Source: an uncultured Oscillospiraceae bacterium
GTDB taxonomy: Bacteria; Bacillota; Clostridia; Oscillospirales; Oscillospiraceae
DNA: 47,275 bases
Assembly (NCBI GenBank): GCA_947631395.1
Contig: CANRLF010000014.1
Coordinates: forward strand, 1 to 47,275
Reading direction: 5' to 3'
Each line of letters starts with the position of its first letter. The stretch's first letter is position 1. Of this stretch, positions 1 through 47,275 are shown piece by piece. The notes beneath the pieces are model-generated. The model was not told the DNA's origin and ran no database searches. It saw nothing but the letters and a program-made list of their open reading frames with translations. A program made the translations under genes and the position numbers.

Positions 1-38
1 AGGCATCTTACAAGGGCTTCAAGGTCAATACATTTGTG

Positions 39-380
39 TCAGCAGTGGTGACACAAATTCGATTCCTGCTCCCCCTCACCAAAATTGTGGGGTTTCCCCT
101 GCAAGTATTGATGGCCAGTGGCCAGTATCTCCATCATCAATCTTGCCCCCAAGATGAACGCCTCCCGGAAGCGTTTTTCCTCGATGATACAGGTGACATC
201 AAGGCGATCATTCTGGATGGTGTGAAGCAGCTCCTTTTCCTGCTCACTGAGGCTCACTTCAAGCCTGTCCTCGTTCTCGTGCACTCGCTTCATGATAGCC
301 GTCGCCTCTGGAGTGAGGCCGCCCATCTGTTCGACGGGGCGTATATTGCCATAGTAGAGCTCGTTGATAAGATTGTCCAT
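39..380 (-). CDS. DUF6809-family small protein
   Basis: A 113-residue soluble protein that looks like the DUF6809 family of Firmicutes mobile elements; no function is established. The start is the second of two nearby ATGs (380), because GGAGGG lies 8 bases before it; the first ATG directly abuts the Shine-Dalgarno. The N-terminus reads MDNLINELYYGN, the family's most recognisable segment, followed by a charged helical middle and a C-terminal helix containing FILGARLMMEIL. No signal peptide or membrane segment is visible. It lies left of a tRNA 3' fragment, and therefore probably inside an integrated element that extends beyond the window. Family assignment is from memory of the LYYGN and GARLMxE pattern. 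Confidence 0.7.
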   Translation of the reverse strand: MDNLINELYYGNIRPVEQMGGLTPEATAIMKRVHENEDRLEVSLSEQEKELLHTIQNDRLDVTCIIEEKRFREAFILGARLMMEILATGHQYLQGKPHNFGEGEQESNLCHHC

Positions 381-564
381 CTTCATCCCTCCTTGGCAAC
401 ACACAATACCGCAGAGGGCGCGGAAAGTCGAGAATAATTTTGTCGGCAAAAGGGAGAAAATCCCTTGACTTCCCCGCCCCAGCAAGGTAACATGGGCTTA
501 TTCGCCGAAAGGCTCCTTTTAGATAAGGATAGGTAACTTTTGCAGGGCATTGTGCGGAGGGAAT

Positions 565-915
565 ATGGAGCAGAGGAATAATGATATGTTCATCACTGCG
601 TGCGATATTGCGGATATGAGAAAAACCGCAGAAAGGATCAATGGGATTCTCTCTGCGGAGATTTTTGATATGCAGTCGGCCAGAGACGTGATTTGTGATG
701 TCAATTTAAAGCACCCAAAGAATGTTTGGCTATATAACTTGATTTCATTTGGCTCCACGCCGAGTCAACCGCATAGCAGTGGGGTCAGTATTGACAGCGC
801 ATCCGCAAGCAATCTGAAGCAGGACTTGATATGGAAACGGTTTTACCTTTTTGCCAAAGCCGCCGGAAAAGGTGTTGAAGCAATCGAGAAGGAATGGCGG
901 GAGAGACAAGGCTGA
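565..915 (+). CDS. hypothetical small protein
   Basis: A 116-residue soluble protein that I do not recognise. The ATG at 565 is preceded by GGAGGG at 556-561, a good ribosome binding site, so this start is preferred over an upstream TTG. The protein is mixed alpha-helical by composition, with a basic C-terminal helix ending in EKEWRERQG; no signal peptide, membrane segment or metal motif is seen. It stands alone between the DUF6809 gene (opposite strand) and the tRNA-Thr remnant. It is probably cargo of the same mobile element. It could also be a chance open frame, but the Shine-Dalgarno and codon pattern favour a real gene. Confidence 0.5.
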   Translation: MEQRNNDMFITACDIADMRKTAERINGILSAEIFDMQSARDVICDVNLKHPKNVWLYNLISFGSTPSQPHSSGVSIDSASASNLKQDLIWKRFYLFAKAAGKGVEAIEKEWRERQG

Positions 916-951
916 ATCCCCCAGACCACATTTCCGACCATAACCTCTTTC

Positions 952-972
952 GGAGCACGTGGAAACAGTGGA
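952..972 (+). repeat. element-end motif, copy 1
   Basis: This 21-bp stretch matches 6143-6163 at 18 of 21 positions. Both copies lie almost the same distance before a truncated tRNA 3' half (85 and 87 bases to the anticodon loop). In one frame both encode E-[HQ]-V-E-T-[VM]-E-[KR]-R. The equal spacing suggests homologous ends of two related integrative elements. Confidence 0.5.
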
Positions 973-1056
973 GAAAAGATTGCCGGAGAGTAACTGTATC
1001 GTAGCGGAAATGGCTGAAAAGTGCTGTTTCGCAAGCAAACAATTATTATTTACGTC

Positions 1057-1101
1057 TTCGTAATCATGAGGTCGCGAGTTCGAATCTCGCATCCAGCTCC
1101 A
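1057..1101 (+). pseudogene. tRNA-Thr(CGT) 3' half (attachment-site remnant)
   Basis: Only the 3' half of a tRNA is present. It has anticodon loop TTCGTAA (1057-1063, anticodon CGT), the 3' strand of the anticodon stem, a perfect T-arm (GCGAG/CTCGC around TTCGAAT, 1074-1090), and acceptor strand plus CCA to 1101. The 5' strand of the anticodon stem, the D-arm and the 5' acceptor strand are absent: the bases before 1057 do not pair. Such displaced 3' halves are left on the downstream side when a tyrosine integrase inserts an element into a tRNA gene, which implies an element to the left, beyond the window. A terminator follows directly. Confidence 0.75.
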
Positions 1102-1142
1102 CAAGAAAAGACCGCCGCAAGGCGGTCTTTTCTTGTGGAGCT
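1095..1142 (+). terminator. bidirectional intrinsic terminator after tRNA remnant
   Basis: A perfect 22-bp inverted repeat (1095-1116 with 1121-1142) around loop GCAA, with core GACCGCC/GGCGGTC and flanking A- and T-rich arms. The left arm starts inside the tRNA acceptor end (AGCTCCA) and the right arm ends with its complement TGGAGCT. The opposite strand therefore also shows an AGCTCCA end next to the hairpin. Confidence 0.8.
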
Positions 1143-1163
1143 AAGATTTAAATTCGAGGGGGA
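1136..1163 (-). repeat. 28-bp flanking repeat, left copy
   Basis: Matches 9158-9185 at 27 of 28 positions (A versus T at the eighth base). On the minus strand it reads from a C-rich stretch through TCGAATTTAAATCT to AGCTCCA, resembling a degenerate tRNA T-loop and acceptor end. The two copies bracket all the mobile genes of this region, so they may be attL and attR. They could instead be a dispersed post-terminator repeat. Confidence 0.6.
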
Positions 1164-1182
1164 CCCTGACGGTCCCCCTCGA
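1154..1182. other. strong hairpin with CTGAC loop
   Basis: A perfect 12-bp inverted repeat, TCGAGGGGGACC and GGTCCCCCTCGA, around CTGAC. There is no T-run after it on either strand, so it is not a typical terminator. It overlaps the end of the 28-bp repeat. Its apex CCTGACGG recurs in the hairpins at 24468 and 42478. Confidence 0.6.
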
Positions 1183-1271
1183 GCTCCTCTCCCTCCGATA
1201 GCTTTCGGCCTGTCCCCTGACCCACTTCTGACCCCAACGGGATTTCGGAGCGGAAAGGACGGGAGAGCACG

Positions 1272-1305
1272 AGGCCGTGGAACGCGCTGTTCCACGGCCT
1301 TTTTT
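1272..1305 (+). terminator. intrinsic terminator
   Basis: A 12-bp GC-rich stem (1272-1283 with 1289-1300; AGGCCGTGGAAC) around loop GCGCT, ending in a run of seven T on the plus strand. It sits downstream of the broken integrase gene, which points the other way, so it ends rightward transcription or is left over from the original locus. Confidence 0.75.
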
Positions 1306-1328
1306 AGTTATGGCGGGGTAGTTTTTGC

Positions 1329-2102
1329 TCACACATTCGCCCCTATCAGTTTGCCCATCGTCGCCGCGGCTTCTTCTTGCATTTTCGTTGTGACGTGAGT
1401 GTAGGTTCTCAACGTGAAGCCTGCGTCGTAGTGGCCGAGGATGCTGGAGACGGTTTTGACGTCTACACCGTTTTGGAGAGCCAGGGTGACGAAGGTGTGG
1501 CGGAGATCGTGCAGGCGGATGTGGGGGAGTCCAGCGGATTTGAGGATTTTGTTGTGAATGGCGGTAACGGAGCCGGGGTAGTACATGCCGAGCGTGACAG
1601 GGGAGGGGAACATGTACTCGATATCCGGGTGCTTCTCATGTTCCGCTTTGAGGACGTCGATGGCTTCCTGTGACAGCGAAATCCTGCGAATGGAGGTTTC
1701 GGTTTTGGGGCGGGTAACTTTTACCCCTCCGCCTTTTACCCTAACAGCTTGCTTGCAAATGTTCAGGGTCATTGACTGCTCGTCGAAGTCGCTCCATAGC
1801 AGAGCGATCAGTTCTCCTTTTCGCAGTCCGGTAGTCAATTCGAGGAAGAATATCGCCAGAACACTCCTCCGATCCGCTTCTTTGAGGTAGGCGCTGATGT
1901 CCTCTGGGTGCAGTATGTGCATCTCCTTTTTCTACAGCTTCGGCACGATGCAGTCCTCGGTTGGATTGCGGAGGATCAATCTCTCTTTTGCTGCCCTGCC
2001 CAGGCAGTTGTGTAGCATCATGTGGAGGCCGCGAACGTAGCTTGCGCTCATGCTGGTGTTGCCGTACTTGGATACCCTAATCCGTCCGCTTTCTTCTTGC
2101 CC
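1329..2102 (-). pseudogene. tyrosine recombinase/integrase, interrupted
   Basis: Phage/ICE-type integrase. The catalytic domain (197 residues, 1329-1922) is complete: Arg in TTGLRKGEL, the HDLRHT box, His in LGHYDAG and the nucleophile Tyr in RTYTHV. Upstream in the same frame lies the end of the core-binding domain (SKYGNTSMSASYVRGLHMML, about 2079 down to 2020). It runs into an in-frame amber codon at 1932-1934 (IVPKL, stop, KKEMHILHPED). The N-terminal arm domain is missing beyond about 2102. The gene is therefore a pseudogene unless the amber is suppressed, or the catalytic half is made from the ATG at 1922, which would lack the DNA-binding N-terminus. It lies just inside the left 28-bp repeat, the expected place for an element's own integrase. 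Confidence 0.85.
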
Positions 2103-2644
2103 ATTTTTAATACATGATCGTAAGTAATTGAGTGATTATCCCTGAATTTATTGAATACTTCCGTCAAAACTACGGTTATTAATTTTACTCCGAGTAAAAA
2201 CATTACTGAAGGCATTTTTATGGTTAGCTATTACCGCAGAGACTAATATCATCGAACTTTAAATTGCTATTAAATTGGCCTAAATATATGTGGAGTACGA
2301 ATATTGAGGGCAACAAAAAACAAATTTACGTGTAACAAATTTGGTTTCTAAAAACATAAGTATATAAGATGGCTGTTGATTAATGGAGCTTTTACAAAAA
2401 TACAAAAGGTATAGGAGATGAAGAGAATGATGCCCGAGGCCTTATAATGAAATCCTTTCCATAATATATGAGCTCGATTAATAGTGACAAAAATGATAGA
2501 GATGATAGAGCGGAAAGCCTGAATAGACTATTGATTCTGGGACCAAGGAATCAAAATCCCTTAGTAATACATGTGGAAATAGTATGAATATGTTTTGATA
2601 TTATGTATTTTATTAGATTACTAAAGAAAGAGAGAATATATAAG
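2103..2644. other. AT-rich non-coding stretch upstream of NACHT gene
   Basis: About 540 bases, much more AT-rich than the chromosome around it, with no convincing gene. A 17-bp inverted repeat TTTTACTC-C-GAGTAAAA lies at 2183-2199 and could be an operator. I cannot place a reliable promoter. A nine-codon reading frame after AGGAG near 2418 is too short to call. Confidence 0.5.
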
Positions 2645-5600
2645 ATGCAAGAGATTTTGACATCCATTACAGCCAACCTTTCGCCTGAAGTAATTGCCGG
2701 TAACGCCGCATTGGCGTTAATGCTTGTACCGACACAGTGCCTTGTAGATGCCGCTAAGGAGAGAATTAACGAATTTATTAACAAAGTTCTGCCTTTTTGC
2801 CCGGAGAAATTATTTTGTACTTCATTAATTAAGTCATTGCGGGAATATAGTGAAACGCATGATGGAACTTCAGCGAGGTTGACGGCTGATTTACTCCGCA
2901 AGATTAAAGCAGATAAGGAAAGGCTCTATGAATGTATAAAAACTATAAAGTTTTCCATTCCAACGACGGTAATATCTGAGCCATTTCCGGCACGTATTTT
3001 TGCCGACGCGCTTGTTACGGAATACGGACTTGATCTATCGCGGGCTGAACAGGAGTTGGTTTCTTCCATAATAATGAGTTGCATAAACGATTATAAGCAA
3101 GTAATTCTTAAGAACATGGATGAAAAAAGCATCTTGCTTCAAGTGTTGGAAACGTTAATTTCCCTCAAAGACCGTGAAATGCTATTTGAGTCTCTTATGG
3201 CTGATACTGTAACAAAGTCAGACGTATTATCTCTAAAAAATGCCCTTTTAGGAGCCATGCGTCGGCAGGATAATTCAACCTGTTTAACAAGGGACCTTGA
3301 GGAATATGACAGGATGATAGAAGGCCAGTACCGTTATATTGAATTCGCGGCGGGTTTTTCTCCGCGAATTAGCGCGCGTGATGTTCGCATGAAGATGTCA
3401 GATGTTTTTATTAATTTGGAGTGTAGACAACAGGGAAAGGAGCGCTATAACAGATTTGATTTTGACTTATCAGACATAGTTTTACGGAGTAGATTCAATG
3501 TATTACTGGGAGATCCAGGTTGCGGGAAAACAACCCTTTTAAAAAAGATCGCTTTTGATCTTTCATCACCCAAAAATCGCACGAATGGTATAATGTCCAA
3601 TTTTATTCCTCTGTATTTTCGCCTCTCAGACTACTCAAAATTTTATAAAACTACTCAGAAAAGCCTCTCAGAATATCTCCAACAGATGGTATTTCAGTTT
3701 AAGGAGGCTCTTTTTGGAACGGCCCAGCTTGAGCGGTCGTTGGTGTTCTTAATGGATGGCCTTGACGAGATAGCCGATACTCCGTTGAGAATAAATGTTG
3801 TAGAGCAGGTAAATTCCTTCGTGTTTGCTAACCCTCAATATATCTATTTTATCACATCCAGAATTGTCGGTTATCGCGATGCGGCACTCAATGGCATATT
3901 CCAAACTTATCGATTGGAACCGTTGAATGACGAAAAAATAGAAAAGTTTATTTTCCAGTGGCATATGGCTGTCGAAGAGAACACAGACAACGATAAGACT
4001 CAGCATGAAAAAGAATCATGGTCAAAAGAGAAAACTAGCAGCTTGATATCTGCCATAAATAAGAACGATTCAGTAAAACGTCTGTCAACCAATCCGTTAT
4101 TACTTACAATAATTACCCTTATTCATTTTCAAGGAGGACGTTTGCCAAATAAACGTGTAGAGCTATATGATATCTGCGCTGAAACATTTCTTCAACATTG
4201 GATCAATCGAAGAGTAGAAAGCGCTGATGCGATTCTTGACCGCGATTTATTAATTGACCTTCTTTCTCGAATTGCTTTCTATATCCATGAAAATTATGAT
4301 GACGGACTAATTCCGGAGAACGATTTTCAGAAACATTTTTTGGAGTTTTTTCAAGAATTATCAGATAATGAGTCGCGCCCTTTGATGGAAATAAAGATGG
4401 AATGTCATCGTTTTATTGATTTTATCCGCACAGAAACAGGTATTTTCTTCGAAAAAGGTCAGGATGAAAGCGGCACGAACCTTTTTGGATTCCTTCACTT
4501 GACTTTTGAAGAATACTTTGCCGCAATTGAGTTTAAACGTCGTGTGGCAATAAGAAAAATACAACTGAAAAAATATATAATATTACCACGCTGGAGAGAG
4601 ATTATTTTGCTCTGTGCAGCGCTCTTCGGCGGCCAGGCGGGCAATGGGCGCATGGAGGCGAGCTGCTTTGTTAAAGATATTCTGAGAGCAAAAGAGCTTT
4701 TCCCTCCAATGTATTCGAACCTTCGTTTGGCAATGGGTATTATGTCTGATGATGTGCGCATCGAGGAAGCCGTGGAAAGGCAAATTTGGCAGGTTTTAAA
4801 GAATGCGCTTGAAACAGATCAATACTTGGACTTTAGTGAAGAAATGAAATCATTAAGTACGAGCGTTTTATACAGAGATAAACTCAGAACCAGAATTGGA
4901 GAATGGTCGCACTGCAGGGGGATCCTGTACCTGAATTCGGCAAAAATTCTTCTTCACATGGGCGATCAGCCCGAATGTACTAAAGATATTCTTGATATTC
5001 CGGATAATCCAGATTTTCCATGGCTCATTGAACAGGGTGGTTTTTTTTACTTCCCATATTACCCCTTGTCTCGAAACGAAGTTGTCCTGAAAATGTGTGT
5101 GGATAAGCTAATTCAGTACATAAACAGCTATCCTAATTGGGACAATATGAGGTTTCGACTTCTTAACTTCTTGGATAACAGCTATATTGATCATGCGCCC
5201 ATTAATTTTGTTGACAGGCTCGTGTCGGTTAAAGATAAAATCATCCTGTCGAAATATTTATTTTGTGACCTGTATTTGCGCAGTTACAAAGGGTACCTTG
5301 AGGAATCATTATCAAATTTCTTTTTAGCTTACAATATTGACTTTATGCCAAAGCCCAATATTATAGTCCATAATAAAATAATGGGTTGTGATGGCACCTT
5401 TACCGTATCATCACTTTGGCATCCAACTGTGATAACCACTTCCGGCCAATATTCATACAGTATTATCTTCAGACATAATTCAGGCAGTAAAAGGAACGAA
5501 GAGGCTTATCAATATATTTTGATTGATTCGTTTTTTGCTGAGATTCAAATTGCAACATATCCTAATAGGCTGACATCAGATGAGTTCATGGAGATATTCG

Positions 5601-6040
5601 GCTTAAACAAGCGAGAGATACAAAGTGGCTTTTCTGGTCTCGAAAGCTTCCTTCAGGAAACAGGGAAAAATGGTTCTGCTGATCTTTTGAAACATTGGGG
5701 AAAATGTTGCCTCTCCTGCTGGAAAGAATTGTATTCGCCTAAATTCAACTCAAAAGACGAAGAGAAGGTCTTCATTGATGGAATTCGCTCTTGGATGCGT
5801 TCATATAATCATGCTTCCCCTATACAATTCCTTCTGGGGCAAATGATTCTTGAGCGTTATGAGCATAATAAAAAGATTGTGACTCAAAAGGCGATTCGAG
5901 AAGCCATTGCGTTTTACATGGCAGAATTAGTGCCAGATAAAAATAGAAAGGACGCTCGTGAAATAATCACAATGGCAATACAGGCGGGGTATTCCTCACA
6001 AAAGGAGAAATCAAAGCATTGCGTAGTTCCCAATGGTTGA
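2645..6040 (+). CDS. NACHT-domain STAND NTPase, candidate defence protein
   Basis: A 1131-residue protein. The start is ATG 2645, 8 bases after a purine-rich AAGAGAGAA; an in-frame ATG at 2603 has no Shine-Dalgarno. A NACHT-type P-loop NTPase occupies roughly residues 284-630: Walker A GDPGCGKTT (289-297, Lys295), extended Walker B LMDGLDEI (Asp371, Asp374, Glu375), a sensor-like ITSR, and FLHLTFEEYFAA near 615, typical of the end of NACHT-winged-helix regions. Residues 1-280 are helical and unassigned; residues 630-1131 show no repeat I can name and would be the sensor. Bacterial NACHT proteins of this build include anti-phage proteins (bNACHT/Avs classes), and the location between recombinase remnants fits a defence island. 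AT-rich codon use contrasts sharply with the GC-rich chromosome, so it was probably acquired recently. The effector and trigger are unknown. Confidence 0.85.
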   Translation: MQEILTSITANLSPEVIAGNAALALMLVPTQCLVDAAKERINEFINKVLPFCPEKLFCTSLIKSLREYSETHDGTSARLTADLLRKIKADKERLYECIKTIKFSIPTTVISEPFPARIFADALVTEYGLDLSRAEQELVSSIIMSCINDYKQVILKNMDEKSILLQVLETLISLKDREMLFESLMADTVTKSDVLSLKNALLGAMRRQDNSTCLTRDLEEYDRMIEGQYRYIEFAAGFSPRISARDVRMKMSDVFINLECRQQGKERYNRFDFDLSDIVLRSRFNVLLGDPGCGKTTLLKKIAFDLSSPKNRTNGIMSNFIPLYFRLSDYSKFYKTTQKSLSEYLQQMVFQFKEALFGTAQLERSLVFLMDGLDEIADTPLRINVVEQVNSFVFANPQYIYFITSRIVGYRDAALNGIFQTYRLEPLNDEKIEKFIFQWHMAVEENTDNDKTQHEKESWSKEKTSSLISAINKNDSVKRLSTNPLLLTIITLIHFQGGRLPNKRVELYDICAETFLQHWINRRVESADAILDRDLLIDLLSRIAFYIHENYDDGLIPENDFQKHFLEFFQELSDNESRPLMEIKMECHRFIDFIRTETGIFFEKGQDESGTNLFGFLHLTFEEYFAAIEFKRRVAIRKIQLKKYIILPRWREIILLCAALFGGQAGNGRMEASCFVKDILRAKELFPPMYSNLRLAMGIMSDDVRIEEAVERQIWQVLKNALETDQYLDFSEEMKSLSTSVLYRDKLRTRIGEWSHCRGILYLNSAKILLHMGDQPECTKDILDIPDNPDFPWLIEQGGFFYFPYYPLSRNEVVLKMCVDKLIQYINSYPNWDNMRFRLLNFLDNSYIDHAPINFVDRLVSVKDKIILSKYLFCDLYLRSYKGYLEESLSNFFLAYNIDFMPKPNIIVHNKIMGCDGTFTVSSLWHPTVITTSGQYSYSIIFRHNSGSKRNEEAYQYILIDSFFAEIQIATYPNRLTSDEFMEIFGLNKREIQSGFSGLESFLQETGKNGSADLLKHWGKCCLSCWKELYSPKFNSKDEEKVFIDGIRSWMRSYNHASPIQFLLGQMILERYEHNKKIVTQKAIREAIAFYMAELVPDKNRKDAREIITMAIQAGYSSQKEKSKHCVVPNG

Positions 6041-6142
6041 TTAATAACGCAGGTTTTATTGTTGAAACAATCTGAAATAGTAGCGACTTTTCCACTTCTT
6101 CGTTTGATAATCTTCACTTATTCCGCTGCATAGGGTGGCGTT

Positions 6143-6163
6143 GGAGCAGGTGGAGACAATGGA
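6143..6163 (+). repeat. element-end motif, copy 2
   Basis: Partner of the motif at 952-972 (18 of 21 bases match), 87 bases before the Met-like tRNA fragment. The interval from the NACHT stop (6040) to the IS (6345) otherwise contains only this motif, the tRNA fragment and its terminator. Confidence 0.5.
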
Positions 6164-6249
6164 ACGGAGAGAGCTGTGTAGCCTCTGACTCCGGGTTAAA
6201 ATCGATTAGAAACAGCCCGAATGAAGTGGTCGGAACATTTTACTGTAGC

Positions 6250-6290
6250 CTCATAACACGGAAGTTGCAGGTTCAAGCTCTCCTTCTGCC
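6250..6290 (+). pseudogene. tRNA-Met-like 3' half (decayed attachment-site remnant)
   Basis: An anticodon loop CTCATAA (6250-6256, anticodon CAT) is followed 15 bases later by a T-arm-like GCAGG-TTCAAGC-TCTCC with one mismatch, then a partial acceptor strand. There is no 5' half and no CCA. A strong terminator follows, as at the tRNA-Thr remnant. I read it as the 3' end of a tRNA displaced by an earlier integration and since degraded; the Met assignment rests on the loop only. Confidence 0.55.
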
Positions 6291-6294
6291 GTTT

Positions 6295-6332
6295 AAAAGT
6301 GCCGGATTTTTCACAAAATCCGGCACTTTTTT
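6295..6332 (+). terminator. intrinsic terminator after tRNA remnant
   Basis: A perfect 16-bp stem (6295-6310 with 6315-6330, core GTGCCGG/CCGGCAC) around TCAC with A- and T-rich outer arms. It works in both directions and could also end NACHT-gene transcription. Confidence 0.85.
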
Positions 6333-6344
6333 GCGAGAAGCAAA

Positions 6345-7080
6345 GTAAACCCCCGGCTATGCCGGGGGAAGGAAAAAGCTTTAGCGGTGAAAGGAGTAGA
6401 CAAGAAAAAAGCTCCCTGTTAAAGTAGGTGTGGTTTGCTGACCGCACAACTACAAAAACAGGGAGGTCTTATCGTGAAAGATAAAGACATAAATAGTTTA
6501 GAACATATGACATGGAGATGTCAATACCACATTGTGTTTGCACCGAAGTTTCGTAGGCAGGTAATATACAGAGAAATAAAGGTGGACATAGGAAAAATTC
6601 TTAGACAACTGTGCCAGCAAAAGGGGATAGAGATCATTGAGGCTGAGCTGTGTCCGGACCACATCCACATGCTTGTGAGTATCCCTCCAAAGTACAGCGT
6701 ATCCCAGGTGATGGGGTATCTGAAGGGAAAGAGCAGTCTGATGATCTTCGACAGGCACGCGAATTTGAAGTACAAGTATGGGAACCGACACTTCTGGGCG
6801 AGAGGGTACTACGTGGACACGGTAGGAAGGAACAAAAAGCAAATCCAGGAGCACATCAGGAACCAATTAAGAGAGGACGAGCTGGCGGATCAGATGAGCA
6901 TTAAGGAGTACGTGGACCCGTTTACGGGTCGCGAGAACAAGAGGGCGTAAGACAAGCCCCTTGAGGGGCAGCCGGAAAAAGAAATGCGGTCGGCGATGCT
7001 TTCGGCGCCCTTTTAGGGGCTTTGCCTGTATTATGCCCTTTTAGGGCTATTCAAGCCTCCGGCTTAGCCGGAGGTTTTGA
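6345..7080 (+). mobile_element. IS200-group insertion sequence (single tnpA)
   Basis: About 0.74 kb with one Y1-type transposase gene and subterminal hairpins instead of inverted repeats, as in the IS200/IS605 family. The left-end hairpin is CCCCCGGC-TAT-GCCGGGGG (6350-6368). The right-end hairpin is CCTCCGGC-TTA-GCCGGAGG (7056-7074), followed by TTTTGAC. Two more small hairpins lie near 6957 and 7034. Exact cleavage points cannot be fixed without an empty site. No tnpB is present. Confidence 0.8.
6474..6950 (+). CDS. tnpA: IS200-type Y1 transposase TnpA, catalytic Tyr replaced
   Basis: A 158-residue single-strand transposase of the HUH-Y1 class. The start is GTG 6474, placed by GGGAGG 8 bases upstream. 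The fold signature is clear: YHIVFAPKFRRQV near 18-30, the HUH metal motif CPDHIHML (His63, His65), GYLKGKSS, and FWARGYYVDTVG. The family's nucleophile normally sits in a QxxYIxxQ helix (Tyr127 in IS608, recalled from the family). Here the matching segment reads IQEHIRNQ, so residue 127 is His (codon CAC) while the partner Gln131 is kept. A single TAC-to-CAC change would explain it. If the alignment is right this copy should be unable to nick DNA. The C-terminus SIKEYVDPFTG is typical of the IS200 group. Confidence 0.9.
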   Translation: MKDKDINSLEHMTWRCQYHIVFAPKFRRQVIYREIKVDIGKILRQLCQQKGIEIIEAELCPDHIHMLVSIPPKYSVSQVMGYLKGKSSLMIFDRHANLKYKYGNRHFWARGYYVDTVGRNKKQIQEHIRNQLREDELADQMSIKEYVDPFTGRENKRA

Positions 7081-7150
7081 CTATACATATATATTTTTGC
7101 TGTGGCCGTGTGCCTCGGCTTTTATTCTTTTATGAAAGGATCTGACCAAA

Positions 7151-8036
7151 ATGCGAACAGATGTTGAAATACCCGCACAGATTGATAACAACCAAGCTGA
7201 TAATACGCTTCGCGTCGCCGCATACTGTCGAGTGAGTTCTGACCATGAGGAACAGGAGACAAGTTTGGAGGCGCAGATCTTGTATTATTCTCAGAAGATA
7301 ACAAGCATACCCGGTTGGGTCAATGCCGGAATCTTTGCTGAGAGAGGGAGCGGATTGAGTCTTTGACAGAGGGCGGAGTTTGTACGGATGATGGAGCTTG
7401 CACGCGACAGCGAAATTGACTTGATCCTCACAAAATCCATAAGCCGGTTTGGACGTAACACAGTTGACATGCTCCAGGCATCACTGGAGCTGTGCGGGTG
7501 CGGGGGTTGACGTATTCTTTGAGAAAGAGAACATCTGGCTTTACGACCGTCAGATGCAGATACTGTTGACTGCATATATGTCCTACGATCAGGCGGAAAG
7601 CGAGAGCATGAGCCGGAACATTAAATGGGGCATTCGTAAGGGATTTCAAAACGGGACCGACTATACGGATTTTATCTGTTTCGGTTACAGGCGAAGCAGC
7701 GATGGCAACTTGGTAATCAACGAGCCGGAGGCGAATGTAGTGCGAAAAATCTTTGAACTTCGAGCTTCAGGCAGGAGCTTGAATGAAATATCTAATTGGC
7801 TTTATTCCGAACATATTCCATCCCCAACCGGCAAAGAACGGTGGAGCCGGGAGACGATCAGCAAGATTTTGAAAAACGAGAAATACACTGGCGATGTGAT
7901 TTTACAGAAGACATTTGTGAGCGATATCTTCTCCGACAAACAAAGCAGGAACGTGGGGCAGTTGAACAGGTACATTGTACATGAACACCATCCGGCGATT
8001 GTGAGCAGGGAGGTGTTTGAGGCTGTAAACAAATAA
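7151..8036 (+). pseudogene. large serine recombinase, nonsense and frameshift
   Basis: Remnant of a large serine recombinase. Frame 1 begins at ATG 7151 (AAAGGA upstream) and carries the catalytic serine in [13 protein letters not shown]. It meets TGA at 7364-7366 (GLSL, stop, QRAEF), yet the same frame continues recognisably through LTKSISRFGRNTVDMLQ. Homology then shifts frame near 7490 to GVDVFFEKENIWLYDRQ and runs through the recombinase domain (AESESMSRNIKWGIRKGF, GRSLNEISNWL, WSRETISKILKNEKYTGDV) to EVFEAVNK and a stop at 8034-8036. The usual zinc ribbon and coiled-coil C-terminus are missing. With a stop, a shift and a truncation it cannot be functional. It shows that a second recombinase-driven element once occupied this site. 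Confidence 0.9.
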
Positions 8037-8044
8037 ATAAAAAA

Positions 8045-8073
8045 TTCCATTTTTCGTGCCAATCTGCTATAAT
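8045..8073 (+). promoter_or_regulatory. extended -10 promoter for the 8106 unit
   Basis: TGC-TATAAT (8065-8073) is a full extended -10 element; TTCCAT at 8045-8050, 17 bases upstream, is a weak -35. Transcription would begin near 8080, some 25 bases before the start codon of the first gene. Confidence 0.65.
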
Positions 8074-8105
8074 ACCCTTCTATCTTATTTGAGGAGGTAT
8101 TTTGC

Positions 8106-8549
8106 ATGACAAAATACGACATCAGTACATTCACCTGGTACGACCCGGGACCCAAGAGGCGGGAGATGGCAATCAGCGTGTCCGAGTCCAGCGGACTCAC
8201 GTTCAACCCCGAGCTTCAAAAGAGGCTGCCTGAGCGGTTTCGGCTCTGCGTCTCCCCGGACAAGCGGGTGATGTGCATCGTGGAGTCGGCGGAGGGCACC
8301 ATCACCCTGACGAAAAGCGGCAGCAGGAAGCTCCCGAAGCTCCAGCGGGACATAGAGGATGCCGGCGTGATCCTTCCGGCACGGTATGTTTTCTACGCCG
8401 AGGACGGGATGCTGTTCGGGGAGCTGAGGGTGCCGAAGCCTCCGAAGCCCGGGACCTCCAAGCGCAAGGCGGCGCAGAAGTCCCGGAGGATCAGCAATTC
8501 CCAGGAAAATCATATTCTGGAGGGCCTGAACCATGGGAAGCTTTGCTGA
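8106..8549 (+). CDS. hypothetical protein, first of a two-gene unit
   Basis: A 147-residue protein I do not recognise. GAGGAGG lies 8 bases before the ATG. The first ~110 residues look globular (TWYDPGPKRREMAISV, LCVSPDKRVMCIVES, YVFYAEDGMLFGELRVP). The tail is basic and proline-rich (PKPPKPG, then KRKAAQKSRR), suggesting nucleic-acid contact or disorder. No signal peptide or membrane helix is seen. Its end overlaps the start of the next gene by 17 bases, so the two are translationally coupled. Being inside the 28-bp repeats, it is probably element cargo. Its GC-rich codon use is unlike the NACHT gene, implying a different origin. Confidence 0.7.
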   Translation: MTKYDISTFTWYDPGPKRREMAISVSESSGLTFNPELQKRLPERFRLCVSPDKRVMCIVESAEGTITLTKSGSRKLPKLQRDIEDAGVILPARYVFYAEDGMLFGELRVPKPPKPGTSKRKAAQKSRRISNSQENHILEGLNHGKLC

Positions 8550-9051
8550 CACTGCCGAGGCCCGCATTATGGAGGCCGCCATTCCATCCATTCAGAAGCT
8601 TTGCGAGGGAAGATGGGACAAGCTGGAGTATCAGGACAGGGTCTCAGAGGCCTGCCGGATCTTCTTAGAGGACCTGCGGACCATGCCGCTGAACACCGGG
8701 CATTTTTTGGAGGAGTTCAGGGCTGATTTGGAGGTGAAAATGGGAGAGCTCAACCGGCGTGCGCCATCTCCCCGGTTTGACCACTGCTCCCTGGACGCCG
8801 TCTTTTCCAACAAGACCGGCGAAACTTTTGAGGGCTACTGCCTTATCCCATCGACGTTGACGGATTTTACCAGGAGTGAAGTAGACGACTTCCTGTTGAA
8901 CATTTCCCCTCTGGCCAGAAGGATCCTTACGCTCAGCATGAGAGGCCATGAGGCGACCGAGATGGCAGAGATGTTCGGCATCAGCATCTCGCAGATCGAC
9001 CAAGAGATGGAGAAAATACGCCGACTTTACAGCCTCTGGAATGAGAAATAG
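8533..9051 (+). CDS. sigma-region-4-like HTH protein
   Basis: A 172-residue protein, coupled to the preceding gene by overlap. The C-terminal ~50 residues look like a sigma-70 region 4 or related helix-turn-helix: LARRILTLSMRGHEATEMAEMFGISISQIDQEMEKIRRLYSLW, with the AEMFGIS turn and a following recognition-type helix. The N-terminal ~115 residues are helical with no known motif, and no sigma region 2 is present. It is probably a DNA-binding regulator of the element, perhaps acting with the 8106 product. An alternative is a phage-type small terminase or activator protein. The palindromic terminator at 9122 ends the unit. Confidence 0.65.
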   Translation: MGSFADTAEARIMEAAIPSIQKLCEGRWDKLEYQDRVSEACRIFLEDLRTMPLNTGHFLEEFRADLEVKMGELNRRAPSPRFDHCSLDAVFSNKTGETFEGYCLIPSTLTDFTRSEVDDFLLNISPLARRILTLSMRGHEATEMAEMFGISISQIDQEMEKIRRLYSLWNEK

Positions 9052-9121
9052 AGGACAATGATCGTCCGAACATTCGTTTCTGCATTCGTTGTGAAATAGT
9101 GTTTTTAACCGCTTATTAAAC

Positions 9122-9157
9122 AAGAAAGTACCAGTCCGCGGACTGGTACTTTCTTTT
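9122..9157 (+). terminator. perfect 34-bp palindromic terminator
   Basis: 9122-9155 is exactly self-complementary (left half AAGAAAGTACCAGTCCG), followed by more T on the plus strand. It ends the 8106-9051 unit and, with a weaker T-rich tail on the minus strand, may also stop the GH32 operon. The 28-bp repeat begins right after it. Confidence 0.85.
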
Positions 9158-9185
9158 TGGAGCTTAGATTTAAATTCGAGGGGGA
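9158..9185 (-). repeat. 28-bp flanking repeat, right copy
   Basis: Partner of 1136-1163 (27 of 28 identical). Similarity weakens beyond it (GACGG recurs a few bases on). As at the left copy, it follows a terminator hairpin directly. It marks the boundary between mobile DNA and the GC-rich fructan locus. Confidence 0.6.
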
Positions 9186-9257
9186 ACATGACGGGTCTAA
9201 TCGAGATACTGTCCATACGGTGGATTTCGGACTTGGTGCTACGATGGGGATTGGGGG

Positions 9258-10742
9258 TTATTGGGGGGTGATGTCGTATTTTTCGACGTTTATGACGGTT
9301 TTGCCTTGGGACTGGAAGCTGATGCCGTCGGCGGAGAGGGGGGTGGTGAAGGTTAGGGTGACGGCTTGCTCGCCGTCGTTGACGAAGATCTCGGCGGAGA
9401 AGCGGTCGAGGACGACGCGGAGCTTGATCTCGCCGCCGCGGTCACGGACGAAGCACTCACGGACGTGGACGAAGTCCCTGTTGGTGCCGGAGTGGTCGCG
9501 GCTGACCCTCAGTGTGCTTGTGAGGGGCGTATATGTGATCGAGGTGTAGTGCTGGCTCCCGGCGGCAACCTTCATGCGGAAATTGGTGTAGCCGCACTCG
9601 CTCCGGGGCCGGACGGTGACGGTCATGTCTATTGTCCGGCCGTAGACGCCCCGGAGCGTCAGCTCCTCCTGCACGGGTATGTCCGAATAGCTCACCCGCC
9701 GGCCGTGGAGGGCGTCCAGCTCCCGGACGGGGTTCTGGATAACGCGCCCGTCCCGGTAGCTCAGCTCCCTTGGCAGGCTCATCTGGCCGAACCACTTATC
9801 CTCCGGCCCGGACACGCAGGTGTCCCAATTTTGCATCCAGCCCACCACCACCCGGCGGCCGTCGGGTGTCAAAAGCGTCTGGGGCGCGTAAAAATCAAGG
9901 CCGTAATCCACCGCCTGGACGTTCTGCCGGTCAAAGGTGTGGGCCGTCTCGTCATATTCGCCGATGAGGAACATGGTGCAGTTGCCGTTGTGGAACTCCA
10001 GCCCCACGGCGCTCATGTCCTGGGGGCTCACCGCGAGTATCTGCTTATCACCCAATGTGAAAAAGTCCGGGCACTCCCACATCTTGCCGTACTCGTTATA
10101 GCACCTGTCGAGGACGGTGACGAAATGCCAGTCAAAGCCGTCGTCGCTTTCAAAGAGCAGTACCGAGCCGCTCTTGTCCTCGGTGCGGCACCCCACCACG
10201 CACCCGAAGGTCCCGTCGGGTTTGCGAAAGAGCTTGGGGTCCCGGAAATCCTGCCTGCTGAAGCCCTCCGGCAGGTCCTTGCCGTCCAGGACAGGATTGG
10301 CACCGTATTTTTCATACTCCAGCCCGTCGCCAACCGCCAGGCACTGGGTCTGAAGGTCACGGCGCACGCCGTCGTGGCTCAGGTGCTCCTGCACACCGGT
10401 GTACATTATGAGCTGCCGGCCGTCGTCCAGCTCCAGGGCGGAGCCTGAGAAGCATCCGGCGTTGTCATACGCCTCGTCCGGCGCCAGGGCGGCGGGCAGG
10501 TAGCGCCAGCGCAGAAGGTCCCGGCTCACCGCGTGGCCCCAGTGCATGGGGCCCCACTTGGTGGAATAGGGGTGATACTGGTAAAAAAGGTGGTACTCCC
10601 CCTTATAGAAGGAAAACCCGTTGGGGTCGTTCATCCAGCCAACCCGGGGGCTTAAATGGAAGGCGGGACGTTCCGCGTCCATTATGTAGGCGCTGACGCG
10701 CTCCTCGTATTCACGGGCCTTTTTAAGCGTGTCGCTTGTCAT
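9258..10742 (-). CDS. intracellular GH32 beta-fructosidase (sucrose/oligofructan hydrolase)
   Basis: A 494-residue glycoside hydrolase of family 32 without a signal peptide, so cytoplasmic. The start ATG 10742 follows GGAGG by 6 bases. The catalytic triad is complete: nucleophile Asp39 in GWMNDPNG, Asp168 in FRDPK, and acid/base Glu223 in WECPDFF. The N-terminal five-bladed propeller spans about 25-330; the rest is the C-terminal beta-sandwich. It hydrolyses terminal fructose from sucrose, sucrose-6-phosphate or short fructans. Because the operon brings in sugar by an ABC transporter rather than a PTS, unphosphorylated oligofructose is the likelier substrate. It is last in the leftward operon, after a hairpin terminator that may reduce its expression. 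Fructose released would feed the fructokinase at 18532. Confidence 0.92.
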   Translation of the reverse strand: MTSDTLKKAREYEERVSAYIMDAERPAFHLSPRVGWMNDPNGFSFYKGEYHLFYQYHPYSTKWGPMHWGHAVSRDLLRWRYLPAALAPDEAYDNAGCFSGSALELDDGRQLIMYTGVQEHLSHDGVRRDLQTQCLAVGDGLEYEKYGANPVLDGKDLPEGFSRQDFRDPKLFRKPDGTFGCVVGCRTEDKSGSVLLFESDDGFDWHFVTVLDRCYNEYGKMWECPDFFTLGDKQILAVSPQDMSAVGLEFHNGNCTMFLIGEYDETAHTFDRQNVQAVDYGLDFYAPQTLLTPDGRRVVVGWMQNWDTCVSGPEDKWFGQMSLPRELSYRDGRVIQNPVRELDALHGRRVSYSDIPVQEELTLRGVYGRTIDMTVTVRPRSECGYTNFRMKVAAGSQHYTSITYTPLTSTLRVSRDHSGTNRDFVHVRECFVRDRGGEIKLRVVLDRFSAEIFVNDGEQAVTLTFTTPLSADGISFQSQGKTVINVEKYDITPQ

Positions 10743-10767
10743 GGGATACCTCCGTATCAAGAATCGG

Positions 10768-10799
10768 AAAAAGGGGCGGGCGCGTCGCGTCCGCCCCTT
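10768..10799 (-). terminator. intercistronic terminator/attenuator between binding protein and GH32
   Basis: On the minus strand AAGGGGCGG pairs with CCGCCCCTT (10791-10799 with 10771-10779), then runs into TTTTT (10772-10768). It lies between the binding-protein stop and the GH32 Shine-Dalgarno. I see no new promoter, so it probably lets only part of the transcription through and stabilises the upstream message. Confidence 0.75.
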
Positions 10800-10811
10800 A
10801 AGGATATGAGC

Positions 10812-12473
10812 TTATTTCGACGCGTTGACGTATCTTGTGTACGCGTCCTGATAGACGGTGAGGAGCTTATCCATGCCGCAGCTGTCGCGAAGCATGGTCA
10901 GGTACTCGTCCCACTCGGCGTCGGTGGGGCCGCCGTTCTTGAGCCAGTTGCCTTCCTTCTCGGCGACCAGCTTTACGAAGGACTCCTTGTACCTGTCGAT
11001 GATGTCCAGCTCGTCCTGGGTGAAGGTTACGTCGTTGGGGTAGTAGTTCTTATTCTGGGCCAGGGGGATCCAGTCGTCAACTAAAAGCTGGAGCCTCTCC
11101 TTGGCGCGGTCTTCAAGCGCAAATACGGTGTCGTAGTACTCCGGGAGCACGAGCCGGGGTCCGTAGACCTCGTACTGGGCCTTCAGTGAGCCGGCGGTCT
11201 TGCCGTATTTGGCCTGGGCCTCCTCGTCGGTTATGGACTTCCACATGCCGTTCTCGTCCTGCTCGGTAAAGTAGATGCCGATGGGGCCGTACTGGAGCTG
11301 CATGACTATCTCGGGGTCGTACCACTGGTCGAAGTACTTGCACAGGAGCTCCGGGTTGCCGCAGGCGGAGGTGATGTTCAGCTTGCCGGCGGTGACGGCG
11401 GGAGCGCCGCGGAGGTTGAGGCCCATAACGCCCTCATACTCCGTGCCCACGGGGCCGGACATGGGAGGCAGGTAGACGTACTGGTCGGACTTGTCGCCCA
11501 TTATCTGCTCGATGTACCACCAGGTGGCCACGCCCACGCGGCCCTGGGTGCACTTGGCGATGAGCTGGCTGTCGGACTGGGAGAACATCTCCAGGTCCAT
11601 CAGCTCCTCCTTGTACCAGTCGGAGAAGTAGCTGACGGCGTCACGGTATTTCTGGGTGGCGGAGACGAACTCCACGTTGCCGTCGGCGTCCACAAGAAGG
11701 TCGTTGCACACGTCGGAGGTGAAGTTTGTAAAGCCGAAGCCGGAGTAGAATATCTCCTGGCCCCAGCACCACTGGTCATAGCCGGTGGACATGGGGATGG
11801 TCTGGCCGGCGGAGTTGCCGTTGCGGGTGGCCATGTCGTTCTCCTTGAATGCCTTGAGGGCGTCGTGGAGCTCGGTGAGGTTGGTGGGTACGGGCAGGCC
11901 CAGCTCGTCAAGCCAGGTCTTGTTTATCATGGAAAACTCAGGCACGGAGTGGATGGCGTAGTTGTCCTCCATGCCCAGGGCCGCCGTGCCCATGAGCTCG
12001 CCCTCGGGAAGGCCGTATATCTTCCCGTCGGCGGCGGTGATGGCGGAGCGGATCTCCGGGTGCTTTTCAAGTATCCCGGAGAGATTGGGCATTATCTCGG
12101 GGGTTATGTAGGGGGTCAGGTCGATGAAGGTCTCATCCTCGCCGTACTCGGCGATGTCGCCCTGGCTGAAGCCCACGGCGATAAAGGCGTCGGGAAGGTC
12201 GCCGCCGCCGATGGTGACGCCCACGCGCTCAGCGAGGGAGTCGGCCATCAGGTCCCACTCGATCTCCACTCCGGCGTCCTCGGCCATCTGCTGGAGGACG
12301 GGGTTGGAGTCGTAGCCGGAGCTTAGGGAGGACATACCGCCCATTATGGAGAAGTAGGTCTGATTTTCGTCCCCGTTCTTCCCGGAGCCGCCGCCGCACC
12401 CGGCAAGGCATACCGCCACAAGGCAAGCCGCCAGCGCCAGGCACATTATCCTTTTAACGTTGGATCTTTTCAT
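10812..12473 (-). CDS. ABC sugar transporter, lipoprotein substrate-binding protein
   Basis: A 553-residue extracellular solute-binding protein of the large LipO-like type that accompanies LplB/YtcP permeases. The N-terminus is a lipoprotein signal (MKRSNVKRIMCLALAACLVA) with lipobox LAGC, acylated at Cys26, followed by a Gly-Ser linker. The mature part carries the solute-binding fold, with segments such as GGDLPDAFIA and KIYGLPEG. It would capture fructo-oligosaccharides released outside and deliver them to the permeases of the genes at 12687 and 13585. It is separated from the permease gene by ~210 bases containing four hairpins, often a way to set the binding protein above the permeases. 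Specificity for fructans is inferred from the GH32 and fructokinase neighbours. Confidence 0.9.
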   Translation of the reverse strand: MKRSNVKRIMCLALAACLVAVCLAGCGGGSGKNGDENQTYFSIMGGMSSLSSGYDSNPVLQQMAEDAGVEIEWDLMADSLAERVGVTIGGGDLPDAFIAVGFSQGDIAEYGEDETFIDLTPYITPEIMPNLSGILEKHPEIRSAITAADGKIYGLPEGELMGTAALGMEDNYAIHSVPEFSMINKTWLDELGLPVPTNLTELHDALKAFKENDMATRNGNSAGQTIPMSTGYDQWCWGQEIFYSGFGFTNFTSDVCNDLLVDADGNVEFVSATQKYRDAVSYFSDWYKEELMDLEMFSQSDSQLIAKCTQGRVGVATWWYIEQIMGDKSDQYVYLPPMSGPVGTEYEGVMGLNLRGAPAVTAGKLNITSACGNPELLCKYFDQWYDPEIVMQLQYGPIGIYFTEQDENGMWKSITDEEAQAKYGKTAGSLKAQYEVYGPRLVLPEYYDTVFALEDRAKERLQLLVDDWIPLAQNKNYYPNDVTFTQDELDIIDRYKESFVKLVAEKEGNWLKNGGPTDAEWDEYLTMLRDSCGMDKLLTVYQDAYTRYVNASK

Positions 12474-12509
12474 TTCAAATCTCCTTTAACCTTTTTGATA
12501 TTCAAATCA

Positions 12510-12547
12510 ATTTTCGCGGCGACATGCGCGTCGCGAAAATTACCTTT
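12510..12547 (-). repeat. dispersed ATTTTCGCGACG hairpin repeat, copy A
   Basis: On the minus strand it reads AAGGTA, then ATTTTCGCGACG, CATG, and ends CGAAAAT; the outer 9 bases pair. The copy at 24506-24543 (plus strand) has the same AAGGTA prefix, the same 5' arm and CATG, and the same CGAAAAT end, but a changed inner part. It lies between permease and binding-protein genes. Confidence 0.65.
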
Positions 12548-12548
12548 T

Positions 12549-12682
12549 GTTTTGCGGAGTGTGCGGCCCTCCGGGCCGTGCGCGGAGCAAAACGGCAGGA
12601 AACAAAATTTTAAATTCTAATTTAAAATTCTGTTTCCGCACGTACTCCTTTGGCCTTGAAAGGCCCCGGCCTTTCGAGGCCA
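12549..12682 (-). other. three tandem hairpins between permease and binding-protein genes
   Basis: Going left to right: a long GC-rich imperfect hairpin bounded by GTTTTGC/GCAAAAC (12549-12593); an AT-rich hairpin bounded by GGAAACA/TGTTTCC with one inner mismatch (12598-12637); and TGGCCTTGAAAGGCC with GGCCTTTCGAGGCCA (12651-12682). No T-run follows, so these look like mRNA processing or stabilising elements within the operon rather than terminators. Confidence 0.65.
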
Positions 12683-12686
12683 GATG

Positions 12687-13571
12687 TTATCCCTTTACCG
12701 CTCCCGTCATAAAGCCCTTTTCGAAGTACTTCTGAACGAAGGGGTAGATGACCAGCATCGGCACCGCCGCCACGATCATGGAGGCGAATTTTATGAGCTC
12801 AGCCGTGCGGTTGGCCTCGGAGTAGTCAAGGCCGCCGGTCATGTTGGTCATCTGGGAGGCGTTGATGAGTATGCCCCTCAGCACCAGGGGGAAGGGGTCC
12901 ATGGTGTGGTCCTGGAAGTAGATGAGGGCCGTGAACCAGTCGTTCCAGAAGGCCACCATGGCGAATACCACCATAACGGCCATTATGGGGCGGCTCAGGG
13001 GGACCACCACCCGGAAGAACACCGTAAAGTCGTCGGCACCGTCGATCTGGGCGGCCTCCATGAGCTCACGGGGGATGTTGTTCTCAAAGAAGTTCCGCAC
13101 GATTATGACGTTGCCCACCGCCACGCCGCCGGGGAGGAACAGGGCCCACATGTTATCTAAAAGACCGGTGTTCTTGGCCACTAAGTACGTGGGGATGAGC
13201 CCGCCGCCGAAGTACATGGTGATTATAAAGAAGATGGAGATCCACTTGCGGCCCGGAAGCTCGCGCCTTGAGAGGGGGAAGGCCACAAGGTAAACCATCA
13301 CCACCGAGAAGATGGTGCCTATCACCGTGTACTTTACGGAGTTTACAAAGCCGTTCAACAGGTTTTTGTTGGCGAACACCGCCGTGTAGCCCTCAAGGGT
13401 GAATTTGCTGGGGGCGAAGAAGGTCTTGCCGGAGTATACGTCGTAGGGGTCCGACACCGAGGCCACCAGCACGTAATAGAGCGGATAGGCCACGATGAGC
13501 AGGATAACGACGCAGACGGTCACGAGGATGATGTCGCTTGCCTTATCGGACAGACCGTGTTTTTTAGTCAT
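12687..13571 (-). CDS. ABC sugar transporter permease (YtcP/LplC type)
   Basis: A 294-residue inner-membrane permease of the MalG-like CUT1 group. AAGGAGG precedes the ATG at 13571. Six membrane helices are visible, the first at about residues 13-35 (ILVTVCVVILLIVAYPLYYVLVA). The cytoplasmic EAA loop reads LMEAAQIDGADDFTVFFRVVVP at about 184-205, the docking site for the ATPase. No ATPase gene lies in the window; such systems usually share one MsmK-like ATPase encoded elsewhere. It is 13 bases downstream of the partner permease, in the same operon. Confidence 0.92.
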   Translation of the reverse strand: MTKKHGLSDKASDIILVTVCVVILLIVAYPLYYVLVASVSDPYDVYSGKTFFAPSKFTLEGYTAVFANKNLLNGFVNSVKYTVIGTIFSVVMVYLVAFPLSRRELPGRKWISIFFIITMYFGGGLIPTYLVAKNTGLLDNMWALFLPGGVAVGNVIIVRNFFENNIPRELMEAAQIDGADDFTVFFRVVVPLSRPIMAVMVVFAMVAFWNDWFTALIYFQDHTMDPFPLVLRGILINASQMTNMTGGLDYSEANRTAELIKFASMIVAAVPMLVIYPFVQKYFEKGFMTGAVKG

Positions 13572-13584
13572 TTTTCACGCCTCC

Positions 13585-14562
13585 TTAAACAAAGCTGACA
13601 TCCGCGGCCTTTTTGGCTATCTTGTTGACCACGACGAGAAGTATGATGTTTATGACCGTGTTGAAAAGTCCCACGGCGGTGGACAGGCTGTACTCCTGCT
13701 TTCCGATACCCTGTTCGTAGACGTACACCGCGATGACGTCGGATGTGGCCTTGTTGAGCTCAGTTTGGAGCAGGAATACCTTCTCAAAGCCAACGCTCAT
13801 TATGCCGCCGGCGCTCATTATGAGCTGAAGGACTATCATGGGCGTAAGCTCCGGGATGTCGATGTGGAGTATGCGCTGGAACATGGAGGCGCCGTCGATC
13901 TTCGCCGCCTCGTAGAGCCCCGGGTCCACGGCGGACAGGGTGGCCAGGTAGATTATGGTGCCCCAGCCCGCGTCCTGCCATATGCCGGAGGCGATGTAGA
14001 TGGTCCTGAAGGCGCTGGCCTCGGTCATAAAGTCGATGTGCTTGCCGCCCATGAGCAGGTTTATAAGTCCGCCGTAGGGGGACAGGAAGATGCGGAGCAT
14101 ACCGCAGACGACCATGATGGAGATGAAGTGGGGGGCGTAAAGCACCGTCTGCACCACTCTCTTAAAGCGCCTGAACCGGAGCTGGTTTATGGCAAGGGAC
14201 AGTATGATGGGCACCGGGAAGCTCCACAGAAGTCCGTAGAGGCTGAGCTTAATGGTGTTCACTATCATCCGCTTGAAGTTCCAGGCGGTGAAGAATTGCT
14301 CGAACCACTGAAGCCCCACCCATTTGCTCCCGAAGAAGCCCTTGCTGGCCTTGTAGTCCCGGAAGGCTATCTGGATGCCGTACATGGGTATGTACTTATA
14401 AATGATGGTGATTATGACCGGGATGAGCAGCATGGCGTAGAGCTGCCAGGATTGGAGTATACGCCTGCCAAGGGATTTTTTTGGCACCGCCACGGCCACG
14501 GGGCCGCCGGTTTCAGGACCGGTACCTTTAGCGTGCCGGGTTTTTACCGCTTGTTTGCTCAC
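13585..14562 (-). CDS. ABC sugar transporter permease (LplB type)
   Basis: A 325-residue permease of the LplB/MalF-like group and first gene of the leftward operon. The start is GTG 14562, with AAGGAGG about 11 bases upstream. A ~40-residue cytoplasmic tail is followed by membrane helices beginning QLYAMLLIPVIITIIYKYIP. The EAA loop is YEAAKIDGASMFQRILHIDIPELTP. It forms the heterodimeric channel with the product of 12687. Transcription starts ~150 bases upstream at a promoter whose start region is covered by a LacI-type operator. Confidence 0.92.
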   Translation of the reverse strand: MSKQAVKTRHAKGTGPETGGPVAVAVPKKSLGRRILQSWQLYAMLLIPVIITIIYKYIPMYGIQIAFRDYKASKGFFGSKWVGLQWFEQFFTAWNFKRMIVNTIKLSLYGLLWSFPVPIILSLAINQLRFRRFKRVVQTVLYAPHFISIMVVCGMLRIFLSPYGGLINLLMGGKHIDFMTEASAFRTIYIASGIWQDAGWGTIIYLATLSAVDPGLYEAAKIDGASMFQRILHIDIPELTPMIVLQLIMSAGGIMSVGFEKVFLLQTELNKATSDVIAVYVYEQGIGKQEYSLSTAVGLFNTVINIILLVVVNKIAKKAADVSFV

Positions 14563-14693
14563 GCTTAAGTTTCCCTCCTTATTAATTATTCAGTTGGGTG
14601 CTGGTGAAACAGTTTTTCGCGGGAATGAGTTTTTTTCACCGACAGTCCTGTCTCGGTTGCCGGCCGACGTCGGAAAATCGGAGAAACAATGCG

Positions 14694-14708
14694 TGAAACG
14701 ATATTTCA
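14694..14708 (-). promoter_or_regulatory. LacI-family operator at the transporter promoter
   Basis: TGAAA-CGATA-TTTCA, a 5-bp-arm inverted repeat, lies just downstream of the inferred start site of the permease operon (about 14712). It shares TGAAACGAT with the site at 14846 (minus strand) and TGAAACG with the sites at 19547 and 19690. Binding here would block the leftward promoter. Confidence 0.65.
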
Positions 14709-14719
14709 TTAACGACTTA

Positions 14720-14749
14720 ACAATAGCACAGCGCACCGGTCACAGTCAA
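14720..14749 (-). promoter_or_regulatory. promoter of the transporter-GH32 operon
   Basis: Reading leftward: -35 TTGACT (14749-14744), 18-base spacer, -10 TATTGT (14725-14720). The -35 is nearly consensus and the -10 is weaker. The operator at 14694-14708 falls at about +4 to +18. Confidence 0.65.
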
Positions 14750-14845
14750 TAATTTTTTATAAAAAATTGGCCAAAAATTCACAATTTGTCAGTACTCCAC
14801 AAAAGCGCGAGGTAAATTTTGTACATATTGACCGCCTAAAAAACG

Positions 14846-14858
14846 TAAAATCGTTTCA
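14846..14858 (-). promoter_or_regulatory. second LacI-type operator in the divergent region
   Basis: On the minus strand TGAAACGATTTTA, sharing nine leading bases with the 14694 operator. It lies about 150 bp from that site and about 20 bp before the lacI -35, a spacing that would suit DNA looping and autoregulation. Confidence 0.55.
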
Positions 14859-14877
14859 TAAATTTTGCGTTGCCCCC

Positions 14878-14906
14878 TTTACAACCCCCTGGGGATATGA
14901 TATACT
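14878..14906 (+). promoter_or_regulatory. promoter of lacI and the fructokinase operon
   Basis: TTTACA (14878-14883), 17-base spacer, TATACT (14901-14906); start near 14913. The leader to the ATG at 14973 contains further TGAAA/TTTCA half-sites. Confidence 0.75.
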
Positions 14907-14913
14907 TGTTCCA

Positions 14914-14934
14914 TGAAATTCACCGCGCGTTTCA
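14914..14934. promoter_or_regulatory. operator-like half-sites in the lacI leader
   Basis: TGAAA (14914-14918) and TTTCA (14930-14934) face each other at the start of the lacI transcript. The sequence CGTTTCACG at 14928-14936 is the same core word as in the other operators, and a further TTTTCACG follows at 14939. This suggests autorepression. Confidence 0.45.
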
Positions 14935-14972
14935 CGATTTTCACGGAGCGCGGGATAAAATGAGGTGAAAGC

Positions 14973-15962
14973 ATGTCAGAAACAACTTCCGCCCCCACGA
15001 TGAAGGACGTGGCCCGGGAGGCCGGAGTGGCCCTGGGGACCGTGTCGAAGGTCATAAACGGCATACCTGTCGGCGAAAGCTACCGCAAGCGTGTGGAGGA
15101 GGCCGTGGCGAAGCTCAACTATCGGGTGAACTCCTACGCCAAGGGCCTTAAGACCAACAAGACATATACCGTCGCCGTCATGGTGCCGAATTTGGTGAGT
15201 CCCTTCTTCTCAAGGCTCGTAAACTCCATAAACCGGGCGCTGGCCTCCAGGAAGCACCGGATGCTCCTGTACGCCACGGACTACGACCCGGCCCAGGAGC
15301 AGGAGTATGTGATCTTAGCCGAACAGCAGAAGGTGGACGGCATAATCTGCTTAAGCTACAACCCGGAGCTGAAGGTATCCGACAACGTGCCCTTGGTGTC
15401 CATCGACCGATACTTCGGGGCGCAGATACCCTGCGTGGCCTCGGATAACTACGGCGGAGGCCGTATGGCGGCGGAGAAGCTATATGAGAACGGATGTCGG
15501 AAGCTGGCGTTCATGCGCATAGGCTCCAGGCTCACCAACGAGCCAAACAAGCGCAAGGACGGCTTTATCTCCGCCTGTGAGGACCTTGGCGTGGAGTACA
15601 CGCTGAAGATAGTGGATGACTTTACGCCCTACTCGGCCTTTGAGGATTTTCTCCGGGAGCATCTGAGGGGCGGAAAGCTGGACTTTGACGGTATCTTTTG
15701 CGTCACGGACTCCCTGGCCTATCAGACGGTCCGCTCCCTGCGGTCCATGGGCGTAAGGGTGCCTGAGGACGTACAGATCATCGGCTTTGACGGGGTGAGA
15801 TATTTCGGGGATCAGGACCTCTTCTGCTCAACCATCGTCCAGCCGGTGGACCAGATCGCCGAGACATGCGTTGAGATGGTCCTTGAAAAGGACCGGTCAA
15901 AGGCCCCGTCCCTTGTGTGCCTGCCTGTGGAGTTTGCCTGGGGCGGCACGACTCTTAAATAA
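14973..15962 (+). CDS. LacI-family transcriptional regulator of the fructan locus
   Basis: A 329-residue repressor. GAGGTG lies 7 bases before the ATG. The N-terminal helix-turn-helix and hinge are typical: TMKDVAREAGVALGTVSKVI (residues 8-27) and LNYRVNSYAKGLKTNKT. The effector domain (about 63-329) has the periplasmic-binding-protein fold with DGIICLS, DNYGGGRMAAEKL, IIGFDGVRYF and the C-terminal VEFAWGGTTLK. It is divergent from the transporter operon and first in a rightward operon ending with fructokinase. Repeated TGAAACG sites at 14694, 14846, 14930, 19547 and 19690 are its likely targets. The inducer is probably fructose, sucrose or a phosphorylated derivative; that is inference from context. 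Confidence 0.92.
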   Translation: MSETTSAPTMKDVAREAGVALGTVSKVINGIPVGESYRKRVEEAVAKLNYRVNSYAKGLKTNKTYTVAVMVPNLVSPFFSRLVNSINRALASRKHRMLLYATDYDPAQEQEYVILAEQQKVDGIICLSYNPELKVSDNVPLVSIDRYFGAQIPCVASDNYGGGRMAAEKLYENGCRKLAFMRIGSRLTNEPNKRKDGFISACEDLGVEYTLKIVDDFTPYSAFEDFLREHLRGGKLDFDGIFCVTDSLAYQTVRSLRSMGVRVPEDVQIIGFDGVRYFGDQDLFCSTIVQPVDQIAETCVEMVLEKDRSKAPSLVCLPVEFAWGGTTLK

Positions 15963-15963
15963 T

Positions 15964-16629
15964 ATGGCGAGCGAGTATCTTAAGTGGAAATACCGGGACG
16001 TGAAGCCCGACGAGCCGCCGCCTCCGTTGACAGGCTGGCCGAAAATAAAAAACTGGCTGAATTATAACTGGTACTGGATAGTTATCCCCGCTGTGGTGGC
16101 CGCCGTGGCCGCGGGCATGATCTTAAACGCCCTTGGCGTGGGGAAGGTGAGGCCAGACTACATTTTCGCCTATGTGGCGAAGCGTGAGCTCTCACAATCG
16201 GACGAGGACGCCCTTATCTCCGCCGTGGAGGGCCTCGGCGAGGACGTAAACGGCGACGGGCGGGTGTACGTGGAGCTTCGCTCCTACGTGACGCCGGACA
16301 TGTCGGACGCCGAGGCGTATCAGTACGGCCTTGCCGTGAACGTGCGGCTGATGGGGGACATAAGCTCCGGGGAGAGCGTATTTTTCCTGACCGACGACCC
16401 GGAGGGCTTACAGCTTGAGTATCAGATCTTAGCCATGCCCGACGGCTCCGCCCCGGCGGAGGAGGATTACAGCTGGGAGGGCAAGGCCCTTCCGGTGGGC
16501 GAATGCCGGCTGGGACTGGACGGCGATACCGGACTTTACATCGGCAGGCGGTACTTTTTGGACAGACCCTCCGACGGGGCCGACGAGGCCCTCTGGCGGG
16601 CCATAACGACAGGAGCTGAGGCAAAATGA
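15964..16629 (+). CDS. membrane-anchored protein of unknown function
   Basis: A 221-residue protein whose ATG lies one base after the lacI stop, so it is co-transcribed. An upstream in-frame start inside lacI is less likely. A proline-rich cytoplasmic head (DEPPPPLTGWPKIKNW) precedes one membrane helix at about 35-57 (WYWIVIPAVVAAVAAGMILNA). The remaining ~160 acidic residues would be outside the cell, including NGDGRVYVEL and LGLDGDTGLYIGRRYF. I do not recognise the family. Its stop overlaps the start of the next gene (ATGA). With the following lipoprotein and YesL-like protein it may form a membrane complex assisting sugar uptake or assembly of the surface system. Confidence 0.8.
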   Translation: MASEYLKWKYRDVKPDEPPPPLTGWPKIKNWLNYNWYWIVIPAVVAAVAAGMILNALGVGKVRPDYIFAYVAKRELSQSDEDALISAVEGLGEDVNGDGRVYVELRSYVTPDMSDAEAYQYGLAVNVRLMGDISSGESVFFLTDDPEGLQLEYQILAMPDGSAPAEEDYSWEGKALPVGECRLGLDGDTGLYIGRRYFLDRPSDGADEALWRAITTGAEAK

Positions 16630-17219
16630 AAAAAACACTTCGGATCTTGGCCCTGGGGCTCATAATGGCCGCCGCCCTTACAGGCTGCGCCGAGCCCCCG
16701 GAGTTGGATCTCGAGGCCCTGGGCTGGGACGAGAGTTGGCAGACCGTTGGCACGGTGGCGGCGGTGGAGGTGCCTGAGGGCTTCACGGCCGCGAAAAATC
16801 TGGACATAATGTCCGGCGAGGGGCTTTGGTATGCCGACTGGACACACGGCGAGGGCGTGAGCATAAAAAATGACGTGGGCGAGGACGCCACGCTCTATGA
16901 GGCGCACATCTATCTACTAATCGAGCGTTGCGCGAACCCCGCAAAGGCCCAGGCCGAGACGAAGCTCTGGGCGGAGAAGCAGGAGGGGAGCTACACCTGT
17001 TCCGAGTCCAAAACGGCGACCTACGGCGGCGTTGATTACGCTGTCCGTACCCTCACCGCCCGGGAGGACAACCCCTTTGACGGCGGCATCTCCGCCGCCG
17101 CGACTTGTGGCAGCTACGCCGTCAGCGTGGAGCTAATGTATCAGGACAGCTTCACCGGCGCTGATGACACCATGGACGAATTTTTGTCAGGACTTCACCT
17201 TAATCTTGAGGAGGCGTAA
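16626..17219 (+). CDS. lipoprotein of unknown function
   Basis: A 197-residue secreted lipoprotein overlapping the previous gene by 4 bases. The signal MKKTLRILALGLIMAAALTGC gives lipidation at Cys21. The mature part is acidic, rich in small residues, with AVEVPEGFTAAKNLDIMSGEGLWYADWTHGEG blocks and two further Cys (in YTC and ATC) that may form a disulfide. The repeated W/Y-rich beta segments suggest a beta-sandwich. I do not recognise the family and no catalytic motif is evident. Its place between a single-pass membrane protein and a YesL-like multi-pass protein suggests an accessory surface component. Confidence 0.8.
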   Translation: MKKTLRILALGLIMAAALTGCAEPPELDLEALGWDESWQTVGTVAAVEVPEGFTAAKNLDIMSGEGLWYADWTHGEGVSIKNDVGEDATLYEAHIYLLIERCANPAKAQAETKLWAEKQEGSYTCSESKTATYGGVDYAVRTLTAREDNPFDGGISAAATCGSYAVSVELMYQDSFTGADDTMDEFLSGLHLNLEEA

Positions 17220-17221
17220 AA

Positions 17222-18025
17222 ATGGGACTGTTTTTCCCCATGGAGGGGGAGCGGTATGAAAACGACAGCCGCCGCCGGGGCTTTGCGCGGTACCGACAGG
17301 TGCTGGAGCGGGACTGGAAACAGCTCATACTCATTGACCTGGCCGCTCTCGCCACCTTCCTTCCGGCTATCTTCGGTATCTCCCTGGCCGTTATGAACAG
17401 GAGCGTACCGCTGCTACTGATCTCCGGCGTTGTCGGCGGGGCCATAGCGTCCGTGGGAATCACCGCCATGTACGATTTTATCCTCCGCAGGCTCCGGGAC
17501 GACCTTGCCTGGTGTATGCTGACCTTCAAAAAATCCACCCGGCAAAATTTCAAGGCGGGGCTTCTCCCCGGAACGGTGGAGGGGGTATATATCGGGTTCC
17601 TCGTCTTTTCGGCGTACATAATGTATCGCTCCGGGACGCTCACCTTCATCGAGATCGGTATCTTCGCTTTGGCGTCGATTTTATTCACAATAATATACCG
17701 AATATGGTGGATTCAGGTGGTTTTATTTACCCAAAAGCACCTGATAATGCTCAAAAACTGTCTGTTTTTTATCATAAAATACCCCAAAAAAATCCTTATA
17801 AGCGCCCTTATTGAGGTCCTCTGGTGGATCGCCGGCGCGCTTTTGCTTCCATATTCCGCCTTTCTTGTGCCATTTTTAGGTATCTGGTACATACTTTTGG
17901 CGGGGATAATGACAGTCTATACCCCCTTAAACGCCGCCTTCCGTATTGAGGAGCAAATATCCGCGAAAAATGCCGAAACCACCCCAAAAGGTGAGGAAAT
18001 CACCCCCAAAAGTGAGGAAAACTGA
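17222..18025 (+). CDS. YesL-like (DUF624) polytopic membrane protein
   Basis: A 267-residue integral membrane protein whose GAGGAGG lies in the end of the preceding gene. About six hydrophobic segments are visible, e.g. LILIDLAALATFLPAIFGIS, LLLISGVVGGAIASVGI, GVYIGFLVFSAYIMY, IEIGIFALASILFTIIY, ILISALIEVLWWIAGALL and ILLAGIMTVYTPL. The organisation and the conserved MYDFILRRLRDDLAWCMLTFKKSTRQNFKAG loop resemble YesL/DUF624 proteins, which accompany LplB/YtcP-type sugar transporters in Firmicutes; their biochemical role is unknown. The C-terminus is a hydrophilic tail with a duplicated TPKGEEITPKSEE. It belongs to the lacI-fructokinase operon. Confidence 0.75.
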   Translation: MGLFFPMEGERYENDSRRRGFARYRQVLERDWKQLILIDLAALATFLPAIFGISLAVMNRSVPLLLISGVVGGAIASVGITAMYDFILRRLRDDLAWCMLTFKKSTRQNFKAGLLPGTVEGVYIGFLVFSAYIMYRSGTLTFIEIGIFALASILFTIIYRIWWIQVVLFTQKHLIMLKNCLFFIIKYPKKILISALIEVLWWIAGALLLPYSAFLVPFLGIWYILLAGIMTVYTPLNAAFRIEEQISAKNAETTPKGEEITPKSEEN

Positions 18026-18026
18026 C

Positions 18027-18530
18027 ATGGAAACGGTAGCTGAGAACGAATACACCCTGACAAAAAAGCTATTTTTTGAGGCCATGAGGCGCATGGACGG
18101 GGAGAACTACACGCCCGCGGTGAAAAAGTCCCTCATAGTTATCGCGCTCCTTTGGGCGGCTCTTGCGTTTGTGACATTCCGGGCCGGGGGCCATGTGGCC
18201 ATCATAGTGCTGGAGCTTCTTGTGGTGCTGGCTCTTGCCTGGACGCTTTTAAGGTCCATTCCGGGGAAGAGGTCAAAAAGGGCGTGGGACACGCTGTGCG
18301 AGCGCAGTGGCGGGGACCTTACGCGGCACATACGGTTCGTGGAGGACCGGATGGAGGTGGCGCCGGGGGATCTCATAATAAACTACGAGGACGTGGAGAA
18401 GGTGCTGGAGACTCAGCATATGCTCATAATCGTGACAGACGGGAAAAAGGGCGTCATGGTTTTAAAGGACGGCTTTACAAAGGGCGACGGCGACGCCGTG
18501 AAGGCCCTTATCAACGAATGGAGGAAATGA
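18027..18530 (+). CDS. YcxB-like small membrane protein
   Basis: A 167-residue protein. The ATG at 18027 directly follows the previous stop, with GAGGAAA as Shine-Dalgarno; longer upstream in-frame starts would overlap the YesL-like gene. It has a soluble head (EYTLTKKLFFEAMRRM), two membrane helices at about 38-76 (SLIVIALLWAALAFVTFRAGGHVAIIVLELLVVLALAW), then a soluble C-terminal domain with the pattern HIRFVEDRMEV...INYEDVEKVLETQHMLIIVTDGKKGVMVLKDGF. That arrangement fits the YcxB-like family, whose function is not known. It is followed by fructokinase after one base. Confidence 0.65.
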   Translation: METVAENEYTLTKKLFFEAMRRMDGENYTPAVKKSLIVIALLWAALAFVTFRAGGHVAIIVLELLVVLALAWTLLRSIPGKRSKRAWDTLCERSGGDLTRHIRFVEDRMEVAPGDLIINYEDVEKVLETQHMLIIVTDGKKGVMVLKDGFTKGDGDAVKALINEWRK

Positions 18531-18531
18531 G

Positions 18532-19470
18532 ATGACCGATATATTGGCCGTGGGCGAGATACTTATTGACCTTACGCAAAACGGCGTAAACGAGCAGGGC
18601 ATACCGAAATTTGACGCGAACCCCGGCGGAGCTCCCGCCAATTTGGCCGTGGCCGCCGCCAGGCTTGGGGCTAAAACGGCATTCATCGGCAAGGTGGGCC
18701 GGGACAGCTTCGGGGATTTTCTGAGGTCAACCCTTGAGGAGAACGGCGTTGACGCCTCGGGCCTTGTGACCGACAGCGTCCAGCACACAACTCTTGCTGT
18801 GGTGACAGTGGATAAGTCCGGGGAGCGGAGCTTCAGCTTCTACCGGGATCCAAGCGCCGACGTGGACCTTGAGGCAGCGGACATCGACGAGGAGATGCTC
18901 AAAAACACACGCTTTCTCCACTTCGGGAGCGTGAGCCTCACGGCGGACCCATCCAAAACAGCCACCCTCCACGCCGCATCCCGGGCAAGGGAGCTGGGGG
19001 CCGTGATAAGCTACGACCCCAACTACCGGGCATCCCTGTGGAAAAGCGAGGCCGAGGCCGTGAAGGGTATGCTGGAGCCCATGGATCTGGTGGACATACT
19101 GAAGGTATCCGACGAGGAGATGCCGCTCCTCACCGGCACGGAGGACCCGGAAAAGGGTACGGCCATATTGGCAGAGCGCGGGATAAAGCTAATCCTCGTC
19201 ACCTTAGGCCCGAAGGGGGCATTTTACCGCTTCGGCGATAAGACCGGCACGGTCCCCGGCGTGCCCTGCGTGGTGGGCGACACCAACGGGGCGGGGGATA
19301 CCTTCTTCGGGGCGTTCCTCTCGCGGCTTGCCCGCAGGGGAGGACTTGAGGACGTGGACGTGAGCGACCTTGAGGACATGATAGCCTTCGCCAATCTGGC
19401 GGCATCCATAACCACCAGCCGCCACGGGGCCATACCGGCTATGCCGACCCTCTCGGAGATGGGGAAGTAA
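18532..19470 (+). CDS. scrK: fructokinase, PfkB/ribokinase family
   Basis: A 312-residue cytoplasmic sugar kinase that phosphorylates fructose to fructose-6-phosphate. PfkB signatures: GEILIDL at the N-terminus, NPGGAPANLAVAAARLG (about 29-45, sugar-binding Gly-Gly), FIGKVGRDSFG, and the C-terminal DTNGAGDTFFGAF with catalytic base Asp256. AVGEILIDLTQ and GGAPAN are characteristic of bacterial fructokinases. It is last in the lacI operon; a clear terminator follows at 19486. With the GH32 enzyme at 9258 it completes cytoplasmic processing of imported fructo-oligosaccharides. Confidence 0.92.
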   Translation: MTDILAVGEILIDLTQNGVNEQGIPKFDANPGGAPANLAVAAARLGAKTAFIGKVGRDSFGDFLRSTLEENGVDASGLVTDSVQHTTLAVVTVDKSGERSFSFYRDPSADVDLEAADIDEEMLKNTRFLHFGSVSLTADPSKTATLHAASRARELGAVISYDPNYRASLWKSEAEAVKGMLEPMDLVDILKVSDEEMPLLTGTEDPEKGTAILAERGIKLILVTLGPKGAFYRFGDKTGTVPGVPCVVGDTNGAGDTFFGAFLSRLARRGGLEDVDVSDLEDMIAFANLAASITTSRHGAIPAMPTLSEMGK

Positions 19471-19485
19471 AAAAGACTTAAGCTC

Positions 19486-19519
19486 AAACCGCCCGGAGGC
19501 GTGGACTCCGGGCGGTTTT
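19486..19519 (+). terminator. intrinsic terminator of the lacI-scrK operon
   Basis: A 13-bp stem AAACCGCCCGGAG/CTCCGGGCGGTTT (19486-19498 with 19506-19518) around a 7-base loop, ending TTTT. Good termination for the rightward operon; the next promoter lies 125 bases on. Confidence 0.85.
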
Positions 19520-19546
19520 GTACATTTTTATATATAAAATATTGAT

Positions 19547-19559
19547 TAAAAACGTTTCA
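19547..19559 (-). promoter_or_regulatory. upstream LacI-type operator of the surface-fructanase operon
   Basis: On the minus strand TGAAACGTTTTTA, close to the operators at 14694 and 14846. It lies ~85 bp before the -35 and ~145 bp from the downstream operator, nearly the same two-site spacing as in the divergent region. Confidence 0.55.
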
Positions 19560-19643
19560 GCATCTTTTGACACGCAAATTGCACAAAATTGAACGGTGAA
19601 AGTTATTCAAAAATCCAAATTTATTATTAATTTCAAATCTTGC

Positions 19644-19672
19644 TTGACAAACAAATCTGACAAACTTATAAT
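19644..19672 (+). promoter_or_regulatory. consensus promoter of the surface-fructanase operon
   Basis: Perfect TTGACA (19644-19649), 17-base spacer, perfect TATAAT (19667-19672). Transcription would begin about 19679, directly before the operator at 19690. A promoter this strong would need repression, consistent with the adjacent operator. Confidence 0.9.
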
Positions 19673-19689
19673 CAAACTATCATAAAGCG

Positions 19690-19704
19690 TGAAACGTTAT
19701 TTTA
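19690..19704 (+). promoter_or_regulatory. LacI-type operator at +11 of the surface-fructanase promoter
   Basis: TGAAACGTTATTTTA, sharing the TGAAACG-A/T-rich pattern with the sites near lacI. Its position just after the start site would give roadblock or initiation repression. Confidence 0.65.
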
Positions 19705-19770
19705 GACTCAGCGACCTCCGGCCGGCCCGCCAAGCCGCCGGAAAAAATCTTTTATTCAGAGGTATTTAAA

Positions 19771-21966
19771 ATGAAAAATAAACTGAGAAGCCTCACCGCC
19801 CTGTTTCTGGCTCTGACCATGGTATTTGCCCTGGCCGCCTGCGGGGAGGGCAAGACCGCCGCGGCTGACGACATCGTCAACGGCGACTTTGAGGACACCT
19901 CGGGCAAGTGGGTGGGCTGGACCAAGGAGGACGCCGCCTTTAACGTCCGCGGCGTGATCTCCGACGAAAAGCTCAACGGTGTGCCTATGGAGAAGTCCGG
20001 AAACCAGTACTTTTCAGGCGCCAAGGGCGGCAACCCTGTTATGAAGGGTACGCTGACCTCCGATCCCTTCAAGCTGGGCGGCAACGGCTTTATAACCTTC
20101 AAGATCGGCGCCGGCCAGGACCCTGAGAAGTGCTACGTGGAGTTCATCGAGGAGGGCTCCGACACTGTCCTTGCCAAGGTGGGCAACACCGACTGCGACG
20201 GCATGTACATAAAGGACCACCTCCTCACGAAGGTCGTGGACCTGTCCGCTTCCGTGGGCAAGACTATTTACATCAGGATCACCGATAACGACGACGGCGA
20301 CGGACTTGCGTACATAAACGTGGACGCCTTTAAGGTCTGCAAGGACGACGCCGAGGTTGAGGCCGCAAAAGCCGAGTACGCGGCCCAGATAGAGAAGTAC
20401 GGCGAGAAGCCCTTCGAGGAGGACGAGACCGCCACCACCATCGTGAACGGCGGCTTTGAGGAGTGCGACCTGGAGTCCGGAGTGCTCACCGGCTGGAAGC
20501 TCCTTGACGGCTCCGCCCTTACCATCGCCAACGTAGTACCCACCAGCCAGTATTACTGGGACGACAGGAGCGTCTACGGCTGGGGCGACTACTATCTTGA
20601 CGGCTCCAACAACGGCGCGACGCCTGAAAACCTGACCGGCGCTATACGCTCCCAGAAGTTCACCCTTGCCGGTGACGGCTTTATAAGCTTTATGATAGGC
20701 TGCGGCAACGGCGGCTCCTACGTGGCCCTCTGCGACGGCAACACCGACGAGGAGCTCATAAAGGTCACAAACGACTACTTCAACGATCCCGCTCTGGCGC
20801 TGACGCTCCTTCGCGTGTACATGGACGCCAGCGAGTACATCGGCAAGGTCGTGTATCTCAAGGTCGTTGACGCCAACGACGGCTCCGCCGGGGGCTTTGC
20901 CTTCATAAACGTGGACGACTTCCGTGTATCCATGACCCGCGACGAGGTGGCCGCCCTTGAGGTGGAGCAGATGGAGAAGGTAAACGCCGAGACCTACACC
21001 TCCTCCGCCTACGACGATCTGACCACACTGCGCAACTACTACTCAAGCTATCCCTATCCCGTGCCCCTCCAGTCCCTGACCTTCAATACCTACGCCGAGA
21101 ACAAGGTCGTGGACTGCGGCGCCGTTGACGTGACGACAGTTATCTCCGGCGTTACCGCCTCCTTCGGCGAGGATGCCGTCACAGACATAGCCGTGACAAA
21201 GGTGACCGCCCCCGACGGCACCGAGATCGCCTCCGGCTTTGAGGCGGTGGACATGACCGCCCCCGGGGCCTACACCGTGACATATGCCGCAAATTATGAC
21301 GGCAAGAGCGTGGAGGCCTCCGCCACCGTTATCGCCATGGCCGACCGTAACAGCGTGGCCAACGGCGGCTTTGAGTCCGGGAACCTTGCCGGGTGGACGG
21401 TCCTCACCGAGGGCTGGGCCTCCGCCGAGGGCCAGTACAGCGGCGTTATCGCCGGTGACAAGTGGTGGGGCGAGGAGCTCCCCTATAACCAGGCCGGCAC
21501 ATATCACCTTGACGGCTGGAGCAACGGCTTTGCCGAGGCCGACGGCTGGCAGCTCAAGTCCACCAACTTCACCCTGGCCGGTTCCGGCTTCATCAGCGTG
21601 CGCATGGGCGGCGCGGCCGCGGCGGTACATGTATATAAAGCCGACGGCACCGAGATCGGATACTATAAGCAGACCCGCTTCTCCGACACAAGCTTCCCCC
21701 ACATCGGTCAGGGCGGCTCCTGGGCCGACATGGGCACCTACGTTATCGACCTCACGGCGCATGTGGGCGAGGAGCTCTACATCGTCCTTGCCGACGAGGT
21801 CATAGACGGCGGCTGGGCCCAGGCGTTCTTTGACGAGGTCGTGACCTATTACGAGACGGCCCCGGATTACGCCAATATGGCCGACACGGTCATGGACGGC
21901 CACACCGCCGACGAGGCCCCGGCCGAGATCCAGATCCCCTGGCAGCTGGCCACGAACCTGCTGTAA
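19771..21966 (+). CDS. lipoprotein with three jelly-roll-like modules, probable fructan-binding protein
   Basis: A 731-residue lipoprotein (lipobox LAAC, Cys24). Three homologous modules begin with [IV]xNGxFE and a GW segment: about 35-190, 225-390 and 528-700. Each carries a middle FxLxGxGFIxxxxG strand and, in the first two, ends with GxAFINVDxF. Between modules 2 and 3 lies an Ig-like segment (about 440-520, AYTVTYAANYDGKSVEASATV). The modules resemble carbohydrate-binding beta-sandwiches attached to GH32 enzymes; no glycosidase motif is present. It precedes a secreted LamG-GH32 enzyme in the same operon, under a LacI-type operator. The likely role is to hold fructan at the cell surface. 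It could instead be a distant GH32 accessory domain array. Confidence 0.8.
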   Translation: MKNKLRSLTALFLALTMVFALAACGEGKTAAADDIVNGDFEDTSGKWVGWTKEDAAFNVRGVISDEKLNGVPMEKSGNQYFSGAKGGNPVMKGTLTSDPFKLGGNGFITFKIGAGQDPEKCYVEFIEEGSDTVLAKVGNTDCDGMYIKDHLLTKVVDLSASVGKTIYIRITDNDDGDGLAYINVDAFKVCKDDAEVEAAKAEYAAQIEKYGEKPFEEDETATTIVNGGFEECDLESGVLTGWKLLDGSALTIANVVPTSQYYWDDRSVYGWGDYYLDGSNNGATPENLTGAIRSQKFTLAGDGFISFMIGCGNGGSYVALCDGNTDEELIKVTNDYFNDPALALTLLRVYMDASEYIGKVVYLKVVDANDGSAGGFAFINVDDFRVSMTRDEVAALEVEQMEKVNAETYTSSAYDDLTTLRNYYSSYPYPVPLQSLTFNTYAENKVVDCGAVDVTTVISGVTASFGEDAVTDIAVTKVTAPDGTEIASGFEAVDMTAPGAYTVTYAANYDGKSVEASATVIAMADRNSVANGGFESGNLAGWTVLTEGWASAEGQYSGVIAGDKWWGEELPYNQAGTYHLDGWSNGFAEADGWQLKSTNFTLAGSGFISVRMGGAAAAVHVYKADGTEIGYYKQTRFSDTSFPHIGQGGSWADMGTYVIDLTAHVGEELYIVLADEVIDGGWAQAFFDEVVTYYETAPDYANMADTVMDGHTADEAPAEIQIPWQLATNLL

Positions 21967-22001
21967 TATACGAGTATTCCCCTCTTTCCTCCCCTTCTTA
22001 T

Positions 22002-22036
22002 GGCTTACCGGCGATCCGTCAGATCGCCGGTAAGCC
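22002..22036. other. 15-bp intercistronic hairpin
   Basis: GGCTTACCGGCGATC pairs perfectly with its complement at 22022-22036 around CGTCA. No T-run follows, so read-through into the LamG-GH32 gene is expected. It probably protects the upstream message or partly attenuates. The minus-strand apex contains CTGACGG, like other hairpins here. Confidence 0.65.
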
Positions 22037-22090
22037 GGTAATATTCCTGTTTATTTAAGTCGACTCCCGTCGCCTTAGGAAGGAGCTAAT

Positions 22091-24451
22091 ATGAAAAAGA
22101 CTGTTTTGACGGCCGTGTGCCTTATATGTCTCGCCCTGATCCTCACAGCCTGCGGGAACAGCGGACACGACAAGGAGCTTTTGATGCACTTAAGCTTCGA
22201 CGAGGGCTCCGGCACCACGGTAAAGGACGCCTCCGGCAAGCTCCCGGACGCGGAGCTCAACTATAACTTCGCCCACGCCACATATATGGACGACCAGGAC
22301 CCCCAGTGGCGCAAGGAGGGTATCAGCGGCGGGTGCGTGCTCCTTGACGGCACCAGCACATACGTAAGCTACAAGCGAAGCGACATAACCGTTGAGGGGC
22401 CCACCCTCACCGTCCAGGCCTGGATAGCCCCCAGGACATTTGAGTGGGACGACCCACACGCGGCGGAAAACGGCACGGATTCACTCACCGGTATCGTCTG
22501 CCAGTTCGACAAGGACGCGAAAAAGGGCTTTATTTTAGGTTACGAACGCTTTGGCAGGCTGAGCTTCCAGGTGGGCACGGGCTATGAGTGGCTCTCCGTC
22601 TGGTCGGAGGACGCTGATCTTGAAAAATACGCCTGGAACCTGGTGACAGCCACCTACGACGAGAATGAGGGCCAGATGTGCCTTTACTTAAACGGGGAGC
22701 TCGTGGGCTCCGGCTTCACCGGCGGCGACATCGCCGGGGCATCCAACAAATCCCTGACCGTGGGCCGCAACCAGAACCCGGCGGAAAATCTGGTTGCCGG
22801 CAGTGTAAACTCCGCCAGCGGCTACATCGACGAGGTGAAGCTCTGGTCCACAGCGTTGACCGAGGAGGAGATCGCCAGCTATTATTCCTCCGTGACCGTG
22901 CCGGAGATAGCCTTTGAGGACATATGGCTCCAGAACATCCTGACCGGCGATTACACACGGCCACAGTTCCACGGCGGGCCTTATCAGTTCTGGATGAACG
23001 AGCCCCACGCGCCGGTATATTATAACGGCGTCTACCACCTTTTCTATCAGGCCAACATGACGGGCTCTTACTGGCGCAACATCTGCTGGGGACACCTGGT
23101 GAGCTCAGACATGGTCAACTGGAAGCCCGTAAAGGAGGCCATCACACCAACCGAGGGCTCCGTTGTCCCTGACGGTGTCTGGTCCGGCGGGGCGGCCCTT
23201 GACAAAAACGGCGTGCCGCTTCTCTTTTTCACCGCCGGTAACGACGGCTTCCGGGACTACGAGGGGCTTATATCCAACCAAAATATCGGCGTTGCTTACC
23301 CTGCGGACCTAACCGACACTGAGCTCACCGACTGGGTAATATGCGATGAGCTTGCCGTCATACAGCAAAAGGGCCAGGGGCGGACAGGAGAATTTCGCGA
23401 TCCCTCCGTCTGGAAGGAGGGGGATACTTGGTATATGCTCGTATGCTCCGGCTCGGCGACCACCAGCGGCGGCTCGGCCCTGCTCTACACCACCGACACC
23501 TTGGAGCTCCTGCCCGACGGGACCGTGGACCAGGATTGGGTCTACAAGGGGCCGGTATATGAGATGCCCAACCAGACGGCACTCTACGGCACGAGCTGGG
23601 AGCTCCCCATACTCCTGCCCGTGAGCAACGAGGCCGGCACCGTAACAAAGTACTTCCTCTCCATCTCTCCCGCCCCCGCGTCCATCGCCGACAACAAGGT
23701 CTATTACTGGCTGGGCGACTTCGACCGGGAGACCGGCAAATTCACCCCGGACCCGGAGTTTGAGGGCGAACCACACCTTCTGGACTACGGCGCCAACGTG
23801 TTCACCGGCCCATCCTGCATAGTGGACCCGGTGAGCGGCGACATCTACATGTTTTCAATCATGCAGGACCAGCGCGGCGCGGCGGAGCAGGGCGCCTCCG
23901 GCTGGGCACACACTGTGGGACTTGCGAGAAGGATCTGGCTTGCGGACGACGGCTCCGACCTTATGATGGCCCCCATTGAGGCCCTACACGAGCTGGAGGA
24001 GGAGACGCTGGTGGACCTTAAAAACGTGAGCGTAGACGAGGTCAACAAGGCCCTTGCTCAGGTGGACGAGGATATGCTCTATATCCGCCTCACGGCCAGC
24101 GTTGCGGACGGCGCGCGGCTTGACCTCAACTTAAAGCAGGGCGGCAAGTGGGACTGCACTACCCTCACCTATGACAGCGCCGCCGGGACCATAAGCGGAC
24201 ACACGGAAAATAAGGGCGAGGGCTGTAAGCTGGCCACCGTAAACGGCCCCTTCACCGCCGATGACGGCAAGCTCACCGTGGAGGTGTACATCGACCGCTC
24301 GTTGGTGGAAGGCTTCTTCAACGACTATAAATCCATCAGCATCCGCGCCTACACCGACGACCCCGCCTCCCACGGCATAGACATCGCAACCACCGGAGCA
24401 GTGAGCGTTGACGAGCTTTATGTAGCACGAATGGGGTCTATATTTGATTAA
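22091..24451 (+). CDS. secreted LamG-GH32 lipoprotein (fructanase-like) with WMNEPH motif
   Basis: A 786-residue surface lipoprotein (lipobox LTAC, Cys21). Residues ~29-265 form a LamG/concanavalin-like module (LLMHLSFDEGSGTTVKDASG ... GYIDEVKLWSTALTEEEIASYY). A GH32 catalytic domain follows, from ~290. The nucleophile motif is WMNEPHAP (Glu304) instead of WMNDPNG. Asp437 in EFRDP and a probable acid/base Glu504 in SWELPILLP are retained. The C-terminal beta-sandwich ends with VYIDRSLVEGFFND (about 733-746), the GH32 C signature. It should cut fructans (levan or inulin) at the cell surface, with products taken up by the ABC system. The Asp-to-Glu and Asn-Gly to His-Ala changes mark a divergent GH32 group whose specificity cannot be read from sequence. 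A hairpin repeat ends the operon. Confidence 0.88.
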   Translation: MKKTVLTAVCLICLALILTACGNSGHDKELLMHLSFDEGSGTTVKDASGKLPDAELNYNFAHATYMDDQDPQWRKEGISGGCVLLDGTSTYVSYKRSDITVEGPTLTVQAWIAPRTFEWDDPHAAENGTDSLTGIVCQFDKDAKKGFILGYERFGRLSFQVGTGYEWLSVWSEDADLEKYAWNLVTATYDENEGQMCLYLNGELVGSGFTGGDIAGASNKSLTVGRNQNPAENLVAGSVNSASGYIDEVKLWSTALTEEEIASYYSSVTVPEIAFEDIWLQNILTGDYTRPQFHGGPYQFWMNEPHAPVYYNGVYHLFYQANMTGSYWRNICWGHLVSSDMVNWKPVKEAITPTEGSVVPDGVWSGGAALDKNGVPLLFFTAGNDGFRDYEGLISNQNIGVAYPADLTDTELTDWVICDELAVIQQKGQGRTGEFRDPSVWKEGDTWYMLVCSGSATTSGGSALLYTTDTLELLPDGTVDQDWVYKGPVYEMPNQTALYGTSWELPILLPVSNEAGTVTKYFLSISPAPASIADNKVYYWLGDFDRETGKFTPDPEFEGEPHLLDYGANVFTGPSCIVDPVSGDIYMFSIMQDQRGAAEQGASGWAHTVGLARRIWLADDGSDLMMAPIEALHELEEETLVDLKNVSVDEVNKALAQVDEDMLYIRLTASVADGARLDLNLKQGGKWDCTTLTYDSAAGTISGHTENKGEGCKLATVNGPFTADDGKLTVEVYIDRSLVEGFFNDYKSISIRAYTDDPASHGIDIATTGAVSVDELYVARMGSIFD

Positions 24452-24467
24452 ATTGGGAGATTTAGAC

Positions 24468-24499
24468 TGTCGAAAAAGGCCTGACGGTCTTTTTCGACA
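24468..24499 (+). repeat. dispersed TGTCGAAAAAG hairpin repeat, copy 1 (terminator-like)
   Basis: TGTCGAAAAAGGCC, loop TGAC, GGTCTTTTTCGACA: a 14-bp stem with one G-T pair, with T5 inside the 3' arm. It follows the LamG-GH32 stop by 16 bases and probably terminates that operon. A second copy lies at 42478-42510, sharing AGACTGTCGAAAAAG and the CCTGACGG apex. Confidence 0.75.
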
Positions 24500-24505
24500 A
24501 GAGGG

Positions 24506-24543
24506 AAGGTAATTTTCGCGACGTACATGCCTGCCACGAAAAT
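24506..24543 (+). repeat. dispersed ATTTTCGCGACG hairpin repeat, copy B
   Basis: Begins AAGGTA, then ATTTTCGCGACG, CATG, and ends CGAAAAT. It matches the repeat at 12510-12547 (opposite strand) in prefix, left arm, CATG and right end. Here it directly follows the other hairpin repeat. Confidence 0.65.
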
Positions 24544-24568
24544 CATCTAATTGTTTTTTGACAAACAT

Positions 24569-24600
24569 AAGCGGCGTGAAGTTGTTGCTTCACGCCGCTT
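24569..24600. terminator. bidirectional terminator between convergent operons
   Basis: AAGCGGCGTGAAG (24569-24581) pairs with CTTCACGCCGCTT (24588-24600) around TTGTTG. A T-rich tail follows on the plus strand (TATATTTTATT) and a weaker one on the minus strand, where it would end the kinase operon. Confidence 0.75.
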
Positions 24601-24624
24601 ATATTTTATTGTTATGAAAAGGGC

Positions 24625-26001
24625 TTATACCTTATTTAATATGACTCTTGAGATGAAGGTTTGATTTTGGGGGTCGAATTTGAATGTGGCGGAGCCGGAG
24701 TAGAGTTTGGCGAGGTCGGCGACGGACGACATGCCGTGGCCGCCGCCGTCACGGGTGCTCTGGAAGGCACTGGCGGGCAGGAAGCCCTCCGGGTCGGGAT
24801 CAAAGCCCCTGATGACACGGACACCGGGGCAGGAGTTGGTGACCTCCAGCGTGAAGGAGCCGTGGAATTGGCCAACGGCCACGTCGATGGCTCTACGGCC
24901 CGAGACCTTCATGCAGGCGCTGAGGGCGTTTTCCATCACGTTGCCGATTATGACGGTCAGGTCCTGGAGCTTTACATTCAGCGCGGAACAGCTGGCCGCC
25001 ACGGTATATTCCACGCCGTCGTCCTTGGCCCGTTCGGCGTAATAGCGCAAAAGGGCGTTGACGGCGGGGTCCTGGCAAAAGACCTCGTTTTCCAGGTGTC
25101 CCGTCTGCTGGGCAAGGGAGGCCAAATACTCCCGCAGCTTGTCCGTGTCGCCCTCCTCGGCCAGGGAATAAAGATAATTCCAATGGTGGCGCATGTCGTG
25201 GCGAAGGCGGGCGGCGCGCTCCATGTCGGTGCTGATCCGGTCGTACTGGAGCTTCTGGGCCTGAAGGGCGCGGAGGGCGTTCTCCTCACGGGAGCGGTTC
25301 ACGGCGCTGATGACTATCATCCAGTACATAATGGCCTGATTCAGCACGAGGAAGAGAAGCAAGGAATTTAACAGGAAGTTGTACTCGTACACGTTGAAAA
25401 GCATGTGGGCGGTCATCATAAGGATGAGAAAGGCGACGGTGGAAACCGTGGCGTAGCGAAATTCGCGTCTCATGCGCTCGGACTCGATCTCGCGCAAAAA
25501 GGAGGACACATAGCGGCGGAGGAAGATCACGAACACCGGCAAAATAGTCACAAAGGACAGGAGGTAAAACGCAAGATGTTTGGGGAGGTAGACCGTCAAG
25601 GTGCCGTCGGGAAAGCGGGGGAAGAGCGGGTCCACGATCGTCCCGACGAGGTTCGTCAGCCAGAATATAAGGGCCGCGTAGAAGATGACTATGTAGATAA
25701 CAAGGAGCTTTTTCATATAATTTTCCCGAACGAGGACACCGTAGGCCACGACGGAGAGGATGACGGTAAGGAGCATGTAGGCGTCGGCGATGTGTATTAC
25801 GATATTGAGGGCCGTGGCGAGATGGACCGCCAGGGGGAAAAGGGCGGAGACGGCGAGGACGCAGAGAGTCAGTAAAAAGAACAGGGTGCGCTTGCGTATT
25901 TTCAGCTTGTCGCCGTCGAAGGGGACGAAGCACATGACGGCGCAGGGGAAGAACTGGAGGAAAAACCCAACGGCGTCCACAAGGTATACCCAACAGGTCA
26001 T
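24625..26001 (-). CDS. sensor histidine kinase, AgrC-like GHKL type
   Basis: A 458-residue membrane kinase. The first ~230 residues are strongly hydrophobic with six or more membrane helices and no large extracellular domain, as in peptide-sensing AgrC-type kinases. The cytoplasmic part has the phosphoacceptor His in RLRHDMRHHWNYL (about 268-280), an N box VIIGNVMENAL (about 350) and a glycine box GGGHGMSSV. It overlaps the regulator gene by 4 bases (ATGA), so the pair is one two-component unit. No agrB or agrD-like gene is near. The divergent giant surface-protein gene is the obvious candidate target. The signal is unknown. Confidence 0.9.
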   Translation of the reverse strand: MTCWVYLVDAVGFFLQFFPCAVMCFVPFDGDKLKIRKRTLFFLLTLCVLAVSALFPLAVHLATALNIVIHIADAYMLLTVILSVVAYGVLVRENYMKKLLVIYIVIFYAALIFWLTNLVGTIVDPLFPRFPDGTLTVYLPKHLAFYLLSFVTILPVFVIFLRRYVSSFLREIESERMRREFRYATVSTVAFLILMMTAHMLFNVYEYNFLLNSLLLFLVLNQAIMYWMIVISAVNRSREENALRALQAQKLQYDRISTDMERAARLRHDMRHHWNYLYSLAEEGDTDKLREYLASLAQQTGHLENEVFCQDPAVNALLRYYAERAKDDGVEYTVAASCSALNVKLQDLTVIIGNVMENALSACMKVSGRRAIDVAVGQFHGSFTLEVTNSCPGVRVIRGFDPDPEGFLPASAFQSTRDGGGHGMSSVADLAKLYSGSATFKFDPQNQTFISRVILNKV

Positions 26002-26738
26002 TTCCGCTCCCTCCTTTTCGACACGGCCATAAGGTGGAGCTCGTTGAACAGGAAGTCGTCATATCGCTTCCTTATCGCCGCCCGGTCCCGCTGTTTCACC
26101 GGCAGGGCCGTTCCGTCGGACATGGCGCAGGTCTCAGGGTCCATGGAGCTTATCTCGTTCATGTTCACCACAACGCCGCGGTTCAGCTTAAGGAAATTTT
26201 TGTCAAGAAGCGCCTCGATCTCGGAGATGGGCTGCCACACCCGAAGGCACCGGCCGTCCTTCAGCTTCACCTCCACCAGGTGGCGCGCCGACTGGATGAA
26301 CACGATGCTGTCAAGGTACACCCGGTGGCGCTCACGGTTGACGTTCAGCGTTATTGACCGGCGGGACGCGCCGCGGGCCTCCTTTCGCCGGATAGCCTCC
26401 GCCACGTCGTCACGGGACACGGGTTTTACGAGATAGTGCAGGGCGCCGAGGGAGAACGCCTCCACCGCGTGTTCCTGGCTGGTGGTGATAAAGGCAAAGT
26501 CCGTATCGGGGTTTATCTCCCGCAACGCCTCGGCGGCCTCTATCCCTGTGCCGTCCTGAAGGTACACGTCCAGGAACGCCATGTCGAAGGGCGGCTCACT
26601 CCGGGCCGCCCGGATCAGCGCCGCCTTATCGGAAAAATACTCCGCGCCGGTCTCGCCCAGGGCGTCAAGGGCCCCGCGCACACGGTCGAGCTCCGCCTGA
26701 TCGTCATCCAGGACGGCTATCCTAAGCTCCCCGGCCAT
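25998..26738 (-). CDS. LytTR-family response regulator
   Basis: A 246-residue regulator. The start is ATG 26738, with AAAGGAGG 8 bases upstream; a GTG at 26747 overlaps the Shine-Dalgarno. The receiver domain (1-120) has the acidic pocket DDD (11-13), phosphoacceptor Asp57 in AFLDVYLQDG, and Lys in YLVKPVSRDD. The C-terminal LytTR DNA-binding domain (about 140-240) carries VYLDSIVFIQSARHLVEVKLKDG and FLKLNRGVVVNMNEISSM. It is partner of the overlapping AgrC-like kinase. LytTR regulators bind imperfect direct repeats upstream of target genes; I could not identify such sites by eye in the 330-bp divergent region. Confidence 0.92.
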   Translation of the reverse strand: MAGELRIAVLDDDQAELDRVRGALDALGETGAEYFSDKAALIRAARSEPPFDMAFLDVYLQDGTGIEAAEALREINPDTDFAFITTSQEHAVEAFSLGALHYLVKPVSRDDVAEAIRRKEARGASRRSITLNVNRERHRVYLDSIVFIQSARHLVEVKLKDGRCLRVWQPISEIEALLDKNFLKLNRGVVVNMNEISSMDPETCAMSDGTALPVKQRDRAAIRKRYDDFLFNELHLMAVSKRRERK

Positions 26739-27066
26739 ATCCGGCACCTCCTTTAAAAAATCGGTTTTTGTCGCGTGTTACCCTAAATGTAGCACAATTT
26801 AAACGGAATGTCCACAACCAATTCCGCCTGTATGTTCGGTGATTTCCCGAAACGCGTCATATCAACGCACAAATCAAAACCCAAAAATTATAAATTAATG
26901 ATATAATACGGTTGTGAAAAATTCATTGTATCCCCGGGCGAAAATCCCATTAAATCCCCAGGCGGGACGTCCCGCCTCATCTGTGCCCCCGGCACAGATG
27001 AAAAACCCATAAGGACTGAAAAAAGGGGTGAAATTCCCCGGCTTTTTTCTATCAGGAGGTATTTCT
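26739..27066. other. divergent regulatory region between LytTR regulator and giant surface protein
   Basis: A 328-base gap without genes. A TATAAT at 26902-26907 may be the -10 for the rightward giant gene, but its -35 is poor. The probable leader then holds an 18-bp palindrome AGGCGGGACGTCCCGCCT (26960-26977), an adjacent hairpin CATCTGTGCC-CCC-GGCACAGATG (26978-27000), and GGGG-TGAAATT-CCCC followed by TTTTTT (27025-27047), just before AGGAGG. The last resembles a weak terminator, so attenuation is possible. No known riboswitch pattern is recognised. Confidence 0.5.
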
Positions 27067-30000
27067 ATGAAGAGAACATCTGGACGGATACTTGCCCTGG
27101 CGCTGGCGTTTGCCATGATGGCGGCAATGGTGCCGGGAGTGCCGGCAGGGGCGGATGATGGAGTTGAATATATAGATGTAGATGGCGAGGAGAAAACGCA
27201 AGACGGCGTTACACCGGTAGCCAGTGAAACCACCTCATGGGCTAACGGGTGGTACGTGGTGAACGGCACTGTCACCGTTGCTGACCGTATAACCGTCACG
27301 GGTGAAGTGTACCTTATTTTGGCGGACAACTGCACGCTGACGGCATCACAGGGCATTTCGGTGAACGAGGGCAACAGCCTGACCATTTACGCGCAGTCTA
27401 ACGGAAGTTCAATGGGCAAGCTGGAGGCACATGAAAAAGCTGAAACAACTTTTAATTATCAATATGCGCCAATTGGCGGAGACAGGGATTCTTCGTCAGG
27501 CGACATCACCATCAATGGCGGCAATATAACAGCAACGGCGTCACAAACTGGCAGCTATGGTGCTACCGGGATTGGTTGCGGAAATGGCGGATCGAACGGA
27601 ACGATTACAATAAACGGCGGTGCAGTTACTGCGACCGGCGGGGATAATCACGAAGCCATCGGAGGTAAAGGAAGTAATATTACCATAAACGGCGGTACTG
27701 TCAAGGCAACAGCCCACTCAGTAAATTCTCGTGGCTGCGCAGCTATCGGTGGTAGAGGCAGTACTATTACCATCACAGGCGGTAATATCACCGCAAGCAC
27801 CGATTCAGATAATATGCGTTCTTCAGTCGGGGCCGCGATAGGCGCGAACGCTACCAGTGAAGGTGAAACTCTTACCATCACGATTTCCGGCGGTCTGATA
27901 TATGCGCAGCAAAATATTGGCGTTGGCTATGCCATAGGACAAGCTGCTAGTTCCGATAATGGTAAGGGAACTGTTGTTTTCTCCACCGGGGAGAATGGGA
28001 GCGCGGTTATCTACGGATACAATAGCCTTCCTACGGAGGAGAATTTGAGTTGCGTGTACTTTAATACACGAAGCAGTACGCATTCTGTATACGGCAGTCC
28101 GGCACCTACTGTGGATTTTGAGGTGCCGAGTGGCAGAACTCTGACCGTGCCGGAGGGCGCGGCGCTGATTATTCCTAATGGGGTCACTATGACCGTTAAC
28201 GGGAATATCACAAACAACGGGCATGTAATTAAAGAAGCAGGCGGCACAATTGTATACGAAGGAAACATAAGCCCCAAGGCGGCGGAAGATGGCCCGGCGT
28301 ATGGGGTGAGCGTTGACAAGATCGCGTTCGACAGCATAACCTACGGCGGCGAGACGCCTGCTGCTCAGAATATCACAATTAAAAATACCGGCGTGCTGGC
28401 GACGACGATTTCAAACGTTGCGCTGTCGGGGACTAACGCGGAGAGCTTTGTGCTTTCCGACGGCGAGACAGGCGAATTGGCAGAAAGGGACGATACCAAT
28501 ACAAGCTGGACGATAAAGCCCAATGATAATCTGGACGCCGGTACATACAACGCGACGGTGACGGTGACGTACACCGGGCGGAACGGCGCGCCGCAAACGG
28601 AGGAGGCGGAGGTATCGCTTACTGTTGACCAGGTGGACGCGACGGTGACAGCGCCGAAGGCGATACCGGACCTTAAATACACCGGCAAGGATCAGGCGCT
28701 GGTTGAGACTGGAAGCGTTACGCCCGGTGCTGGTACGATGCAGTACAGCCTTGATGATGAGAGCCATTATGGTGCCGAAATTCCACAGGGTAGGGAAGCA
28801 AAGACGTATACTGTCTACTGGAAGATAGACGGGGCGGACGAGGAGAATTATAACTATGGCGAGGCCGGGACGAGCGGACAGGTCGAGGTGCAAATCACGC
28901 AAGGCGAGGCCGACGTTAAGCCGACGAATAATTCAATCGAATATACATACGGCAACGAGAGCGGGATAACGCTTGAGGTCACAGTCGCGCCGAAAACTAC
29001 GGGGGGCATTGCGCTTACAAACGCGGGGACAAATCAGGTCGAGTTTGATTTTCCCAAGGGCGATAATAAAATTGTGCCTGTGGACGCCGAGAGCAATAAA
29101 GCCTCTGTCAAAATCGAGGCGAATGAGGTCAAGGACTACTTCAACGCCGGTTCGGAGAACACTGTAACCGTCAACTATGGCGGGAGCGGGAACCTGAACG
29201 AGGGGAGCACCACGATCAAGGTCACGGTGAATCCTAAGACGCTGGATTTCACGTTTACGGCGACTCCTAAAACGTATGACGGGACGAACCGTGTCGACGG
29301 TAATCTTGCAGATTTCCAAAGTCAGATTTTGGAAGGAGATACCGTGACGGCAACTGCCACGGCGACGGTTGAAGATTTTACCGTGGGCGACGGTAAGACC
29401 GTCAACGTCACTGTCACGCTTGGCGGGGCCGATAAGGATTATTACGAGGCCAAGGCAATTACAGGCGTGACGGTGGACATCAGCAAGGCGACTTTGACTG
29501 AGGGTGATGTCACCGCGCCTACGGGGAAGGGTAGCGTCGATTACACCGGAAGTGCGGTTGTGCTTTTGAGCACAGAGGGCAAAGCGCCTGAAGGGTGCAC
29601 GGTGAAATACGCCGTGAAAGAGGGCGCACCCGGCGAGCCGGGCAATGAGGACTGGAAAGACTACGCTGAAGTTACCGGGCAGGATGTTGGGACGTACTAT
29701 GTCTATTGGAAGGTAGACGGCGGGACAAACTACAACGAGTATGAACCTGAAAGCGGCAACCCGATAACCGTTTCTATCGAAAAGACCGCGCCCACGTTGC
29801 AGACCGCGCCGGAGCTGGTTGATGGGCCACTTGCGTATACCAGCGCGGAGCAGGGGCTTATCCAGACAGCCGCTGAGTATAATGGCGGCACGGCGTCGTA
29901 TTTTGTGAAGAAGGGCGACAGCAATAAGCCCAGTGCCAGTGAGGGCGGGTGGAAAGAGACTTCCAGCGCGATCACCGGAACGGACGCGGGGACGTACTAT

Positions 30001-33000
30001 GTGTGGTACAAGATCACCGGCGACGCTAACCACGCTGATGTGGAGCCGACACAAATTGGGTCAGTCGAAATCAGCAAGGCGGACTCAACGGTGACAGTGA
30101 ATACGGTGGCGTCGGCGACCTACGGCAGCGAGATTACACTGACGGCGACGGTAAGCTCCGGTGCGATCGAGGCCGATAAGCTTGACGGCACATTGACCTT
30201 CAAGGTCGGAGAAGCATCCCTCGGAACGGGTATAAAAGGCGGAAATAAGTGGACGCTGACGATTGGAGCTGCTGATACTGAGAAGCAGCATACGCTGTTT
30301 GGCACCGGTAGCGAGACTCAAGTCACGGCGGTGTATGAGGGGAATAGCAATATTGCCGGAAAAACCAGCGCGGCAACCGGTGTGACGGTAAAGCCCAAGG
30401 AGCTGTCATTCAGCTTTACAGCGAATGAAAAGACCTACAACGGGGATAAGACTGTCTCCGGGACGCTGAGCCCGACAGGCGAGAACGGTGCTGTGACAGA
30501 GGGACTGTTGAGCGGCGACACTGTGACGGCTACCTACAAAGCTGAAGCCGATAGCGCGGAAGTGTCCGCTTCTCCCGTGAATGTCACGGTAACTGTCACG
30601 CTGGCTGGGAAGGACGCGCAGTATTACAAGGCAATAAATCCCGCTGGTGTGACGGTGAATATCGTCAAGGCAGAGAATACCTCAGTCACCGCACCGGTAG
30701 GAAAAACTGGTCTGATATATAGCGGCACGGATCAGGAGCTTATTCAGACTGCGGGAAGCTCTGACAATGGTACGATGAAGTACTTCGTGGGCAGCAAAGC
30801 TCCGGAAATCGGCACTGACGATTGGAAAGACGCCGCCGATATTAAAGGTAAGGACGCCGGGACGTACACGATCTGGTACTATGTCGTGGGCGACGATAAC
30901 CACAACGACACGACGCCCACCAGCATCACCGTTGAGATTGCGCAGAAGGAAGTTGAGCTGACGTGGAAGCTCGACGATGGTGATACATTTAGTGTAACAT
31001 ACACCGGCACACCCCACAATGTCACCGCCACGGCTAATACCAGCGTGTCTGGCGAGAGCGTCAATGTGACGGTCGAAGGTGGAACGCAGACGGACGTAGG
31101 AAGCAGTTATACCGCCACCGCTACTGGGCTTACCGATGTTGATGGGGCTGACGTGGCGAAGAACTACAAGCTGCCAACTGATGCGTCGAAATCTTATTCC
31201 ATCACCCAGGCTGAGCCGACAGTGGCGGTTAGCGCGAGCACCGAGGATGAAGAAATTACCTACGGCGATAAAATCACCTTGACGGCCACGGTGACGTCGG
31301 GTTCCATTGCTGACGACAAATTCGGCAACGCAACGGTGCAGTTTAAGATTGGCGGCGAAAACTTCGGCGATCCAGTAAGTGTGGATACGTCCACCGGCAC
31401 GGCGACGCTGACAATTGGCGCTGATGAGACCGAGAAGCAGCATACGCTGTTTGGCACCGGTAGTAATACTCAAGTCACGGCTGAGTATACCGGGAATGAC
31501 AATATCAGCGGCGGTAGCGGTGACACAACGGTAAATGTGGCGCAGAGGGCGCTGACATACGACGTTACCGCGACGGGCAAGGTTTACGACGGTAAAACGG
31601 ACGTTACAGTGTCGCTTAGTCCCACAAACCTTGTGGGGATCGACAGCGTGACCCTCACAGCTACCGGCAACCTGGAGAGTGCGGACGCCAAGACGTATGA
31701 TAAGGTCAATTTGAGTAGCATCTCCAAAAGCGGTGCTGATGAGGAGTATTACAGCGTTGCGGAAAGCGAAAGTGGCAAGTCGCTTTCGGGGAGCGTTACC
31801 ATCAGCCCGCGGGAGGTTACGCTTGATTGGAAGCTGGACGGCGATACGACGTTTACCATCGACTACGACGGAAGTCCGCACACCGTCACGGCTGAGGTAA
31901 ACAACAAGGCGCGTGCGGAAGATATTGTAAATGTGACAGTGGAGGTTAAGCCCACCAGCGGCGGCGAAGGGACAGGTGCCACCGCGACGAACGCCGGGAC
32001 GTACACAGCTACGGCTACGGAGCTTACAGGCGGTGCCGCCAGCAACTACAAGTTGCCGGATGAGAAGTCCACAAAGGCTATCACAATCAACAAGATAAAT
32101 GCTACAGTTACTGCGCCGACGACAAATAGTCTCACCTACACGGGAAATCCGCAGGGGCTTATCAGCGCGGCCACTAATGTGGTTGGCGGCATGGTGAAGT
32201 ATGCGCTGGGTGAAAACGGAACCAGTGCGCCGGGGGACGTGGAGTTTGGCGAATCCATCCCGCAGGAGACCGACGCCGGGACGTACTATGTGTGGTACTA
32301 TGTCGATGCTGACGGGAACCACACGAACAGCGAGAAGGCTTATGTGACTGTTACCATCAAAAAGGCGGAAGTGACGTTCACTGTTTCCAACAATAGCCAC
32401 CCCTACGACGGGACGGAGAAGAAGGTCACGCTGGGGAACAGCAACACCAGCGGCGCGCCGAACCTTGATGAAACCTCCGGCTACACCGTGACCTACGGTG
32501 ACGACAACACCGCAAGCAAGACTGACGTGGCCGAGTATGAGATACATATAAAGCTGACAGACGCCGCCGCGAAGAATTACAAGTTTGCGGGTAAGGGCGA
32601 CAGTGAGACGGAGCTGACGGTTGCAGATCAGAAGCTCAGTATCACCAAGGCCACGTCTACCGTGAGCAATGTCACCATCACCAGCGAGGGCGAAGAGCTC
32701 ACCTACGGCGATGAGTTTACAATCAGCGCCAAGGTCAACGCGCTGGGCACAGTGACCGGGACGGTGACGTTCAAGGCCGGCGAGACGGAGCTTGGCGAGG
32801 CCACTTCCCACGACGCGGACGGTGTGTGGAAAATTACCGTGGGCGCGAACGAGAAAGAGAAGCAGCACGCGATTTTTGACAATAAAACAATCAGCGTTGA
32901 GTACAGCGGCGACGATAACATTAACAAGAGCAGCGGCTCCAAGGCTGACTTCACCGTGGCGAAGAAGCCCCTCACGTACACCGTCACGGCCACGGGCCGG

Positions 33001-36000
33001 GTGTGGAACGGCGAGACGGGTGTTACTGTCGCGCTTGAGGCGACGAATACCGTCACCGGCGATGAGGTCACGCTGACGGCGACGGGTAACCTTGACAACG
33101 GGGGCAAGGCCGGGACATATAGCAAGGTCAATCTCTCCGAGGTTCAGATCGGCGGTGCGGACAAGGACTATTACACCACGGACAGTGCGAGGGATAATGT
33201 CGCGTTGACGGCGGATATTGAGATCAGCAAGGCTGCGTCCAGCGTGACGGCTCCTGCCGGGAAGTCCGGCCTCACCTACACGGGTAATCCGCTGGAGCTT
33301 ATCGATGAGGCCACTGATGTGGTTGGCGGCACGGTGAAATACTGCGTGGGAGAAGAAGCTCCGGTTGATGGGTCGGATGAGTGGCAAACGGAAGTCGCCC
33401 AGATCACGGGCACCAACGCCGGGACGTACAAAGTCTGGTACTACGTGGACGGCGACGAAAACCACAACGACAGCGCCTTTGCCAGCGTGGATGTCACGAT
33501 CTCCCCCGCCGAGGTGAGCTTTACAATCGGCAAGGAGAATAAGGTTGCTTGGTCCACGAGGGACGAGACTAATGGGGATCCCAACTTGGATGGTTACAAG
33601 CTCAGCGGCTCCGACACAAATTACGCGCTCAAAATGACCTACGACAGCTATACCCATACCGCCAATGTGTCGCAGACAGAGAGTGAGACGGTAAAGATCG
33701 GGGCCGGGGCCGCCAACGGCTACAAAGTGACCTACCGCAAGGATGGTGCCGCGGATGACCTTACCGAGGTACGCAACGTCGGGAAATATGACATCGTGGT
33801 GACCTTTACTCCAACGGCTGACAGCATCTACAACTATGCCTTTAAAGGCCAGTCTGAGAGCACTCACGAGCTGAAGATCGGTACGATCGAGATAACGCCC
33901 TATGAGGTCACGGTGATTTGGACGCACTTGAGCTATGTCTACCACGCACACACCATGCACCCTGACATTCGGGTGCAGAACCCCTTTAAGAGCGATAACA
34001 AACAGTTACTTCCGGGGCAGGGGCTGCCTGAGGGGTTTGAAACAAGTAGTCCCGAAAGCTACACCGGGGAGTACCTGGTGGCCTTTGGCGCGACCGAGGG
34101 CTCCGATGTGAAGGAGTACACCGTGACGGCGGGGCTCTACGGCCAGAAAGCCGCGAACTACACCGTGAAGAATCCCACGGCGACGGTGACTATCGTCCCC
34201 GCGCCGGTGACATTCACCGTGAGTGATAACGTGTGGGATCTCACGGGAGCACACCCCTCCACTGTTACGCTGAGCTCCGTCTGGGGCGTGGTGTCCACGA
34301 CGCCGGATAAGGACGAGGGCACCGACCACCAGTATCCAAAGCCGGGGACGGCGATCGAAGAGAGCCTTAATACGAAGATCGTCTACAAGAAGGACGGCGA
34401 GGAGATAACCGCCCCCGACGTGCCCACCAAGGCCGGAACATATGAGGTCTGGGTGGAGATCGTCAACACGAACTTCCGCCACTCCGCCACCTCCGACGGC
34501 GCGTCCCACAAGGTGGGCGAGCTGGTCCTCACCAACGATCTCGCCAGCGTCAAGACCTACAAAGTCACCTTTGAGACCGGTTATGAGGGAGGCACGGCCC
34601 CCGCGGCCATGGAAAATCTCCTTGAGGGACAGATGGTGATCCTCCCCGCGGGGCTGACCCGCGATGATTACCTCTTCCAGGGCTGGAGCCGCGGCGGCAT
34701 TACATACAGGCCTAATGAGGAGTTTCCCATGCCGGCCTCCGACGTGACCTTTAAGGCCGAGTGGTTGGCTATGGATGAGACTCGCTCGGTCGGCGGCACG
34801 GTAGTGCAGGAGGTGGAGGGCAGCGACCCCAAGCCGCTGCTCGGCGCCACCGTGACCCTGAAGCAGGGCGATAACGAGGCCGGCGAGGCGATCACCAACG
34901 CCGACGGTAAGTTCTCGTTTGAACACCTGACGCCAGGTATCTACAACATGGAGATTCGGTACTTTAACGGGAGCTCCACGGTGGTCAAGACCTTCCGGGT
35001 GGACGTGGAAAAGGACAGCTTAGATGGTGAGACCTATATCATGCCCGACGGGGCGCTGAATACCGTGGTGGAGGCAGATGTCACCGCCGTGGTGGATATG
35101 CAGGACATTGTGACAGAGGCCAGTGACGACGGGATATACACTAAAACTGACGCCGAGACCGTCGAGGACGGCGGCACGGTGGAGTTCAAAATGAGCATCA
35201 GCGAGGCGACACTTACAGGGGCGCAGGAGGAGGAGCTCCCCGTGTCGGAGGAGCAAATCAGCATGGTGCTGGATCTGGAGCTTAAAAAGACGGTGACAAG
35301 TGGCGGCCGCAGCGAGACCGAAAACATCACCGACTCCAAGGTTCCCATCACTACTGTGATTCACCTGCCCGCGGAGATACAGGGCAAGAGCGGATACACG
35401 GTGTATCGCTTCCACAATGTTGGGGGCGAGGAGGAAATGCAGACAATCACTACCTCCAGAAACGCAAACGGGGAGTATCTTCAGGTCATCAGGGATGGCA
35501 CGGCGATTGAGCTACACGCGGAGTTTTATTCCACTTATGTGCTGACCTGGTATCAACGCTCCGGCGGTGGCGGTGTGGTCGCCTATCCTGTGACGCTTCC
35601 GGAGAGCGTGGAGCATGGCGACGTGAGTGTGAATTACCCCAACGCCGTCCCGGGCGTCAACGTGACGCTGACGGTGACGCCCGACGAAGGCTATGAGCTT
35701 GACGAGCTCACGGTCACCGACGGGAACGGCAACATCATCCCTGTCACCGACAACGGCGACGGGACATACAGCTTCACAATGCCGAGCAGCGGAGTGGTCG
35801 TAAACGTCGAATTTAAGCTCACCGTCTGCGACGGCGGCGATAACTGCCCCAGCAGAGCCTTCCCGGATCTTGACGTGACGGCATGGTATCACGAGTACAC
35901 AGACTACGTCATCGAAACAAAGCTGATGCAGGGCAGCGGCGGGCTCTTCAAGCCCAACGGCACGCTGACCCGCGCCGAGATGGTCACCGTCCTGTGGAAC

Positions 36001-36405
36001 ATGAACGGCAGGGGCGTTGTGAATTATCTTATGACCTACGGTGACGTCAGCGAGGAGGACTGGTACGCTGAGGCCATCCGGTGGGCCACCAGCGAGGGCG
36101 TGGTTGACGGCTATGACAACGGCAACTTCGGCCCCAACGACAGGATAACCCGCGAGCAGATGGCGAAGATGCTGTACAATTACGAGAAGAAGTACGGCGA
36201 CAGCGGCTTTACGGGCGCGTGGATGTTCCCGCTTCCCTTTGCCGACACCGCCAAGATAAACGACTGGGCCTACGAGGCGGTAGCGTGGTGCTACATGAAC
36301 GGCGTGATAAACGGCAAAGACGGCAACGTCTTTGACCCCGCCGGAAACGCCCTCCGCTGTGAGCTGGCGAAGGTCCTGACCGTGTACAACCAGATCGACG
36401 ACTAA
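27067..36405 (+). CDS. giant SLH-anchored surface protein with MBG/YDG/Ig-like repeats
   Basis: A 3112-residue secreted protein. ATG 27067 follows AGGAGG by 8 bases and starts a signal peptide (MKRTSGRILALALAFAMMAA...PAGA). Approximate order: glycine-rich beta-helix-like head with [DT]ITINGGxxTA repeats (140-280); a long array of Ig-like repeats of MBG and YDG types (520-2380), recognisable by repeated DAGTYYVWY and KTYDG-like units; an InlB_B-like GYEGGTAPAAMENL...FQGWSRGG repeat (2500-2565); a carboxypeptidase-regulatory-like beta-sandwich (2575-2650); a GYELDELTVTDGNGN repeat (2840-2918); and three SLH domains (2930-3112). SLH domains bind pyruvylated cell-wall polymers, so it is displayed on the envelope, probably as adhesin or scaffold. 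It has few or no Cys. It is divergent from an AgrC/LytTR pair that may control it. The exact ligand is unknown. Confidence 0.9.
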   Translation: MKRTSGRILALALAFAMMAAMVPGVPAGADDGVEYIDVDGEEKTQDGVTPVASETTSWANGWYVVNGTVTVADRITVTGEVYLILADNCTLTASQGISVNEGNSLTIYAQSNGSSMGKLEAHEKAETTFNYQYAPIGGDRDSSSGDITINGGNITATASQTGSYGATGIGCGNGGSNGTITINGGAVTATGGDNHEAIGGKGSNITINGGTVKATAHSVNSRGCAAIGGRGSTITITGGNITASTDSDNMRSSVGAAIGANATSEGETLTITISGGLIYAQQNIGVGYAIGQAASSDNGKGTVVFSTGENGSAVIYGYNSLPTEENLSCVYFNTRSSTHSVYGSPAPTVDFEVPSGRTLTVPEGAALIIPNGVTMTVNGNITNNGHVIKEAGGTIVYEGNISPKAAEDGPAYGVSVDKIAFDSITYGGETPAAQNITIKNTGVLATTISNVALSGTNAESFVLSDGETGELAERDDTNTSWTIKPNDNLDAGTYNATVTVTYTGRNGAPQTEEAEVSLTVDQVDATVTAPKAIPDLKYTGKDQALVETGSVTPGAGTMQYSLDDESHYGAEIPQGREAKTYTVYWKIDGADEENYNYGEAGTSGQVEVQITQGEADVKPTNNSIEYTYGNESGITLEVTVAPKTTGGIALTNAGTNQVEFDFPKGDNKIVPVDAESNKASVKIEANEVKDYFNAGSENTVTVNYGGSGNLNEGSTTIKVTVNPKTLDFTFTATPKTYDGTNRVDGNLADFQSQILEGDTVTATATATVEDFTVGDGKTVNVTVTLGGADKDYYEAKAITGVTVDISKATLTEGDVTAPTGKGSVDYTGSAVVLLSTEGKAPEGCTVKYAVKEGAPGEPGNEDWKDYAEVTGQDVGTYYVYWKVDGGTNYNEYEPESGNPITVSIEKTAPTLQTAPELVDGPLAYTSAEQGLIQTAAEYNGGTASYFVKKGDSNKPSASEGGWKETSSAITGTDAGTYYVWYKITGDANHADVEPTQIGSVEISKADSTVTVNTVASATYGSEITLTATVSSGAIEADKLDGTLTFKVGEASLGTGIKGGNKWTLTIGAADTEKQHTLFGTGSETQVTAVYEGNSNIAGKTSAATGVTVKPKELSFSFTANEKTYNGDKTVSGTLSPTGENGAVTEGLLSGDTVTATYKAEADSAEVSASPVNVTVTVTLAGKDAQYYKAINPAGVTVNIVKAENTSVTAPVGKTGLIYSGTDQELIQTAGSSDNGTMKYFVGSKAPEIGTDDWKDAADIKGKDAGTYTIWYYVVGDDNHNDTTPTSITVEIAQKEVELTWKLDDGDTFSVTYTGTPHNVTATANTSVSGESVNVTVEGGTQTDVGSSYTATATGLTDVDGADVAKNYKLPTDASKSYSITQAEPTVAVSASTEDEEITYGDKITLTATVTSGSIADDKFGNATVQFKIGGENFGDPVSVDTSTGTATLTIGADETEKQHTLFGTGSNTQVTAEYTGNDNISGGSGDTTVNVAQRALTYDVTATGKVYDGKTDVTVSLSPTNLVGIDSVTLTATGNLESADAKTYDKVNLSSISKSGADEEYYSVAESESGKSLSGSVTISPREVTLDWKLDGDTTFTIDYDGSPHTVTAEVNNKARAEDIVNVTVEVKPTSGGEGTGATATNAGTYTATATELTGGAASNYKLPDEKSTKAITINKINATVTAPTTNSLTYTGNPQGLISAATNVVGGMVKYALGENGTSAPGDVEFGESIPQETDAGTYYVWYYVDADGNHTNSEKAYVTVTIKKAEVTFTVSNNSHPYDGTEKKVTLGNSNTSGAPNLDETSGYTVTYGDDNTASKTDVAEYEIHIKLTDAAAKNYKFAGKGDSETELTVADQKLSITKATSTVSNVTITSEGEELTYGDEFTISAKVNALGTVTGTVTFKAGETELGEATSHDADGVWKITVGANEKEKQHAIFDNKTISVEYSGDDNINKSSGSKADFTVAKKPLTYTVTATGRVWNGETGVTVALEATNTVTGDEVTLTATGNLDNGGKAGTYSKVNLSEVQIGGADKDYYTTDSARDNVALTADIEISKAASSVTAPAGKSGLTYTGNPLELIDEATDVVGGTVKYCVGEEAPVDGSDEWQTEVAQITGTNAGTYKVWYYVDGDENHNDSAFASVDVTISPAEVSFTIGKENKVAWSTRDETNGDPNLDGYKLSGSDTNYALKMTYDSYTHTANVSQTESETVKIGAGAANGYKVTYRKDGAADDLTEVRNVGKYDIVVTFTPTADSIYNYAFKGQSESTHELKIGTIEITPYEVTVIWTHLSYVYHAHTMHPDIRVQNPFKSDNKQLLPGQGLPEGFETSSPESYTGEYLVAFGATEGSDVKEYTVTAGLYGQKAANYTVKNPTATVTIVPAPVTFTVSDNVWDLTGAHPSTVTLSSVWGVVSTTPDKDEGTDHQYPKPGTAIEESLNTKIVYKKDGEEITAPDVPTKAGTYEVWVEIVNTNFRHSATSDGASHKVGELVLTNDLASVKTYKVTFETGYEGGTAPAAMENLLEGQMVILPAGLTRDDYLFQGWSRGGITYRPNEEFPMPASDVTFKAEWLAMDETRSVGGTVVQEVEGSDPKPLLGATVTLKQGDNEAGEAITNADGKFSFEHLTPGIYNMEIRYFNGSSTVVKTFRVDVEKDSLDGETYIMPDGALNTVVEADVTAVVDMQDIVTEASDDGIYTKTDAETVEDGGTVEFKMSISEATLTGAQEEELPVSEEQISMVLDLELKKTVTSGGRSETENITDSKVPITTVIHLPAEIQGKSGYTVYRFHNVGGEEEMQTITTSRNANGEYLQVIRDGTAIELHAEFYSTYVLTWYQRSGGGGVVAYPVTLPESVEHGDVSVNYPNAVPGVNVTLTVTPDEGYELDELTVTDGNGNIIPVTDNGDGTYSFTMPSSGVVVNVEFKLTVCDGGDNCPSRAFPDLDVTAWYHEYTDYVIETKLMQGSGGLFKPNGTLTRAEMVTVLWNMNGRGVVNYLMTYGDVSEEDWYAEAIRWATSEGVVDGYDNGNFGPNDRITREQMAKMLYNYEKKYGDSGFTGAWMFPLPFADTAKINDWAYEAVAWCYMNGVINGKDGNVFDPAGNALRCELAKVLTVYNQIDD
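30280..30311 (+). repeat. internal DNA repeat in giant gene, copy 1
   Basis: 32 bases beginning GAGAAGCAGCATACGCTG are identical to 31432-31463, and similarity continues for another ~30 bases (ACTCAAGTCACGGC). Other Ig-like repeats of this gene are far more diverged, so these two modules were duplicated or converted recently. Confidence 0.85.
31432..31463 (+). repeat. internal DNA repeat in giant gene, copy 2
   Basis: Partner of 30280-30311, 1152 bases downstream. The offset is a multiple of three (384 codons), the period of a composite repeat unit (Big_3-like plus YDG plus MBG modules). Recombination between the copies would delete one unit in frame. Confidence 0.85.
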
Positions 36406-36421
36406 CTCCCCACACCTAACT

Positions 36422-36468
36422 AAAAAAACAACGTCCCGTACCGTCAAGGCTGACGGTACGGGACGTTG
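36422..36468 (-). terminator. strong terminator between giant gene and methyltransferase
   Basis: A perfect 18-bp stem (36429-36446 with 36451-36468; CAACGTCCCGTACCGTCA) around AGGC. On the minus strand it runs into seven T (36428-36422), ending the methyltransferase transcript. On the plus strand the stem still follows the giant gene's stop and may halt it too. Confidence 0.85.
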
Positions 36469-36574
36469 CGGTCTATAAGCTTTTTGGGGAAATTAAGAAT
36501 CACGAGTCCCGCCGCGGCGGTTTGCTATGGTGGGGTGCTTGGCGGACCTGGGGAACGTATCGGGAAACGTGGGG

Positions 36575-37333
36575 TTATGATCGGGTGGATTTTATTCTGA
36601 GTCTGACATAGTCGGCATACCATTTTCCGTTTATGAACAGCTCTTTTTTTAATTCTTCCACTGTCTGGCTTATGATTTCGTCCTTCTTTTGCGTTGACGG
36701 TACGGTGGCGAATGGGGTTTTTATGAACATTCGGATCCAGTTCTCCATACCGTTTTCGCCCTTGAGCTCGGTGGGGCGGGGAAAAAGTGTCGCGTACTTT
36801 ACCTGGAAGCCGTTATTTTCTAAGAGTGAGGCGTATTCTCCGATGGAGGGGAAATAGAAGGGCATTCGGTAACTGAAACCGTGTTCCGCAAAGCTTTCAG
36901 CCAGCGCGCTGTTGATGACGCGGTTGTTGCCGTATCCGCCGAACTCAAAGACGAATTGGCCGCCCTCCTTAAGCGCGTTATATACGCAGTTTATCATATC
37001 GGGCTGCTTTTCTTTTTCGATCCAATGGAACACCGCGTTGGAGAACACAACATCAACGGGCTCGGAGAGGACAAAATTCGTGGCGTCGCCTTGGAAAAAA
37101 TTGATGGTCGGGTAGCTTTTTCTCGCGACAGACAGGAGCTCCTCGGAGGCGTCCATCCCCGTAACATTGTAACCCTTATCAAGCAGGGCCTTCGTCAGAG
37201 CGCCGTTTCCACAGCCCAGATCGAGCACGAGACTGCCCGCGGGCGCGTCGATCAATTCCGCGACGCTGTTCCCGTACCGGTGAACATAGGAAAAATCCGA
37301 TGTATATTTTTCGGCGTCCCACTTGATATTCAT
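36575..37333 (-). CDS. class I SAM-dependent methyltransferase (Tam-like)
   Basis: A 252-residue cytoplasmic methyltransferase. The start ATG 37333 follows GGAGGG by 7 bases; the long upstream open frame is proline-rich junk without a Shine-Dalgarno. Motif I VLDLGCGNGALTKAL (36-50), an acidic end of strand 2 (VTGMDASEELL), GDATNF and DVVFSNAVFHWIEKEKQP make a typical class I Rossmann methyltransferase closest in look to trans-aconitate methyltransferase-like proteins. The natural acceptor is unknown. It is single-gene, with an extended -10 promoter at 37373 and a strong terminator. Confidence 0.85.
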   Translation of the reverse strand: MNIKWDAEKYTSDFSYVHRYGNSVAELIDAPAGSLVLDLGCGNGALTKALLDKGYNVTGMDASEELLSVARKSYPTINFFQGDATNFVLSEPVDVVFSNAVFHWIEKEKQPDMINCVYNALKEGGQFVFEFGGYGNNRVINSALAESFAEHGFSYRMPFYFPSIGEYASLLENNGFQVKYATLFPRPTELKGENGMENWIRMFIKTPFATVPSTQKKDEIISQTVEELKKELFINGKWYADYVRLRIKSTRS

Positions 37334-37372
37334 GCTCTGCGCCCTCCGAGGTTCTGATGTCTGATACACGGG

Positions 37373-37381
37373 ATTATACCA
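37373..37381 (-). promoter_or_regulatory. extended -10 promoter of the methyltransferase
   Basis: Reading leftward TGG-TATAAT (37381-37373), a full extended -10; the -35 position has no good match. The start would be near 37366, giving a ~30-base leader. Confidence 0.6.
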
Positions 37382-37471
37382 TCCTGGGCTCAAAAAATCT
37401 ACTGTCTGATAAAAGCTTCGCTGTATATATGGTGGCGGCAGGGATAAGGGGGTTCGCGGGGGGTGGGTGGC

Positions 37472-37500
37472 TTGACTTTTTTGGGGGTTGGGGGTAGTAT
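37472..37500 (+). promoter_or_regulatory. promoter of the MATE exporter gene
   Basis: TTGACT (37472-37477), 17-base G-rich spacer, TAGTAT (37495-37500). It starts transcription near 37507, about 50-90 bases before the possible start codons. Confidence 0.65.
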
Positions 37501-37596
37501 GGTATTCTGAATTTATCGCTTGGTACGTTCGCGCGGACTGGGCCGGGGCGGTTATTTGATGAAGAGGAGGCGGCGGAGACGAAGGATAATGAATTT

Positions 37597-38946
37597 TTGG
37601 GCACGGAGCCCGTGGGGAGGCTCCTTTTGCGCCTGTCGGTGCCAACGATAGCGGCACAGCTTATCAACATGCTATATAACATTGTGGACAGGATATATCT
37701 CGGCCACATGGGAGAGGACGGGGATTTGGCTCTCACGGGAGTGGGAGTCTGTATGCCGGTGATACTGTTCGTATCGGCCTTCGCGGCACTCATATCCTCC
37801 GGCGGCGCGCCAAGGGCCTCCATATTCATGGGCCAGGGGGACAAACGATCCGCCGAGAGGACCATGGGCGGGTGCTTCTCACTTCAGGTCATTGTGTCCG
37901 TAATCCTCACGGCGGTACTGCTCATCTGGAACCGGGAGCTTCTGCTTACCTTCGGGGCCAGTGACAACACCATCGGCTACGCCACGGACTATATGAATAT
38001 TTACGCGTTGGGGACGCTGTTTGTGGAGCTCACACTGGGGATGAACGCATACATAACCGCCCAGGGCTTTGCGAAAACGGGCATGTACACGGTGCTCATC
38101 GGGGCGGTGTGCAATATAGCTCTGGATCCGGTGTTCATCTTCGGCCTCCACATGGGCGTCCGGGGAGCGGCGCTGGCTACGGTGCTGTCCCAGGGGGTGT
38201 CCGCCGTATGGGTAATATGCTTCCTTTCCGGGTCTAAATCCATACTGCGATTAAACCGCGACTCCCTTCGCGTCCGCCCGGCCCTCGTACTGCCATGCGT
38301 GGCGCTGGGCGTGGCGCCCTTTGTGATGCAGGCAAGCGAGAGCGTCATAACCGTGTGCTTTAACTCGTCGCTTTTAAAGTACGGCGGGGATCTGGCGGTG
38401 GGGAGCATGACAATACTCTACTCCGTCATGCAGTTTGCCATGATGCCACTTCAGGGCCTTGCCCAGGGGGCACAGCCCATAACGAGCTACAACTTCGGCG
38501 CGGGCAACGCAAAGAGGGTGCGGGAGGTATTCAGGTTGCTTCTCATATCAAGCCTTATCTACTCCTGCTCGCTCTGGGCGCTTATAATGCTGTTCCCGGG
38601 GATGTTCGCCGGGATGTTCACGGATAAGCCGGCGCTGGCGGAATACACCGTGGGCACGTTGCGGGTCTACTGCGGGGCTACGTTCCTCTTCGGCATACAG
38701 ATAGCCTGCCAGATGACATTCGTGGCGCTGGGGAAGGCGAAGATAAGCGCGATAGTGGCAATAATGCGAAAATTCGTACTGCTTTTGCCGCTTATCTACA
38801 TCATGCCCACTGTCTTTACCGCTGATAAGACCATGGCCGTATTCACCGCAGAGCCTGTGGCCGACACACTGGCCGTCACCTTTACCGCTGTGTCATTTTT
38901 CATCGTGTTCAGGAAGGCCATGCGGGGGCTTGAGGGAGGGGAATGA
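37597..38946 (+). CDS. MATE-family multidrug/metabolite exporter
   Basis: A 449-residue inner-membrane antiporter of the MATE family with about 12 hydrophobic helices in two halves. Features: GTEPVGRLLLRLSVPTIAAQLINMLYNIVDRIYLGHMGEDGDLALTGVG at the N-terminus, GQGDKRSAERTMG, GMNAYITAQGFAKTGMYTVLIGAVCNIALDPVFIF and the second-half GLAQGAQPITSYNFGAGNAKRVREVF. Position 37597 is a TTG with GAAGGA about 10 bases upstream. Homologous codons continue upstream in frame (DNEF, and EEEAAETK before it) without an ATG. An ATG at 37559 would join that frame if one base were added nearby, so the 5' end may have a one-base deletion. The substrate is unknown. Confidence 0.85.
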   Translation: MGTEPVGRLLLRLSVPTIAAQLINMLYNIVDRIYLGHMGEDGDLALTGVGVCMPVILFVSAFAALISSGGAPRASIFMGQGDKRSAERTMGGCFSLQVIVSVILTAVLLIWNRELLLTFGASDNTIGYATDYMNIYALGTLFVELTLGMNAYITAQGFAKTGMYTVLIGAVCNIALDPVFIFGLHMGVRGAALATVLSQGVSAVWVICFLSGSKSILRLNRDSLRVRPALVLPCVALGVAPFVMQASESVITVCFNSSLLKYGGDLAVGSMTILYSVMQFAMMPLQGLAQGAQPITSYNFGAGNAKRVREVFRLLLISSLIYSCSLWALIMLFPGMFAGMFTDKPALAEYTVGTLRVYCGATFLFGIQIACQMTFVALGKAKISAIVAIMRKFVLLLPLIYIMPTVFTADKTMAVFTAEPVADTLAVTFTAVSFFIVFRKAMRGLEGGE

Positions 38947-38948
38947 GT

Positions 38949-39087
38949 ATGAGTGTTTTCATTCGGCCGGTTCGTGTGGGAGATGAGGATGCGCTGGCGT
39001 ATATTCAGACGGAGAGCTGGAGGGCGGCGTTTGGGGGCATACTGGATTAAGACACGTTGGACAGATGTACCGATATGGAACGGGCGA
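38949..39087 (+). pseudogene. GNAT acetyltransferase N-terminal remnant
   Basis: ATG 38949 opens MSVFIRPVRVGDEDALAYIQ, then TESWRAAFGGILD, the classic start of a GNAT N-acetyltransferase, and meets TAA at 39048-39050. The same frame goes on DTLDRCTDMERARA, as in GNAT family members, then ends where a hairpin-bearing repeat begins (39090). The acetyl-CoA-binding half is absent. It is therefore a truncated pseudogene with both a nonsense codon and loss of its 3' end. It starts 2 bases after the MATE stop, suggesting it was once part of that operon. Confidence 0.75.
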
Positions 39088-39089
39088 GG

Positions 39090-39208
39090 GCTCCCCTTAC
39101 GAAGGGGAGCTTAAGAGAACAAGGTTGCGCCGGAGGTGCGGATTTTATCGCCTGCGGGCGGGACGGAGGCGGGCGGGTTTAGAACCCTCCCCTACGGCGA
39201 TTTTGGAA
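39090..39208. repeat. hairpin-bearing intergenic repeat interrupting the GNAT remnant
   Basis: A perfect stem GCTCCCCTT-ACG-AAGGGGAGC (39090-39110) opens a ~120-base GC-rich stretch without coding sense, ending near CCCTCCCCTACGG. The AGGGGAG head and the complementary-looking CTCCCCT tail resemble a small palindromic mobile repeat. No second copy is in the window, so the limits are approximate. Confidence 0.4.
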
Positions 39209-39242
39209 AATTTACCATTCAACCTGCCCATTTCACTTCATA

Positions 39243-39270
39243 AAAAATTGAGGCACCATTCGGCGCCTCA
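39243..39270 (-). terminator. bidirectional terminator after the phosphatase gene
   Basis: TGAGGC pairs with GCCTCA (outer arms 39249-39254 and 39265-39270), with T-runs on both sides: ATTTTTT on the plus strand and ATTTTTT on the minus strand. The stem includes the stop codon of the leftward phosphatase gene. Confidence 0.75.
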
Positions 39271-39726
39271 TTTTTTATTGGTAAGGGTATCTAAAAGAGC
39301 GCGGCAGCCGAGGGTGACGTCGTGCCAGGTGGTGGAGAAGTCGCCGGTGTACCATGGGTCGGCTACGTCTCGGGGGATATTGGCGTAGTCCAGGAGGAGC
39401 TTTATTTTGTTGTCCTTATCGGGACCTGTGACGCGCTGGGTGTTGCGGACGTTGGCGCGGTCCATGCAGATAAGAAGGTCAAAGCGACCATAGTCCTCCG
39501 GCGTCACCTGCCGGGCAAACTTGCCGGAGCAGGAGATGCCGTGGGCTTCAAGCTCCCGGCGGGCGGGAGGGTACACGGGATTTCCCAGCTCCTCGCGGCT
39601 GGTGGCGGCGGACTCTATGTAAAATTCCTTCTCAAGGCCGGCGTCGCGGACGTATTTTTTCATCACAAATTCCGCCATGGGGGAGCGGCAGATGTTGCCG
39701 TGGCAGATAAAGAGTATACTTTTCAT
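39268..39726 (-). CDS. low-molecular-weight protein tyrosine phosphatase
   Basis: A 152-residue cytoplasmic phosphatase. The P-loop is CHGNICRS (Cys8, Arg14) at the N-terminus, and the general-acid loop is VADPWYTGDF near residue 121. Length and order fit the LMW-PTP family; GYG-type arsenate-reductase features are absent. It removes phosphate from protein tyrosines, or acts on low-molecular substrates. Its start overlaps the end of the upstream aldo-keto reductase gene by 4 bases, so the two are co-translated. Confidence 0.92.
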   Translation of the reverse strand: MKSILFICHGNICRSPMAEFVMKKYVRDAGLEKEFYIESAATSREELGNPVYPPARRELEAHGISCSGKFARQVTPEDYGRFDLLICMDRANVRNTQRVTGPDKDNKIKLLLDYANIPRDVADPWYTGDFSTTWHDVTLGCRALLDTLTNKK

Positions 39727-40751
39727 ACCTTATCCAGGTGCTCTTCGTAGAATTTTTCGTAATTTTTGAGGTTATATTCGATAAGCGCCGGGGTGTCGAG
39801 GCCGTAGGGGCACCGGGAGGCGCAGGCGCGGCAGTGGATACAGTCGGCCATCCTCATGGCCTTTTCGTGAAATTCGTCGGTCATGTACTGCTTCCACGGG
39901 GAGCGCAGAAGGAGCATGTCAAGGCGGGCCATGGTGAAGATCTCGATGTTCGCGGGGCAGGGAAGGCAGTAGCCGCAACCCCGGCAGAAGGACCCGGCCA
40001 GGGCCTTTTTCTCGCGCTCCAGCTCCGCCTGAAGCTCCGGGGTCATGGTGGGCTCGGCGTTCTCGGCCTCCACCCACGCGCGAAGCTGGTCCTCAAACTG
40101 TATGCCCCAGATGGGCACCACGTTGTCGAACTGGTTCATAAAGGCCCGGCAGAGGGTGACGTTGGTCAAAAGCCCGCCGGCGAGGCCCTTCATGGCGATG
40201 AAGCCCATATCGTGGTCGCGGCATTTTTTCACGAGCTCCAGCTCCTGCTCACCGGCGAGGTAGCTGAAGGGGAACTGAAGTGTCTCGAAATTGCCGGACT
40301 CGATGGCCGCGTGGGCCACGGACAGGCGGTGGTTGGTTATGCCGATGTGGCGGATGTAGCCCTTTTTCTTCGCATCTAACGCGGCGGCGTAGGGGCCGTC
40401 GGGGCCATTGGGGTCGGGGAGAGCGGCGGGGTTGTGGAACTGGAAGAGGTCGATGTAGTCGGTTTTCATCCGCTCAAGGCTCAGCTCGATGTGGGCCTTT
40501 ACGGTCTTATAGTCGCTACCGCCGCTTTTTGTGGCGATGATTATATTTTCCCGCACGTCGGAAAGGCCCATGCCGATCTTCTCCTCGCTGTCGGTATAGG
40601 CGTTGGCGGTGTCGAAGAAGTTTATGCCGGACTCATAGGCCATGCGCAAAAGCCTGGCTCCGTCCTCCTTGGAGCGGCGCTGTACGGGGAGCGCCCCGAA
40701 GGCCGTGCGGGTGACCATGAGCTCCGTTTTTCCAAGCCGTATTTTCTTCAT
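39723..40751 (-). CDS. aldo/keto reductase with C-terminal 4Fe-4S ferredoxin domain
   Basis: A 342-residue oxidoreductase. Residues 1-240 form an AKR barrel: RLGKTELMVTRTAFGALP, catalytic Asp and Tyr in FFDTANAYTDSEEKIG, Lys in IIIATKSGG and His in DLFQFHNP. The C-terminal ~90 residues bear Cys clusters CRGCGYCLPCP and CIHCRACASRCPYG, suggesting one or two iron-sulfur clusters. Such AKR-ferredoxin fusions are common in anaerobic Firmicutes and presumably reduce carbonyls with NAD(P)H or ferredoxin electrons; the substrate is not known. It overlaps both recN (upstream, 4 bases) and the phosphatase gene (4 bases), so it lies at the distal end of the dxs-recN operon. Confidence 0.9.
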   Translation of the reverse strand: MKKIRLGKTELMVTRTAFGALPVQRRSKEDGARLLRMAYESGINFFDTANAYTDSEEKIGMGLSDVRENIIIATKSGGSDYKTVKAHIELSLERMKTDYIDLFQFHNPAALPDPNGPDGPYAAALDAKKKGYIRHIGITNHRLSVAHAAIESGNFETLQFPFSYLAGEQELELVKKCRDHDMGFIAMKGLAGGLLTNVTLCRAFMNQFDNVVPIWGIQFEDQLRAWVEAENAEPTMTPELQAELEREKKALAGSFCRGCGYCLPCPANIEIFTMARLDMLLLRSPWKQYMTDEFHEKAMRMADCIHCRACASRCPYGLDTPALIEYNLKNYEKFYEEHLDKV

Positions 40752-42424
40752 TTAAGGCCCTCCTTATATTTTTTCGCGGCGTCAAGCTGCTCCGCGGCGG
40801 ACATGAGAGTTATCTCCGTCACGTTGTCCCCGCCGGTGAGGCGGGCGATCTCGCGACGGCGGCCTGAGATGTCGAGAGGCGTCACGCTGGTGTATGTCCG
40901 GCCGGACTGGACACGCTTTTCAATCGAGAACTGCGTGTCCGCCATGGCGGCGATCTGGGGGAGGTGGGTGACGCATATGACCTGCTTATTTTTGCCGATG
41001 GCCGCCAGCTTCTCCGCCACGCGCTGGGCGGCGACGCCGGAGACGCCGGTGTCTATCTCGTCAAAGACCATGGCTCCCACGGTGTCGGCCCGGGACAGCA
41101 CGGTCTTCATTGCCAGCATGATCCGGGAAAGCTCGCCGCCGGAGGCAACCTTCACGATGCGCCCCGGGGCCTCGCCGGTGTTGGCGGCCATGAGGAAGCG
41201 GACCTCGTCCGCGCCGTCGGGGCCGAGCTCCCGGGGCGAAAGCTCCACGGTGAAAGCGGCTCCCGGCATGGAGAGGTCACGGAGCTCACGCTCAATGGCA
41301 TCAGAGAGGGCCTTCGCCGCCGTCTGGCGTTTTTTGGTCAGCGCCGCGGCCAGGGTTTTTGCCCGGGCCTCGGCGGAGGCGAGCTTTGCCTCCAGCTTTT
41401 TTATCCGTTCGTCGGAAAACTCCATCTCGTCAAGCTCACGCCTGGCCTGCTCCAGGGTCTCAATGGCGGCCTCCTCACTGCCGCCGTATTTGCGCGTGAC
41501 GCGTTTTAAAACGTCGAGGCGGCTGTCAAGCTCGTCCAGCTCCTCGGGGGAGAACTCCAGCCTCTCGCGGATGTCCCGGAGCTCCTCCGCCGCGTCCTCG
41601 GCGGCGTATTTAAGGTCGGTGAGCTTCCGGGAGAGGCCCTCAAGCTCCTCGCTCCAGCGAAGGGCGTAGGCGATGCTCCCGGCGGCGGACTCGATGAGGG
41701 ACACGGCCCCGTCGCTTCGCTCCGAGCCGTACATGCAGGCCGAGGCGTCCCGGACGGCGTCGGAGAGCTTCCCGGCGCTTCTGAGAAATTCCCGGCGCTT
41801 TTGCTTCTCGTCATACTCGCCGGGCCTTAAATTCGCCCGCTCGAGCTCCTTTATCTGGTAATTCAGCATATCCACCCGGCGCTCGCGCTCGCCCTCGTCC
41901 ATGGTGAGGGAGTCGAGCTCCTCCCGGAGGGCACGGAGCTCGGAATAGGCGATTTTATATTCGTCGAGCTCCGCGCCGACGCCGCCAAAGCCGTCGAGAT
42001 AAGCGAGATGCCAACGCTCGTTCGTGAGGCGCTGGCCGTCGCCCTGGCCGTGTATGTCGATGAGCCGCAGGCCCAGCTCCCGGAGCTGTACGGCGGACAC
42101 GGGGGTACCGTTTACACGGCAGGAGCTCTTGCCGTCGTCGGAGATGCGCCGGGTGAGCACGAGCTCGTCCTCAAACTCCACGCCGTTTTCCTCGCACCAG
42201 TCTTTGGCGTCCACGCCGGTGAAGGTGGCGGTGACAAGGGCGGATCTTTCGCCGGTGCGGACGAGCTCGCGGCTGGTCCGCCAGCCAAGGGACGCCTCTA
42301 AGGAGTCGATGACTATGGATTTGCCCGCGCCGGTCTCGCCGGTCAGGACGTTGAGCCCGTCGTTGAACTCGATGTCCGCCCGGTCGATGACGGCGATATT
42401 TTCGATGTGAAGGAGCGAAAGCAT
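40748..42424 (-). CDS. recN: DNA repair protein RecN
   Basis: A 558-residue SMC-like ATPase for double-strand-break repair. ATG 42424 follows GGAGGTGAT by about 5 bases; longer in-frame starts overlap the upstream hairpin repeat. Walker A GETGAGKS (29-36), Q-loop region IDIHGQGDGQ, a central coiled coil (about 150-370), ABC signature ASGGELSR (about 426-433) and Walker B MVFDEIDTGVSG (about 450) are all intact. Length matches the family. It follows argR as in many clostridia; the hairpin repeat at 42478 lies between them and may reduce read-through. Confidence 0.96.
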   Translation of the reverse strand: MLSLLHIENIAVIDRADIEFNDGLNVLTGETGAGKSIVIDSLEASLGWRTSRELVRTGERSALVTATFTGVDAKDWCEENGVEFEDELVLTRRISDDGKSSCRVNGTPVSAVQLRELGLRLIDIHGQGDGQRLTNERWHLAYLDGFGGVGAELDEYKIAYSELRALREELDSLTMDEGERERRVDMLNYQIKELERANLRPGEYDEKQKRREFLRSAGKLSDAVRDASACMYGSERSDGAVSLIESAAGSIAYALRWSEELEGLSRKLTDLKYAAEDAAEELRDIRERLEFSPEELDELDSRLDVLKRVTRKYGGSEEAAIETLEQARRELDEMEFSDERIKKLEAKLASAEARAKTLAAALTKKRQTAAKALSDAIERELRDLSMPGAAFTVELSPRELGPDGADEVRFLMAANTGEAPGRIVKVASGGELSRIMLAMKTVLSRADTVGAMVFDEIDTGVSGVAAQRVAEKLAAIGKNKQVICVTHLPQIAAMADTQFSIEKRVQSGRTYTSVTPLDISGRRREIARLTGGDNVTEITLMSAAEQLDAAKKYKEGLK

Positions 42425-42477
42425 TAAATCACCTCCGGTTTTACGACTGGATCGCCATCCCTCCGGGAGGGGGAGAC

Positions 42478-42510
42478 TGTCGAAAAAGCCCTGACGGGCT
42501 TTTTCCGACA
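42478..42510 (-). repeat. dispersed TGTCGAAAAAG hairpin repeat, copy 2
   Basis: TGTCGAAAAAGCCC, loop TGAC, then GGGCTTTTTC and CGACA with one extra C. It matches 24468-24499 in both arms and apex. It lies inside an operon between argR and recN, so here it may act as an attenuator or processing site. Confidence 0.75.
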
Positions 42511-42527
42511 AGGGGAACGGGCGAATC

Positions 42528-42974
42528 TTATAATATTTTTCTCATCCTCCGGCATATCTCCTCCGCCGCGTCGTCGTCGCGCATGGCGAGGAAGGCGGTG
42601 TCGTCGCCGGCGATAGTGCCAACTAAGGAGCGGAGGGACATTTTATCTATGGCGGCGCAGGCCGCGGGGGCAAGGCCAGGGAGAGTTTTTATCACGACTA
42701 TGTTCTGGGCCCGGTCGATGCTGGTGACGCACTCACGGAAGATGGTGCGAAGGCGCTCCTCCACGTCCACGACTTTCGTCCGGGGCATGACATAGCGGTA
42801 GCGGCCCTGGGGGGTGCGCTCGCGCTCCAGGCCGAGGGCGCGTATGTCCCTTGACACGGTGGCCTGGGCGGCGGTGAAGCCCTCCCGTGAAAGGGCGCGG
42901 ACCAGCTCGGCCTGGGTGCCGATGATATTTTTGGAGATAAGCTCGACTATCTTCTCCTGTCGGGTGGTGCTCAT
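42528..42974 (-). CDS. argR: arginine repressor ArgR
   Basis: A 148-residue hexameric regulator of arginine metabolism. The N-terminal winged helix (1-70) reads RQEKIVELISKNIIGTQAELVRAL then AAQATVSRDIRALGLER, and the C-terminal arginine-binding oligomerisation domain has SLVGTIAGDDTAFLAMRDD. Length is typical. It overlaps nadK by 4 bases. The link with recN and nadK is a conserved clostridial gene order, not evidence for a functional tie. Confidence 0.95.
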   Translation of the reverse strand: MSTTRQEKIVELISKNIIGTQAELVRALSREGFTAAQATVSRDIRALGLERERTPQGRYRYVMPRTKVVDVEERLRTIFRECVTSIDRAQNIVVIKTLPGLAPAACAAIDKMSLRSLVGTIAGDDTAFLAMRDDDAAEEICRRMRKIL

Positions 42975-43789
42975 GGACGATCCCCCAATTTACTGTTGAC
43001 CTTCTCATAAAAGCTTCTGCCGGTTATCCTCACAAGGCCGGTGACCAGGGAGGATCTGCGTATTTCAACTCTGTCGGAGTCGGACAGGGCTACGCTCTCG
43101 CCGCCGTCCACGGACAAATAGGCCGTTTTGCCGGACAGGGGGCGGAGCTCAAGGGTGACGGCGCGCTCCGGCGCAAGGACGTAGCTCCTGGCGGAGAGGA
43201 TGTGGGGACATACGGGCGTGACTATAAGGCTCTGGGCCGTGGGCTCCACTATGGGGCCGCCGGCGGAGAGGGAATAGGCGGTGGAGCCGGTGGGGGTGGA
43301 GACGATGACGCCGTCGCCGTCAAAGCTCATAATCCTGCGGCCGTCGCCGTAGACGTTGATGCCGATTACGCGGGACATGCCGCGGACAACGGCCTCGTTG
43401 AGGGCGAAATCGCGGAGGATCGGGCGGCCGTCGCGAAATACGGTGACATCGGCCATCATGCGGTTTTCAACGGTGTATTTGCCCTGAAAGGCTTGGGCCA
43501 CAAGGCTTGTCTCGCCGGGCTCGAGCTCGGCCATGAAGCCTTTGTGGCCGAGATTAAGGCCGAGGATGGGGGTGGGGAGGGAGCAGAGGGCGCGGGCGGC
43601 GCGGAGAATGGCGCCGTCGCCGCCGAAGGTGACGGCCATATCGGCACCGGTCTCAAGGGCTCCGGAATGGCAGGATATGTCAATCACGCCGTAAGAGACG
43701 CCGCATTGGTCGGCTATTTTTTTCACACTTTCAAGGCAGGAAAGTCCAATATCCCGGGTGGGATTTGCGAAAAGCAGTACTTTTTCCAT
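42971..43789 (-). CDS. nadK: NAD kinase
   Basis: A 272-residue cytoplasmic enzyme making NADP from NAD. The ATP/NAD site GGDG is at 56-59 (VTFGGDGAILRAAR), followed by GLNLGHKGFMAEL (usual family motif GxxGFL), the ALNEAVV segment, and the glycine-rich GDGVIVSTPTGSTAYSLSAGGPIV (about 155-178). It is placed between tlyA and argR in the leftward operon, overlapping argR by four bases. Confidence 0.95.
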   Translation of the reverse strand: MEKVLLFANPTRDIGLSCLESVKKIADQCGVSYGVIDISCHSGALETGADMAVTFGGDGAILRAARALCSLPTPILGLNLGHKGFMAELEPGETSLVAQAFQGKYTVENRMMADVTVFRDGRPILRDFALNEAVVRGMSRVIGINVYGDGRRIMSFDGDGVIVSTPTGSTAYSLSAGGPIVEPTAQSLIVTPVCPHILSARSYVLAPERAVTLELRPLSGKTAYLSVDGGESVALSDSDRVEIRRSSLVTGLVRITGRSFYEKVNSKLGDRP

Positions 43790-43796
43790 AGGTTCG

Positions 43797-44594
43797 TCAC
43801 CCCCGCAAAAGCTCGTGAGAGTCGCTCACGACCTGGTCGATTTGGGCCTCACACTCACAGGGACAGCTCACGAGATGGCCCAGAAATTCGATGTTTCCCT
43901 CGGGTCCTTTGATGGGAGACCAGGTAATATTTTTTACAAAAAAGCCGGAATTTTCGGAATTTTTGATAAAGTCGAGGAGTACTTTACGGTGTGTCAAGGG
44001 GTCATGTACGACCCCTTTCTTACCTATTTTGTCCCTTCCGGCCTCGAACTGGGGCTTTATCAGGCAAAAGACCTGACCGTCATCGGTAAGGACGGCACGG
44101 ATGGCGGGGAGGATGAGGGAGAGGGAGATGAAGCTCACGTCGACGGTGGCAAGGCAGGGGCGCTCCGGGAACATGTCGGCTGTCAGGTAACGGGCGTTGG
44201 TGCGCTCCATTACGACGACCCGGGGGTCCTGGCGCAGAGACCAGGCAAGCTGGCCGTAGCCCACGTCCACGGCGTAAACGAGCCTCGCGCCCCTTTGGAG
44301 CATCAGATCGGTAAAGCCGCCGGTGGAGGCCCCGCAGTCAAGGCAGACGAGGTCCTTTGGGTCGCCGCCGAAGAAGTCAAGGGCCCGCTCGAGCTTCAGG
44401 CCGCCGCGGGACACGTACTTGGGGGCGGAGGCACGGACACGGATGTCCACGTCGTCGGCATAGGCGGCGCCGGGTTTATCGGAACGCTGGCCGTTGACGA
44501 ACACGTCGCCGGCCATTATGACGGCCCGGGCACGCTCCCGGGAGTCACAGAGGCCCCGGGTGACAAGAAGCACGTCAAGCCTTGTTTTTGCCAT
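43797..44594 (-). CDS. tlyA: TlyA-type rRNA 2'-O-methyltransferase (S4 plus FtsJ domains)
   Basis: A 265-residue protein. ATG 44594 is chosen for GGAGG 8 bases upstream and lies inside the end of dxs (20-base overlap). The N-terminal S4 RNA-binding domain (MAKTRLDVLLVTRGLCDSRERARAVIMAGDVFVNG) leads to a linker SRGGLKLERAL and an FtsJ-like methyltransferase domain: CLDCGASTGGFTDLMLQRGA, VYAVDVGYGQL, DVSFISL and LIKPQFEAGRDKIGKKGVVHD. TlyA enzymes methylate ribosomal RNA; the hemolysin label is historical. The gene order dxs-tlyA-nadK is widely conserved in Firmicutes. Confidence 0.94.
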   Translation of the reverse strand: MAKTRLDVLLVTRGLCDSRERARAVIMAGDVFVNGQRSDKPGAAYADDVDIRVRASAPKYVSRGGLKLERALDFFGGDPKDLVCLDCGASTGGFTDLMLQRGARLVYAVDVGYGQLAWSLRQDPRVVVMERTNARYLTADMFPERPCLATVDVSFISLSLILPAIRAVLTDDGQVFCLIKPQFEAGRDKIGKKGVVHDPLTHRKVLLDFIKNSENSGFFVKNITWSPIKGPEGNIEFLGHLVSCPCECEAQIDQVVSDSHELLRG

Positions 44595-46449
44595 TGCCGG
44601 TACCTCCAATGAGCTCAAGTATCGACGCCTCCACGCCGGTGGCGTCTATCCCGCACAGGGCCCGCTGTTCCTCCACGCTGCCGTGGGGGATGAACCTGTC
44701 GCCAAGGTTCAGAAGGACGGCGGATCTTATGGGGACGTTCATACGGGTGAGGCCGGAGATGAGCTGCTGGCCGAGGCACCCCACGGCCACGGACTCCTCC
44801 AGCACGGCTATACGGCCGGTCCTGGCCACGGAGGCGGCCACGGCCTCGAGGTCCAGGGGCTTTACCCGGCCGAGCTTGATGAGGTCCACGGCGACGCCCT
44901 TTTCCGCAAGGCGGTCCTTCACATCCATGGCGGTGTTGACGCTGACGCCGTAGGTCACGAGGGTGACGTCATCCCCGGGGGAGCCCACGCGCTTTACGGG
45001 GGCCACGCCGCCCTCGGTATAGCGGCCCTCGCAACCCTTGGGGTAGCGGACGGCCACGGGGCCGGTCTCGCGGTGGATGGCGAAGCGAAGCATGTCGCGA
45101 AGCTCCGCGAAGCTTGCGGGGGACCAGACGGTCATGTTGGGCACGGAGGTAAGGTAGCTTATGTCCATACTGCCCTGGTGGGTCTCGCCGTCCTCGCCGG
45201 AAAGGCCGGCTCTGTCAACCGCCAGCACGGCGTGCTCACGGCCCAGCGCCAGGTCCTGCAATATCATATCGTAGCTTCGCTGGAGGAAGGTGGAGTACAC
45301 GGCGAATACGGGGATGGCACCCTGGTGGGCGGCGCCGCCGATCATGCTGACGGCGTGGCCCTCGCATATGCCCACGTCAAAAAATCTGTCGGGGAACCGG
45401 CGGGAGAACTCCGTAAGGCCGGTGCCGTGGATCATGGCGGCGGTGACGGCGATGAGGCGCTTGTCCTCGGCGGCCACGGCGCAAAGCTCCTGACCGAACA
45501 CGTCGGAGAAGCTCTCGGGGGAGCGGGGGATGAGGCCGGTGGCGGGGTCGAAGCGCCGGACGCCGTGGAAGGCGTCGGGGTTGACCTCGGCGTACTGACA
45601 GCCCTTGCCCTTTTTCGTTATGACGTGGACGAGGGTTGGGCCGTCGGTGTCCCTGGCGATCCGGAGGGCGGCCTCAAGGGATCTGAGGTTGTGGCCGTCC
45701 ACGGGGCCCAGATAGGAAAAGCCCATGTCCTCGAACATGGAGCAGTGGAAGATGGCTTCCTTTATGGCCTGCTTCACGGCGTGGAGCTTGCTGTAGAGCC
45801 AATTTCCGCCGGGGATACGGCGCATGAGCCGCCGGTAGCCGTTTTTGAAGGCCACATAGCCGTGCTTCAGCCGCTGGCGGGCCAGGTGGCGGGCCATGGC
45901 GCCCACGTTTTTGTCGATGCTCATGCCGTTGTCGTTGAGGATGACTATCATCTTCTCACGGCTGGCGCCGGCGTCACAGAGGCCCTCATAGGCAAGCCCC
46001 CCCGTGAGGGCACCGTCGCCCACCAGGGCTATGACGTCATAGTCCTGGCCCATGAGGGTACGGGCCCTGGCCATGCCCAGCGCCGTGGAGATGGCGGAGG
46101 AGGCGTGGCCGGCCACGAAGGCGTCATGGACGGACTCCTCGGGCTTGGGAAAGCCGGATATGCCGCCAAAGGAGCGAAGGGTGGTAAACTCCCGCCGGCG
46201 GCCGGTAAGTATCTTGTGTATGTAGCTCTGGTGGCCCACGTCGAAAAGGAGCCTGTCGCGGCGGGTGTCGAACACCCGGTGGATGGCGACGGTGAGCTCC
46301 ACAACGCCGAGGTTGGAGCTCAGATGGCCGCCGTTTTCGGCGGTGGTGTCCACCACAAATCGGCGAAGCTCCTCGCACAGCGCGGCAAGCTTCGCCTCGT
46401 CCAATGTCTTTATGTCCTCATAGGAGTTTAAGCTCTCAAGTATACTCAA
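44575..46449 (-). CDS. dxs: 1-deoxy-D-xylulose-5-phosphate synthase
   Basis: A 624-residue thiamine-diphosphate enzyme that makes DXP from pyruvate and glyceraldehyde-3-phosphate, the entry of the MEP isoprenoid pathway. The start appears to be TTG (46449), with GAGGTC about 7-8 bases upstream. Key segments: GGHLSSNLGVVELTVAIH, FDVGHQSYIHKILTGR, the ThDP motif GDGALTGGLAYEGL (about 143) to NDNGMSI, the catalytic-Glu motif VGICEGHAV (usual IAEQHAV; Glu kept, Gln replaced by Gly), and DRAGLSGEDGETHQG. Length is standard. It follows the oapA-like gene by ~20 bases. Confidence 0.95.
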   Translation of the reverse strand: MSILESLNSYEDIKTLDEAKLAALCEELRRFVVDTTAENGGHLSSNLGVVELTVAIHRVFDTRRDRLLFDVGHQSYIHKILTGRRREFTTLRSFGGISGFPKPEESVHDAFVAGHASSAISTALGMARARTLMGQDYDVIALVGDGALTGGLAYEGLCDAGASREKMIVILNDNGMSIDKNVGAMARHLARQRLKHGYVAFKNGYRRLMRRIPGGNWLYSKLHAVKQAIKEAIFHCSMFEDMGFSYLGPVDGHNLRSLEAALRIARDTDGPTLVHVITKKGKGCQYAEVNPDAFHGVRRFDPATGLIPRSPESFSDVFGQELCAVAAEDKRLIAVTAAMIHGTGLTEFSRRFPDRFFDVGICEGHAVSMIGGAAHQGAIPVFAVYSTFLQRSYDMILQDLALGREHAVLAVDRAGLSGEDGETHQGSMDISYLTSVPNMTVWSPASFAELRDMLRFAIHRETGPVAVRYPKGCEGRYTEGGVAPVKRVGSPGDDVTLVTYGVSVNTAMDVKDRLAEKGVAVDLIKLGRVKPLDLEAVAASVARTGRIAVLEESVAVGCLGQQLISGLTRMNVPIRSAVLLNLGDRFIPHGSVEEQRALCGIDATGVEASILELIGGTGNGKNKA

Positions 46450-46467
46450 AAAAATGACCTCGGGTTA

Positions 46468-47004
46468 TTATTTTTTCTTTTTCTGGGGGAAAAGGGCCAT
46501 GAGCTTGCCCACCATGAAAACTATCTGGGTGTCGTTGTTTATGGCGACGGATTTGCCGACGGCCTTGCCGCCGATGGTGAGGCCAGAGACCAGGCCCGTG
46601 ACGAGAAGGGAGGTGACGATGCCGTTAAGGCCCATGTCCCTGGTGAGGTTGCCGGCGATGGTGGCGGCGGTGGCGCCGGAGATTATGCCGGATATGTCGC
46701 CCACCACGTCGTTGCAGATGGAGCTCACCCGCTCGGCCCGACGGAGGAGCTTCAGGGCCTCCCTGGCGCCGCGCTCCTTGTGGGCGGCCATGGCGTGAAA
46801 GGGCGTCTCGACGGCGCATGTCACGGCCACGCCGATGATGTCAAAGACGACGCCCAGGGCGATGAAGGCGGCCAGCAGTACGAAGGCCACGATGTAACCG
46901 GCGCCGTCAAGTATCTCGGAGCTTGTAAGGGAGAACACCACCGACATGGTGACGGAGATAAGGATTATTTCGATTATCCACTTGATGTTGGTTTTCTTTT
47001 TCAT
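46468..47004 (-). CDS. oapA: OapA-like membrane protein (OLE RNA-associated, DUF21-like)
   Basis: A 178-residue membrane protein with about four hydrophobic segments (about 8-28, 35-65, 100-118, 128-146), a basic N-terminus and a KKKK C-terminus. The middle has VETPFHAMAAHKERGAREALKLLRRAERVSSICNDVVGDISGIISGATAATI. It resembles short CNNM/DUF21-like proteins found immediately upstream of dxs in clostridia. OapA, the protein partner of OLE RNA, is a DUF21-related membrane protein of this size encoded just after the RNA in operons with isoprenoid, DNA-repair and argR/recN genes; position, size and topology all fit. The identity is from context and recalled family features, so a generic CorB-like annotation is the alternative. 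Confidence 0.75.
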   Translation of the reverse strand: MKKKTNIKWIIEIILISVTMSVVFSLTSSEILDGAGYIVAFVLLAAFIALGVVFDIIGVAVTCAVETPFHAMAAHKERGAREALKLLRRAERVSSICNDVVGDISGIISGATAATIAGNLTRDMGLNGIVTSLLVTGLVSGLTIGGKAVGKSVAINNDTQIVFMVGKLMALFPQKKKK

Positions 47005-47035
47005 AGTCCTCGCAAAATCGTGAAAAAATGGCGGC

Positions 47036-47275
47036 GGCGGGCAGGATAAATCTTGCGGCTTAGGTCGGGTAGGATTTCCCCCGGCGCTGCCCTCCGTTGC
47101 CGTGAGGGTGGTTTCCCATTAAAGCGCCGTCCCGGCAGTCGCCTTGCCGGTCACCCGATCGCCACTGAGACCGCACTGCAATCCCCTGTCCGCCCGATGG
47201 ACAGCCTAGATGTTTTCCATGGCGAAGCGAAACGTCTCTTTAGCCTCTTTTGCAGGAAATATTTCAAGGGGATAT
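47036..47275 (-). ncRNA. ole: probable OLE RNA, 3' part (cut by window edge)
   Basis: About 240 GC-rich bases upstream of the oapA-like gene with no plausible reading frame but dense nested pairing on the minus strand. Examples: CTGTCC/GGACAG (hairpin near 47187-47205), TGCGG with CCGCA and TCGGGT with ACCCGA as long-range helices closing an inner domain, CCGGCA/TGCCGG, GGCGCT/AGCGCC, and CCCTC/GAGGG with an intervening GGGAAACC. OLE RNAs are ~600-nt structured RNAs of anaerobic and extremophilic Firmicutes, encoded directly before oapA in such operons. The 5' part is outside the window and the 3' end is approximate. Another structured leader is possible, but T-box, RNase P, tmRNA, SRP and cobalamin motifs are not seen. 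Confidence 0.65.

Follow-up and report, generated by a model that had tools for sequence, protein, structure and literature searches.

The OLE RNA is one of the largest bacterial RNAs that still lack an assigned biochemical function; it is associated with the membrane, and most of its genetics comes from a single alkaliphile. The best-mapped switch of this RNA is its J4a/5-J6/7 region, with OapC, bS21 and three exclusive folds. The available text of PMC9723947 and PMC12054373 describes the stretch J4a/5-P5-J5/6-P6-J6/7 as adopting three mutually exclusive folds: the first consists of P5 and P6; the second, k-turn 1a, forms from J4a/5 together with J5/6 and some of P6 and is induced by OapC or bS21; and the third, k-turn 1b, is made of J4a/5 with J6/7. 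According to the main text of PMC11332333, OLE has 2,822 hits in Bacillota, OLE and OapA are both known, and variant OLE RNAs already occur in the gut clades RF39 and TANB77. A model of the OLE dimer with OapA has been derived from other systems (PMC12265935, in the text available).

We analysed a DNA stretch of 47,275 nt (the window), which comprises contig C14 in full, one of the 62 contigs of a 2.57-Mb genome. Our overall reading is that it holds an OLE ribonucleoprotein locus of an uncultured Oscillospiraceae bacterium, and we give this explanation as a whole, including the proposed loss of a switch state, a probability of about 0.8. Like the full-length OLE and OapA loci of Halalkalibacterium halodurans and Clostridium acetobutylicum, the locus covers the whole Rfam model and has an adjacent oapA; further common points are its isoprenoid and DNA-repair neighbours, the genes for OapB and bS21 in the genome, and recognizable dimer-contact loop sequences. 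Unlike them, the RNA has a covarying hairpin in J5/6, two extra P6 pairs and no UUAAG strand for k-turn 1a, and no OapC was found in the genome. The P6 element also lacks the CCUCC anti-Shine-Dalgarno mimic, which is mostly missing in short-form relatives too. With OLE variants 1 (TANB77) and 2 (RF39), as described in the text of PMC11332333, the locus shares a probably gut-associated host and the lack of OapC. In those variants, however, P7-P9 or the OapB site is shortened or lost, whereas in the present RNA a helix is added in J5/6 and OapB is encoded in its genome. In itself, the locus is an expected member of the known OLE family.

A cmscan search of the window against 4227 Rfam families returned OLE (RF01071, gathering cut-off 50 bits) as the sole match above the gathering threshold, and another RNA family was rejected on that ground. 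The match is to model positions 351-616 of 616 (E 5.1e-50) on the minus strand. The preliminary description had read the last ~240 bases of the window as non-coding with nested helices and had proposed the 3' part of an OLE RNA; the OLE alignment indeed shows nested long-range and local helices there. The features of the locus are as follows.

47015..47275, minus strand: OLE RNA, 3' part (model 351-616; RF01071, 183.8 bits; 5' part at C40:493-1, minus strand)
46468..47004, minus strand: oapA, 178 residues, DxxxD motif DVVGD (called from motif, CNNM score and co-occurrence with OLE)
44575..46449, minus strand: dxs (TIGR00204, 651.8 bits)
43797..44618, minus strand: tlyA (TIGR00478, 267.3 bits)
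42971..43789, minus strand: nadK, NAD kinase (best match 200.3 bits, no model above its curated cut-off)
42528..42974, minus strand: argR (TIGR01529, 135.4 bits, cut-off 130.45)
40748..42511, minus strand: recN (TIGR00634, 514 bits; match from residue 30, start uncertain)

The 5' end of the OLE match is cut by the window edge, which is the contig end. Beyond it, the covariance-model check found the 5' part (model 1-425, 273.1 bits) on contig C40 of the same genome, at 493-1 on the minus strand. When the first 77 bases of C40 are reverse-complemented, they coincide base for base with the beginning of the window's minus strand (window 47199-47275), an exact overlap probably of the kind left by a k-mer assembler. 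Together the two pieces, scored separately and with model coverage taken as their sum, span the whole model, and the whole RNA is about 677 nt long (493 + 261 - 77). An OLE gene truncated in the genome was rejected, since its other half is present on C40 and overlaps exactly. The family search of this genome listed only the OLE pieces on C40, not the window half, so that its first step can miss cut pieces.

The two contig ends might come from different strains, in which case the joined RNA would be chimeric: assemblies often break at strain variants, and the join rests on 77 bases. Gene order is, however, continuous across the join, as is the OLE model (1-425, then 351-616), and genus mates carry uninterrupted OLE RNAs with the same order of insertions, so that we regard a chimera as very improbable. 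Two of these genus mates have unbroken copies scoring 423.7 and 409.5 bits. In the window's genus, the hairpin at model positions 262-277 (on C40) has ~32-34 extra nt relative to the Rfam model. Open frames overlap the OLE RNA, for example at 47053-47274 on the plus strand; their coding use is unlikely because of the structural match of the RNA.

The preliminary description had also expected oapA and dxs beside the RNA and suggested looking for ispA and xseB upstream. The 178-residue frame adjoins the OLE RNA (model end 47015, oapA start 47004) and dxs is the next gene, followed by tlyA, nadK, argR and recN; ispA and xseB lie directly upstream of OLE on C40 and on the same strand, with xseA and, further up, nusB. 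The neighbours are thus isoprenoid, DNA-repair and related genes. At the stop codon of ispA, just 5' of the OLE start, we found a promoter-like site (TTGAAA-17 nt-TATAAT) with 11 of 12 consensus bases (mean 0.0 in shuffles). Among the 39 family members with a readable OLE 5' end, 20 had at least nine promoter matches before OLE, against 11% of shuffles by our own scoring. The site near the end of ispA points to a separate transcript headed by OLE; read-through from ispA may also occur. Upstream of nusB on C40 (L003:4770-9661), a run of same-strand open frames resembles, by eye, a spoIIIA-type sporulation cluster, which near OLE would fit the published link between OLE and sporulation.

The 178-residue protein, a putative four-helix membrane protein in the preliminary description, matched the Pfam CNNM membrane domain at 23.2 bits (residues 45-172), below the cut-off of 28.4, and had no CBS or CorC_HlyC match. 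It carries DVVGD, which fits the DxxxD motif. According to the text of PMC11332333, DxxxD is distinctive of OapA and absent from CNNM domains, to which OapA as a group is the next-best match. A CNNM match at E 0.01 was seen in 14 of the 15 members of our OapA alignment A1, the 178-residue protein included; both D columns are invariant in alignments A1 and A3. In a family sample of 150 genomes (41 with OLE and 109 without), a search with alignment A1 found OapA in the same 41 genomes as OLE and in none of the 109 others. The gene lies next to OLE in 40 of the 41, and all 40 of these proteins have the DxxGD form. In the remaining genome (G029), OLE and oapA are 2.6 kb apart (C28:20477-23046), with a long frame after OLE (463 codons in the stretch); its OapA is absent from the OapA tree and from the count of 40 motifs. 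No OapA was found in the PDB by profile search, and no NCBIfam model matched above its cut-off.

An ordinary CNNM transporter behind another kind of RNA would account for a weak CNNM match, and the preliminary description had named a grouping with CNNM transporters as the result that would speak against OapA. OLE, however, is the sole Rfam match, it co-occurs strictly with this protein, and the DxxxD motif is one that CNNM domains lack, whereas OapA as a group is their next-best match (text of PMC11332333). On these grounds, the transporter was rejected, and we consider its probability close to nil. The protein behaves as OapA in its motif, its sub-threshold CNNM score and its co-occurrence with OLE in 41 of 41 genomes, and the call is made from motif and co-occurrence. 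We identify the protein as OapA on this basis, and hold the identity of both the RNA and the protein to be virtually certain.

The OapB candidate is a protein of 96 residues that matched PDB 7k9b, 'OLE-associated protein B' (E 8.6e-7), with no match in NCBIfam; its gene lies between genes read as map and infA. A gene for bS21 is present in the genome, and loss of bS21 was therefore rejected. In this genome, rated 97.6% complete, our OapC alignment, which scored OapC at 54 bits or more and cross-matches at 29 or less, found no OapC. The CorC_HlyC domain, present in 11 of 14 control genomes, was likewise missing, and no MpfA-type exporter was found. Exporters of the MpfA/CorC type (CNNM-CBS-CorC_HlyC) have a CNNM-like membrane domain in common with OapA; unlike them, the 178-residue protein has DxxxD and no CBS or CorC_HlyC part that we could find. 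Within the family the two systems are nearly exclusive, the MpfA-type (CorC_HlyC) domain occurring in 9 of 41 genomes with OLE and in 99 of 109 without (p = 5e-16, not corrected for relatedness). An anticorrelation of OLE and MpfA across Bacillota is reported in the text of PMC11332333, and its repetition inside one family fits a shared role in metal homeostasis.

The OLE RNA of the window has a 21-nt insertion in J5/6 (placed by Infernal, on the C40 part) and no UUAAG. We segmented 108 OLE RNAs: those of all 41 OLE-bearing genomes in the family sample plus 67 at named loci, some of which belong to the same genomes (L107/G032, L096/G117, L112/G071, L113/G081 and L152/G036). The named loci were the best 80 of at least 564; OLE was found by script in 70 of them, L123 and L141 were dropped as wrong assignments, and L102, with a hairpin recognized by eye and no segmentation, counts as hairpin type in the named-genome OapC comparison only. 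Type A, with a short J5/6 of 15 nt, comprises 34 of the 108 RNAs (13 of 41 in the family sample) and has UUAAG in all 34. Type B, with a hairpin, comprises the other 74 (28 of 41, the window's included), and UUAAG stands at the J5/6 place in none of them; in G107 and L108 it is found within the hairpin. J5/6 is 28-53 nt long in 70 type B RNAs and 77-195 nt in four (G111, G105, L114 and L173), the latter suggesting an exposed tip that tolerates insertions.

Among 65 unique J5/6 inserts, the chosen stem starts with A-U in 60, and its second pair is A-U in 36, G-C in 27 and C-G in two; GC follows in 64 of 65, a count biased by a bonus that the stem choice gave to stems before GC. A stem of at least five pairs was found in 54 of 61 inserts of up to 55 nt (shuffles: mean 19.6, maximum 29, n=200). 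RNAalifold, applied to 30 of 51 listed type B RNAs, predicted the J5/6 hairpin unprompted, with the outer five pairs of P6 reaching its foot. In the predicted structure 95.0% of cells were paired; the figure was 82.4% for shuffles and 36-43% for slid versions, although the slid control is flattering, as the structure was derived from the same alignment, and related sequences can beat shuffles. For the hairpin itself, 97.5% of cells were paired and six of seven pairs showed two-sided changes. At its foot the two outermost P6 pairs, G-U/C and C-G, are added, and these vary on one side only. The P5-hairpin-P6 region of our RNA folds at -69.8 kcal/mol (z -3.5), and a single nucleotide separates P5 from the hairpin; the P5-P6 region of one short-form relative folds at -45.1 kcal/mol (z -1.1). 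We are highly confident that the J5/6 hairpin is a real conserved element.

On our reading of the alignment, the two outermost P6 pairs of type B RNAs use GC in the position of the k-turn 1a AA of the short form. The GGAG of J6/7 is kept in 108 of 108 OLE RNAs. Of the 34 type A RNAs, 32 have GAU as the J4a/5 bulge; in type B this bulge is UGU (36), GAU (16), GUU (9), UUU (5), UAU (4) or GGU (1), with three unmatched. We rejected the idea that the anti-Shine-Dalgarno mimic was lost along with the change to a hairpin, since CCUCC, searched within 30 nt, is also missing in 30 of 34 short-form RNAs.

Across the class, OLE occurred in 151 of 391 sampled genomes. The J5/6 hairpin was seen in none of 130 OLE RNAs from 51 other families, all of which have the short form; 79 of these were assigned by script, 41 by eye from sequence and 10 by eye from pairwise alignments (among the last, G566 is a truncated copy). 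The remaining 21 genomes with OLE, two of them from the window's own family, stood outside this count. UUAAG was present in 71 of the 79 scripted short-form RNAs, the others having, for example, GUAAGG. The gut-type host raised in the preliminary description agrees with the seven nearest named OapA relatives among the matches listed, which are uncultured Oscillospiraceae MAGs labelled 'Lapin' (75-88% identical). We take this label to mean rabbit, and a gut host is probable.

Within the family sample, OapC was found in 13 of 13 type A but only 8 of 28 type B genomes (Fisher p = 1.6e-5). Among 47 named genomes, whose completeness is not given, the figures were 6 of 9 and 16 of 38 (p = 0.27); Sporobacter termitidis DSM 10068 (L106, 4.2 Mb) is one of type B without an OapC match. 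The association is clear in one sample but not in the other, and may largely reflect shared ancestry. In a tree of OapA sequences (40 family and 10 outgroup rows), J5/6 type changed at least four times, as did OapC in the family rows. The tree gave three to four independent pairs, three of them on well-supported branches, which are too few to test. In the three, wherever OapC differs, the hairpin side is the one without it. The clade to which the window belongs has 17 rows; 16 of these are type B and lack OapC, and the remaining one (G032, tied by match coordinates to Papillibacter cinnamivorans DSM 12816) is type A and has it. Loss of OapC does not follow inevitably from the hairpin, since OapC remains in 8 of 28 and 16 of 38 hairpin genomes. 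Loss has other causes too, because OapC is present in only ~45% of OLE hosts (text of PMC11332333) and in 47 of 109 family genomes without OLE (68 in all less 21). A causal link from hairpin to OapC loss is possible, though on balance we doubt it.

The hairpin might be a neutral peripheral expansion, and the loss of OapC unrelated lineage history, in an otherwise identical OLE ribonucleoprotein. An exposed tip would be expected to expand as in the four longest of the 74 hairpins, OapC is kept in 24 of the 66 hairpin genomes counted over two sets that overlap in part, and independent pairs are few. Set against this, the base and junction of the hairpin are conserved and covary, the k-turn 1a strand is gone in 74 of 74 type B RNAs while all 34 short ones retain UUAAG, and every difference in OapC among the independent pairs goes the same way. 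We regard neutrality as a serious possibility that falls somewhat short of an even chance.

OapC might also have been replaced by YlxQ, another L7Ae-type protein, which would bind k-turn 1b; YlxQ-type proteins bind k-turns. Among PF01248 loci of the family, 29 of the strongest 30 were OapC/YbxF, with either rpsL or the rpoC end as neighbour, and of eight further stretches two were of the OapC/YbxF type and six, beside infB or nusA, were read as YlxQ. The genus mates G020 and G117 have such an L7Ae match beside infB, read as YlxQ, and the k-turn 1b sequences of J4a/5 and J6/7 are kept. In the genome of the window, however, neither kind of L7Ae-family protein was matched at E 0.001, and we consider the replacement unlikely; a diverged YlxQ in this genome is possible.

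The reading that we prefer is loss of a switch state, and its mechanism can be outlined as follows. By analogy with published work in other species, two OLE RNAs would form a dimer that docks with OapA at the membrane; the loop sequences that make the published contacts between the two RNAs can be recognized in our RNA (the helix assignments are our own). OLE with OapA would support tolerance of divalent metals and general stress, and would here stand in for the MpfA exporters that are missing. The J5/6 hairpin, with GC for AA at its 3' foot, would delete the protein-induced k-turn 1a state and reduce the switch to a stable P5-hairpin-P6 stack, k-turn 1b (J4a/5 with J6/7) being the sole remaining alternative. 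Because k-turn 1a would be gone, OapC, its inducer, would have become dispensable and been lost in the sub-lineage of the window; where hairpin types keep OapC, it may use k-turn 1b. Judged from sequence, a functional loss of k-turn 1a has about an even chance. We tentatively propose a third natural OLE architecture, in which k-turn 1a is replaced by a hard-wired P5-hairpin-P6 element and the ribonucleoprotein, freed from OapC, keeps OapA, OapB and the dimer contacts.

The J5/6 hairpin variant is apparently undescribed and lineage-specific. The results text of PMC11332333 shows no J5/6 hairpin, although a drawing of the variant may exist in figures, supplements or subscription papers on OLE; the text of PMC12265935 names common OLE variation only from J6/7 to P8, and the accessible OLE literature text, including that of PMC12286853, does not mention the variant. 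Within the open literature, we found no paper on OLE RNA with Oscillospir or Sporobacter. Gut hosts of OLE are not new in themselves (text of PMC11332333). The added hairpin sits exactly where other OLE RNAs change shape, and a covarying replacement of the switch in 28 of 41 family members and in S. termitidis makes the role of the switch testable by comparing natural RNAs. If the proposed loss is true, these bacteria would provide a natural experiment that separates the role of the k-turn switch from that of the core membrane ribonucleoprotein.
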